Source: an uncultured Clostridia bacterium
Lineage (GTDB): Bacteria; Bacillota; Clostridia; Oscillospirales; Ruminococcaceae
Assembly (NCBI GenBank): GCA_947389015.1
Contig: CANDVA010000022.1
Coordinates: forward strand, 1-41,450
DNA: 41,450 bases
Reading direction: 5' to 3'
A program made the translations under genes and the position numbers. The stretch's first letter is position 1. Each line of letters opens with the position of its first letter. Shown here one piece after another: positions 1 through 41,450 of this stretch. The notes beneath the pieces were generated by a model. The model worked only from the letters and a program-made list of their open reading frames with translations, was not told the DNA's origin and made no database searches.

Positions 1-126
1 AATTATTTACTATCCTGCTTCCTGCATTGAGCATAGATGTTCTCTCTTTTCATTTGTTTTTATCGTCGTCAACTTCCATTTGTCACTCTGATTATAACAT
101 AGGAAATTCTGTGGTTCAATCTGCAA

Positions 127-696
127 TTAGTGAAAGTGCCTATGTAAAAATGCAGCAACACAAAAGGTAAAAGGGACCAGTAAAACGCCATACGCCGCGG
201 GCGTTTCGCCGAACGCGATGGGGCTGCCCTCGAAATGCGCCCTCAGCCTGTCCATAATTTCGGCGTTGTCAAGGGTCGCGGGTAAAAGTTCAACGATAAC
301 CTTGTTGCTCGCCTCGTCTATCCGCATGCCGTTGTAATGCCCCAATTCGGGAAAGCTCTCCTCAAGCTCCGTTTTTATTTGCCCCTCGTACATATAAAGC
401 TCGTTCCTGCCGTATTCGACCTCTACGAATTCCACACAGCCGTATTTATCCGGCAAAAAATCCAATTCGGAATTATAATCCGACGTGACGTAAACCAAAA
501 GCTTTTCTCCGTCGATATCACTTCCGCCGTAGTAGTCGGGGTAGACAAGTATACTCCCGTTAAGGAATTCGCCGCGCAGTTCCGCATCCGCCGCCTTGAC
601 CTCCTCCGATCCTTGGTCGGCGAACCCGCCGCGTTCCTTCGAGCACCCCGCGCATAACAGCACAGCCGCAAGCAAAAAAGCGGATAAACGTTTCAT
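127..696 (-). CDS. Putative lipoprotein of unknown function
   Basis: The protein has 189 residues and begins with a lipoprotein signal peptide: MKR, a hydrophobic stretch, then the lipobox LCAGC with the lipidated Cys at residue 18. It should be exported and anchored to the outer face of the membrane. I recognise no domain in the remainder, which is acidic and predicted to be mixed alpha/beta; the last 20 or so residues are hydrophobic and His-rich (VLLVPFTFCVAAFLH), which is odd for a soluble lipoprotein. The ATG at 696 is preferred over the in-frame GTG at 705, because GGGGAG sits 7 nt before the ATG but directly abuts the GTG. The gene stands alone behind its own promoter and diverges from the acyl-CoA synthetase. 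Function unknown. Confidence 0.75.
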   Translation of the reverse strand: MKRLSAFLLAAVLLCAGCSKERGGFADQGSEEVKAADAELRGEFLNGSILVYPDYYGGSDIDGEKLLVYVTSDYNSELDFLPDKYGCVEFVEVEYGRNELYMYEGQIKTELEESFPELGHYNGMRIDEASNKVIVELLPATLDNAEIMDRLRAHFEGSPIAFGETPAAYGVLLVPFTFCVAAFLHRHFH

Positions 697-725
697 TTTG
701 ATCACTCCCCTTTTCTATCGCTTAT

Positions 726-755
726 ATTATATCATAGATTACGTTATAATGTCAA
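726..755 (-). promoter_or_regulatory. Sigma-A-type promoter for the lipoprotein gene
   Basis: On the minus strand TTGACA (755-750) and TATAAT (731-726) are separated by 18 bp. Transcription would start about 20-25 nt before the ATG at 696. Confidence 0.7.
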
Positions 756-807
756 CTTGAAATCGTCATTAAATTTCAATATACACAAAATCTTCACACG
801 ATTTCCC

Positions 808-836
808 TTGACAAAAATTTTTAATTGATATATAAT
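808..836 (+). promoter_or_regulatory. Consensus sigma-A promoter for the acyl-CoA synthetase
   Basis: A perfect TTGACA (808-813) and perfect TATAAT (831-836) are separated by 17 bp. The predicted start near 843 leaves a leader of about 90 nt before the ATG at 934. Confidence 0.8.
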
Positions 837-892
837 GATATTTGAATAAGGTAATATTTAGCAGACTAATGCGGTAATAATAACCATATACA

Positions 893-905
893 GCGCACAG
901 TGCGC
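893..905. promoter_or_regulatory. 13-bp palindrome in the synthetase leader
   Basis: GCGCAC-A-GTGCGC is a perfect 6-bp inverted repeat around one base, about 50 bp downstream of the predicted transcription start and 28 bp before the start codon. An outer imperfect pair, TAATGCG (867-873) with CGCATTA (903-909), overlaps it. It could be a repressor operator or a leader hairpin. No regulator gene is adjacent. Confidence 0.4.
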
Positions 906-933
906 ATTATATAAGGAAGAGGAGAAACTGTAA

Positions 934-2610
934 ATGGACGTAGAAAGCTACCACCTGAATTTCGTCACCGAGGAATACGGCGAGGACGGAATACTCAAAA
1001 AATTCGGGATAAAATACCCCGACAACTTTAACTTCGGCTATGACATTATCGACAAATTTGCCGAAATGGAACCCGACCGCCGCGCGCTTATGTGGGTCGA
1101 TCTGGAGGGCAACGAAAAGCTGCTCACCTTCGGCGACCTGTCAAGGCTGTCAAATAAGGCGGCGAATATGTTCCTCGATATGGGGATAAAGAAGGGCGAC
1201 TGCGTAATGCTCGTCCTCAAGCGGCATTATCAGTTCTGGTACGCGTTATACGCGCTTATCAAGATCGGCGCTGTCGCGATACCCGCGACGCACCTGCTCA
1301 CTCCGAAAGACTTCACCTATCGCTTCAACGCCGCGAACGTAAAGGCTGTTATCGCCACTCATTCGGGCAAGGTCGGGCAGTATATCGAGGAAGGCGAAAA
1401 GCTCGCCGACCACGTTATTGACTGTAATTTTATGGTCAACGGCTGCCGCGACGGCTGGATAGACTTCGACGAGGAGATCGGGAAATACCCCGATACCATG
1501 GAGCGCGTTCCAACCAAGGCGGACGAGCTGTTCCTGATGTATTTCACCTCCGGAACCACGGGCTACCCCAAAATGGCGGTGCACGATCACACCATAGCCC
1601 TCGCGCATATCCAGAACGCCAAGCACTGGCATAAGGTCGACCCGAACGGTATCCACCTTACGATATCCGACACGGGCTGGGCAAAGGCGGCATGGGGAAA
1701 GATCTTCGGACAGACCGCAATGGGAACGTGCATTTTCGTGTACGATTTCGACAAGTTTATCCCCGACAATATGCTTCGCATTATTGAAAAATACAAGATA
1801 ACCACGCTCTGCGCGCCGCCTACCATGTTCCGCTTTTTCATTGCCGAGGGCCTTGACAAATACGACCTGTCGAGCCTGAAATACTGCAATATCGCTGGCG
1901 AGGCGCTCTCGGGAGAGGTATTCAACAAGTGGTACGAGCACACGGGCTTAAAGCTTATGGAGGGCTTCGGACAGAGCGAGAGCACCTGCCTTATCGGAAA
2001 CATTATCGGAATGACCCCCAAACCCGGCTCTATGGGCAAGCCCACGCCGCTGTACGAGGTAGACCTTGTGGACAGTGAGGGCAATTCCGTTAAACCGGGA
2101 GAGGTCGGAGAAATAGTTATCAAGGGCGAATACTGCAATACCCCAGGACTTTTCCGCGGCTACTACAAAAGCCCCGAGCTTACCGACAAGGTGTGGTACG
2201 ACGGCTATTACCATACGGGCGATACCGCCAAGCGCGACGAGGACGGCTACTACTGGTACGTAGGTCGCAACGACGACGTTATAAAATCCAGCGGCTACCG
2301 CATAGGTCCGTTTGAGGTCGAAAGCGTTGTGGTGACGCACCCCGCGGTGCTCGAGTGCGCCGTAACGGGCGCTCCGCACCCTATCCGCGGCGAGGTCGTA
2401 AAGGCGACTATCGTGCTCGCCAAGGGCTACGAGCCGAGCGAGGAGCTCAAGGTGGAGATACAGAACCACGTCAAGCGCAACACCGCGCCGTACAAATATC
2501 CGCGTATAGTGGAATTCGTCGACGAGCTGCCCAAAACGGTCAGCGGAAAGATACGCCGCACGGAGATACGCAAGCACGACTTTGAGGACGCGAAAAACGA
2601 CGAAAAATAA
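934..2610 (+). CDS. AMP-forming acyl-CoA synthetase (ANL superfamily)
   Basis: A 558-residue adenylate-forming enzyme that should activate a carboxylic acid to the acyl-AMP and then the acyl-CoA. The ANL motifs are all present and in order: the P-loop-like A3 YFTSGTTGYPK (203-213), A5 GFGQSES, A7 YHTGD, A8 GRNDDVIKSSGYRIGPFEVES with its hinge, and A10 PKTVSGKIRR with the catalytic Lys near 539. Length and motif spelling fit the medium-chain acyl-CoA synthetase/acetyl-CoA synthetase-like branch; the acyl substrate cannot be told from sequence. No signal peptide, so cytosolic. AGGAG lies 10 nt before the ATG. It is monocistronic, between a consensus promoter and a strong terminator. Confidence 0.9.
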   Translation: MDVESYHLNFVTEEYGEDGILKKFGIKYPDNFNFGYDIIDKFAEMEPDRRALMWVDLEGNEKLLTFGDLSRLSNKAANMFLDMGIKKGDCVMLVLKRHYQFWYALYALIKIGAVAIPATHLLTPKDFTYRFNAANVKAVIATHSGKVGQYIEEGEKLADHVIDCNFMVNGCRDGWIDFDEEIGKYPDTMERVPTKADELFLMYFTSGTTGYPKMAVHDHTIALAHIQNAKHWHKVDPNGIHLTISDTGWAKAAWGKIFGQTAMGTCIFVYDFDKFIPDNMLRIIEKYKITTLCAPPTMFRFFIAEGLDKYDLSSLKYCNIAGEALSGEVFNKWYEHTGLKLMEGFGQSESTCLIGNIIGMTPKPGSMGKPTPLYEVDLVDSEGNSVKPGEVGEIVIKGEYCNTPGLFRGYYKSPELTDKVWYDGYYHTGDTAKRDEDGYYWYVGRNDDVIKSSGYRIGPFEVESVVVTHPAVLECAVTGAPHPIRGEVVKATIVLAKGYEPSEELKVEIQNHVKRNTAPYKYPRIVEFVDELPKTVSGKIRRTEIRKHDFEDAKNDEK

Positions 2611-2616
2611 CCTCCT

Positions 2617-2647
2617 CGGAGCCCGGTATTATTCGGGCTCCGTTTTT
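2617..2647 (+). terminator. Rho-independent terminator after the acyl-CoA synthetase
   Basis: CGGAGCCCG pairs with CGGGCTCCG across the 8-nt loop GTATTATT, followed by five T. It starts 7 nt after the stop codon. Confidence 0.9.
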
Positions 2648-2656
2648 CGTTTTCTC

Positions 2657-2685
2657 TTGACTTTGCCCATTAAAAGTTGTATAAT
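2657..2685 (+). promoter_or_regulatory. Sigma-A promoter of the ppa-maf operon
   Basis: TTGACT (2657-2662), a 17-bp spacer and TATAAT (2680-2685), about 40 bp before the ppa start. It begins 10 bp after the upstream terminator. Confidence 0.8.
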
Positions 2686-2727
2686 ATGTACAACCGTTAG
2701 ATTTACATAAAGAAAGGATATAAAGCT

Positions 2728-3303
2728 ATGAACATATGGCATGACGTGAACCCCGCAAGAATAACCCCGAATGATTTCCTCGCCGTAGTCGAGATCGAAA
2801 AGGGCAGCAAGAAAAAGTACGAGCTTGACAAGCAGACGGGTCTGATAATCCTCGACCGTATCCTGTACACATCCACTCACTACCCCGCGAACTACGGCTT
2901 TATCCCGCGCACTCTTGCCGACGACGGCGACCCGCTCGACGTGCTTATCCTCTGCAACGAGCCTATCGATCCGCTCGTACTCGTGCAGTGCTACCCGATA
3001 GGCGTTATCACCATGCTTGACAACGGGCGCAACGACGAAAAGATAATCGCGATCCCGTTTGAGGACCCGACCTTCAACGCGTACAGAGGGATCGAGGCGC
3101 TGCCTTCTCACATTTTCCAAGAGATGCGCCACTTCTTCTCGGTCTACAAGCAGCTCGAGGACAAGGAGACCGCCGTCGACGAGGTACAGGGACAGAAAAA
3201 GGCGGTCGAGGTCATCAGGCAGTGTATCGACAACTACAACGAGATATACGCTCCCGATCACCCGTTCGTACCCGAGCACGTTACAAGCAAGGAGAAGAAA
3301 TGA
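2728..3303 (+). CDS. ppa: Inorganic pyrophosphatase (family I)
   Basis: A 191-residue soluble pyrophosphatase that hydrolyses PPi to two phosphates and so pulls nucleotide- and acyl-activating reactions forward. The family I signature D-G-D-P-L-D is at 66-71, and the HYPANYGFIP segment just before it is also characteristic of the family. Length matches the usual 170-200 residues. AAAGGA precedes the ATG. Its stop overlaps the maf start by 4 nt (ATGA), indicating translational coupling. Being the first gene behind a strong promoter fits its housekeeping role; it also suits the adjacent synthetase and Maf, both of which release PPi. Confidence 0.95.
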   Translation: MNIWHDVNPARITPNDFLAVVEIEKGSKKKYELDKQTGLIILDRILYTSTHYPANYGFIPRTLADDGDPLDVLILCNEPIDPLVLVQCYPIGVITMLDNGRNDEKIIAIPFEDPTFNAYRGIEALPSHIFQEMRHFFSVYKQLEDKETAVDEVQGQKKAVEVIRQCIDNYNEIYAPDHPFVPEHVTSKEKK

Positions 3304-3851
3304 TCTTAGCAAGTCAGTCGCCGCGCCGACGCGAGCTTTTGGCGTTTATCGAGCCCGATTTCCGAGTTATCCCCGCAACGGGCGAGGAAAATATCTCCGA
3401 GGGCGCGACACCCAAGCAAACGGTACTCGCACTTTCTCGTCAGAAAGCGGAGGAGATCGCCGCGCTGCATAAGGGCGAGGTAATTATCGCCGCTGACACG
3501 GTAGTCTCGATAGACGGGAAAATTCTCGGCAAACCGCACAGCGAAGCCGAGGCGTTTGAGATGTTGAATACGCTTTCGGGGCGAGTTCACAGCGTATTCA
3601 CGGGAGTATGCGTGATATTCCCCGACGGCGGCTCCGAGAGCTTCGCCGAGGAAACAAGGGTCGAATTCTATCCGCTCACGGACGCGGAGATCGCCGACTA
3701 TATAGCAACGGGCGACCCTATGGACAAGGCGGGCGCTTACGGGATACAAGAAAAGGGCGCGGCGAACGTCAAGGGCATCGTCGGCGACTTTTACAACGTA
3801 ATGGGCTTACCCGTCGGCAGACTGGCGCGTGTTTTGCGAGGTCATGTATGA
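3300..3851 (+). CDS. maf: Maf-family nucleoside triphosphate pyrophosphatase
   Basis: A 183-residue house-cleaning enzyme that converts non-canonical or excess dTTP/UTP-type nucleotides to monophosphates plus PPi. It starts with the diagnostic SQSPRRRELL and carries ADTVVSIDGKILGKP and the GAYGIQEKGA segment of the family. The start at 3300 is chosen because AAGGAG lies 7 nt upstream and it overlaps the ppa stop as ATGA; a longer upstream extension of the frame has no ribosome binding site and does not look like Maf. Whether it is of the dTTP/UTP or m7GTP subtype is not certain. Confidence 0.93.
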   Translation: MILASQSPRRRELLAFIEPDFRVIPATGEENISEGATPKQTVLALSRQKAEEIAALHKGEVIIAADTVVSIDGKILGKPHSEAEAFEMLNTLSGRVHSVFTGVCVIFPDGGSESFAEETRVEFYPLTDAEIADYIATGDPMDKAGAYGIQEKGAANVKGIVGDFYNVMGLPVGRLARVLRGHV

Positions 3852-4318
3852 TACTCACTGAATTTCCGTTTGAAGATTTCTGCGATAAGACCTTGTTTTC
3901 GGGACGGTGGGAAAAAACACTTTCCGCGCTTTCGAGACAGCGCATCGTGAACATTTTCGGCGTATGGGATAATACAAGCGGCGAATGGTTCGGAGAAGCG
4001 CCTATGCTCGTTGAGCTTGAGAACGGAACGCTCGCCGTAAACGTGCGCTCCGAAAAGTATCTCGCGCTTGCGTGGAACAAGATACTTTCGACCGAAAAAC
4101 CGCGCTGGTTTCCCGAAAATACGGAAATACCCGACTGGCGGGAGGACTTGGATTGGCGCGTATATTCGCCGCTGTGCAAATTCAGGAACACGGAGGTTTT
4201 GCGCGTTGAAGTCGTCGGGAGCGAAAACGCGCTCAACGGTCTGCGTTTTAAAACGGACGAGGGCGGCTTTTTGATAGCCGACGCGGGAGATGTTATCACT
4301 GGGATCTCAGACGAGTAA
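3848..4318 (+). CDS. Hypothetical protein coupled to maf
   Basis: A 156-residue protein that I do not recognise. It starts MILTEFPFEDFCDKTLFSG, contains several Trp residues (GVWDNTSGEWFGEAPM; EDLDWRVYSPLCKF), has no signal peptide or membrane segment, and looks like a compact mainly beta cytosolic protein. The start overlaps the maf stop by 4 nt (ATGA). The reading frame is open further upstream inside maf, but that part is only a shadow. It ends 22 nt before the next GNAT gene. Confidence 0.7.
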   Translation: MILTEFPFEDFCDKTLFSGRWEKTLSALSRQRIVNIFGVWDNTSGEWFGEAPMLVELENGTLAVNVRSEKYLALAWNKILSTEKPRWFPENTEIPDWREDLDWRVYSPLCKFRNTEVLRVEVVGSENALNGLRFKTDEGGFLIADAGDVITGISDE

Positions 4319-4340
4319 AACACGGGAAAAGGAGCGGATC

Positions 4341-4874
4341 ATGAGATTATATTTAGCAAAGCCCGACCTGTATTTTTTTGATCGGTATAACGAAATGATG
4401 ACGGAATGGCAGGCAAGCGGCACGCAGATCGCGCCGTGGTTTCTCGATAAGCCGTTTGAAAATTTGGGGGATTTCGCGGAATTTATTCAAATGCTCGACA
4501 ATTGCGAGCGCGGCAACCTTGACAAGAAATACCCGTCGACGACGTCTTACTTTGTAACGGACGAGAACGGCAGGCTTATCGGAGCAGCTTCTCTTCGCCA
4601 TTATCTGACCGCGGCGGGCTTTAATACATGGGGTCATATAGGCTACGGCGTAAGACCGAACGAACGGCGAAAGGGCTGCGCGACCCATATACTTAAAATG
4701 GTGTTGGCGGAGGCAAAGAGCATGAAAATCCAAAGAGTACTGCTCGGCTGCCACTCCTCAAATATCGGCTCCGCCAAAGTGATAGAAAACTGCGGCGGCG
4801 TTCTTGAAAATGTCGTCGCCGACCCCGACGATAAAAACGAAACGATAAGACGGTATTGGATAGACAATAAATAA
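4341..4874 (+). CDS. GNAT family N-acetyltransferase
   Basis: A 177-residue acetyl-CoA-dependent acyltransferase. The acetyl-CoA-binding region GYGVRPNERRKGCATHILKMVL (motif A, R/Q-x-x-G-x-A type) is clear at about 108-130, followed by the usual NIGSAKVIENCGG motif B near 150. The layout resembles the predicted acetyltransferases of the COG3981 type; the substrate is unknown. The ATG at 4341 is chosen because AAAAGGAG lies 6-8 nt upstream; the frame extends 17 codons further without a site. Confidence 0.85.
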   Translation: MRLYLAKPDLYFFDRYNEMMTEWQASGTQIAPWFLDKPFENLGDFAEFIQMLDNCERGNLDKKYPSTTSYFVTDENGRLIGAASLRHYLTAAGFNTWGHIGYGVRPNERRKGCATHILKMVLAEAKSMKIQRVLLGCHSSNIGSAKVIENCGGVLENVVADPDDKNETIRRYWIDNK

Positions 4875-4889
4875 GAACGGAGAACGCAT

Positions 4890-5372
4890 ATGCAGGAAAT
4901 AAGGAAAGTCACCGAAGAGGATATTCCCGAATGCGTTCGGCTCATACGTCGGAGCTTTCAGACCGTCGCAGACGAATTCGGCTTCACCCCCGAAAAAGAC
5001 CCGAAGTTCACGTCGTATGCCACGACGGAGGAGCGGCTGAGGTGGCATATGCTTTCCGAACGCCGTCCGATGTACGCGTGCTTTGTCGACGGCAAGCTCG
5101 CGGGGTACTATTCGCTGCATATTGCGGACGGCGAGATCGAGCTGTCAAATCTCTGCACCGACCCCGAATACCGTCACCGTAAGATCGGCGAGAGCCTTAT
5201 GCTCCATTCGTTCGACAAAGCGCGCGAGCTCGGGTTCACGGAAATAACTATCGGCGTAGTCGACGCGAACGAACGCGTCAAGCGCTGGTACGAAAGCTAC
5301 GGCTTCACCAAATCGGGCGAGTGCGGCGCGTACCTCACATTTCATTGCATTTTTATGAAAAGACCTCTTTGA
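4890..5372 (+). CDS. GNAT family N-acetyltransferase
   Basis: A 160-residue GNAT protein with the acetyl-CoA signature NLCTDPEYRHRKIGESLMLHSF (motif A) and VVDANERVKRWYESYGF (motif B), as in small-molecule or peptide N-acetyltransferases. It is only distantly like the preceding GNAT, so this is not a recent tandem duplication. ACGGAG lies upstream of the ATG and the gap to the previous gene is 15 nt, consistent with one operon. Acceptor unknown. Confidence 0.85.
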   Translation: MQEIRKVTEEDIPECVRLIRRSFQTVADEFGFTPEKDPKFTSYATTEERLRWHMLSERRPMYACFVDGKLAGYYSLHIADGEIELSNLCTDPEYRHRKIGESLMLHSFDKARELGFTEITIGVVDANERVKRWYESYGFTKSGECGAYLTFHCIFMKRPL

Positions 5373-5394
5373 ACCTATCATGAAAGGAAAAATT

Positions 5395-5982
5395 ATGAGC
5401 GCGAAAAAACTAAAGCTAAGCTACAATTCCCCCGTAATTCTGACGTTCGCGGCTGTATGCCTCGCGACCCTGATACTTGACTGGATAACCAAAGGCTTCA
5501 CCAACCGCCTGCTGTTCGTCTGCTACGGTCACGCGAGCCTGCTCGACCCGCTGACCTATCTGCGTGTGTTCAGCTACGTTTTCGGCCACGCGAGCTTTTC
5601 GCATTTCGCGGGCAATATGACTATGCTCCTGCTCGTAGGTCCTATCGTCGAGGAGCGCTACGGGAGCTGGAACTTATGCATAATGATGGGCGTGACGGCG
5701 CTCGCGGGCGGTATTCTCAATATGCTGTTCTTCAACACGGGAATACTCGGCGCGTCGGGTATCGTATTTATGCTGATAATCCTCAGCGCGTTCACGAATA
5801 TGAAAAAGGGCGAGATACCCCTCACCCTTATCATAATCGCGGCTATCTACCTCGGACAGGAGATATATTCGGGCATTGCCGTCGAAGATAACGTTTCGCA
5901 TTTCGGTCATATTTGCGGCGGCGTTTCGGGACTTGGCTTCGGCACTTGGTTTTATAAGAAAAAATTCGAGATGATGAGATGA
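5395..5982 (+). CDS. Rhomboid-family intramembrane serine protease
   Basis: A 195-residue membrane protein with about six hydrophobic segments. The rhomboid hallmarks are present: FGHASFSHFAGNM (H-x-x-x-N loop), the catalytic Ser in GASGIVF and the catalytic His in NVSHFGHICGG. It should cleave transmembrane substrates within the bilayer; substrates are unknown. The ATG at 5395 is preferred because AAAGGA lies 6 nt before it, whereas the ATG at 5380 has no ribosome binding site and itself supplies that sequence. It sits in the ppa operon, followed by a one-TM protein. Confidence 0.88.
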   Translation: MSAKKLKLSYNSPVILTFAAVCLATLILDWITKGFTNRLLFVCYGHASLLDPLTYLRVFSYVFGHASFSHFAGNMTMLLLVGPIVEERYGSWNLCIMMGVTALAGGILNMLFFNTGILGASGIVFMLIILSAFTNMKKGEIPLTLIIIAAIYLGQEIYSGIAVEDNVSHFGHICGGVSGLGFGTWFYKKKFEMMR

Positions 5983-5997
5983 CCGAAAGGAGCGCTC

Positions 5998-6387
5998 ATG
6001 AATTGTAACGGGTTTGGAGAAAGCGTTTCCGACGGCGCCTTGATAGGCGGATCACTCCTCGGCGCAGCAATCTTGCTGCTTGTCGTTATGCCGCTTTTGA
6101 GCCGCTTTTATAAGGGAGTTGTGCGCGAGATAGTAATCGTAAAAAAGCGCGAGACCGTCCGCGATTTTTTCAGCCCGGGATTTGTCGGACGTAATCGCTC
6201 CGGAGTTCCGCCAAAAAGCTCGTATATGGAAGTGCGCCGCACAAGCGTAGACTACCGCGTCAAAGGGAAAAAGCCGCTGCACACTAAATTTTGCGCCAAG
6301 GAGCTTATGAAAAAGCTGACCGTGGGAGAGACCTACACCGTACGTATACGTCTGAACGATATAATTAAGATCTACCCCAAGCATTAA
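5998..6387 (+). CDS. Small membrane protein of unknown function
   Basis: A 129-residue protein with one transmembrane helix at about 16-36 (LIGGSLLGAAILLLVVMPLL) and a basic cytosolic C-terminal region ending in a beta-rich stretch (GETYTVRIRLNDIIKIYPKH). I do not recognise a family. AAAGGAG lies 6 nt before the ATG and the gap to the rhomboid gene is 15 nt. It is the last gene before a strong terminator. A role with the rhomboid protease is only a guess from adjacency. Confidence 0.7.
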   Translation: MNCNGFGESVSDGALIGGSLLGAAILLLVVMPLLSRFYKGVVREIVIVKKRETVRDFFSPGFVGRNRSGVPPKSSYMEVRRTSVDYRVKGKKPLHTKFCAKELMKKLTVGETYTVRIRLNDIIKIYPKH

Positions 6388-6391
6388 ATTA

Positions 6392-6421
6392 AACGGGATA
6401 ACGTTTGTTATCCCGTTTTTT
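6392..6421. terminator. Terminator between the ppa operon and GH5 gene
   Basis: AACGGGATAAC pairs perfectly with GTTATCCCGTT across the 4-nt loop GTTT, followed by a T-run on the + strand. The GH5 gene ends 4 bp further on in the opposite direction, so the hairpin may serve both sides, though the minus-strand tail (AATTTAAT) is weaker. Confidence 0.9.
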
Positions 6422-6424
6422 GTA

Positions 6425-7525
6425 TTATGAACGAGCCGCGAGACCGTTCTGCTTAGCCGCTTTGACAGCCTCCTCGAGACCCTCCGTGCGCCACGACAGC
6501 GCCGCGCGGTCTATCTCCTCGCCGTTGTCCCAGAACACGGGGCAGATGTGGTATTTAAGGCAATACTCGGTAACGCTCGAAATGTATTTCACGCGGCTTT
6601 CAAGCTCCTTGTCCTTTTTAAGACAGCCGTACTCTCCCATAATAACGGGTACTCCCTTATCGATAAAGCTCTCCTTGAGCTTCCTCATCTGACCGTCAAG
6701 GTATCGGATATCGTCGTCAGTACCCCATGTTTCACGATAGCCCCACTCCGTTCCGCGCTCCGCGATAGCGAAATCGGACGGCGAGTAGTAGTGTACCGAA
6801 AGAATGGTCTTGCCGTCGTCGGGCATTACTATGCCCTCGCAGGAGCGGTCGATATCCGTCCAGTACCCCGCGAGAAGGAGGTAACGGTTTTTGTTGTTCT
6901 TTCCCGAACTGCGGATAAGCTCGGTGAACTCGGCGTTCATTTTGTTGATAAGCTCATAGCCCTGTTCATTTTGAAGATCGTCAAAGCCGATCTCGTTCAT
7001 CGACTCGAATATCAGCTTGTTGGAATAATCGCCAAAACGGTCTGCTATCTGCGTCCATATCGCCTTGTATTTCTCCATGGTGCCGTCGTAATCCACGGAG
7101 GCTTTGCGTATCCATTCGCCGTCGTGGTGAAGATTGATAATAACGAACATATCCTCTTCGACGCACCAGTCAACGATCTCCTGCACTCTCGCGAACCACG
7201 GCTCGCGTATTATATAATCTGGAGCGGCGTCGGCATGCTCGCCCCACGAAACGGGAATGCGTATCGTATCAAAGCCCTGTGACTTTATGTATGTGATAAG
7301 CTCGCGCTGCGTGAGCTGATTACCCCACGATGTCTCGTATTTCAGATCGTCGCCGTTTCCGTTTATCGGGTCGAGCGTGTTGCCGAGATTCCACCCCATA
7401 CCCATCATGTCCACAAACTCCTGCGCCGATTTAGTGTTGACGGTTTTACCTTTCAGGTCGGCGCTGCAGCCCGTGCAGCCGATCACGAACACAAGCGCCA
7501 AAAATACGGATAAAAGTTTTTTCAT
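6425..7525 (-). CDS. GH5 family lipoprotein endoglucanase
   Basis: A 366-residue secreted glycoside hydrolase. The signal peptide ends in a lipobox with the lipidated Cys at residue 20 (VIGCTGC). The GH5 (beta/alpha)8 barrel follows: MGWNLGNTLD near 43-52, IRIPVSW at 88-94, NLHHD at 131-135, acid/base Glu178 in FESMNE and nucleophile Glu298 in MGEYG. Both catalytic glutamates are intact, so it should be active on beta-1,4-glucans. There is no dockerin or carbohydrate-binding module. The ATG at 7525 has AAAGGAG 5 nt upstream; the frame continues upstream through the intergenic repeat but that part is not protein-like. Monocistronic, with its own promoter. Confidence 0.92.
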   Translation of the reverse strand: MKKLLSVFLALVFVIGCTGCSADLKGKTVNTKSAQEFVDMMGMGWNLGNTLDPINGNGDDLKYETSWGNQLTQRELITYIKSQGFDTIRIPVSWGEHADAAPDYIIREPWFARVQEIVDWCVEEDMFVIINLHHDGEWIRKASVDYDGTMEKYKAIWTQIADRFGDYSNKLIFESMNEIGFDDLQNEQGYELINKMNAEFTELIRSSGKNNKNRYLLLAGYWTDIDRSCEGIVMPDDGKTILSVHYYSPSDFAIAERGTEWGYRETWGTDDDIRYLDGQMRKLKESFIDKGVPVIMGEYGCLKKDKELESRVKYISSVTEYCLKYHICPVFWDNGEEIDRAALSWRTEGLEEAVKAAKQNGLAARS

Positions 7526-7556
7526 AATATCTCCTTTATATTGATTTATTTTGTAT

Positions 7557-7585
7557 ATTATATCATATAAAGGCGATTTAAACAA
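7557..7585 (-). promoter_or_regulatory. Probable promoter of the GH5 gene
   Basis: On the minus strand TTGTTT (7585-7580), a 17-bp spacer and a perfect TATAAT (7562-7557), about 30 bp before the start codon. The -35 is weak, leaving room for activation. Confidence 0.55.
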
Positions 7586-7634
7586 TTGCGGTTTACGACA
7601 TTTCACACAATTTTCATTTTTCTTTGGTTGTTCA

Positions 7635-8031
7635 AAATCAGAATTTAGTGCAGTAATTCCGCAGCTCCCTCCGCGCGAAGCGCGGAATAAAAGTTTTTCG
7701 TCAAGCCTTTTTTCAAAAAGGCTTGCGGAGTGCAGAGGCAGAGCCTCTGCACAGGTTTGGGCAGAAGCTGCCTCCAAGGCGGCAGCCCAAAACGCCGTGC
7801 GAAGCACGGCAGTTGCGCATATAGTGCGCAACATAGGCGCGGAGCGCCGCACCGCCGCAAAGCGGCGGAACAAAAAAAGCGCTAAAAGGGCTTGGGGAAA
7901 AACTCTTGTTTTTCCCCAAATCGGTGGTTTTGCCAACAGGCAAAATCGCCGATAAATCACTTTTTTCTGCCGGTGGCAGAAAAAAGTGATCCGCGCTCCG
8001 AGCAACACCTTGCTGTTATAAATTCTGATTT
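7635..8031. repeat. Multi-hairpin repeat element, copy 1 (397 bp)
   Basis: The ends are a 13-bp perfect terminal inverted repeat (AAATCAGAATTTA at 7635-7647, its complement at 8019-8031). The interior is almost entirely back-to-back hairpins: 7670-7686, 7702-7725, 7731-7751, 7760-7772, 7794-7810, 7812-7832, 7836-7848, 7852-7868, 7892-7919 (11-bp stem), 7921-7952 (14-bp stem with two wobbles) and 7956-7990 (perfect 16-bp stem, 3-nt loop). The right part, 7869-8031, recurs at 38798-38959; the left part differs in sequence but follows the same design. No transposase is encoded, so it could be a non-autonomous MITE- or BIME-like element. Open frames inside it are by-products of the hairpins. It fills the gap between the GH5 and chemoreceptor promoters. 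Confidence 0.85.
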
Positions 8032-8118
8032 ATCTCCACAAAAACACCGCAATGTTGACAATTTTATCATATTAAAACAAAATCCTTGTGCAATTTTAAC
8101 AAAAAATTAACTTAGTGA

Positions 8119-8147
8119 TTGAAATGCTTTGCGGAAAATGTTATAAT
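8119..8147 (+). promoter_or_regulatory. Sigma-A-type promoter of the chemoreceptor gene
   Basis: TTGAAA (8119-8124), a 17-bp spacer and TATAAT (8142-8147), about 32 bp before the start codon. No flagellar sigma-28 box was noted. Confidence 0.65.
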
Positions 8148-8186
8148 TTTTATAGATAACATATCTCTTGTAAAGGAGTTTTTGAT

Positions 8187-10184
8187 ATGACAATGAATAA
8201 CCAAAGCAATCAGAAAACCTCAATAAGAACGCAAATGATATTGATAGTGAGCCTCGTGTTCACTTTGTTGATAATAGGAACGGTAACGGCAGGTATCATC
8301 TCGGGCTATATAGGCATTGAAAACACGGTAAACTCCGACCTCGTCACCATTCAGCAGTTCTCCGACCATACGTTTTCCGTAGCGCTTTCGCAGGCTCGCG
8401 CCGAAGCGCTCAAGCCCGCCGCGGAGTTCGACAGGACCGTCGCGCTCGGTGTAAACAACGGACTGAAATACGCGGACAAAATGCTGGCTGACAGTATTTT
8501 CCTTGAATGCGGAGTGGTAACGAAAAACGGCGAGACCCGCACCACATACGATCTTCTTTTTGACGATCGCATACCGCAGCTTGACTGCGTACGGAAGGTG
8601 CTCACGAACGAAAGCGGAGAGACGATCGCCGAGATATCCTCCACGATAGACCTTGGCGGGAATTTACGTTTCATTATCGCCGTACCCTGCAAATCGGGGG
8701 CGTTTCTGCTGACGATAGACGGTTCGTATTTCAGCGACCTTATCTCCGATAAAAAAGTCGGCACGACAGGCAACATCTTCCTTATTGACAACAACGGAAA
8801 AATGATCGCGAACACCGATCCCGCGATAGTTTCGTCGCAGACCAACTACATAGAAATGGCGAATTCGGACAGCGCTCACAGCTCCACCGCCGAGCTGTTC
8901 AAAAAGATGACAGGCGGCGAAACGGGCGTTTCCAAGTTCAACTACAACGGCGTGAAAAATATCTGTGCCTACGGAACGGTCAACGGCTCGGACGGCTGGG
9001 CATACGGCGTTACCGCGCCCGAAAGCGAAATGCTGTCGGCAATGATCATGATCATCATCGCGCTTATCGTATGTTCGCTCGTGTTCCTCGCAGGCGGTAT
9101 CGTCGCGATCTCCATGTACGCAAACAAGATGTCCAAGCCTATCATGAAAATGTCCAAGCGTATGGTTCTTCTCGCGCGCGGTGACCTGTACACGCCCATC
9201 GACAACATAAACCGCACCGACGAGATCGGAGTACTTGCTTACGAATTCGGCGGAACGCTCGTATCGCTGAAATCCTATATCCGCGACCTCGGCGAGGTGC
9301 TTCACGAGATGTCGCGCGGAAATATGCTCGCCATGCCGCAGATAGAGTATGACGGCGATTTCAGCTCTATCGAGAAGTCGCTCAAGAAGATACAAAAATC
9401 TCTGAACCATACGTTCAGCGAGATAAATAAGTCCTCCAACCTTGTAGCCGAGGAAGCAAATCAGGTCTCCGCGGACGCGCAGAGCCTTGCGGACGGCGCG
9501 GCTGAGCAATCCGAGGTCATTCAGTCGCTTATGGATATGCTTGCGAAACTCTCCGAGTCCTCAGCCCGGAACTCCAAAACCACCAAAAACGCCGAGGAGA
9601 ACGCTGTCAAGGCAGGCGACCAGGTCAAGTACTGCAATGAAAAAATGCTGAACGCCGCGGACGCTATGACCGATATCTCCAATTCGGCATTGCAGATCGA
9701 AAAGATAATTGCGACCATCGAAGACATCGCGTACCAGACGAACATTCTCGCGCTGAACGCCGAGATCGAGGCTGCCGCCGCGGGTCCCGCGGGCAAGGGC
9801 TTTGCGGTAGTGGCGGACGAGGTACGCAACCTCGCGAACAAGTCCGACAAGGCGGCAAAGGCGACCAAGCAGCTTATAGAAAGCTCGCTCGAATCGGTAA
9901 ACCGCGGCTCGGAGGTCGTCAATATGGTATCCGATCAGCTCAACGAGTCCACCGAAATAGTTCTCCACGCCGTCGAGGATATGAAGACCGTAAACGCCGC
10001 CGTTCAGCGCGAGGAAGAGAATATGCGCGAGATATCCGAAAGCATTTCGCAGATCAACCGCGTAGTCCGGTCCAACACCGACACCGCCGCCAAGAGCGCT
10101 GAGACAAGCCGGGCGCTCTCCGTTCAGGCCGAAAACCTCAAATCGCTTATGTCCAACTTCAGATGCAGAGAAAGCGCGGATTAA
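8187..10184 (+). CDS. Methyl-accepting chemotaxis protein
   Basis: A 665-residue transmembrane chemoreceptor. TM1 (about 15-40) and TM2 (about 283-310, [21 protein letters not shown]) flank a periplasm-facing sensor of about 240 residues that resembles a Cache domain. A HAMP linker (about 310-360) and a long coiled-coil signalling domain follow. The conserved hairpin tip that binds CheA/CheW is near 510-550: [17 protein letters not shown] followed by [15 protein letters not shown]. The tip reads [11 protein letters not shown] where most MCPs have AARAGEAGKGF, a small variation. AAGGAG precedes the ATG. The ligand is unknown; the gene implies a chemotactic, probably motile cell. Confidence 0.93.
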
Positions 10185-10203
10185 CAAGATCATTACCAAA
10201 AAA

Positions 10204-10236
10204 TCCCCGAAAGCAAACCTTTCGGGGAAAATTTTT
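10204..10236. terminator. Convergent terminator between chemoreceptor and clpB
   Basis: TCCCCGAAAG pairs with CTTTCGGGGA across the 5-nt loop CAAAC. T-rich tails lie on both strands (ATTTTTAT on +, ATTTTTTGG on -), so it probably stops both genes. Its right flank touches the clpB stop codon. Confidence 0.85.
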
Positions 10237-12823
10237 ATCCGACGGCAAGCCCGCCGTCCTTGACCGTGATATGAATGGTATCGCCCTGTTTGAGTTTATC
10301 GGCGAGTATCTCCCGCGCGATGAGCGTTTCGAGATTGCGCTGCATATAGCGCTTGAGCGGACGCGCGCCGAAGCTCGGGTCGTAGCTCTCGTCAACGATA
10401 AGCTGCTTTGCCTCGTCGGAAATTTCAAGCGAAAGCTGCTTGTCGCGCAGACGCTTTGCAAGGTCGGCAGCCTGCAAATTGATGATACCGAATATCTCCG
10501 TTTTGGTGAGCGGCTTGTAAAATACGATCTCGTCCAGACGGTTAAGGAACTCGGGACGGAACGACGCTTTAAGCAGCTTGTCAACGCTGTTCCGCGCCTC
10601 CTCGGTGATGTTCCCGCCGTCATCTATTCCGTCAAGAATAAACTGCGAACCGAGGTTGGACGTAAGAATGATTATCGTATTTTTGAAGTCAATAGTGCGT
10701 CCCTGACTGTCGGTAACTCTTCCGTCATCGAGAATTTGCAGCAGCACGTTGAATACGTCGGGGTGAGCCTTTTCCACCTCGTCGAACAGCACGACGGAGT
10801 ACGGCTTGCGGCGGACCGCGTCGGTGAGCTGACCGCCCTCCTCGTAGCCGACGTATCCGGGAGGCGCTCCGATAAGACGGCTGACGGTATGCTTCTCCAT
10901 ATACTCGCTCATATCCAGACGGATAATGTTGTGCTCGTCGTCGAACAGCGACTCCGCGAGCGCCTTTGCAAGCTCGGTCTTGCCCACACCCGTAGGACCG
11001 AGGAACAGGAACGAGCCGAGCGGCTTTCTCGGGTCGTTGATACCCGCGCGCGAGCGCATAATGCTCTCGGTAACGCGGCTGACCGCCTCGTCCTGACCCA
11101 TAACGCGCTTATGGAGCGTATCGGCAAGGTTGAGTATCTTCTCCCGCTCGCCCTCGACCAGCTTTTCGACGGGGATTCCCGTCCAGCGCCCGACGATACG
11201 CGCGATCTCCTCATCCGTTACCTTGTCGCGAAGCAGCGAGCTTGACTTAGCCTCCTCCGCCAGCTCCTCCTCGTGATGAAGATCGCCCTGCAATTTCGGG
11301 AGCTTGCCGTACATCAGCTCGGCAGCCTTGTTGAGATCGTTCTCGCGCTTTGCCTTTTCAATGTCGGCGTTGGTCTGCTCGATCTCCTTGCGCAGATCCT
11401 GAACCTTGGAAATGGCGTTCTTCTCATTCTCCCACTTCGCCTTCATTGCGTTGAATCCGTCGCGCTTCTCCGCAAGTTCCTTTTGAATATCGGCGAGGTG
11501 CTCCTGCGAAAGCTTATCCGTTTCCTTTTTCAATGCGGCTTCCTCGATCTCGAGTTGCATAATTCCGCGCGATATTTCGTCAAGCTCCTGCGGCATACTG
11601 TCCATTTCGGTGCGTATCATCGCGCACGCCTCGTCCACAAGGTCTATCGCCTTGTCGGGGAGAAAGCGGTCGGTGATATAGCGGTTTGAGAGCGTCGCCG
11701 CCGCGATTATCGCGTTGTCGTGGATTTTTACGCCGTGGAACACCTCGTACCGCTCCTTAAGTCCTCTCAATATCGAGATCGTGTCCTCAACCGTGGGCTC
11801 GTCGACGAGCACGGTCTGGAAACGGCGCTCCAGCGCGGGGTCTTTTTCGATATACTTCGAGTACTCGTCGAGAGTAGTCGCGCCTATGCAGTGCAGCTCG
11901 CCGCGCGCCAGCATGGGCTTCAACAGGTTGCCCGCGTCCATAGCGCCCGAGGTCTTGCCCGCGCCGACGATCAGGTGCAGCTCGTCGATAAACAGGATTA
12001 TCCGCCCGTCCGATTTCTTGACCTCGTTCAGCACGGCTTTCAGACGCTCCTCAAACTCGCCCTGATACTTCGCGCCCGCGATGAGCGCGCCCATATCCAG
12101 CGAGAACAGCTTGCGGTCTTTAAGGTTTGCGGGAACGTCGCCGCGCACTATACGCAGCGCCAGACCCTCCGCGATAGCGGTCTTGCCCACTCCGGGCTCG
12201 CCGATAAGACACGGATTGTTTTTAGTCTTACGCGAAAGTATGCGGATAACGTTGCGTATCTCGGAATCGCGCCCTATAACGGGGTCGAGTTTATTCTGTC
12301 TTGCCAGCTCCACCAAGTCCTGACCGTACTTTTTGAGAACGTCGTATGTCTCCTCTGGGTTCTGCGAAGTCACGCGCTGATTGCCGCGTATATCCTGCAA
12401 AGCTTTCAGCAGCGCGTTCTTGTCGACGCCGAAGCTCTTTACGATACCCTTGATGTCGCTGTCGGGCTTCTCTACAAGAGCGAGCAGCAAATGTTCTACG
12501 GAGACGTACTCGTCTTTCATGCGCTCCGCCTGCTTCTCCGCCTCGACGAGAACCTCGCTTAGCTCGCGCGAGGGGTAAATATCGCCGCGACCGCTGCCCG
12601 TAACGCGCGGCATACCCTCGACGAATTTCAGCGCCGCGGTTTTTATCCCGTTCGCGTCGATACCCATTTTCGTGAATATCTGCGGCACCAGACCGCCCTC
12701 ATCGCTAAGCAGCGCATATAATAAATGCATCTGTTCAACGCAGTTATTTTGGTACGACAACGCGGTATCCTGAGCCGCCTGTATCGCTTCAAGCGATTTC
12801 TGAGTTAATTTGTTTGCGTTCAT
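10235..12823 (-). CDS. clpB: ATP-dependent disaggregase ClpB
   Basis: The 862-residue hexameric AAA+ unfoldase that rescues aggregated proteins together with DnaK. The Clp N-domain covers about 1-145, AAA-1 has Walker A GEPGVGKT at 208-215, a middle coiled-coil domain lies near 410-530, and AAA-2 has Walker A GPTGVGKT followed by the sensor and Arg-finger region. The long middle domain marks ClpB rather than ClpC. GGAGG lies 8 nt before the ATG at 12823. No CIRCE element or own promoter is visible in the 22 bp before it, and it appears to be read through from two unknown genes and an RHH gene, which is unusual for a heat-shock chaperone. Confidence 0.96.
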
Positions 12824-12845
12824 AAAAGTTGCCTCCTTTTATTTT

Positions 12846-13931
12846 CTACATACTTGCCGTTCTGATCTCGGGTATCAGATATTTATTTTCAAGCTCACGG
12901 CGACGCTTCAACAAAAGCTCATCCCTGCGGTAACCGCGGGCTTCCGACTCGAGAAATTCCTCCATAGAGTTCGCCTTAAAGTATAAACACCCCATGACGC
13001 AGTCATAGACTTTTCCGTTGCTGCCGATATGCAATCCGTAATCCTGCGTAGTGTGTTCGTTCATAGCCTCTATATAGTATACTCCGTCACGCGAAATCAT
13101 TCTCCTGCCGCTGAAACCTATTGTATAACCCCACAACGGCGTTTGCGACCACGGGTCGTCCATACAAAAGAGCAGTTGTTTGCGCCACGCGAAAACGCGC
13201 CCGCCGTATACTTCAATAAGATCGCGGAGCTTGTCGGTCATATTCAGTCCGTTCGGCAAAAGAAACTCTTTCTCGTATTTATCGGGAGAAATGATCTTGC
13301 TCCGCTCAAACTCCGTCATCATTCTGTACGCAGTATCGGAAAGCCTTGCTTTCATACGGGCGTCGCTGTCGGCGGGCGGGTCGATATAATTTTCTTCAAA
13401 CCATTTATAATCCGCTCCGTTTGCGCCGATCTCACGAGCGTTCGCAAATTTCGGATCAAATGGTTTTCTCGGTTCGGGTTCATAACCGCGGAGCCTTTCC
13501 AAAGCGCTCCCGATATCGCGGTCAAGCTCCGTCTGCTCCCCGGGCGACAGCACAAGTCCGTGCGTCGGGCTGCTTCGGTACTCCGAGATAAACCGCTCAT
13601 AATTCTCGGGAAGATACGGGTGGATATATGATAAACCCAAAGCCGTGTTAATTAAAATTGTAAGCGCCATAATGTTTTCCGTCATAGCGTATGCTTTTTC
13701 CCTGTTTTCTCCGCGAAATACGGATAATTGCACGGCTTCACACGCCTGATATGCGCTTTCGTCCTCAAATCCGTTTTCGAAGAAAATTTCCATTGATTTT
13801 TTGAACTCGCGCTTCATATCGGCGTAAGTCCAGTTCGAGACCCTCTCCGTCATTATATCGGGTATGCGCAAGAGCCGCATATCTTTCAATTCGGGTTCCG
13901 CTTCGTAAATTTCCCGAAAATTCTTAGCCAT
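12846..13931 (-). CDS. Unknown protein, second of a tandem paralogue pair (possible SUKH-like C-terminal region)
   Basis: A 361-residue protein paralogous to the preceding gene. Shared blocks are WTYADMKRE with a following helical pair (about 30-50), AMTEN(I/V)MA, LSP-EQTELDRDI, the PPADSD-RM--LSD-AY-M-TE-ER segment, and an almost identical C-terminus ending RRRELENKYLIPEI-TASM. The last third (a fungal-Smi1-like pattern, IGSNGKVYDC then KANSMEEFLESEA) resembles SMI1/KNR4 (SUKH) folds found in contact-dependent immunity proteins; this is inference from memory. No signal peptide. The ATG at 13931 follows an AAAGGGGTGG site; an in-frame GTG six codons upstream is less likely. It lies 22 bp upstream of clpB. 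Confidence 0.65.
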   Translation of the reverse strand: MAKNFREIYEAEPELKDMRLLRIPDIMTERVSNWTYADMKREFKKSMEIFFENGFEDESAYQACEAVQLSVFRGENREKAYAMTENIMALTILINTALGLSYIHPYLPENYERFISEYRSSPTHGLVLSPGEQTELDRDIGSALERLRGYEPEPRKPFDPKFANAREIGANGADYKWFEENYIDPPADSDARMKARLSDTAYRMMTEFERSKIISPDKYEKEFLLPNGLNMTDKLRDLIEVYGGRVFAWRKQLLFCMDDPWSQTPLWGYTIGFSGRRMISRDGVYYIEAMNEHTTQDYGLHIGSNGKVYDCVMGCLYFKANSMEEFLESEARGYRRDELLLKRRRELENKYLIPEIRTASM

Positions 13932-13945
13932 AGTCACCACCCCTT

Positions 13946-15037
13946 TCACATACTCGCCGTCTGTATCTCGGGAATCAGGTATTTATTTTCAAGCTCCCGT
14001 CTTCGCGAGATCAAAAGCCCGTCCTTATACCGCTCGCGTGCTTCCCGTTCAAAAAATTCCTCCGGGGCGAGAGGATTAAGCTCAGGATAATTTTTCCAAT
14101 AATCTTCCCCGTAAAAATGTATCTTTCCGTCGCTCCCGACATTCGGACCGGTATACGGCGGAACAAATTCCGACATAGCCGGTATACAATAAAACTCACC
14201 CTTGCCTTTGCACGCCCATGAGATATAAAGATCGACCGAAAATCCTTTATACGAACTGCGGGAAAACGGATAATCCATAAGGAAACAGGGGGCGTGCCAT
14301 ACATATTCGCGCCCCGCGTACAGCTCTGCAAACTCGCGCAGCTCGTCGGTAAGCTCCAATCCATTCGGTTTCAGAAAACCGTTTTCGAGAAAGTCGAGAT
14401 CGACGATTTCACTTTCGCGCTCGTATTCCGTGAGCATTTCATACGCCTTGTCCGAGAGCTTTTCGCGCATACGCTTATCGCTGTCGGCGGGCGGCGGTGA
14501 TTTGATCACGCTCTTGTAATCAACTGTAAAGTGCTTGTCAAAGTGAATTTCAATGCCGTCCTCGTCATCGTCGTTCTGTTTTGCGTATTCAAGTCTTTGT
14601 ATCATTTTCAAAGCAGCTTGTATATCGCGGTCAAGCTCCGTTTGTTCTTCGGGAGACAAGGTCAGCCTGTGCGTTTCGGCACTTCTGTAAGCCGATATCT
14701 GTTCCTCATACTTCCGCCTTGAAACAGCCTGTTCGCTGCCCGACCTGAACGCCTCGATCACGCGGATCGTATTTGCCATAACATTCTCCGTCATAGCCGC
14801 GACGCTCCTTTGGTCTTTCGCGAAATACCTCTTCAAGCAAACACATTCGTAAGCCAAATTAACGCACTCATCGGAAAAACCGCTCTTGGTGAAAAATTCC
14901 ATAGACCTTGCGCACTCGCGTTTCATATCCGCGTATGTCCAGCAGGAAAGCTTTTGCGTTGTATGATCGGAAACGGGCAGGCGATATTCCTCGCGGATGT
15001 ATGCGGTATGCCCGATCAGGCTCCAAAGTTTGCTCAT
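13946..15037 (-). CDS. Unknown protein, first of a tandem paralogue pair (possible SUKH-like C-terminal region)
   Basis: A 363-residue protein with the same architecture as the next gene: an N-terminal helical region (CWTYADMKRECARSMEFF near 32-49; AAMTENVMANTI near 80-91), a linker with an acidic patch (NDDDEDG), and a C-terminal part with NVGSDGKIHFYG and APEEFFEREA that resembles SUKH-type domains. The last 18 residues match the paralogue in all but one position. GGGGG lies 5 nt before the ATG. It follows the RHH gene by 15 nt and precedes the paralogue by 14 nt, so all are likely one transcript. Function unknown. Confidence 0.65.
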   Translation of the reverse strand: MSKLWSLIGHTAYIREEYRLPVSDHTTQKLSCWTYADMKRECARSMEFFTKSGFSDECVNLAYECVCLKRYFAKDQRSVAAMTENVMANTIRVIEAFRSGSEQAVSRRKYEEQISAYRSAETHRLTLSPEEQTELDRDIQAALKMIQRLEYAKQNDDDEDGIEIHFDKHFTVDYKSVIKSPPPADSDKRMREKLSDKAYEMLTEYERESEIVDLDFLENGFLKPNGLELTDELREFAELYAGREYVWHAPCFLMDYPFSRSSYKGFSVDLYISWACKGKGEFYCIPAMSEFVPPYTGPNVGSDGKIHFYGEDYWKNYPELNPLAPEEFFEREARERYKDGLLISRRRELENKYLIPEIQTASM

Positions 15038-15052
15038 TATAACCCCCGTGTT

Positions 15053-15706
15053 CTAAACGATAACGCTTTGTTCTGAAATCTGTGCTCGGTAATATTTTTC
15101 GGCGGTGAGCGCAGCGGTCTCAGCGTCGGGCAACTCGGCGAAATACGCCTTCATTGCCCCGTCGAACATTGCCATATACTCTGCTACGGCGGTGCCGAGA
15201 TCGTCGTCGGTGATACGATCGCGAGGCATATTCAGGGTTCGCTCGAAGCGTCCGTCCGATATCGTATATACGATATCATTGGATAATTTGTCCGCAATAT
15301 ACTTGTTCTCCAATGCCGCCCAGCAACGGAAAAATCCCATAAGATCGGCGATAAGCTGTGCGTTCTGCGTTCGGAACGATACCCGCATTTGTCCCGCTCG
15401 CTTGCCGTTTTCGGAATAGATCTCGACCGAATATTTTACGGTCGGCTTATAGCGGTATTTCAGCGAGGTGCGCGCGGAGAGCGTGCTGCCCGTCGGCGGC
15501 TCGGCAAGCATAAACTCGCCGTTAATCGATCGCGCTAAGCTTTGAAGTATATCGCGAAGCCGCATTTCGGGGGTCGTATACGCTACCCGCTCGGCGAGTA
15601 TGCGGTTTATCATCGCCGAACGCGATATTCCCTCCGTCCGCGCCAGAGCGTCGACCGCGTCTACAACGTCGTCGGACAGCACGAGGCTGTATATGCTCTT
15701 GTTCAT
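15053..15706 (-). CDS. Ribbon-helix-helix N-terminal protein
   Basis: A 217-residue protein. Residues 1-45 (SIYSLVLSDDVVDAVDALARTEGISRSAMINRILAE, shown in part) fit a ribbon-helix-helix (CopG/MetJ-type) DNA-binding domain: a short strand followed by two helices with the GISRSAMIN turn. The remaining 170 residues are an alpha/beta region I do not recognise. It could be an autoregulator of its own operon or a structural DNA-binding protein. GGGAGG lies 7 nt before the ATG, and a near-consensus promoter lies 38 bp further up. First gene of the unit that includes the paralogue pair and clpB. Confidence 0.7.
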   Translation of the reverse strand: MNKSIYSLVLSDDVVDAVDALARTEGISRSAMINRILAERVAYTTPEMRLRDILQSLARSINGEFMLAEPPTGSTLSARTSLKYRYKPTVKYSVEIYSENGKRAGQMRVSFRTQNAQLIADLMGFFRCWAALENKYIADKLSNDIVYTISDGRFERTLNMPRDRITDDDLGTAVAEYMAMFDGAMKAYFAELPDAETAALTAEKYYRAQISEQSVIV

Positions 15707-15743
15707 GTAGTCACCTCCCGCAATTTTGTTCCCTCTGTTAATA

Positions 15744-15772
15744 ATTGTAGCATGGTTTTAATAATTTGTCAA
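15744..15772 (-). promoter_or_regulatory. Sigma-A promoter of the RHH-paralogues-clpB unit
   Basis: On the minus strand a perfect TTGACA (15772-15767), a 17-bp spacer and TACAAT (15749-15744). Confidence 0.75.
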
Positions 15773-15791
15773 GTAGATTTAATAAAAATGT

Positions 15792-16192
15792 TCACAAATT
15801 TTTAAGGTATTTTTTGGATAATATTCTGTTTTCAATGAGCTTTTCCCACTTCCGTTCCGCGTAACGCTGAGACCCGGTCATCACCGGAAAGGCTTTCCTC
15901 CTCCGCATATGCCAGAGTTTGTTCGCAATGCCCGAAATGCACATATCTCGGATAAAGCGAGCACGCTCTGATATACGAAGTTCTCGAGCGGCTCAAGCGC
16001 CGGTGAGCCCGTTGATGCTTCGCCTGCCCATTAAGCTGTGCTTAGTTCAGGTGATATTCTGTCCGGGGTGCTCTCACATTCCTGGCGGAGACACGCTGCC
16101 TCGGGGCTTTCGCCCTGTCGGTATATCCTTTCGCGGCTGCATTTACGTTTTCCTTGGTGTTGAGAAAAGTTTAACATTTGGAGGACTGCAAT
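15792..16192 (-). other. GC-rich island: possible mobile-element remnant or structured RNA
   Basis: About 350 bp of GC-rich sequence inside an AT-rich intergenic region, with no intact gene. On the minus strand two adjacent open stretches, each about 55-67 codons, read as plausible protein tails but lack start signals. One (16192-16031) ends LRQECESTP...LSTA and recalls C-terminal tails of IS200/IS605 TnpB from memory. The other (15992-15792) ends in a Lys/Glu-rich tail (AERKWEKLIENRIL). The minus strand also has short hairpins, including GGGC-GAAA-GCCC at about 16101-16112 with a GNRA loop, GGCTCA/TGAGCC near 15990-16010, and CCGGT-CATC-ACCGG (given on the + strand, 15875-15888). I cannot decide between a decayed transposon end and an RNA gene. 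Confidence 0.35.
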
Positions 16193-16219
16193 TTACTGCA
16201 AGCTTTTTCTAAATAAAAA

Positions 16220-16255
16220 ACAGTGTCGGACATTCGGTTCGGCACTGTGCTTTTT
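16220..16255. terminator. Bidirectional terminator
   Basis: ACAGTGTCGGAC (16220-16231) pairs with GTTCGGCACTGT (16237-16248), with two wobbles, across the loop ATTCG. T-runs flank both sides (GCTTTTT on +, TTTTTTATTT on -). It directly follows the stop of the zinc-ribbon gene on the minus strand and overlaps its last codon. Confidence 0.85.
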
Positions 16256-16391
16256 ACTCTTCGGCTGTTTCTTCATCGAAATGCGGCTGCGGCTCAAGGG
16301 AGACGCAGAGTGGTTTTGTGCGGCAGACCGGACATTCCGTTTCGCTCTCTTTCAGACAAGAAAAACAGTTTGGGCACCATTTTATTTTCAT
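16254..16391 (-). CDS. 45-residue zinc-ribbon microprotein
   Basis: A very short gene: a 45-residue protein with two Cys pairs, WCPNC (6-9) and ECPVC (20-23), plus Cys12 and Cys29, typical of a rubredoxin-like or DUF-type zinc ribbon. The acidic C-terminal tail has a His (PQPHFDEETAEE). Support is strong for such a small gene: GGGAGG lies 9 nt before the ATG, a perfect TTGACA-17-TATAAT promoter lies upstream, and a terminator hairpin begins at the stop codon. It diverges from an XRE regulator. It may act as a metal-binding partner or redox/nucleic-acid-binding factor; function unknown. Confidence 0.8.
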   Translation of the reverse strand: MKIKWCPNCFSCLKESETECPVCRTKPLCVSLEPQPHFDEETAEE

Positions 16392-16423
16392 ATATCAGAC
16401 CTCCCGAATATTTTTATATTTTC

Positions 16424-16452
16424 ATTATATCACGGCATACTAATATTGTCAA
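16424..16452 (-). promoter_or_regulatory. Perfect consensus sigma-A promoter of the zinc-ribbon gene
   Basis: On the minus strand TTGACA (16452-16447), a 17-bp spacer and TATAAT (16429-16424). The predicted start is about 25 nt before the ATG. Confidence 0.85.
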
Positions 16453-16453
16453 G

Positions 16454-16488
16454 TGTTTTTTAATTTTACAGTCTGTTTTTTAATCTTA
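16454..16488 (+). promoter_or_regulatory. Direct-repeat pair, candidate XRE operator
   Basis: TGTTTTTTAATTTTA (16454-16468) and TGTTTTTTAATCTTA (16474-16488) match at 14 of 15 positions and are offset by 20 bp, close to two helical turns. They lie between the zinc-ribbon -35 box and the XRE gene, where an autoregulator would bind to control both. Confidence 0.45.
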
Positions 16489-16525
16489 TACTTCTATTGT
16501 AAAATAGTATCAGGAGGTGATTATT

Positions 16526-16858
16526 TTGCATTATGTTGATTATAAAGAGGTCGGAAAAAGAATTGCCGAACGGCGCAGAGAGCTGGGGTTAAAGCAATGG
16601 CAGGTCAATGAAATGGCGGGGCTGTGCAACAACTATCTTTCAAATGTTGAACGCGCAACCACCGTTATCAGCATTGACGTGCTGATGAAGATTTGCGCGG
16701 CGCTCGATACCACTCCCGACGCGCTTTTGCTTGGAGCGGTCGTCGACGAGGATAACGATTATCTGCGCTCTATGACTAACCGCCTGAAACAGATGTCCTC
16801 TCAGCAGGCGCGGCTCGCGCTCAGTCTTATGGACTGGATACTTTCGCAAAAGCTGTGA
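16526..16858 (+). CDS. XRE-family transcriptional regulator
   Basis: A 110-residue protein whose residues 8-65 form a Cro/CI-type helix-turn-helix: VGKRIAERRRELGLKQWQVNEMAGLCNNYLSNVE followed by SIDVLMKICAALDTTPDALLLG (quoted in parts). The C-terminal 45 residues are helical and may dimerise. The start is probably TTG at 16526, because AGGAGG ends 8 nt before it, whereas the upstream GTG at 16517 overlaps that site. It diverges from the zinc-ribbon gene and likely regulates that gene and itself through the repeats at 16454-16488. Confidence 0.85.
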   Translation: MHYVDYKEVGKRIAERRRELGLKQWQVNEMAGLCNNYLSNVERATTVISIDVLMKICAALDTTPDALLLGAVVDEDNDYLRSMTNRLKQMSSQQARLALSLMDWILSQKL

Positions 16859-16861
16859 AAA

Positions 16862-16888
16862 ATCCCCCCTTAGTCGGGGGGATACGTT
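16862..16888. terminator. Convergent terminator after the XRE gene and the ECF gene
   Basis: ATCCCCCC pairs with GGGGGGAT across a 6-nt loop. The minus-strand tail (ATTTTT) is stronger than the + one (ACGTTTT), so it serves the ECF/coaX unit as well as the XRE gene. Confidence 0.75.
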
Positions 16889-16898
16889 TTAAATTGGG

Positions 16899-17525
16899 TC
16901 AATAGATTTTTGTTCTTTTCTTAACGATACCGATTATAAACACGACCGCGGAGCTTAACACAAGATTTATCGCAAGCTCGACAAGAAAATTCAAGCCGAC
17001 CATTCCCGTAACGACGAACAGCAGAATATTTTCCGCCATATCGCTTTCCGCCGCCATGCCGTTGACGATCTCCATAAAGAACATAAAGCAGCCGAGCAGG
17101 AAAACGCCCGTGTTGACTATCGGCGCGGCTATGCCCGATACTATGACCGCGGCGGTGCGGTTTTTCTTTTCGACCGCGGTGTAGACAAGTCCCGCGCACA
17201 AGCCCGCAAGCGTACCCTTGAGCAGCACCGTAACAAGCGTCGCGGGGACGCTTATCGCCATAAACGCGGCTACGTCGGGCGTAAACATTACGATGACCCC
17301 GAATATGAAGCCGAGCCACGCGCCCGCTTTCCAACCGTACAGCGCCGCGCCGATTATGATCGGCACAAGCGTTAATGTAATGCTGAACGGACCCAATCTT
17401 ATGCCGCTCGCGAATAACTGGAGCACCGCCACAAGAGCGGTGAGCATTCCCATTCCGACTATCGTCTGTGTTTTTATGCCGCGCTTAGGTTTGCGCGGTT
17501 CACCTAAATTAAAGTTGATATCCAT
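16899..17525 (-). CDS. ECF transporter S-component, probably for pantothenate
   Basis: A 208-residue integral membrane protein with five to six transmembrane segments, a GXITLTLVPI-like loop (GPFSITLTLVPIIIGA) and the overall layout of energy-coupling-factor substrate-binding subunits. Such proteins bind a vitamin and join a shared EcfA/A'/T module encoded elsewhere. The gene follows coaX by about 54 nt in the same unit, so pantothenate (PanT-like) is the best guess for the ligand. AAAGGA lies upstream of the ATG. Alternative vitamins cannot be excluded from sequence alone. Confidence 0.8.
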   Translation of the reverse strand: MDINFNLGEPRKPKRGIKTQTIVGMGMLTALVAVLQLFASGIRLGPFSITLTLVPIIIGAALYGWKAGAWLGFIFGVIVMFTPDVAAFMAISVPATLVTVLLKGTLAGLCAGLVYTAVEKKNRTAAVIVSGIAAPIVNTGVFLLGCFMFFMEIVNGMAAESDMAENILLFVVTGMVGLNFLVELAINLVLSSAVVFIIGIVKKRTKIY

Positions 17526-17579
17526 AATTGTTCCTTTGCTGACACTCGGCGGCTTTGCCGATGCATCGCTGTTTGACGG

Positions 17580-18353
17580 TTACTTATTCTTTTTGTATAT
17601 CTCAAGCAAGCCCTCTAAAATAAGGTTTTCGTCGAGTGTGAAGTCGGTCTTGCAGAGGGGCTTTATCACGGACGAATAGCCGCCCGTCGCTATGACGGTA
17701 CACTTTTCGCCGATCTCGCGCTCGAAGCTCTCGATCATTCCGTCGAGCATGAACGCCGTGCCGTTAAGAAGTCCCGAGCGCATACAATCTATCGTGTTCG
17801 TGCCGATCACCTTTTTTATCGGATCGCCTGTTACTCCGACAAGCGGCAGGGCAGCGGTCTTTGCCGCGAGAGCCTCCGCGGATATCTTCACGCCCGGGGC
17901 GATTATTCCTCCGATAAACGCGCCTGTTTTGTCGACAGCGAGAATTTTTGTCGCCGTGCCGAGGTCGATAACGATAGCGGGCAGGGGATAGCGCTCCTTT
18001 GCTCCTACCGCTACCGCAGCCATGTCCGCGCCTAGAGACGCGGGCTCGTCGATCTTGATGTTAAGTCCCGTTTTTATCCCTGGACCTACCGTCATTACCT
18101 TGCAGCCGCATATTTTCTCGACCGCGGCGCGGAGCTGTCCCGTGACGGGCGGCACTACCGACGACAATATCGCGCCGTCTATATCCCCGAAGCGCACGTC
18201 GTAAAGACGCAGTATATCAGCCAGCGATATCGCGTACTGATCCTCCATTCGCGAACGGTCGGTCGAAATGCGCGACTCGAAAACAAGCTGCTCGCTTTCG
18301 TCAAAGCCGCCGAACTGGGTGTTGGTGTTGCCTACGTCTATTGTAAGTATCAT
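17580..18353 (-). CDS. coaX: Type III pantothenate kinase
   Basis: A 257-residue ASKHA-fold kinase that phosphorylates pantothenate in the first step of coenzyme A synthesis. Phosphate-binding motif 1 is at 5-12 (DVGNTNTQ), and the central IDLGTATK and GGIIAPGV motifs are as expected for CoaX; the length is typical. The ATG at 18353 is chosen because GGGAGGA lies 6 nt upstream. The frame is open for 34 more codons without a site. It sits between a membrane protein gene and the ECF S-component, suggesting a pantothenate uptake-and-activation unit. Confidence 0.95.
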   Translation of the reverse strand: MILTIDVGNTNTQFGGFDESEQLVFESRISTDRSRMEDQYAISLADILRLYDVRFGDIDGAILSSVVPPVTGQLRAAVEKICGCKVMTVGPGIKTGLNIKIDEPASLGADMAAVAVGAKERYPLPAIVIDLGTATKILAVDKTGAFIGGIIAPGVKISAEALAAKTAALPLVGVTGDPIKKVIGTNTIDCMRSGLLNGTAFMLDGMIESFEREIGEKCTVIATGGYSSVIKPLCKTDFTLDENLILEGLLEIYKKNK

Positions 18354-18376
18354 GGTTTGTCCTCCCATTACTGCAT

Positions 18377-18997
18377 TTATATTTTTTCTTCGGTCATAAA
18401 TTCCGAATAAAGGCGGAGATTTTCCTCGGTCGCGGGGAGCTTTAACATTGTGCATTCGAGCTTGCCCCGGGAATTAAAGCAGAGCTGTCCGTCCTCGACT
18501 TTGGCGGCGGTATTTCTCGGCTTTATGTCGCCGAACATATACACGCCCTTTTTGGTTATGTACGCGCCGTTAAAAAAAGCGGCAACCGCAAATATGACCG
18601 CGAGAAGCGCCCGCGCTTCCGTCAGATTTCGCTCGCGGTCGTACTCTTCCCGATATTTGGAGAGCAGCTTTTCCGTCGCGGACTGCTCGATCTCGGGCGA
18701 AACCGGGTTCTTGACCCCCCAATTATAATACTCCATATGGAATTGAACAAAGCCGAGCCTCTCCAGATCGTCAATAGTCTTTTTTTGTTTAACGCAGGGA
18801 GCTATGCCCGAAACCGTCATGACCGCACCCAAAACCGCGCAGACGGTATTGCACACAAATACGTCGATTTTCGCGGGACGTTTCACGCGGATAATGCCCG
18901 CTTTTTTCGCTCTGACGCGCGATATCACGGAGGACACGGCAAACCATAATACCGCCGCGATAATAAGTCCGATCAGAATTATATCCCATACGTTCAT
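18377..18997 (-). CDS. Membrane protein of unknown function
   Basis: A 206-residue protein with three predicted transmembrane helices (about 4-25, 48-67, 130-147) and a charged loop of about 60 residues between the second and third. The C-terminal 55 residues form a beta-rich cytosolic domain that could be pleckstrin-like; no family is recognised. GGGAGGA lies 6 nt before the ATG. It is the first gene of the coaX unit, behind its own promoter. A role in coenzyme A supply is not implied by the sequence. Confidence 0.7.
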   Translation of the reverse strand: MNVWDIILIGLIIAAVLWFAVSSVISRVRAKKAGIIRVKRPAKIDVFVCNTVCAVLGAVMTVSGIAPCVKQKKTIDDLERLGFVQFHMEYYNWGVKNPVSPEIEQSATEKLLSKYREEYDRERNLTEARALLAVIFAVAAFFNGAYITKKGVYMFGDIKPRNTAAKVEDGQLCFNSRGKLECTMLKLPATEENLRLYSEFMTEEKI

Positions 18998-19025
18998 GTG
19001 CTGTCCTCCCTTGATGTTTTACCTT

Positions 19026-19054
19026 ATTATATCACGTTTTCGCGGAAAAATCAA
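19026..19054 (-). promoter_or_regulatory. Promoter of the membrane protein-coaX-ECF unit
   Basis: On the minus strand TTGATT (19054-19049), a 17-bp spacer and TATAAT (19031-19026). It begins 5 bp after the stop of the ABM gene. Confidence 0.65.
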
Positions 19055-19059
19055 TCGTT

Positions 19060-19392
19060 TTATCTGCGGAGAAAACCGCTGTCGCTCTCGGGCAAGCCGT
19101 TTATGTCGGAAACGTAGCGCTCGGCGCGCATATGCAGGTCGTACTTTTCGCGCAGCTCGGCGATCTCTTTCATCATCGGCGAGGCGTGGTGACGGTCGAG
19201 CGCCTGCTGATCCTCCCAGATATCGATAAGCAGCACGGTCTCGGGGTCGCTTAGCGGGAGGAAGTACTCGTACCGAAGATTTCCGCGCTCCTGACGTATG
19301 CGCCCGGCAATGCCTCGGAGTTCCATTTCCTCGGCGAATTTCCTCGCCGCGCCGTCTTTTCCCGTGTAGTACAAATTCATTACAAGGCTCAT
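19060..19392 (-). CDS. ABM-family putative monooxygenase (YgiN-like)
   Basis: A 110-residue ferredoxin-like fold protein of the antibiotic biosynthesis monooxygenase family. The typical pattern is present: an N-terminal strand, CCV-less helix, and LLIDIWEDQQALDRHHASPMM near 56-77, which is the signature W/E-D---L--H--S block. Members act as quinol or small-aromatic monooxygenases, usually as dimers without cofactor. AAGGAG lies 5 nt before the ATG. The downstream neighbour has its own promoter. Substrate unknown. Confidence 0.8.
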   Translation of the reverse strand: MSLVMNLYYTGKDGAARKFAEEMELRGIAGRIRQERGNLRYEYFLPLSDPETVLLIDIWEDQQALDRHHASPMMKEIAELREKYDLHMRAERYVSDINGLPESDSGFLRR

Positions 19393-19401
19393 TTTCGCTC
19401 C

Positions 19402-19845
19402 TTATTTCTTTACCTCTAATATCATATTTATATGCTCGATACCGTCGTCGTCGAAGGGCTCGGAGCACTGCACGAAGCCGAATTTCTCGTAAAAGCCCTT
19501 GGCGTAGTGCTGAGCCATAATTTTGAGCTTGTCCGTTTTGTACTTCTCAAGTGCGAATTTTATGCCCTCGCGCATAATAACCGCGCCGTAGCCCCGGCTT
19601 CGCCGAACGGTGATTATTCGTCCGATAGACGCCTCCTCGAACGCAACGCCCTTGTCGAGCGTGCGCAGATACGCGATTATCCCGTTCTCGTCACGCAGCC
19701 ATATGTGATAAGCGTTTCTGTCCTTATCGTCAAGCTCGCGGTAGGGGCATTTCTGCTCTACGACGAAAATATCCACACGCGCTTGGATTATATCGTAAAG
19801 CTCCTCGGTCGACAGCTCCGAGAAATGTTTGATCATCAGTTCCAT
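19402..19845 (-). CDS. ElaA-like GNAT acetyltransferase
   Basis: A 147-residue GNAT protein matching the ElaA layout: an N-terminal FSELSTEELYDIIQARVDIFVVEQ block, then YRELDDKD and a Arg-rich acetyl-CoA loop (GRIITVRRSRGYGAVIM), ending AQHYAKGFYEKFGFVQCSEPFDDDGIEH (both quoted in part). GGAGG lies 5 nt before the ATG. It follows the deaminase gene with only 1 nt between stop and start. The acceptor of ElaA proteins is not well defined. Confidence 0.87.
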   Translation of the reverse strand: MELMIKHFSELSTEELYDIIQARVDIFVVEQKCPYRELDDKDRNAYHIWLRDENGIIAYLRTLDKGVAFEEASIGRIITVRRSRGYGAVIMREGIKFALEKYKTDKLKIMAQHYAKGFYEKFGFVQCSEPFDDDGIEHINMILEVKK

Positions 19846-19846
19846 T

Positions 19847-20281
19847 TTAACCTCCGAATCTTTCCAATAAGTTTTCGGGATATGCCTTTGTCCAATGGTA
19901 CGGCTGCAATTCTTTCAGTGAAACGAACATCGGGGAATTATCCTCCGTTGTAACCGCGCATTGAACGCCGCCGCCCCAAAATCTCAGCCGCTCCTGACAG
20001 ATACCGCACGGAGACAAAACCTTATACGGCGAGCTTTCGTCATCGCGGACAAGGCAAAGGCAGTGCGTTACGCGCTCGTTGAATTTGTGGGCTTCGAGCA
20101 TTGCGCCCGTTTCTATGCACAAAGCGACGGAAGCATTCGCGCATTCAATTGAAACGCTTGTGTAAAATTTACCGTTCTCTGTACGGACTACCGCCGCGCC
20201 GCCCCAACCTGTCGGATAACGGCGTTCGATAAGCTCAGCGGCGCGTTCGTACATTTCCCGTTCAATGTCGGTATTACTCAT
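19847..20281 (-). CDS. Cytidine deaminase-like zinc hydrolase
   Basis: A 144-residue CDA-fold protein with the zinc site of small bacterial cytidine deaminases: Cys55-Ile-Glu57 (Glu as proton shuttle) and PCGIC (Cys92, Cys95). The SIECANASVALCIETGA context is close to both cytidine and blasticidin-S deaminases, so the substrate could be a nucleoside or an aminocytosine antibiotic. The ATG at 20281 has AAAGGA 6 nt upstream. The frame extends upstream, but without protein-like character. Second gene of a four-gene minus-strand unit with two GNATs, which hints at small-molecule detoxification. Confidence 0.82.
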   Translation of the reverse strand: MSNTDIEREMYERAAELIERRYPTGWGGAAVVRTENGKFYTSVSIECANASVALCIETGAMLEAHKFNERVTHCLCLVRDDESSPYKVLSPCGICQERLRFWGGGVQCAVTTEDNSPMFVSLKELQPYHWTKAYPENLLERFGG

Positions 20282-20330
20282 TTTTGATCCTTTCATATTC
20301 GGAACCTCTTTATGTATCGGCCGCTCGGTT

Positions 20331-20891
20331 TCAAAAGCTTGCATTGTATTCCTCCGCGAGTATACCGTAAACGCGGGTGTCGCAGATGCCCGCATTGTTG
20401 AAATCGGCTTGACGAAGTGTGCCCTCGTACTTCATTCCGCACTTTTCCATAACCTTTCCGGAATTGGGATTTCTCGGGTCGTGCTCCGAGTAAACGCGGT
20501 TTACGCCGACCTCCTCGAAAAAGAATTGGATAACCGCCGCCAACGCTTCGCTCGTGTATCCTTGCCGCCACCACTTCTCGCCGATACAGTAACCTATCTC
20601 GACGCTCCGAGCCTTTTCATTGAACGCGACCGCGCCTATCGACCCTATGGGCTCGCCAAGCTCTTTGAGCACTATCGCCCAATCGTAAGTATCAATTTTC
20701 TTGTAGTTTTCCAACTGAAAATTTATGTAATCGCGCATTGCCGAAATATCGCGGTAGGTTTCCCAGCGCAGGAATTTTGTTACCGCGTCGCTTGACGTCC
20801 AGTTTTTAAACGCGAGCTGTGCGTCGTCCGCGGTAAATCTCCGAAGTATCAGTCGCTCCGTTTCGAGTGTTATTGTGCCTTTGTGTTCCAT
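20331..20891 (-). CDS. RimJ/RimL-type GNAT acetyltransferase
   Basis: A 186-residue acetyltransferase of the RimJ/RimL class: TERLILRRFTADDAQLAF at 11-28, the acetyl-CoA motif GYCIGEKWWRQGYTSEAL near 101-118, and DPRNPNSGKVMEKCGMKYEG as motif B. This class acetylates protein N-termini or small antibiotics; which one cannot be told here. AGAGGTGG lies upstream of the ATG at 20891. It is the first gene of a four-gene unit behind a consensus promoter. Confidence 0.88.
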   Translation of the reverse strand: MEHKGTITLETERLILRRFTADDAQLAFKNWTSSDAVTKFLRWETYRDISAMRDYINFQLENYKKIDTYDWAIVLKELGEPIGSIGAVAFNEKARSVEIGYCIGEKWWRQGYTSEALAAVIQFFFEEVGVNRVYSEHDPRNPNSGKVMEKCGMKYEGTLRQADFNNAGICDTRVYGILAEEYNASF

Positions 20892-20920
20892 ATTTCCACC
20901 TCTTTTTGATCATTATCTTA

Positions 20921-20949
20921 ATTATATCATAACGGGTATTTTTTGTCAA
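20921..20949 (-). promoter_or_regulatory. Consensus promoter of the GNAT-deaminase unit
   Basis: On the minus strand a perfect TTGACA (20949-20944), a 17-bp spacer and a perfect TATAAT (20926-20921). Confidence 0.8.
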
Positions 20950-20976
20950 TCGTTGACTTTCGCTTATGAAAAGTTA

Positions 20977-21005
20977 TTGACAATAAAAAATCAAAGTGAT
21001 AAAAT
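20977..21005 (+). promoter_or_regulatory. Promoter of the CPBP protease gene
   Basis: TTGACA (20977-20982), a 17-bp spacer and TAAAAT (21000-21005), followed by a 48-bp leader. It diverges from the GNAT promoter, with 27 bp between the two -35 boxes. Confidence 0.65.
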
Positions 21006-21053
21006 AAAAACAATTGAATATATAAATTTGTAACTTTACTTGGAGGGTATATT

Positions 21054-22043
21054 ATGCAAGACTCGGAAGAACGGTCTGTCAAGAAAGCGCTAAGATCGGA
21101 CATAAACAGGATATCCTTGGCTATAATCGTCAATACGGTAATAATGGCGGCAGTCTCCGTTACCGGTATGGCAGCGCGGCTGGTTATTGCGGCTCTTCGG
21201 TCGGGCGCCGCCGACCCGAACAGAGCGTTTGACGAAATAATCAATAATGCGGAATTCTGGAAAAGCACATCGGAAAGCGGTATCGAATATCTGATCTTCA
21301 GTGTGCTGGGAACGCTTTCCGTATATCTTATCATAAGAAAAAAAGCGCCGTTGACGCAAGTTTTTGATAAAAACAAAACGATGAGCGGCGTTTCATTCTT
21401 TAAATGCTTGTGTGTGTTTATGGGTATACAGCTTCCGACGGTGCTTCTGAATATGGCGGTGGAAGCGGGGCTCAATCAATTCGGACTTACGGCAGAGGGC
21501 GGTATGGAAACGGCTGCCTCCCAAAGCTTGACGGTATCGATGTTTGTTTACAGCGGCTTGATCGGTCCGATAGCCGAGGAGCTGATATACCGCGGATTTG
21601 TAATGCGCGCTCTGGAAAAGTACGGAAAGCCTTTCGCCGTTGTTATGTCGTCCGTTTTCTTTGGGGTTATGCATCAAAATCTTATCCAATCCGTATTCGC
21701 GGTCGGCGTGGGTCTGATATTGGGTTATGTCGCCATGAATTATTCCGTTAAGTGGTCTATTCTTCTGCACGTTATAAATAACTGCATATTCGGCGATGTG
21801 CTGTCGTGGGCGCTGAAGGATCTGTCGGCGACTGTTCAGGACGCGGTAATGTGGGGTATATTGGGCTCGTTTTTTGTTCTCGCGTGTTTAATATTGATAA
21901 GAGAACGCAAAAAGGCAGCGGAGAACGTCAAGTCCTGCTTATGCGAAAAGAAATACTATCTGTATACGTTGGGCTCGGTGTGGTTCCTTGTGTTTTTTAT
22001 CGGCAGCGTTATTATGGGCTTGCAGGTGATCGAGAAAATCTGA
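21054..22043 (+). CDS. CPBP (CAAX protease/Abi) family membrane metalloprotease
   Basis: A 329-residue integral membrane protein with about eight hydrophobic segments. The three CPBP signature motifs are present: EELIYRGF (Glu175, Glu176, Arg180), FFGVMHQN (His207) and LLHVINN (His239), which form the intramembrane metal site. The family cleaves or processes membrane or lipidated peptides, and some members give bacteriocin self-immunity. TGGAGGG lies 6 nt before the ATG. Monocistronic. It lies just upstream of the spoVA operon but has its own promoter, and a link to spores is not shown. Confidence 0.88.
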   Translation: MQDSEERSVKKALRSDINRISLAIIVNTVIMAAVSVTGMAARLVIAALRSGAADPNRAFDEIINNAEFWKSTSESGIEYLIFSVLGTLSVYLIIRKKAPLTQVFDKNKTMSGVSFFKCLCVFMGIQLPTVLLNMAVEAGLNQFGLTAEGGMETAASQSLTVSMFVYSGLIGPIAEELIYRGFVMRALEKYGKPFAVVMSSVFFGVMHQNLIQSVFAVGVGLILGYVAMNYSVKWSILLHVINNCIFGDVLSWALKDLSATVQDAVMWGILGSFFVLACLILIRERKKAAENVKSCLCEKKYYLYTLGSVWFLVFFIGSVIMGLQVIEKI

Positions 22044-22113
22044 AAACACTTTAAACTTCGGGCTTGCGCACAAAGTTTTTTCGGGTGCGGCCGTTTTCCG
22101 TTTTGGTTCGGTT

Positions 22114-22147
22114 GCAAGCTTGCAGCTTATATATCAGAACATGTTCT
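22114..22147. promoter_or_regulatory. Two palindromes upstream of spoVAC
   Basis: GCAAGCTTGC (22114-22123) and AGAACATGTTCT (22136-22147) are perfect 10-bp and 12-bp palindromes about 100-130 bp before spoVAC. The rest of the 200-bp gap (22044-22246) is AT-rich and shows no gene. A weak sigma-G-like pair, CGTATT (22183-22188) and CAAAATA (22206-22212) with a 17-bp spacer, is closer to the gene but unconvincing. Confidence 0.3.
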
Positions 22148-22246
22148 CAAATAAAAAGTCAAATTTTACTATATTTCAAAATCGTATTTTTTCGCTCTTT
22201 TTCAACAAAATATTCGTATAACGGAGATTGAAAGGAGCGATCTTTT

Positions 22247-22690
22247 ATGAATATATCCAATCAGGAATACGGCAAGCTTGCCAAGCGTCATTCTCACCCG
22301 TCGGCGATGTACAAGACCATTCCGCTGGCGTTCGTTATCGGCGGAGGAATATGTGTACTCGGCGAGGCGCTGCTGAATATGTATCAGGCGTTCGGACTCG
22401 ATCCCGACGAATCGGGAATGTGGACTTCCATGACGCTTATCTTCCTGTCCGCAATGTTTACGGGACTGAAGCTCTATGACCGCATAGCGCAGCACGCGGG
22501 CGCGGGTACTCTCGTGCCTATTACGGGATTTGCGAACTCGGTCGTGTCGCCCGCGCTGGACTTCAAAAGCGAGGGGTATGTGCTCGGACTGGGCGCTAAG
22601 ATGTTCGTTATCGCGGGTCCCGTAATAGTATACGGTATTTCGGCTTCGATAGTCTACGGAGTTATATATTATATAACCACACTGTTTTAA
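22247..22690 (+). CDS. spoVAC: Stage V sporulation protein AC
   Basis: A 147-residue membrane protein of the SpoVA complex in the inner spore membrane, which moves calcium-dipicolinate into the forespore and out during germination. The family sequence is clear: an N-terminal SNQEYGKLAKRHSHPS, four hydrophobic helices, and the GAGTLVPITGFANSVVSPALDFKSEG block at about 84-109 (quoted in parts). SpoVAC is the mechanosensitive channel subunit in Bacillus. AAAGGAG lies 9 nt before the ATG. First of three genes in the minimal spoVAC-D-EB operon typical of Clostridia. Confidence 0.96.
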   Translation: MNISNQEYGKLAKRHSHPSAMYKTIPLAFVIGGGICVLGEALLNMYQAFGLDPDESGMWTSMTLIFLSAMFTGLKLYDRIAQHAGAGTLVPITGFANSVVSPALDFKSEGYVLGLGAKMFVIAGPVIVYGISASIVYGVIYYITTLF

Positions 22691-22700
22691 GGGGGATATT

Positions 22701-23705
22701 ATGGCAATTTGCGAGGGAAAAACGTTTAAATTCGGCAACGCCTCAATATCCGAATGGGCGTCCGTAGTCGGCAAGGTCGAGGGCGAGGGTCCGCACGGCG
22801 ACGAGTTTGACGAGGTTCTGGAGGACAACAAGGACAATATGGACACATGGGAGCAGGCGGAGGCTCAATTGCAGAAAAAGGCGCTGCAGCACGCTATGGA
22901 CAAGGCTAAGCTCTGTCCCGAGAAAATGGACCTGATATTCGCGGGCGATCTGCTCAATCAATGCACGGGTTCGTCTTACGGGCTGAAGGAGTTTTATATC
23001 CCGTTTCTGGGAGTGTACGGCGCTTGCTCGACGTTTGCGGAGTGTCTGCTGCTGTCGGCTTGTATGGTCAACGCGGGGTATGTCGACAACTGTTCGGCGG
23101 TGACCAGCTCGCACTTCTCGTCGGCGGAAAGACAGTTCCGTTTTCCGCTGAACTACGGCGGGGTGCGTACCCCCACGTCGCAATGGACTGCTACGGCGGC
23201 GGGCGCGGCGATACTCAACTCGGCGTTAAAGCCGCCGTATATACGCGCGGGAACCGTCGGGAAAATTCAGGATATGGGCATCACAGATCTGAACAATATG
23301 GGCGCGGCTATGGCGGGCGCGGCTTATGATACGATCTCGCGGCACTTCAAGCACATGGGTACTCACCCCGAAAGCTATGATGTTATCGTAACGGGAGACC
23401 TCGGACAGGTCGGCAGCGATATGCTGTACGAACTGTTTCAGCGTGACGGCGTGTCGTTAAAGGAACACCACCAAGACTGCGGATTGCTGATATACGACCG
23501 CGAACGGCAGGACGTTCACGCGGGAGGCTCGGGCTGCGGCTGCTCGGCTTCAATGATGTGCGCGCATTTTCTTGACCGAGTGAAGAGCGGCGAGCTGAAA
23601 CGTATACTGTATGTCGCAACAGGCGCGCTTATGTCGCCGACTATGGTACAGCAGGGCGGCTCGATCCCGGGGATCGCGCACGCGGTGGAAATAAGTTACA
23701 CTTGA
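22701..23705 (+). CDS. spoVAD: Stage V sporulation protein AD
   Basis: A 334-residue thiolase-fold protein that binds dipicolinic acid and is part of the SpoVA channel, exposed on the outer side of the inner spore membrane. It is soluble and has no signal peptide. Family blocks include the start KTFKFGNASISEWASVVGKVEGEGP (quoted in full only in its first part: KTFKFGNASISEW), VYGACSTFAE, the GGVRTPTSQWTATAAGA segment, and GALMSPTMVQQGGSIPGIAHAV near the C-terminus. GGGGG lies upstream of the ATG and the gap from spoVAC is 10 nt. Confidence 0.96.
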   Translation: MAICEGKTFKFGNASISEWASVVGKVEGEGPHGDEFDEVLEDNKDNMDTWEQAEAQLQKKALQHAMDKAKLCPEKMDLIFAGDLLNQCTGSSYGLKEFYIPFLGVYGACSTFAECLLLSACMVNAGYVDNCSAVTSSHFSSAERQFRFPLNYGGVRTPTSQWTATAAGAAILNSALKPPYIRAGTVGKIQDMGITDLNNMGAAMAGAAYDTISRHFKHMGTHPESYDVIVTGDLGQVGSDMLYELFQRDGVSLKEHHQDCGLLIYDRERQDVHAGGSGCGCSASMMCAHFLDRVKSGELKRILYVATGALMSPTMVQQGGSIPGIAHAVEISYT

Positions 23706-23720
23706 TAGGGGGCAAATTTT

Positions 23721-24098
23721 ATGGATATGCTTATGGAATATGTATGGGCGTTTCTTATCGGAGGACTGCTTTGTGCGATCGGACAGGTGCTTATTGATTT
23801 AACAAAGCTCACGCCGGCGAGAATTCTTACGTCTTATGTGGTAGCGGGGGTCGTGCTGGGCGGACTGGGCTGGTATCAGCCTATCGTCGATCTGGCGGGC
23901 GGCGGCGCTACCGTGCCGCTGACGGGGTTCGGTCATCTGCTCGCGAAGGGAGTCCGCAAGGCGGTCGATATGAACGGATTTATCGGGATTTTTATGGGCG
24001 GATTTACCTCGGCGGCGGTCGGGATCTCCGCGGCGATATTCTTCGGGCTGGTCGCGGCGCTTATATTCAAGAGCGGTAGCAAGATCAACGAAGCATAA
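23721..24098 (+). CDS. spoVAEB: Stage V sporulation protein AE (AEB)
   Basis: A 125-residue membrane protein, the third SpoVA channel subunit. It has four hydrophobic stretches and the conserved PLTGFGHLLAKGVRKAVDMNGF segment near 73-94 (quoted in part: PLTGFGHLLAKGV). AGGGGG lies about 9 nt before the ATG and the gap from spoVAD is 15 nt. The operon ends at a strong terminator 4 bp after this stop. No spoVAA, spoVAB or spoVAF is present here, as is usual in Clostridia. Confidence 0.95.
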   Translation: MDMLMEYVWAFLIGGLLCAIGQVLIDLTKLTPARILTSYVVAGVVLGGLGWYQPIVDLAGGGATVPLTGFGHLLAKGVRKAVDMNGFIGIFMGGFTSAAVGISAAIFFGLVAALIFKSGSKINEA

Positions 24099-24101
24099 CG
24101 A

Positions 24102-24127
24102 AACGGGGGTTTTACGCCCCCGTTTTT
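24102..24127. terminator. Terminator after the spoVA operon
   Basis: AACGGGGG pairs with CCCCCGTT across a 7-nt loop, with a T-run at 24123-24127. The VOC gene ends at 24126 on the other strand, so the stop codon of that gene lies in the T-run. Confidence 0.9.
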
Positions 24128-24509
24128 ATACCGTTATTTCAATAAGATTGCCCTCCAAGCCGACGATACAGCTTTCGTAATAGCCGTCGCCGGTACGGCG
24201 GGGAGCGCTTGCGATTTCGTACCCGCTGGCGCTAAGCTCGCGCGTGAGTTCGTCGACGCGCACGGCGCTGCCGACGGAAAACGCGATATGCGCGTAGCCG
24301 GTGCGGAACGGTGTTTTTACGATATCGTCAAGCCCGGGACTGGTCATAATTTCAAACCTTGCGCCGTCGGAAAAACTGAGGAAGTATGAGCGGAAATTTG
24401 TCGTCGGATTGTGATAGCCGTCGTTGGATACCGCTCCGAAGTATTTTATGAAAAAATCCCTTGCCGCCTCTAAATCGTTTACGTACATTGCAATGTGGTC
24501 TATTCTCAT
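24126..24509 (-). CDS. VOC-family (glyoxalase-like) protein
   Basis: A 127-residue vicinal-oxygen-chelate fold protein made of paired beta-alpha-beta-beta-beta units: DHIAMYVNDLEAARDFFIKYFG at 4-25 (quoted in part), GYAHIAFSVGS near 71, and a final GNLIEITV carrying the C-terminal metal-ligand Glu (E-x-T-V). Likely metal ligands are His5, His73 and Glu125. Relatives include glyoxalase I and fosfomycin or bleomycin resistance proteins, but the substrate is unclear. The ATG at 24509 lies 9 nt after GGAGG and overlaps the HAD stop by 4 nt. Confidence 0.83.
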   Translation of the reverse strand: MRIDHIAMYVNDLEAARDFFIKYFGAVSNDGYHNPTTNFRSYFLSFSDGARFEIMTSPGLDDIVKTPFRTGYAHIAFSVGSAVRVDELTRELSASGYEIASAPRRTGDGYYESCIVGLEGNLIEITV

Positions 24510-25168
24510 TCTTCGCATCCTCCGAGGATTATTTCGCGAAGTCGGGCGGGGGTCTCCGCTATATGGGCGGGTGTGAAACTTTCCAGCTCGGCGCTGTCGC
24601 GGAAGCCCCATAATACTCCGCAGCCGTCGATATTCGCGTTGAGAGCGGTCTGCATATCCACGCCGCTGTCTCCGACATAGAGGGGCTTACAGCCCTTGAT
24701 CGCGTACTTTTCGGCGAGGTACAGAGCTGCCTTTGGGTCGGGCTTGGTCGCGTAGCCGAGACCCGCTCCGACTATCTCCGCGAGAGCGTCGCCGTAGAAC
24801 GAGCGCAGAAGGGTCTCCGAGAAAACGTAGTCCTTGTTGGTGTTGCAGACCGCGGTAATGCCGCGCGCTTTAAGCTCCGCGAGAAGCTCCGGCATACCGC
24901 CGTAGGGCTTGGTGCGGTCGGATTTGTGTTGATCGTAATACCCGGCGAAAAGGGTATGTACACGCTCCAACGTCTCGGGGGAAGAATTTGGCGGGCATAT
25001 CCGCTCGATCAGCTTGGGTATGCCGTTGCCTACAAAGTAACGGTATTTCTCCTCGGCATGGGTCGGGAAGTCCATTTGCTCAAGGGCGTGATTTCCCGCC
25101 GCGGCTAAGTCGCCGAGGGTGTTCAATAATGTTCCGTCAAGGTCAAAAATAATCGGATTATAATTCAT
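24506..25168 (-). CDS. HAD phosphatase, phosphoglycolate phosphatase-like
   Basis: A 220-residue haloacid-dehalogenase enzyme with all four motifs: DLDGTLLNT (9-17, nucleophile Asp9 and acid/base Asp11), VCNTNKD (motif II Thr), the Lys of ATKPDP (motif III), and GDSGVD (motif IV). The helical cap sits between motifs I and II, as in phosphoglycolate phosphatase and related sugar-phosphate phosphatases. AAGGAG lies 5 nt before the ATG, which overlaps the stop of the upstream membrane protein by 4 nt. Confidence 0.88.
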   Translation of the reverse strand: MNYNPIIFDLDGTLLNTLGDLAAAGNHALEQMDFPTHAEEKYRYFVGNGIPKLIERICPPNSSPETLERVHTLFAGYYDQHKSDRTKPYGGMPELLAELKARGITAVCNTNKDYVFSETLLRSFYGDALAEIVGAGLGYATKPDPKAALYLAEKYAIKGCKPLYVGDSGVDMQTALNANIDGCGVLWGFRDSAELESFTPAHIAETPARLREIILGGCEE

Positions 25169-25764
25169 AACTGCTCCTTAAATCTTTTAAAACTCTGTTT
25201 AAACATTTCCTTGTACAACGGTTCTATCCTTGCGGCATACGAGCTTTTCAGCTTCTCGCTGCCGATTTTGAACCAAACGCGCACCGCAAAATAATGCGTG
25301 TACTCGCCGTTATAGTCAACGCTGTCCCAATTGCTGTCGAACTCAAAATAGCGCTTGCGGTCGATCTTGTTCACATCATAGAATGCCTTTCGGTCGGTTA
25401 TTCCATCGAATTCGAGATAATAACAACTATCGATCTCGGTGGTGAGCAGCCGCGGCTTGACGTTTGACTCGTTTTCGGGAATGACCATATCGAACGCCTC
25501 AAGTATTTTTTCCGTTTCCTCGTCGGTGAAGTCGACGACTATATTATAGTGAGCGGAAACCCATAGATCGTTGTGCAGATCGCCCTTTGCGGTCTCGGCT
25601 ACGTGGTTCTCATATGCGTCGCGGAGATCGTTCTGCTCTTTGATAGCCTGTGTTATATCCCGCAACTTTCCCTGCACAATATATTGAACGGCGTACAGCA
25701 GAGCAAAGCCCACAACGCAGAGAATTACTATCGCTCGATTAGAGAGCTTTTTCGTTTTTTTCAT
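25165..25764 (-). CDS. Membrane-anchored protein of unknown function
   Basis: A 199-residue protein with a short basic N-terminus, one transmembrane helix at about 13-33 (AIVILCVVGFALLYAVQYIV) and an extracytoplasmic alpha/beta domain of about 165 residues rich in Tyr, Phe and charged residues. No family recognised. The ATG at 25764 has GGAGG 7 nt upstream; the frame is open 23 codons further up but overlaps the deacetylase. It sits between the polysaccharide deacetylase and the HAD gene in one unit. Confidence 0.7.
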   Translation of the reverse strand: MKKTKKLSNRAIVILCVVGFALLYAVQYIVQGKLRDITQAIKEQNDLRDAYENHVAETAKGDLHNDLWVSAHYNIVVDFTDEETEKILEAFDMVIPENESNVKPRLLTTEIDSCYYLEFDGITDRKAFYDVNKIDRKRYFEFDSNWDSVDYNGEYTHYFAVRVWFKIGSEKLKSSYAARIEPLYKEMFKQSFKRFKEQL

Positions 25765-25768
25765 CGGG

Positions 25769-26404
25769 TCACCTCCGCCAATACATATCCGTCTGCAATA
25801 CGTTTGAGTAAATAATGCCGCGCTTTGGCTCAACCCCCTCAGCGGCGAAAAGCTCGGATACCGTGAGGAATTCGAAACCGTCGTTCAGCAGCGCGGGAAT
25901 AATAATGTCGAGCGCGGCTACGGTCTTGGAGTTGCCGCGCATATCGTGGAGGAGTATAATGCTCCCGTTTTTCGCCTGAGCGAGAATTTTTTCGGCGCGC
26001 ATTTCGGCGGTCACCTCGTCGAGCCAGTCCTCCGCGCCTATGCCCGCTATGAATATCTTGTCGATAACGTCAAGCATAACGTCGTTGACCGCGATATACG
26101 GCGGACGGAAAAAACGCGGCGCCATACCCGTTATTTCCCTTATTTTGTTGTCGGTGAACTCTATCTCCGCGCGTATCTCCTCGGGAGAAAGCTCCGTCAT
26201 AACGGAATGTGTGCGGCTGTGGGAGCATATCTCGCAGCCTTGCCCAAATGCCGCGCGAGAAACCTCAGCACTCTCGGGAGTGATATTATCGCCTACAAGG
26301 AAAAACGCGGCGGGTATACCGTATTTTTTCAGCTTTTCCAATACCTGCGGAGTGGTATCGGTGTTCGGCCCGTCGTCAAATGTAAGCGCGATGTGCTTTT
26401 TCAT
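25769..26404 (-). CDS. Polysaccharide deacetylase (NodB homology)
   Basis: A 211-residue carbohydrate esterase family 4 protein that removes acetyl groups from N-acetylglucosamine residues or xylan. The NodB motifs are present: TFDDGP (Asp10, Asp11), SHSRTH (His62, His66 as metal ligands), RPPY (100-103), and the C-terminal IILLHD with the catalytic-site His. There is no signal peptide, so it may act on cytosolic substrates or leave by another route, unlike most peptidoglycan deacetylases. GGGAGGG lies upstream of the ATG. First gene of a four-gene unit that diverges from GH130. Confidence 0.9.
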   Translation of the reverse strand: MKKHIALTFDDGPNTDTTPQVLEKLKKYGIPAAFFLVGDNITPESAEVSRAAFGQGCEICSHSRTHSVMTELSPEEIRAEIEFTDNKIREITGMAPRFFRPPYIAVNDVMLDVIDKIFIAGIGAEDWLDEVTAEMRAEKILAQAKNGSIILLHDMRGNSKTVAALDIIIPALLNDGFEFLTVSELFAAEGVEPKRGIIYSNVLQTDMYWRR

Positions 26405-26469
26405 AGTTCCCTCCCGTAAGTGTATACTTTAATTACTCAAATTTTCTGCGTGTTTTTCTTCATATTTCA

Positions 26470-26498
26470 ATTATAACTCATAAAAAATGCTCTGTCAA
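26470..26498 (-). promoter_or_regulatory. Consensus promoter of the deacetylase unit
   Basis: On the minus strand a perfect TTGACA (26498-26493), a 17-bp spacer and a perfect TATAAT (26475-26470), about 65 bp before the deacetylase ATG. Confidence 0.8.
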
Positions 26499-26500
26499 CC

Positions 26501-26529
26501 TTGAAATTCCAATAAAGATATGTTATAAT
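26501..26529 (+). promoter_or_regulatory. Promoter of the GH130-to-GH26 operon
   Basis: TTGAAA (26501-26506), a 17-bp spacer and TATAAT (26524-26529), 42 bp before the GH130 ATG. Its -35 box is 2 bp away from the -35 box of the divergent deacetylase promoter. Confidence 0.75.
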
Positions 26530-26571
26530 AGAATAGATGTATTATTTTCTATGATTGAAAGGAAAAAGATT

Positions 26572-27759
26572 ATGTTTACTAAGGAACAATTTGACGCGCA
26601 GCTCGCCGAGCTTGTAAAGAAACAAGAGGCGCTGCTCGACAGACCCAACCCAAAGGCGGACTTTTACAACGGCGTTTATGACCGCTACGAGAACCCCGTG
26701 CTCACCGCGGCTCACGCGCCTATACTCTGGCGCTATGACCTCGACTACTCGACCAATCCCAATCTTCAGGAAAGGCTGGGAGTGAACGCGGTAATGAACT
26801 CGGGCGCTATTTATCTTAACGGCAAGTACTGTTTAATCGCGCGCGTTGAAGGCTCGGACAGAAAGAGCTTCTTCGCGGTAGCCGAGAGCGACAAGCCTAC
26901 CGAGGGCTTCCGTTTCCGCGATTATCCCGTGCAGCTCCCCGATACCTGTCCCGAGGAGACTAACGTCTACGATATGCGCGTTACTCAGCACGAGGACGGC
27001 TGGATATACGGCGTGTTCTGCTCAGAAAGCAAGGACACGTCCTCGAACGATTTGTCCGCGGCGGTTGCGCAGGCGGGTATCGTCCGCACCAAGGACTTGG
27101 TTACATGGGAGCGTTTGCCAAACCTTATCTCAAAGTCGCCGCAGCAGAGAAACGTTTGTCTGCACCCCGAATTCGTCGACGGGAAGTACGCGTTCTATAC
27201 CCGTCCGCAGGACGACTTTATTCAGACGGGCAGCGGCGGAGGCGTTTGCTTCGCGCTCTGCGAGGACATCACCGATCCCGTCCTCTGCACCGACGAGAAA
27301 GTCATATCTCCGAGAGTTTACCACACGCTCACCGAGGTGAAGAACGGCGCGGGCGCAGTACCGATAAAGACCCCCAAGGGCTGGATACACATCGCGCACG
27401 GCGTGAGAAATACGGCGGCGGGTCTGCGGTACGTTATCTACGTGTTCGCGACAGACCTTAACGACCCGTCTGAGCTCATCGCTTCGCCGTCGGGACTGTT
27501 TATCGCGCCGCACGGCATCGAAAGAGTGGGCGACGTTTCAAACGTATGCTTTACGAACGGCTGTATCGTCAAGGACGATAACGTCTATATCTACTATGCG
27601 TCCTCGGACACCAGACTTCACGTTGCCTCCACGACTATCGAGAAGCTGATGGACTACACTTTCAATACTCCCGAGGATCCGCACCGCTCGGCTGACTGCG
27701 TGAAGCAGCGCTGCGGGCTTATCCGCAAAAATCTCGAAAACGGAGCAAAAAGCATATAA
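26572..27759 (+). CDS. GH130 4-O-beta-D-mannosyl-D-glucose phosphorylase
   Basis: A 395-residue cytosolic phosphorylase that splits mannosyl-beta-1,4-glucose with phosphate to mannose-1-phosphate and glucose, the last step of beta-mannan use in gut and rumen anaerobes. The GH130 subfamily 1 blocks are clear: [17 protein letters not shown] at 41-57, [16 protein letters not shown] at 91-106, NVYDMRV (131-137, general acid Asp134), [28 protein letters not shown], and [12 protein letters not shown]. These match the MGP type rather than the mannooligosaccharide phosphorylase type. The ATG at 26572 has AAAGGA upstream; the ATG at 26551 has none. No mannobiose epimerase is adjacent. Confidence 0.92.
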
Positions 27760-28289
27760 TGGAGTTTTTCGATCTCTATTCCGTCAACAGGCAGCCGCTG
27801 GGCAGGAGGGTGCTCAGGGGCGCGCCTATCCCGCGCGGCGAATATCATATCGTCGTGCAGGTAATGACTATAAACAGCAGCGGCGAGATACTGCTGACTC
27901 AGCGGGTTCCCGAAAAGACAAGCGGAGGCAAATGGGAATGCTCAGGCGGCTGCGCCGTTTCCGGAGAAACGAGCCGCGAGGCCGCTGCACGGGAGCTGTT
28001 CGAGGAAACTGGCATTCGCGCGGACGAGGACGAGCTTTGTCTCGAATGGTCGCTGACTACCGACAGTATGCTCCGCGACTTCTATATTCTGGTAAAGGAC
28101 GTGCCGCTCAGCGCTCTGCGATTGCAGTCAATTGAGGTTTGCGCGGCTAAATGGGTAAGCTTCGAGCGCCTGTGCGAAATGGCAAGATGCGGTCAGACAA
28201 CGCGCACCGTCGCGCGCTGGCTCGACAACCGCGGCGCGGAGCTTCTCGCGATAACCTCGCGGGCTAAACGGCACAATTCGGCAAGTTAA
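27759..28289 (+). CDS. Nudix hydrolase
   Basis: A 176-residue Nudix protein with a textbook Nudix box, G-x5-E-x7-REL-FEETGI, at about 64-86. Family members hydrolyse nucleoside diphosphates linked to another group, or isopentenyl diphosphate isomerise; the N-terminal half (DLYSVNRQPLGRRVLRG) is like the IDI/NUDT18-type proteins. The start overlaps the GH130 stop by one base (TAATG), so it is translationally coupled. Substrate unknown, though a nucleotide-sugar is possible from the neighbour. Confidence 0.85.
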   Translation: MEFFDLYSVNRQPLGRRVLRGAPIPRGEYHIVVQVMTINSSGEILLTQRVPEKTSGGKWECSGGCAVSGETSREAAARELFEETGIRADEDELCLEWSLTTDSMLRDFYILVKDVPLSALRLQSIEVCAAKWVSFERLCEMARCGQTTRTVARWLDNRGAELLAITSRAKRHNSAS

Positions 28290-28296
28290 GGCAATA

Positions 28297-28328
28297 CCGA
28301 AAGCTCTCGCGCTTTGCGGGGCTTTCGG
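28297..28328 (+). other. Intergenic hairpin between Nudix and secA2
   Basis: CCGAAAGC pairs with GCTTTCGG across a 16-nt GC-rich loop. No T-run follows (CTTATTAAG), so it is not a standard terminator; it may pause transcription or protect mRNA ends. Confidence 0.4.
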
Positions 28329-28370
28329 CTTATTAAGATATCCCCCATAAACTTTAAAAGGTGGCAAATA

Positions 28371-30653
28371 TTGGATAAGAAATCTACTATCGCAAAAATA
28401 AAATCGCTTGCGCAAAACGGCGAGTGTACGGGTAATTCCATTGAAGAGGTATTCGCGGAGTGTTATCGGGCGGCGGAGAAAACGCTAGGGATAACCCCGT
28501 TTGACGAGCAGCTCTCGGCGGCTTTGTCGCTGTCGGAGGGCAGAATGGTGCAGATGCAGACGGGCGAGGGCAAAACGCTCTGCGCGGTTTTCGCGGCGTG
28601 TCATGAAGCGCTGAACGGCGGACAGGTGCATATTCTGACGTTCAACGATTACCTCGCGAACCGCGACTGCAACTGGATGCGCCCGATATACGACGAGCTT
28701 GGCGTGACCGTCGGGTGCATTACCGAGAGCACTCCGCGCGGCGAACGCAAGGCGCTGTATCAAAGACAGGTGCTGTATGTTACCGCGAAGGAGGCGGGAT
28801 TCGACTATCTGCGCGATTTCGTCTGCTTTGAGACGGGGGAGGCGGTGTTTCCCGAAAAATTGAATTTCGCGATAGTTGACGAAGCGGACAGCATTCTTAT
28901 CGACGAGGCGAGGATACCGCTCGTTATCGCTGGAGACGTTGCCGTAAAGGAAAGCGGCGGCGTTGACAAGGTCTATGAAAAGGTTGCGGCGCTCGGCGAG
29001 GGCGATTTCGCCGTCGACGAGGACACCCGCAACGTCTACCTCACCGACAGCGGCGCGGATAAGGCGGAGGAGATATTCGGCTGCAATATCTACGCCGCGG
29101 ACGGCGCGGAGCTGCTCGCTAAAATATGCGCTTGTCTAAAAGCGCGCGAGGAGCTTTCCGAAAACAAGGACTATATCGTCAAGGACGGCAGTGTTCTGCT
29201 TGTGGACGAGTTCACGGGAAGAGCCGCGCCGGGACGCGTGTTCCCGGGGGAATTGCAGGCGGCGGTCGAGGCTAAGCACGGTCTGAAGATCACATCGCGC
29301 GGGCGAATCATGGGCAATATCGCGTTACAGTACTTTGCGCGGCTGTACCCCAAGCTTTCGGGTATGACGGGCACCGCCGAGGCGGCGCGTGAGGAATTCG
29401 AGAAAATTTACGGCATACTCACCGACGTTATCCCGACAAGGCTGCCCTGCGCGAGAGTTGACAAACCCCTTGAACTGTACTACGACAAGGACGAAAAGCG
29501 AAAGGCGATTATCGCGGCGATAAAGGGCGCGGCGGATATTCAGCGCCCAGTATTGGTGGGCAGCGAGAGCATCGAGGAAAGCGAGAGTATTGCCGAGGAC
29601 TTGCGCAAGCTCGGTATCGAATGTCAAGTCCTCAACGCGAAAAACAACGCCGAAGAAGCCGTTGTTATAGCGAAAGCGGGCGAACGCGGCGCGGTCACGA
29701 TCTCTACGAATATGGCGGGGCGGGGCGTTGATATAAAGCTCGGCGGCGTTGACAGCGCGGACAAGGACTTCGTGGTCGGGGTCGGCGGGCTCCTGGTCCT
29801 GGCGACTTCAATGCGCGAAAGCTCGCGTATCACAAAGCAGCTGCGCGGCCGCGCGGGGAGGCAGGGTGACGTCGGCGAGAGCAGATTTTTCGCGTCGCTT
29901 GATGACGACATAATGCGGAAGAACGAGCTGAAAAAGCTTGCGGGGCGGCATTATCCCTCCGCAAAGATCGAGGGCGCGCTTACCGATAAAACGCTGCTGA
30001 AAGAGGCGGAGCGCGTTCAGCGTATATCCGAGGGCAATACGTTCGACGAGCGCGTCAACTTAATGAAGTACACCATGATAGGCGAGAAGCACCGCAATAC
30101 GACCTTTGCGCGGAGAAGCTCGCTGCTCGACGGCAGCTATAATGCGGAGATGTGGCAGAAGAACGCGGTCGACTTGTATCAAAGGGCGCTGGAAAAGTTT
30201 CCCGAGGACGAATTGCAGAGGCTGCAAAATCGTATTCTTGCGGCTCTGCTGAACGAGTTCCACAGCGACTATCTGGACTACACGGCTTACCTGCGCGAGG
30301 GAATTCATCTGACGCAGGTCGCGGGCAGAAATCCCGCGGAGGAATACAATATTGCGTGCGAGGAATATTACGAGAGCGCCGCGGCTTCAATTCCAGAGCG
30401 AATGGCGGAGAAGCTGGAGGACGTGCTTGAATGTGCAAGCCTTGACGATTATGTAATTGATATGCCTACTCGCACGTATACGTATCTGCTGAACGATATG
30501 GGCGAGGAATTCAAGACTAAGCCCATTTTAATGGGAATGTTCGACGATTACGAGGAAGAGACGGAAAAGCTGTCGGACAGATCCGCGGAAAATAACGAGG
30601 AAGAGCCCGAGAAAAAGGGATTTTTCGGAAAGCTGTTCGGAAAGAAAAAGTAA
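28371..30653 (+). CDS. Accessory SecA2-like preprotein translocase ATPase
   Basis: A 760-residue SecA-family motor. Walker A is MQTGEGKT (62-69), the DEAD box is VDEADSILIDEA (169-180), and the C-terminal ATPase block GRAGRQGDVGESRFF is present. It lacks the first 30-50 residues of housekeeping SecA, reads LYVTAKEAGFDYLRD where SecA has a YGTNNEFGFDYLRD-type block, and has no C-terminal Cys-rich SEC-C domain. Instead it ends in an acidic linker and the basic tail KKGFFGKLFGKKK. Size and features fit the accessory SecA2 type (as in C. difficile). The start is TTG at 28371, after an AAGGTGG site. No secY2 or obvious substrate gene is nearby. Confidence 0.85.
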   Translation: MDKKSTIAKIKSLAQNGECTGNSIEEVFAECYRAAEKTLGITPFDEQLSAALSLSEGRMVQMQTGEGKTLCAVFAACHEALNGGQVHILTFNDYLANRDCNWMRPIYDELGVTVGCITESTPRGERKALYQRQVLYVTAKEAGFDYLRDFVCFETGEAVFPEKLNFAIVDEADSILIDEARIPLVIAGDVAVKESGGVDKVYEKVAALGEGDFAVDEDTRNVYLTDSGADKAEEIFGCNIYAADGAELLAKICACLKAREELSENKDYIVKDGSVLLVDEFTGRAAPGRVFPGELQAAVEAKHGLKITSRGRIMGNIALQYFARLYPKLSGMTGTAEAAREEFEKIYGILTDVIPTRLPCARVDKPLELYYDKDEKRKAIIAAIKGAADIQRPVLVGSESIEESESIAEDLRKLGIECQVLNAKNNAEEAVVIAKAGERGAVTISTNMAGRGVDIKLGGVDSADKDFVVGVGGLLVLATSMRESSRITKQLRGRAGRQGDVGESRFFASLDDDIMRKNELKKLAGRHYPSAKIEGALTDKTLLKEAERVQRISEGNTFDERVNLMKYTMIGEKHRNTTFARRSSLLDGSYNAEMWQKNAVDLYQRALEKFPEDELQRLQNRILAALLNEFHSDYLDYTAYLREGIHLTQVAGRNPAEEYNIACEEYYESAAASIPERMAEKLEDVLECASLDDYVIDMPTRTYTYLLNDMGEEFKTKPILMGMFDDYEEETEKLSDRSAENNEEEPEKKGFFGKLFGKKK

Positions 30654-30655
30654 TT

Positions 30656-32023
30656 ATGGTCGAGACTACTGTTTGCGCTATTGCTACTCCCGCGGCTGTC
30701 GGGGGGATATCGGTGGTGAGGATATCGGGAGAAAACGCGTTTGCCGTTGCGGAAAGAGTTTTCAGACCCGTTTCGGGGAAAAAAGTCGCCGAAATGCGCG
30801 GCTACACCGCCGTCTACGGAAAGATATGCGACGGGGACGAGCGCCTTGACGACGGAGTTCTTTTGGCGTTCAGAGCCCCTCATTCGTACACGGGCGAGGA
30901 CGTATGCGAGATATCCTGTCACGGCGGAATTTACGTTACGCGCAGGGTGCTTACGGCTTGCCTTAAGGCGGGCGCGGAGCCCGCGGCGGCGGGAGAGTTC
31001 ACCAAGCGCGCGCTGCTCAACGGCAAGATGTCGTTAACGCAGGCGGAGGCGGTCGCGGATATAATCGCGGCGCAGGGAGAGCAGCTTCTGGCTTGCTCGA
31101 ACAGTCAGCGCGAGGGTGCGCTGTACCGCCGCGCGGAAAGGATCGCCGAAATGATAATGGATGTTTCGGCGCAGATTTCCGCGTGGATAGATTATCCCGA
31201 GGACGATACGCCGGTAGTCACCGAGGAGTGGCTGACGGAAAGGCTGTCAGCGATCAAGGCGGAGTTTGACGAGCTGCTTTCGGGCTACGATACGGGACGG
31301 CTTATCCGCGACGGTATCTCGTGCGCTATCGTCGGCAAGCCTAATGTGGGCAAATCAACGATTATGAATTTGCTGTCCGGAAGCCGACGGAGCATTGTAA
31401 GCGACGTTGAGGGAACCACGCGCGATATCGTCGAGGAGACGGTCAATTTATGCGGGGCGGTACTGCTTATTGCGGACTGCGCGGGTATTCGCGAGACCGA
31501 GGACGAGGTGGAGAGGATCGGCGTGGAGATAATGCTTGAAAAGCTTTGTAACGCGGATATAGTGCTGGCGGTGTTCGACGGCTCGAGGCGGCTCTCCGAC
31601 GAGGATCGACGGCTGTTCGGGCTGCTGGAGGGCAAAGTCGTGATACCCGTCGTCAACAAGAGCGATCTTGAGAACGCGATCGAGATCGGAGAGCTGGAGA
31701 GCCGTCTCGGGAAAGCTGTGACGGTCTCGGCTAAGGACGAGGGCTGCGCTGAAATACTCGGCAGGGAGATTACCTCGAGGCTCGATCTGGACAGTCTGAA
31801 CGCGAATTCGGGCTTTCTCGCGAACGAACGGCAGAGAGCCTGCGTAATACGCGCCGCCGCTGCCGTGGATAATGCGCTTTTGGGAACGCTCGCGGGGATA
31901 ACACCCGACGCGGTGGGCGTTGATCTCGAACAGGCGCTTGACGCGGTGTACGAGTTGTCGGGCAGAAAGGCGAGCGAAGAGGTCATCGCGGAGGTCTTTA
32001 AGAGGTTCTGCGTGGGAAAGTAA
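30656..32023 (+). CDS. mnmE: tRNA modification GTPase MnmE
   Basis: A 455-residue GTPase that, with MnmG, installs the cmnm5 group at U34 of certain tRNAs. The N-terminal formyl-THF-binding domain begins TIAAIATP-like (TVCAIATPAAVGGISVVRISG, quoted in part). The G domain has GKPNVGKS (227-234), TTRDI (254-258), DCAG (274-277) and NKSD (334-337), and the C-terminus ends FCVGK, the cysteine motif of the family. G3 reads DCAG instead of DTAG. Start ATG lies 2 nt after the secA2 stop, with only a weak ribosome binding site, so coupling is likely. mnmG is not adjacent. Confidence 0.95.
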   Translation: MVETTVCAIATPAAVGGISVVRISGENAFAVAERVFRPVSGKKVAEMRGYTAVYGKICDGDERLDDGVLLAFRAPHSYTGEDVCEISCHGGIYVTRRVLTACLKAGAEPAAAGEFTKRALLNGKMSLTQAEAVADIIAAQGEQLLACSNSQREGALYRRAERIAEMIMDVSAQISAWIDYPEDDTPVVTEEWLTERLSAIKAEFDELLSGYDTGRLIRDGISCAIVGKPNVGKSTIMNLLSGSRRSIVSDVEGTTRDIVEETVNLCGAVLLIADCAGIRETEDEVERIGVEIMLEKLCNADIVLAVFDGSRRLSDEDRRLFGLLEGKVVIPVVNKSDLENAIEIGELESRLGKAVTVSAKDEGCAEILGREITSRLDLDSLNANSGFLANERQRACVIRAAAAVDNALLGTLAGITPDAVGVDLEQALDAVYELSGRKASEEVIAEVFKRFCVGK

Positions 32024-32041
32024 TTACGGGAGATACAGCTT

Positions 32042-32662
32042 ATGAACGTTTTAATTATCGGCTGCGGAATGGTCGGGTCGGCGTTGGCGGAAACGCTTGA
32101 CGAAAGAGGTCACGACGTTTCGGTCATCGACAAGAACGGAGCGAAATTTGACGCGCTGTCGCCGAAATTCGGCGGGTTTACCACAACCGGCGTGCCGATA
32201 GATCAGGACGTGCTGAAGCGCGCGGGGATACAGACCTGCGACGCGCTGTTCGCGGTCACGGCTCAGGACGATATGAATATCATGGTGTCGCAGCTGGCAA
32301 GGCAGACGTTCAAGGTGCCGAAGATATTCGCGAGAATAACGGATATCGAAAAGGGAAAGGTTTTTGAGCAGCTCGGGGTCAACGTCATCTGTCCGACCAA
32401 GCTTACGGTAAGCGCGGCTTGCGCGGCAGTCGAGGACGACGACGGAGTGATCGACGAGGTGAATTTCGAGAACCATACCGTGCATTTTTCGACGATAGAC
32501 GTGCCCGAGGAATTTATCGGCGCGATACCCGACGATATCCGTTACGAGGGCGAGGAAATGCTGTTTGGCGTGCTTCGCGTGGGGTCGGGACTGATATTGT
32601 ACCGCGGTCAGCCTATCAATTTTGTTGAGGGAGATAAGCTGATATTCGCCAAAAAAGCATAA
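32042..32662 (+). CDS. TrkA-type potassium uptake regulator (first of two)
   Basis: A 206-residue RCK protein: TrkA-N Rossmann domain (GCGMVGSALAETL dinucleotide loop at 7-19, Asp31 after strand 2) and TrkA-C domain from about 130. Such subunits form a ring on the cytosolic face of TrkH/KtrB channels and gate K+ uptake with NAD(H) or nucleotides. GGGAG precedes the ATG. It is paired with a second TrkA gene, but no channel subunit is in the window. May form hetero-rings with the second. Confidence 0.87.
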   Translation: MNVLIIGCGMVGSALAETLDERGHDVSVIDKNGAKFDALSPKFGGFTTTGVPIDQDVLKRAGIQTCDALFAVTAQDDMNIMVSQLARQTFKVPKIFARITDIEKGKVFEQLGVNVICPTKLTVSAACAAVEDDDGVIDEVNFENHTVHFSTIDVPEEFIGAIPDDIRYEGEEMLFGVLRVGSGLILYRGQPINFVEGDKLIFAKKA

Positions 32663-32677
32663 CGGGGGGTGCAGCTC

Positions 32678-33340
32678 TTGAAAGCAATAATAGTCGGCGG
32701 AGGTAAGGTCGGATTTTATCTGGCGAAATCGCTGCCCGAGCGTGGGTATTCCGTTACCATAATCGAACAGGACAGAGAGCAGAGCCGCTACTGCGCGAAT
32801 AATCTCGACGCTGAGGTGAGCTGCGGAAACGGCACTACCGTGGAGGCGCTCGAGGCTTGCGGCGCGGATAAGGCGGACTGCGTTATCGCGGTCATGGGTC
32901 AGGACGAGAGCAATCTCGTGTGCTGTCAGATCGCCAAGTACAAATTCGGCGTGAAAAAGACGATAGCTAAGGTCAACAATCCCAAAAACGCGGACGCGCT
33001 CAAAGAGCTGGGCGTGGATATCGTCATCTCGGCAACGGACAATATCATTCAGACGCTCGAATTTGAGGTCGACCTCAGAGCGATGAAAAAGCTGCTGCAG
33101 CTTGACGGCGAGGATGCGTCGCTGGTGGAGATCACGATCCCAAAGGGCTCGCATATCGAGGGCAAAGCGCTTATGGATCTCGCGCTGCCCGCGGGGTGTC
33201 TGTTCGCGTGCATTACACGCGGCTCGCGGACTATCATTCCTTCGGGTAAGACCATGCTTCTCGGCGGCGACACTGCGCTTGTGGTAATGATGAACTCGGC
33301 GGAAAAGGAGCTGCGGAAAGCGCTCAGGATAAAGGACTGA
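32678..33340 (+). CDS. TrkA-type potassium uptake regulator (second of two)
   Basis: A 220-residue RCK protein with a GGGKVGFYLAKSL nucleotide loop and Glu/Asp-rich second strand end, TrkA-N then TrkA-C, paralogous to but clearly different from the preceding one. The start is probably TTG at 32678, with a G-rich site (GGGGGGTG) 8 nt upstream; the GTG at 32669 lies within it. Two RCK genes in a row are common where the channel is encoded elsewhere. Its own partner channel is not seen here. Confidence 0.85.
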   Translation: MKAIIVGGGKVGFYLAKSLPERGYSVTIIEQDREQSRYCANNLDAEVSCGNGTTVEALEACGADKADCVIAVMGQDESNLVCCQIAKYKFGVKKTIAKVNNPKNADALKELGVDIVISATDNIIQTLEFEVDLRAMKKLLQLDGEDASLVEITIPKGSHIEGKALMDLALPAGCLFACITRGSRTIIPSGKTMLLGGDTALVVMMNSAEKELRKALRIKD

Positions 33341-33343
33341 ACT

Positions 33344-34036
33344 ATGATAAGAGTTATCGGTTTTGACATCGGCGGAACGCTTATGGAATACAAGGATATG
33401 CCGTTCTGCTGGTTGGATTATTACGCAAACGCGCTCGATACGGCGGCGGAAAAGCTTCGCCTGCCGCTGACCGGCGAGCGGAGGAAACGCACCCTGGAGG
33501 TTTTGCGCTCGTTCAACCCGAAAGTGAACTACCGCGAAGTCGACTATACTCCCGAGCATATTTTCGGGGCAGCCTGCGCGGACTGGGATTTTGAATATGA
33601 CCTCGGACGGGTCATCGGAGAGTTTTTTGCGGCGTTTCATCTGACGGCGTATATTTATCCCGACACTCTGCCCGTGCTGGAGGAATTAAAGGCGGCGGGG
33701 TATAAGATCGCGGCGCTTACGGACGTGGCTACGGCAATGCCCGACGAGCTGCATAAAAGCTACTTCCCCGAGCTTATGCCGTATTTTGATATGTACGTTT
33801 CGTCGGTCTCGTGCGGTCGGAGAAAGCCTAACCCGAAAGGGCTCGCCGATATCGCGGAGTATTTTGAAGCCGCGGCGGACGAGATGATCTACATCGGAGA
33901 TGAGCGGAAAGATATCGAGTGCGCGCACCGTTTCGGCTGCAAGGGAGTTCATATCGACAGGCGCGGCAGAAGAGCGGAATTCGGGCAGGACTATACTATC
34001 GCAGATCTTAATGGATTGAAAAAAATTATAATATAA
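33344..34036 (+). CDS. HAD-superfamily protein with a DxG active-site variant
   Basis: A 230-residue HAD-fold protein. Motif I reads FDIGGTL: the nucleophile Asp8 is present, but the second Asp (acid/base of phosphatases) is Gly10. Motif II (ALTD), the Lys of motif III (RRKPNPKG) and motif IV (GDERKDIE) are intact. The helical cap region lies between. In the family, phosphonatases (DxA) and dehalogenases (DxY) also lack the second Asp, so a non-phosphatase reaction or poor phosphatase activity is possible. AAGGA precedes the ATG, which lies 4 bp after the TrkA stop. Confidence 0.85.
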   Translation: MIRVIGFDIGGTLMEYKDMPFCWLDYYANALDTAAEKLRLPLTGERRKRTLEVLRSFNPKVNYREVDYTPEHIFGAACADWDFEYDLGRVIGEFFAAFHLTAYIYPDTLPVLEELKAAGYKIAALTDVATAMPDELHKSYFPELMPYFDMYVSSVSCGRRKPNPKGLADIAEYFEAAADEMIYIGDERKDIECAHRFGCKGVHIDRRGRRAEFGQDYTIADLNGLKKIII

Positions 34037-34046
34037 GGAGAAAAAT

Positions 34047-34841
34047 ATGAGTTTATTTAAGAAAAGCGCTCCCTCCGCGGAGGGACAAAATGGCGATATC
34101 GGGAACTTTGCGGGATTTGCGCTGTTATCCGAGCCTAAGCTGGACAAGGAAAAGTTTTTCGCCGATCTTAAAGCGGACTGGGGCGTAGATATCCCGAACG
34201 ATCCCGAGGGCGAGAACGACGTTATATACGCGGACGTCAACGGGTACAGAGTTGTCGTTGGTATTATGCCCACGCCCGTTCCCGACGGCGAGGCGGAGTA
34301 CTGGGCTAAGGGAAACTATATGTGGCAGGACGCGGTAGAGGTCACGGCTTCTCATAAGGCGCACGCTATAATCGCCATTCTCGGGAAAGAGGACGATCTT
34401 GTTGAGAAAGGCAGGCTGTTTGTAAAGGTAGTCTGCGCGATGATGAAGCAGGAGACCGCCGTTGCGTTCTACAACGAGGGTGCAGTGTTTCCGCCGAAGA
34501 TGTATCTCGATTTTGCGGGAATGCTGAGCGACGGTCACGTGCCCGTGCTCAATCTTGTATGGCTCGGGCTGTTCGGCGACGGAAAGCAGGCGGGCGTGTA
34601 TACTTACGGTATGCGGCGTATGGGCAAGGAGGAAATGGAGGTCTATGTCGACGCAGATAAGGCGGACTTCAACGAGCTTCGCGAGTTTATGCTGACGATA
34701 GCGTCATACGTTCTTGAAACGGACGCAACGCTCCGCGACGGAGAAACGATAGGCTTTACCGAGGAGCAGAAGCTCCCGATAACGCTCAGCAAAGGAGTCG
34801 CCGTTGACGGGAATACTCTTAAGATCGGCTACGAAAAGTAA
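34047..34841 (+). CDS. DUF4261-like protein
   Basis: A 264-residue cytosolic protein with an N-terminal Ser/Asn-rich segment and then FAGFALLSEPKLDKEKFFADLKADWG (quoted in part: FALLSEPKLDKEKFF), typical of DUF4261 proteins as I remember them. A globular alpha/beta domain follows with a WLGLFGDGKQAGVYTYGMRRMG segment. No catalytic motif is evident. AGGAG lies upstream of the ATG. Function unknown; family assignment is from memory. Confidence 0.7.
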   Translation: MSLFKKSAPSAEGQNGDIGNFAGFALLSEPKLDKEKFFADLKADWGVDIPNDPEGENDVIYADVNGYRVVVGIMPTPVPDGEAEYWAKGNYMWQDAVEVTASHKAHAIIAILGKEDDLVEKGRLFVKVVCAMMKQETAVAFYNEGAVFPPKMYLDFAGMLSDGHVPVLNLVWLGLFGDGKQAGVYTYGMRRMGKEEMEVYVDADKADFNELREFMLTIASYVLETDATLRDGETIGFTEEQKLPITLSKGVAVDGNTLKIGYEK

Positions 34842-34876
34842 TTTTTTGCGATAATACGAAAATACGAGGGTAGAAT

Positions 34877-36970
34877 ATGGACGAGAAGAAAGCTGTCGGG
34901 AGAAAGCCGACCAAGTCTAAGAGCGCCAAGAAAACAGAGAGCTCCGCGCCTAAGAAAAACGTGCAGGGCGACGTTATCTTCGCGCTGGATATCGGCACGC
35001 GGACAGTCGTGGGCGTGCTCGCGCGGAAAACTCCGCAGGGCTGTAAGATACTCGATATGGAAACGGTCGTTCACGAAAAGCGTTCTATGGCGGACGGACA
35101 GATCGAGGACATCAAGGCTGTTTCGGGCGATATCAAGAAGGTAAAGAGGGCGCTTGAAGCGCGCAGCCGTATTCAGCTCCGCGACGTGTGCGTAGCGGCG
35201 GCGGGCCGCGCGCTGAGGACTATGCGCGCGGCGTGGGAATATAAGCTCCCCGAAAACAAGATCATCACCGCCGAGGCTCTGAAAGCAACGGAGCTTGACG
35301 CGGTGCGACGTACCTGTTACAGCTTCTCGAAAGACAACGACACGGCGGCTTTCTACTGCGTCGGGCACAACGTCATCTCGCTCTCGCTGGACGGCTTTAA
35401 GGTGAATAAGCCCGAGGGTCACCGCGGCGAAAAGCTGGTGACGGAGATAATCGCCGCGTTTCTGCCCGCGTATGTGGTGGAGAGTCTTTGCGCGGCGGTC
35501 TACGGGGCAAGTCTTGAGGTCGCGAACATAACGCTGGAGCCTATTGCGGCTATGAACGCGGTCATTCCGCAGGAGCTGCGGCTTATCAATATCGCTCTGT
35601 GCGATATAGGCGCGGGTACGTCCGACGTCGCGGTCTCGCGCGACGGCAGCGTGGTGGCTTACGGAATGGCGACTACGGCGGGCGACGAGATCACCGAGAC
35701 GATAATGAAAGAGCTGCTGGTTGATTTCAACACCGCGGAGATGCTGAAAACCTCCGACGATAAGGAGACCGTGTTCAAGGATATTCTGCTGCGCGAGAAT
35801 AAGATCACGCGCGAGCGTATAGATCAGATAATCGCTCCGGCTGCCCGCGAGCTGGCGAGAGTTATTGCCGAAGAGATCATCACCGCGAACGCCGTTCCGC
35901 CGCAGGCGATCTTCCTCGTGGGCGGAGGCAGCAAGCTGAAAAACCTCGCCCCGCTGGTGGCGGAAGAATTAAAGGTAGACCCGACGCGCGTTATCACAGG
36001 CAGGCGCGAGCTGCTGCGCGGTATAATAGCGCCAGACGAAATGCCGCTTGACGCGGAGCACTCTACGCCGCTCGGTATCGCCGTAAGCGCGGGGGAGGGA
36101 GTTTCCTACGACTTCACGACTATTACCGTAAACGGCAAAAAGCTGCACGCTCTGGACACAAACAGGCTCACCGTTTTCGAGCTTATGGGATTTGCGAAGA
36201 TCAAGCCCGAGGAGATGATAGCGGGATCGGGAAAACCGCTGACATTCACGCTTTCGGGGGAGAAGATAACTCTGCGCGGCGGTCACGCAAAGCCGTCGGA
36301 GGTCACAGTGAACGGCGATCCCGCGTCGATGAACACCGTTGTCACAAAGGGCGACGTGGTGACGATAATCCCCGCCGAGAACGGCGCGGACGCGGCGGCG
36401 CATTTGTCGGACTACTTCGACCTGAACACCATACGAGCGTTTACCGTCGTGCTTTTCGGCAATAAGCAGCGCGCGGGTAGATACATATTGATAAACGGCA
36501 GAGAGGTAACAGCCGACCGCCGTATCTGGGAGGGCGACGAGATAGCGCTTGTGCAGACGGAGAGCATTTCCGAGCTGCTGAGCTATCTCGGTATCGAGGA
36601 GAAGGTGCTGCTGAACGGTATGCCGCCTGCTCCCGAGGATATGCTGAAAAGCGGCGACGTCATAACCTATGAAGATCCGCCTGCCGCCGAGCCTGTTACG
36701 GTCATGGAAAGGGTTCCCGTTACCGTTTCGTCCATACCCGTGCAGAGCGCTTCCACCGATCCGAGCGGACCTATGATAACGGTAAACGGTATCGAGACCG
36801 AGTTCCCCGCGCGCGGAGACGGCAAGCCGCCGATCTTCCTTGACGTGGCGGCGGCGTTCTCGGACGACCCGACGGAGCTGCTGGCTCACGCGGGGACTAT
36901 CACCGTAAACGGAAAGATCGCGCGGCTCGACGAGGAAATACACGACGGCGACGTTATCATTATAGAATAA
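34877..36970 (+). CDS. FtsA-like actin-fold ATPase with C-terminal beta-grasp-like repeats
   Basis: A 697-residue protein. After a Lys-rich tail (1-28) comes an actin-like ATPase: phosphate-1 DIGTRTVVGV (38-47), SHS2-like insert around 65-130, phosphate-2 CDIGAGTSDVAV (242-253) and adenosine motif FLVGGGSKL (346-354). From about 415 the protein is a series of beta-rich units marked by h-x-h-NG and, 15-25 residues later, GD-hxh: ITVNG 416-420, VTVNG 476-480 with KGDVV, ILING 537-541 with EGDEI, VLLNG 577-581 with SGDVI, ITVNG 634-638, and ITVNG 675-679 with DGDVIIIE. Actin-like part resembles FtsA/PilM. Function unknown; may be cell-envelope or division related. Confidence 0.8.
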   Translation: MDEKKAVGRKPTKSKSAKKTESSAPKKNVQGDVIFALDIGTRTVVGVLARKTPQGCKILDMETVVHEKRSMADGQIEDIKAVSGDIKKVKRALEARSRIQLRDVCVAAAGRALRTMRAAWEYKLPENKIITAEALKATELDAVRRTCYSFSKDNDTAAFYCVGHNVISLSLDGFKVNKPEGHRGEKLVTEIIAAFLPAYVVESLCAAVYGASLEVANITLEPIAAMNAVIPQELRLINIALCDIGAGTSDVAVSRDGSVVAYGMATTAGDEITETIMKELLVDFNTAEMLKTSDDKETVFKDILLRENKITRERIDQIIAPAARELARVIAEEIITANAVPPQAIFLVGGGSKLKNLAPLVAEELKVDPTRVITGRRELLRGIIAPDEMPLDAEHSTPLGIAVSAGEGVSYDFTTITVNGKKLHALDTNRLTVFELMGFAKIKPEEMIAGSGKPLTFTLSGEKITLRGGHAKPSEVTVNGDPASMNTVVTKGDVVTIIPAENGADAAAHLSDYFDLNTIRAFTVVLFGNKQRAGRYILINGREVTADRRIWEGDEIALVQTESISELLSYLGIEEKVLLNGMPPAPEDMLKSGDVITYEDPPAAEPVTVMERVPVTVSSIPVQSASTDPSGPMITVNGIETEFPARGDGKPPIFLDVAAAFSDDPTELLAHAGTITVNGKIARLDEEIHDGDVIIIE

Positions 36971-36995
36971 CCAAGATAAAATAAAAAGGGAAGAT

Positions 36996-38591
36996 ATGGA
37001 AAAATACGCTAAAATTATAATTGCTCTGCTGCTGGCGGGAGCGGTGTGCTCCTGTTCGAGAATACCGAATTATATACCGCCCGACGGCGGCGAAAGCTCG
37101 GACGGCTCCGAAAGCGTAAGCGAGCCTGCTGTGGTGAAGCCTAACGAGTTTCTTACGAGCGAGTTCACAATTACAAAGAAGGACTACACTGCAAAGCTGA
37201 ATGCTGAGGGCGGAGTGTTCAGCGGGGGAGAGCTGATCGATGGCGAGGACGACGGAAAATTTGACGGAAAGGGCTTTGTACGTCTCGGCAATGGCGGCTC
37301 GCTGTCGCATATCGTCACCGCCTCCGCGCCGCAGCACTACCGCGTAATCATTGCGGCGCGCTCGGAGGGCGGCGCTTCCGTTTCGCTGCAATACTCGGAT
37401 ATGACACAGGGGACGTACTATATCCCGCCTTATGACGACAGCGAATTCGACAGCGGCGATTACGATTTCAAGTACTACGGCATAGACAACGTTTATCTGA
37501 CCTCGGGCAGCAACTCGCTCAAATTCACCGTTGAAGACGGCATGGTCGATATCGACTATCTGTTCGTGGAAAGCTCCGACGCGGTAAGCGATAACCGCTA
37601 TTCCGTCGGCAACGCCTGTGTAAACCCGAATTCCTCCTTGACTGCCGTTGATTTTATGCAGTATTTGACGGAGCTGTACGGCAAGAAAATACTCACCGCG
37701 CAGAACGTCACTATCGGCACTAACGCGGAGATAGACGCTATTTTTAAAGAAACGGGAAGATATCCCGCGATACGCGCGGGCGAGCTCGCGATGACCGTGC
37801 TGACCGACGAGCAAAGCGTAAAAAGAGCCGAAAAGGAGATCGAGCTTGCGCTGCAATGGAGCAAGGATGGCGGTATCTGCGCGTATACATGGCACTGGTA
37901 CTCGCCGAATTCTCTTCACGGAACGGCGCCGAGAGATTTTTCCCTTGAGGGGCTGTTCGATAATCAGAACGTCTCCGATATCGCTATGTTCAGCGACGCG
38001 GAGATCAAGGCGCTAAAGGATAACAACTATATCGAGGACGATCTTATCGCGCTGCTGGACGCTATCGACAAGATCGCCGAGCAGTTGAAAAAGTTCGACA
38101 AACAGGATATCCCACTGATCTTCGAGCCTATTCCCGACGCGGATTCGGGGCTGTACTGGTGGGGCAGCGACGCGGAGACCTACAAGCAGCTCTGGACGAT
38201 CATTTTCGACAGGCTGTGCGTTTATCACGGACTGAAAAACCTTATCTGGGTGTGGAACGGCAGCAATATAGATTATTATCCCGGAAATCAATATGTGGAT
38301 ATTATCGGGCAGAGCTTTTACGAAAAATCAAAGTCGTCGTTTGCTGGAAGATTTACCGCACTCGGAGAAATGGACACCGCAAGGAAGATAATGACTATTA
38401 CCGCCTGCGACACGCTGCCAAATCTCGACTTTATGTACCGCGACAACGCCATGTGGCTGTGGACGGCTGTCGGCAATGGGGAGTTTATCATCAACGAGAA
38501 CGGCTTGCTTGTCGAGACCTACAACAACCGATCCTCGCTGAATTATTTCTATAATCATGAGCTTACCGTTACGCGTGATGAATTGAAATGA
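36996..38591 (+). CDS. GH26-fold lipoprotein lacking both catalytic glutamates
   Basis: A 531-residue exported lipoprotein (lipobox AVCSC, Cys20). A disordered Ser/Gly/Glu linker leads to a CBM35-like beta domain at about 55-195, then a GH26 mannanase barrel from about 207. GH26 features are clear: YTWHWYSPN (297-305), YHGLKNLIWVWNG (410-422), YPG-QYVDIIG (428-438), and the WLWTAVGNGEF segment. But the acid/base site reads FEPIPDADSG, so the conserved His-Glu is Pro380-Asp381, and the nucleophile site reads MTITACDTLP, where Ala470 replaces Glu. It should not work as a retaining mannanase and may be a binding protein. AAGGGAAG precedes the ATG. Last gene of the operon. Confidence 0.87.
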   Translation: MEKYAKIIIALLLAGAVCSCSRIPNYIPPDGGESSDGSESVSEPAVVKPNEFLTSEFTITKKDYTAKLNAEGGVFSGGELIDGEDDGKFDGKGFVRLGNGGSLSHIVTASAPQHYRVIIAARSEGGASVSLQYSDMTQGTYYIPPYDDSEFDSGDYDFKYYGIDNVYLTSGSNSLKFTVEDGMVDIDYLFVESSDAVSDNRYSVGNACVNPNSSLTAVDFMQYLTELYGKKILTAQNVTIGTNAEIDAIFKETGRYPAIRAGELAMTVLTDEQSVKRAEKEIELALQWSKDGGICAYTWHWYSPNSLHGTAPRDFSLEGLFDNQNVSDIAMFSDAEIKALKDNNYIEDDLIALLDAIDKIAEQLKKFDKQDIPLIFEPIPDADSGLYWWGSDAETYKQLWTIIFDRLCVYHGLKNLIWVWNGSNIDYYPGNQYVDIIGQSFYEKSKSSFAGRFTALGEMDTARKIMTITACDTLPNLDFMYRDNAMWLWTAVGNGEFIINENGLLVETYNNRSSLNYFYNHELTVTRDELK

Positions 38592-38616
38592 TCGTTTAAC
38601 ATTTTTTTAAACTTTT

Positions 38617-38665
38617 CCTCCGAGGGTATAGAGAAACGTTCTCTGTGGTCTCGGGGGATTTTTTT
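38617..38665 (+). terminator. Terminator at the end of the GH130-GH26 operon
   Basis: CCTCCGAG pairs with CTCGGGGG (one G-T wobble) around an inner AGAGAA/TTCTCT hairpin, followed by a run of seven T (38659-38665). It ends right at the left tip of the second hairpin repeat. Confidence 0.85.
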
Positions 38666-38959
38666 AAATCAGAAATTAGCGCATAAACTCTACGACCAAA
38701 AAATCGGGATTCCAAAGGGACCGGTCCCTTTGGCGGGATGCAAGGGCAGAGCCCTTGCCGGGTTCGGGCGGAGCCCGAAACGCCGCGTAGCGGCAAAAAC
38801 AAAAAAGCGCTAAAAGGGCTTGGGGAAAAACAAGAGTTTTTCCCCAAATCGGCGATTTTGCCAACAGGCAAAATCGCCGATAAATCACTTTTTTCTGCCA
38901 GTGGCAGAAAAAAGTGATCCGCGCTCTATGCAACACCTTACTGATATAAATTCTAATTT
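38666..38959. repeat. Multi-hairpin repeat element, copy 2 (294 bp)
   Basis: The ends are imperfect inverted repeats, AAATCAGAAATTA (38666-38678) and TAAATTCTAATTT (38947-38959). Hairpins: 38712-38733 (a perfect 22-bp palindrome), 38740-38758, 38763-38779, 38782-38794, 38820-38847 (11-bp stem), 38849-38880 (perfect 14-bp stem, AACA loop) and 38884-38918 (perfect 16-bp stem). The right part (38798-38959) matches 7869-8031 of copy 1 closely; the left part is different and shorter. No protein is encoded. It lies between a terminator and the TetR gene, and its last 2 bp form part of the TetR stop codon. Confidence 0.85.
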
Positions 38960-39491
38960 ACTTTAATTTCGCCACAATGCCCGCCGCCATTTCTCCGATA
39001 ACGGTTATCACTTTATCCACATCATATTCGGAGTTCTCCACATAGGCATAATAGCCGCCCTTTATCATGTAGGTAAGCGTGATGTTAAGCTCGGGAACGT
39101 CTTTATACTGCGGATACTGCTCGAAAATAAATTTCCTCACCTCCGCCTCGAATTTGTCCGCGAGAATATTGCGGCGGTCTTTACCAAAAATAATATCAAT
39201 AAGAGACTTGTTGGAGATAAAGCCCTCGACAAGCTCATGTATAAACAGCTTGGGATCGGAAAGCGCGGAATTCGGGTGCTCGATACTGTTGAACACCCGT
39301 TCGAAAAGTTCGTCCTCCAGCGTCTCGGACAAGTCGTAAATATCCTTGTAGTGCAGATAGAACGTCGCCTTGTTTATCTCGGCGAGATCGGAAAGCTCCT
39401 TTACGGTAATGCGCTCAAGCGGTTTCTTGGCGCGTAACTGCAGAAACGCGTTGATAATACTGTTTTTTGTTTTCTTGACCCTCAGATCCAT
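38958..39491 (-). CDS. TetR-family transcriptional regulator
   Basis: A 177-residue regulator. Residues about 1-50 are the TetR helix-turn-helix, with KTKNSIINAFLQL, ITVKELSDLAEINKATFYLHYKDIYDL (quoted in part: ITVKELSDLAEI, KATFYLHYKD) as the family signature. The remainder is an all-helical ligand-binding and dimerisation domain resembling TetR_C members with a YAYVENSEYDVDKVI end. GGAGG lies 4 nt before the ATG. It diverges from glgB, and candidate operators lie in between. Ligand unknown. Confidence 0.88.
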   Translation of the reverse strand: MDLRVKKTKNSIINAFLQLRAKKPLERITVKELSDLAEINKATFYLHYKDIYDLSETLEDELFERVFNSIEHPNSALSDPKLFIHELVEGFISNKSLIDIIFGKDRRNILADKFEAEVRKFIFEQYPQYKDVPELNITLTYMIKGGYYAYVENSEYDVDKVITVIGEMAAGIVAKLK

Positions 39492-39515
39492 AATTCCTCC
39501 AAAAATAGATAATTT

Positions 39516-39622
39516 TCGACAACGGTCTAATAATTTACTGCAAACTAAAAACGCCGATTGATTGACTTAAATTACTTTGTTATAATGATTATAGCACAAT
39601 AATCGACAACAGTCAATAATTT
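39516..39622. promoter_or_regulatory. Candidate TetR operators, repeated twice
   Basis: TCGACAACGGTC-TAATAATTT (39516-39536) and TCGACAACAGTC-AATAATTT (39603-39622) are near-identical direct repeats 87 bp apart, one beside each gene of the divergent pair. Each core is a pseudo-palindrome T-Y-GAC-N4-GTC (right site TCGAC-AACA-GTCAA is nearly perfect). The right copy covers the glgB leader between the -10 box and the ribosome binding site. Confidence 0.5.
39558..39586 (+). promoter_or_regulatory. Probable glgB promoter
   Basis: TTGATT (39558-39563), a 17-bp spacer and TATAAT (39581-39586), 48 bp before the start codon. The right TetR site begins about 17 bp downstream of the -10 box. Confidence 0.65.
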
Positions 39623-39634
39623 GGAGGAAATTAT

Positions 39635-41392
39635 ATGGATTTTTACGGCTTTTACACGGGCAAGGTCTTTGACGCGTATGAATACCTCGGCGCGCACCGC
39701 GCGGGTGAGGGGTGGATATTCCGTGTATTCGCGCCGAGCGCCGCAAGAGTTACCCTGCTGGGCGAATTCACCGATTGGATAGAGTACGAGATGAACCGCG
39801 TGAACGACGGCAACTTTTTCGAGGTGTATGTCGATCACGGGAAAGACGGCGAGAAGTACTTCCACCGTATCTACAACCGCTCGGGCGGTTATACCGATCA
39901 CTGCGATATCTACGGATTTGGAATGGAGCTGCGTCCCGATCATAACTCCGTACTGCGCGATCTGAACTCATATAGGTTTAACGACGGAAAATGGCTTGTC
40001 GCGCGCTCCGACTGCCGCGACAAGCCGCTGAATATATATGAAATGCACCTCGGTTCGTGGTGCAGAAAAGAGGACAACTCGTGGTATCGCTATGACGAGA
40101 TCGCCGACAGTCTTATCTCCTACGTCAAGGAGGCGGGCTACAATTACATAGAGTTCCTGCCGCTGTCGGAGCATCCCTGCGACGAGTCGTGGGGATATCA
40201 GAACACGGGATTTTTCAGCCCGACCGCGCGTTACGGTACGGCGGCTCAGCTTATGGAGCTTATTGACAAGCTGCACCAAAACAATATCGGCGTGATAATG
40301 GATTTTGTTCCCGTACATTTTGCCATCGACGCTTACGGGCTCAGAAATTACGACGGCACGGCGCTATACGAGTACCCGAACAACGCGGTCGGAGTGAGCG
40401 AATGGGGGAGCTGCAACTTTATGCACTCGCGCGGAGAGGTGCGCAGCTTTCTGCAATCCTGCGCCTGCTACTGGCTCAAGGAATTCCACTTCGACGGCAT
40501 ACGCATGGACGCCATCAGCCGCATTATTTACTGGCAGGGCGAGGAGGCGCGCGGCGTAAACGGAAACGGCGTGGACTTTATCAAGACCATGAACAAGGGA
40601 ATAAAGGAGCGTATTCCGCACGCGCTGCTGTTCGCAGAGGACTCCACCAACTTCCAAAACGTCACAAAGCCCGTAGATTGGGGCGGTCTCGGATACGACT
40701 ATAAGTGGGATATGGGCTTTATGAACGATACGCTGAACTTCTTCCGCACCGCTCCCGAATACCGTTCGGATAACTATCACAAGCTGACATTCTCGATGAT
40801 GTACTATTATAACGAAAGCTATATCCTGCCGTTCTCACACGACGAAAACGTCCACGGAAAGGCTACGATTTTGCAGAAGATGAACGGTCAATACGACGAC
40901 AAATTCCCGCAGGGCAAGGCGCTCTATTTGTATATGTATATGCACCCCGGCAAGAAGCTCAACTTTATGGGCGGCGAGATTGGTCAGCTCCGCGAATGGG
41001 ACGAGAGCCGCGAGCAGGACTGGGATATCCTCAAATATCCCAAACACGACAGCTTCAACGTGTTTATGAAAACGCTCAACAAGCTCTATCTCACACACTC
41101 CGCATTCTACGAACAGGACTACCGAAACGACGGATTCCGCTGGCTCGACTGCGACAACACCGCAAACTGTATCTACGCTATCGAGCGCAAAAGCTCCAAG
41201 GAGACCCTTATCGCCGTGCTAAATCTCGGCGATACCGAAAAGGAGTACTCGGTCGAGGGCTACAAAAAGTCAAAACTGCTGCTCCACACCGACTGGAACA
41301 AATTTGGCGGGGATACTCCCGACAATTGTAAATTCGGGCTTACCGAATTTACACTGCCGAAATTTTCCGGAGTGTTGTTACAGGTTGAATAA
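39635..41392 (+). CDS. glgB: 1,4-alpha-glucan (glycogen) branching enzyme
   Basis: A 585-residue GH13 enzyme that cuts alpha-1,4-glucan chains and rejoins them as alpha-1,6 branches in glycogen. An N-terminal CBM48 (FRVFAPSAARVTLLGEFTDW, about 29-48) precedes the (beta/alpha)8 barrel with GH13 regions DFVPVHF (near 223), DGIRMDAIS with nucleophile Asp (near 286-290), FAEDST with the acid/base Glu (near 334), and FSHDENVHG (near 400). These fit GlgB, which has HDE-VHGK. Length is a little shorter than most GlgB (600-730). GGAGG lies 7 nt before the ATG. Single gene facing the TetR regulator, with no other glycogen genes here. Confidence 0.93.
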   Translation: MDFYGFYTGKVFDAYEYLGAHRAGEGWIFRVFAPSAARVTLLGEFTDWIEYEMNRVNDGNFFEVYVDHGKDGEKYFHRIYNRSGGYTDHCDIYGFGMELRPDHNSVLRDLNSYRFNDGKWLVARSDCRDKPLNIYEMHLGSWCRKEDNSWYRYDEIADSLISYVKEAGYNYIEFLPLSEHPCDESWGYQNTGFFSPTARYGTAAQLMELIDKLHQNNIGVIMDFVPVHFAIDAYGLRNYDGTALYEYPNNAVGVSEWGSCNFMHSRGEVRSFLQSCACYWLKEFHFDGIRMDAISRIIYWQGEEARGVNGNGVDFIKTMNKGIKERIPHALLFAEDSTNFQNVTKPVDWGGLGYDYKWDMGFMNDTLNFFRTAPEYRSDNYHKLTFSMMYYYNESYILPFSHDENVHGKATILQKMNGQYDDKFPQGKALYLYMYMHPGKKLNFMGGEIGQLREWDESREQDWDILKYPKHDSFNVFMKTLNKLYLTHSAFYEQDYRNDGFRWLDCDNTANCIYAIERKSSKETLIAVLNLGDTEKEYSVEGYKKSKLLLHTDWNKFGGDTPDNCKFGLTEFTLPKFSGVLLQVE

Positions 41393-41396
41393 TTTT

Positions 41397-41422
41397 AAGC
41401 TCCCGTTTTTCGGCGGGAGCTT
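41397..41422 (+). terminator. Hairpin after glgB
   Basis: AAGCTCCCG pairs with CGGGAGCTT across an 8-nt loop, 4 bp after the stop. Only a short T-tract follows, so termination may be partial. Confidence 0.7.
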
Positions 41423-41450
41423 CAGACTGTAGAAAAAATCCAGTAAAAGC

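Follow-up and report, generated by a model that had tools for sequence, protein, structure and literature searches.

Two hairpin-rich stretches in the 41,450 nucleotides of DNA analyzed here (the window, one complete contig of an assembly of 2.9 Mb in 49 contigs) belong to a family of small DNA elements that are apparently mobile and occur in many copies in an uncultured Oscillospiraceae-type bacterium. We consider it likely that the family is a non-autonomous transposon of the MITE type that is mobilized in trans and has captured a hairpin array present genus-wide. As in other MITEs, the elements are short, carry no transposase, end in terminal inverted repeats, and occur as many dispersed copies, of which the two examined for this are missing at the same locus in many relatives. 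If this explanation holds, a single pair of transposon ends serves as the carrier of genes in some cases and of a ready-made hairpin array in others, and there is more than one route by which the array family spreads across the genus.

Two related elements in the window

The first copy (positions 7635 to 8031, plus strand) is a complete type A element of 397 bp with right end R1, located between a GH5 gene on the minus strand and a chemotaxis-receptor gene on the plus strand. Its left terminal inverted repeat (7635 to 7647, plus strand) reads AAATCAGAATTTA, with GCAGTAA 2 nt further in, and the minus strand reads AAATCAGAATTTA again at the right end (8019 to 8031). Between these ends, on the plus strand, the left module holds the hairpins TCCGCGC-GAA-GCGCGGA, CAAGCCTTTTT-TC-AAAAAGGCTTG, and GTGCAGAGGC-AGA-GCCTCTGCAC (7670 to 7752), the latter two being of a kind seen order-wide. 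It continues with the type A hairpins GCTGCC, GCCGTGC-GAA-GCACGGC, GTTGCGCA, and CCGCCGC-AAA-GCGGCGG (7767 to 7868). Next comes a core that is found across the genus, consisting of GCGCTAAAAGGGC and the hairpin TTGGGGAAAAAC-TCTT-GTTTTTCCCCAA (7879 to 7919), whose apical loop is inverted relative to most copies. Two covarying hairpins follow: hairpin 2, ATCGGTGGTTTTGCC-AACA-GGCAAAATCGCCGAT (7920 to 7953), which has two G·T pairs in this copy, and hairpin 3, ATCACTTTTTTCTGCC-GGT-GGCAGAAAAAAGTGAT (7956 to 7990).

The second copy (38666 to 38959, plus strand) is a complete type B element of 294 bp, also with right end R1. It lies between a GH26 gene (plus strand) and a TetR-type gene (minus strand), and its right edge falls at the stop codon of the TetR-type gene. 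Its left (38666 to 38678, plus strand) and right (38947 to 38959, minus strand) terminal inverted repeats each contain one mismatch. The type B left hairpins CCAAAGGGAC-CG-GTCCCTTTGG, GCAAGGGC-AGA-GCCCTTGC, and TTCGGGC-GGA-GCCCGAA (38712 to 38779) are followed by the core with its usual loop orientation, AAGA (38807 to 38847), and by covarying hairpins 2 and 3 (38848 to 38918), all on the plus strand.

An earlier, sequence-only reading of this DNA had proposed that the two stretches are copies of one family with differing left modules, that both lie beside glycoside hydrolase genes, and that they contain no real reading frame. These proposals were borne out. The copies share 13-bp inverted ends and a right part of 186 nt at 89% identity, the GH5 gene adjoins the first copy and the GH26 gene the second, and the frames that overlap the first copy are not gene-like in their own right.

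It had also been claimed that nearly every base of each copy lies in a perfect hairpin. Perfect hairpins were defined by a stem of at least 6 and a loop of 2 to 8, and 200 dinucleotide shuffles of each copy served as the control. Coverage was 55% in the first copy and 53% in the second, compared to shuffle means of 5% and 3% and shuffle maxima of 18% and 14%, and the median 300-bp piece of the window scored 0. Strong enrichment is thus confirmed, whereas full coverage does not hold when perfect stems only are counted. Folding z-scores for the first copy are -15.5 and -14.4 for RNA from the plus and minus strands, and -15.0 and -12.5 for the corresponding DNA strands. The inner part of element types A to C is a serial array of 6 to 10 hairpins, and one type D copy elsewhere is 20% perfect hairpin, just over its shuffle maximum of 19%.

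Copies and types across the genome

Both window copies were used as queries against the whole assembly, and the matches were then sorted into types. There are 22 complete copies genome-wide, including the two in the window, and 17 additional pieces at contig ends, some of which may be two halves of one copy. With these pieces, the family marks many of the contig breaks of the assembly. Complete hairpin-array elements are about 289 to 439 bp long and comprise types A (6 copies), B (12 copies), C (2 copies), and D (2 copies). When left type and right end are considered jointly, the copies divide into A-R1 (1), A-R2 (5), B-R1 (9), B-R2 (3), C-R1 (2), and D-R1 and D-R2 (1 each). All four combinations of A or B with R1 or R2 are seen, and modules therefore recombine between copies. 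In copy B7, hairpin 3 is itself chimeric, with each arm derived from a different type.

Gene contexts are mixed. Among 24 elements with both neighbors called (3 of them other inserts, described below), 10 are in divergent, 4 in convergent, and 10 in tandem settings. Orientation judged by GC skew is positive in 24 of 42 cases. The same genome also holds array fragments that lack inverted ends, at G000:C26:6035 (L071) and C19:90 (L080), the latter located upstream of a gene start.

Shared ends, target site, and other inserts

The common inverted ends consist of AAATCAGAATTTA, followed in many copies after a short spacer by YAGYAA, which is strict in 14 of 22 left ends and 16 of 22 right ends. 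All 22 complete copies have recognizable inverted ends with 0 to 4 mismatches in 12, the right end of copy B12 being partly lost. With at most one mismatch, the 14-bp end TAAATTCTGATTTA occurs at 66 sites in the genome, versus 1 for a reversed control. For a longer form of the end, this genome yielded 34 sites and the control 0, and among 42 relatives G013 and G014 have 1 site each.

Reading outward from 25 complete elements, the flanking base is A at 36 of 50 ends and the next base is C or T at 38 of 49. This pattern is a palindromic RT|AY site preference, with T and A on both sides of 12 of the 25 elements. Both a TA preference and a duplicated TA would be compatible with it, the duplication being only suggested. 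No target duplication longer than TA was found above chance in these 25 elements, and conservation is lower at the flanking base (36 of 50) than in the ends themselves, where 566 of 600 bases are kept.

The same ends also surround inserts of other kinds. A 368-bp element without a hairpin array is present in two complete copies (G000:C16:8100-8467 and C28:25423-25790; L091 and L092) and in four more pieces at contig ends (C6, C13, C37, and C38). The ends also bound a 361-bp cassette (G000:C7:85577-85937; L089) containing a 101-codon open stretch, which has no normal in-frame start codon and may be broken. In relative G013 (C60; L132, about 1092-1523), they enclose a gene cassette whose frame reads by eye like a lipoprotein. 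Neither of these two cassette proteins has a match in Pfam. Because the same ends bound unrelated inserts, they would mark the mobile unit, with the hairpin array as its passenger. By eye, both small cassette proteins resemble exported small proteins.

Lone 14-bp end-like sites adjoin five genes, which read as GNAT, HTH, NUDIX, YhfC, and HTH genes (L090, L095, L097, L098, and L099) and are not transposases. In the GNAT case, the stop codon falls within the site. None of the five sites has a convincing partner end, one possible partner with 2 mismatches being located 123 bp on in C20, and these sites may be solo ends or chance occurrences.

Presence and absence at matching junctions in relatives

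A relative was judged at a junction if, among the matches listed, both flanks lay no more than 1 kb apart on one contig and strand. This definition leaves out G010 and G013 (B11 flanks more than 10 kb apart) and G009 (B4 flanks 3 kb apart); G029, whose own array aligns at B11, is also left out. The sequence-only reading had proposed a mobile non-autonomous element and had named two findings that would speak against mobility, namely a lack of further copies in the host genome and the same sequence at the same place in all relatives. The first does not apply, given the 22 complete copies and 17 pieces. For the second, copies B11 and B4 were examined, and among the matches listed, 15 of 24 judgeable relatives have no room for the 294-bp element at the B11 junction, and 8 of 9 have no room for the element at B4. 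Mobility was therefore not refuted, and it is supported by the many dispersed copies, by the shared ends around other inserts, and by this absence at the same junction. The B11 and B4 insertions do not look ancestral to the genus.

Copy B11 adjoins a gene whose product, judged by eye, resembles a MazF-type endoribonuclease. In G020, the flanks of this junction are about 85% identical, with 20 bp between the aligned blocks and no array; the junction differs by more than the element, and an exact empty site was not obtained. The nine longer spacers at B11 hold other arrays (G016, G031, and G019), an array of opposite orientation (G012), a gene whose product resembles a methyltransferase by eye (G028 and G037), or other sequence without the core (G038, G026, and G017). 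At the same junction, G029 has a different, inverted-duplicated array without AAATCAGAATTTA-type ends. Arrays are thus present at B11 in this genome and in 5 of 25 relatives. Either arrays were received there repeatedly or one has long been held in part of the genus, and some of the pattern could reflect the turnover of old arrays instead of new insertions. The ninth relative judged at B4, G014, carries another inverted-repeat sequence that is large and imperfect (G014:C80:9650-10250; L235). Copy B1 did not yield an empty site: its TetR-type gene is unmatched in the 10 kb examined in each of G014 and G020, where gene order differs.

The hairpin array in the genus and order

The core-hairpin pattern has 3 to 46 sites in each of the seven genus members sampled (19 in this genome, 46 in G010, 11 in G031, 42 in G001, 34 in G002, 3 in G016, and 25 in G042, where a perfectly palindromic site would score on both strands). 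In contrast, it is absent from 389 further genomes belonging to the family, and a reversed control gave 0. The CAAGAG loop is present in every listed place. In the copies read, the order of the array is kept, starting with a T-run/A-run hairpin and proceeding through GGGGCAAAGCCCC-like hairpins, short GAA-loop hairpins, and the core, often followed by a long and variable perfect hairpin.

The same module order is seen in two MAGs, JAAVID (Oscillospiraceae) and CAMWVP (uncultured Clostridia), which were taken as G029 and G014 from identical sequence. Here, 4 of 21 copies end in a similar but different sequence, AAATTATAATTT, and all five AAATTATAATTT sites in 125 kb are at array ends. The other copies have no end of this type, though many are truncated. 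Judged by its distribution, the array is older than the transposon that carries it in this species.

Beyond the genus, the first two modules served as a 75-bp query, which had matches in 58 of 394 genomes of the order, this genome included, representing 43 of 168 genera; many of these matches are weak as well as short, and the arrays in those genomes are mostly different ones. Simple versions of the modules therefore seem, from such matches, to be common in the order. Gene orientation shows no clear bias around 27 loci with order-wide modules. For relatives' arrays, a sample of 22 loci was drawn that excludes five loci of this genome and sites near a locus end, and in 17 of them the gene downstream is directed into the array, by crude ORF calls in which some frames span the array. 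One genome of the order sample, G330, gave 569 first-look candidates for the first two modules, 2 of which were scored, and possibly has a very high copy number. In loci from G002, G010, and G042 (L247-L269), several arrays have a similar GTTTTGAGCGGSRAACAAC-like stretch on both sides, in the same direction and sometimes in tandem.

Stem pairing and loop inversions

Right modules were compared in two alignments. Alignment A1 contains 27 of 37 right modules, 19 from this genome and 8 from JAAVID/CAMWVP (21 distinct); the modules left out were a false match (L006) and eight copies whose core loop is longer. Alignment A2 contains 12 distinct modules from G002, G010, and G042, with identical ones dropped. 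Over the 43 pairs of alignment A1, 99.6% of cells are paired and both sides have changed in 14 pairs, and over the 25 pairs of alignment A2, the values are 99.7% and 9 pairs. None of 500 shuffles scored as high on four of five measures for A1 or on four measures for A2, although related sequences can beat these shuffles even without structure. The remaining measure, further pair types, was unexceptional in A1 (186 of 500) and was matched by 34 of 500 shuffles in A2. When partners were slid by 1 to 3 columns, pairing fell to between 37% and 58% in these alignments. The earlier suggestion that the folded form matters is thus upheld to the extent that pairing is kept across species through compensatory stem changes, which do not tell RNA, single-stranded DNA, and DNA copying apart.

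Parts of the array evolve differently. The sequence and loop of the core are kept across species while the outer stems drift, and in the 12 distinct copies from G002, G010, and G042, the core varies only at a single pair, where the change is compensated, and at a single outer base that is unpaired. Single copies carry inverted loops, in the core (copies A1 and B8), in hairpin 2 (copies A2, B6, and B12), and in a GAA hairpin (copy A5), with AAGA becoming TCTT, AACA becoming TGTT, and GAA becoming TTC. Because an inversion of 4 nt is hard to reach by point changes, such loops point to arm exchange in DNA. Arm exchange can also restore stems, and therefore covariation alone is no proof of selection. 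Loop orientation is one-sided overall (AGA 39 versus TCT 0; GAA 35 versus TTC 2). Together with the conserved core and loop, this suggests that selection acts too, though descent from a few master copies could give the same result. Wobble cells number 6 G·T versus 3 A·C in copies from this genome and 23 versus 2 in relatives. Counted by distinct hairpins, the values are 3 versus 3 and 5 versus 2, some of them spurious, and no strand is clearly favored. Stems, loops, and core evolve at differing rates, and a genome can contain up to dozens of copies. The family therefore offers a natural experiment on whether selection or arm-to-arm copying keeps bacterial palindromes perfect, two causes that are usually hard to separate.

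Searches for a mover and for known families

The sequence-only reading had considered a Y1-type, REP-associated transposase, an idea that gained no support in this genome. Its Y1_Tnp matches (G000:C34:16855 and C25; L164-L166) comprise no more than a gene interrupted by internal stops and two partial genes, all IS200-like by eye. Mobilization in the manner of REP/BIME by TnpA_REP was rejected, as no intact REP-type Y1 gene was found in this genome. The architecture of the elements also differs from that of REPs, which are palindromes of 20 to 40 bp with a GTAG or CGTC tag. An IS630-type mover, as for RUP, was likewise set aside after no match to DDE_3 (PF13358) was found in the assembly, which is 96% complete and may be missing repeated genes. 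No autonomous parent was recognized among the ends that were read.

Rfam 15, at gathering score, gave no matches in the window or in 12 loci from other genomes. A type A element had no match in plasmids, neither it nor the 368-bp element had a match in phages, and the core patterns had none in viral contigs. End-pattern matches in two viral contigs were dismissed as chance, since both have the same sequence around the site with one exact end each, and the further end site has 2 mismatches and is in the wrong order. Nothing in the libraries searched (Rfam, plasmids, phages, and viral contigs) names the family, and searches of open-licence PMC papers turned up no such family.

Proposed mechanism and alternative explanations

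We propose that the inverted ends AAATCAGAATTTA, often with YAGYAA, are probably recognized by a DDE-type transposase supplied in trans, which would insert the element at RT|AY sites. In this species, the transposon would have acquired its passenger, a multi-hairpin array that is also found on its own throughout the genus. Its copies would then diversify by swapping hairpin modules with one another, and arm-to-arm copying within hairpins would invert loops and help to keep stems perfect. The perfection of the stems would be in part selected, and the conserved core hairpin may be the recognition site for a putative protein. Several observations weigh against this proposal: no autonomous copy and no DDE_3 gene was found in this genome, T and A stand on both sides of only 12 of 25 elements, the base next to the ends is kept less well than they are, YAGYAA is strict in only part of the ends, the right end of B12 is partly lost, the G020 junction is not an exact empty site, and arrays lacking such ends occur at the B11 junction in G029 and, as fragments, in this genome. 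As for the role of the array itself, we lean toward a recognition site or a folded element.

There is some chance, well short of even, that the array is instead a structured RNA or mRNA element (protecting transcript ends, forming an RNase III site, or causing attenuation), maintained because of how it affects neighboring genes. Strong compensatory change, conserved loops, and the 17 of 22 relatives' loci in which, by crude ORF calls, the downstream gene points into the array all speak for such a role. However, contexts in this genome are mixed (10 divergent, 4 convergent, and 10 tandem), there is no clear orientation bias around the order-wide modules, wobble pairs favor no strand clearly, Rfam has no match, and loop inversions are DNA events. 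A purely mechanical origin, in which replication or repair copies one arm from the other and keeps hairpins perfect with no selection on structure, is unlikely. It would account for the pairing of more than 99% of stem cells, for the chimera inside hairpin 3 of B7, and for inverted loops in single copies, which point to arm-to-arm copying or inversion, but not readily for a core and loop that are conserved across species while outer stems drift. The one-sided loop orientation also argues against it, though a few master copies could yield such tallies.

We find it just as improbable that the array is itself mobile, as folded single-stranded DNA moved by a core-recognizing enzyme resembling TnpA_REP, with the ends being incidental or a second layer. 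The absence of an intact Y1 gene from the matches in this genome weighs against this, as do the recognizable inverted ends on all 22 complete copies (only in part at the right end of B12), whereas the 3 to 46 core sites in each of seven sampled species, the CAAGAG loop in every listed place, the near-invariant core in 12 distinct G002/G010/G042 copies, and the arrays of relatives that lack AAATCAGAATTTA-type ends would favor it. Even more doubtful is the reading in which the arrays form a class of structured mobile DNA that spans the order and is served by a dedicated recognition enzyme, for which the core (GCGCTAAARGGG plus the CAAGAG-loop hairpin in the genus) would be the handle. The same low standing applies to the corollary that stems drift freely as long as they are paired and that species fit different ends to the array, here those of a conventional transposon. 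If true, such a class would be a single-strand-dependent element family outside the world of REP/RAYT and IS200/IS605.

Comparison with known repeat systems

The trans-mobilized transposon that we prefer would work like BOX- or RUP-type repeats with a cargo like that of mobile insertion cassettes (MICs). The BOX elements of streptococci are described as intergenic repeats built from modules, fixed at the ends and variable in the hairpins between them, with a predicted tight fold in which the ends are paired (PMC3049150). As far as this description extends, and comparing descriptions rather than sequence models, the present family is similar in its modular layout, fixed ends, and variable inner hairpins. 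It differs in the serial array of types A to C, in the core shared across the genus, and in having ends that enclose inserts of other kinds as well. The pneumococcal RUP is characterized as short and non-autonomous, with inverted repeats at its termini and a target of the TA type (PMC2229807). The present family resembles RUP, so described, and other TA-target MITEs in all of these respects. Unlike RUP, for which the account gives a matching IS630 relative, it has no DDE_3 gene among the matches found here, and its TA duplication is only suggested.

MICs of the IS231 type have one pair of ends without a transposase around different cargo. The cassettes at C7:85577-85937 and G013:C60, with the same ends around cargo without a transposase, are comparable, whereas most inserts found here are hairpin arrays and no parent IS was recognized among the ends read. 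REP/BIME sequences with TnpA_REP are, in the parts of the literature drawn on here, numerous intergenic palindromes with possible single-strand recognition (PMC2817692 and PMC3733652). The present family shares these traits as outlined there, but no intact Y1 gene was found here, and the complete elements have inverted ends and lengths of about 289 to 439 bp. Double-hairpin elements of fungal mitochondria are mobile, consist of back-to-back hairpins, and undergo compensatory stem changes. They are like the present elements in their hairpin arrangement and stem changes and unlike them in being mitochondrial and much shorter.
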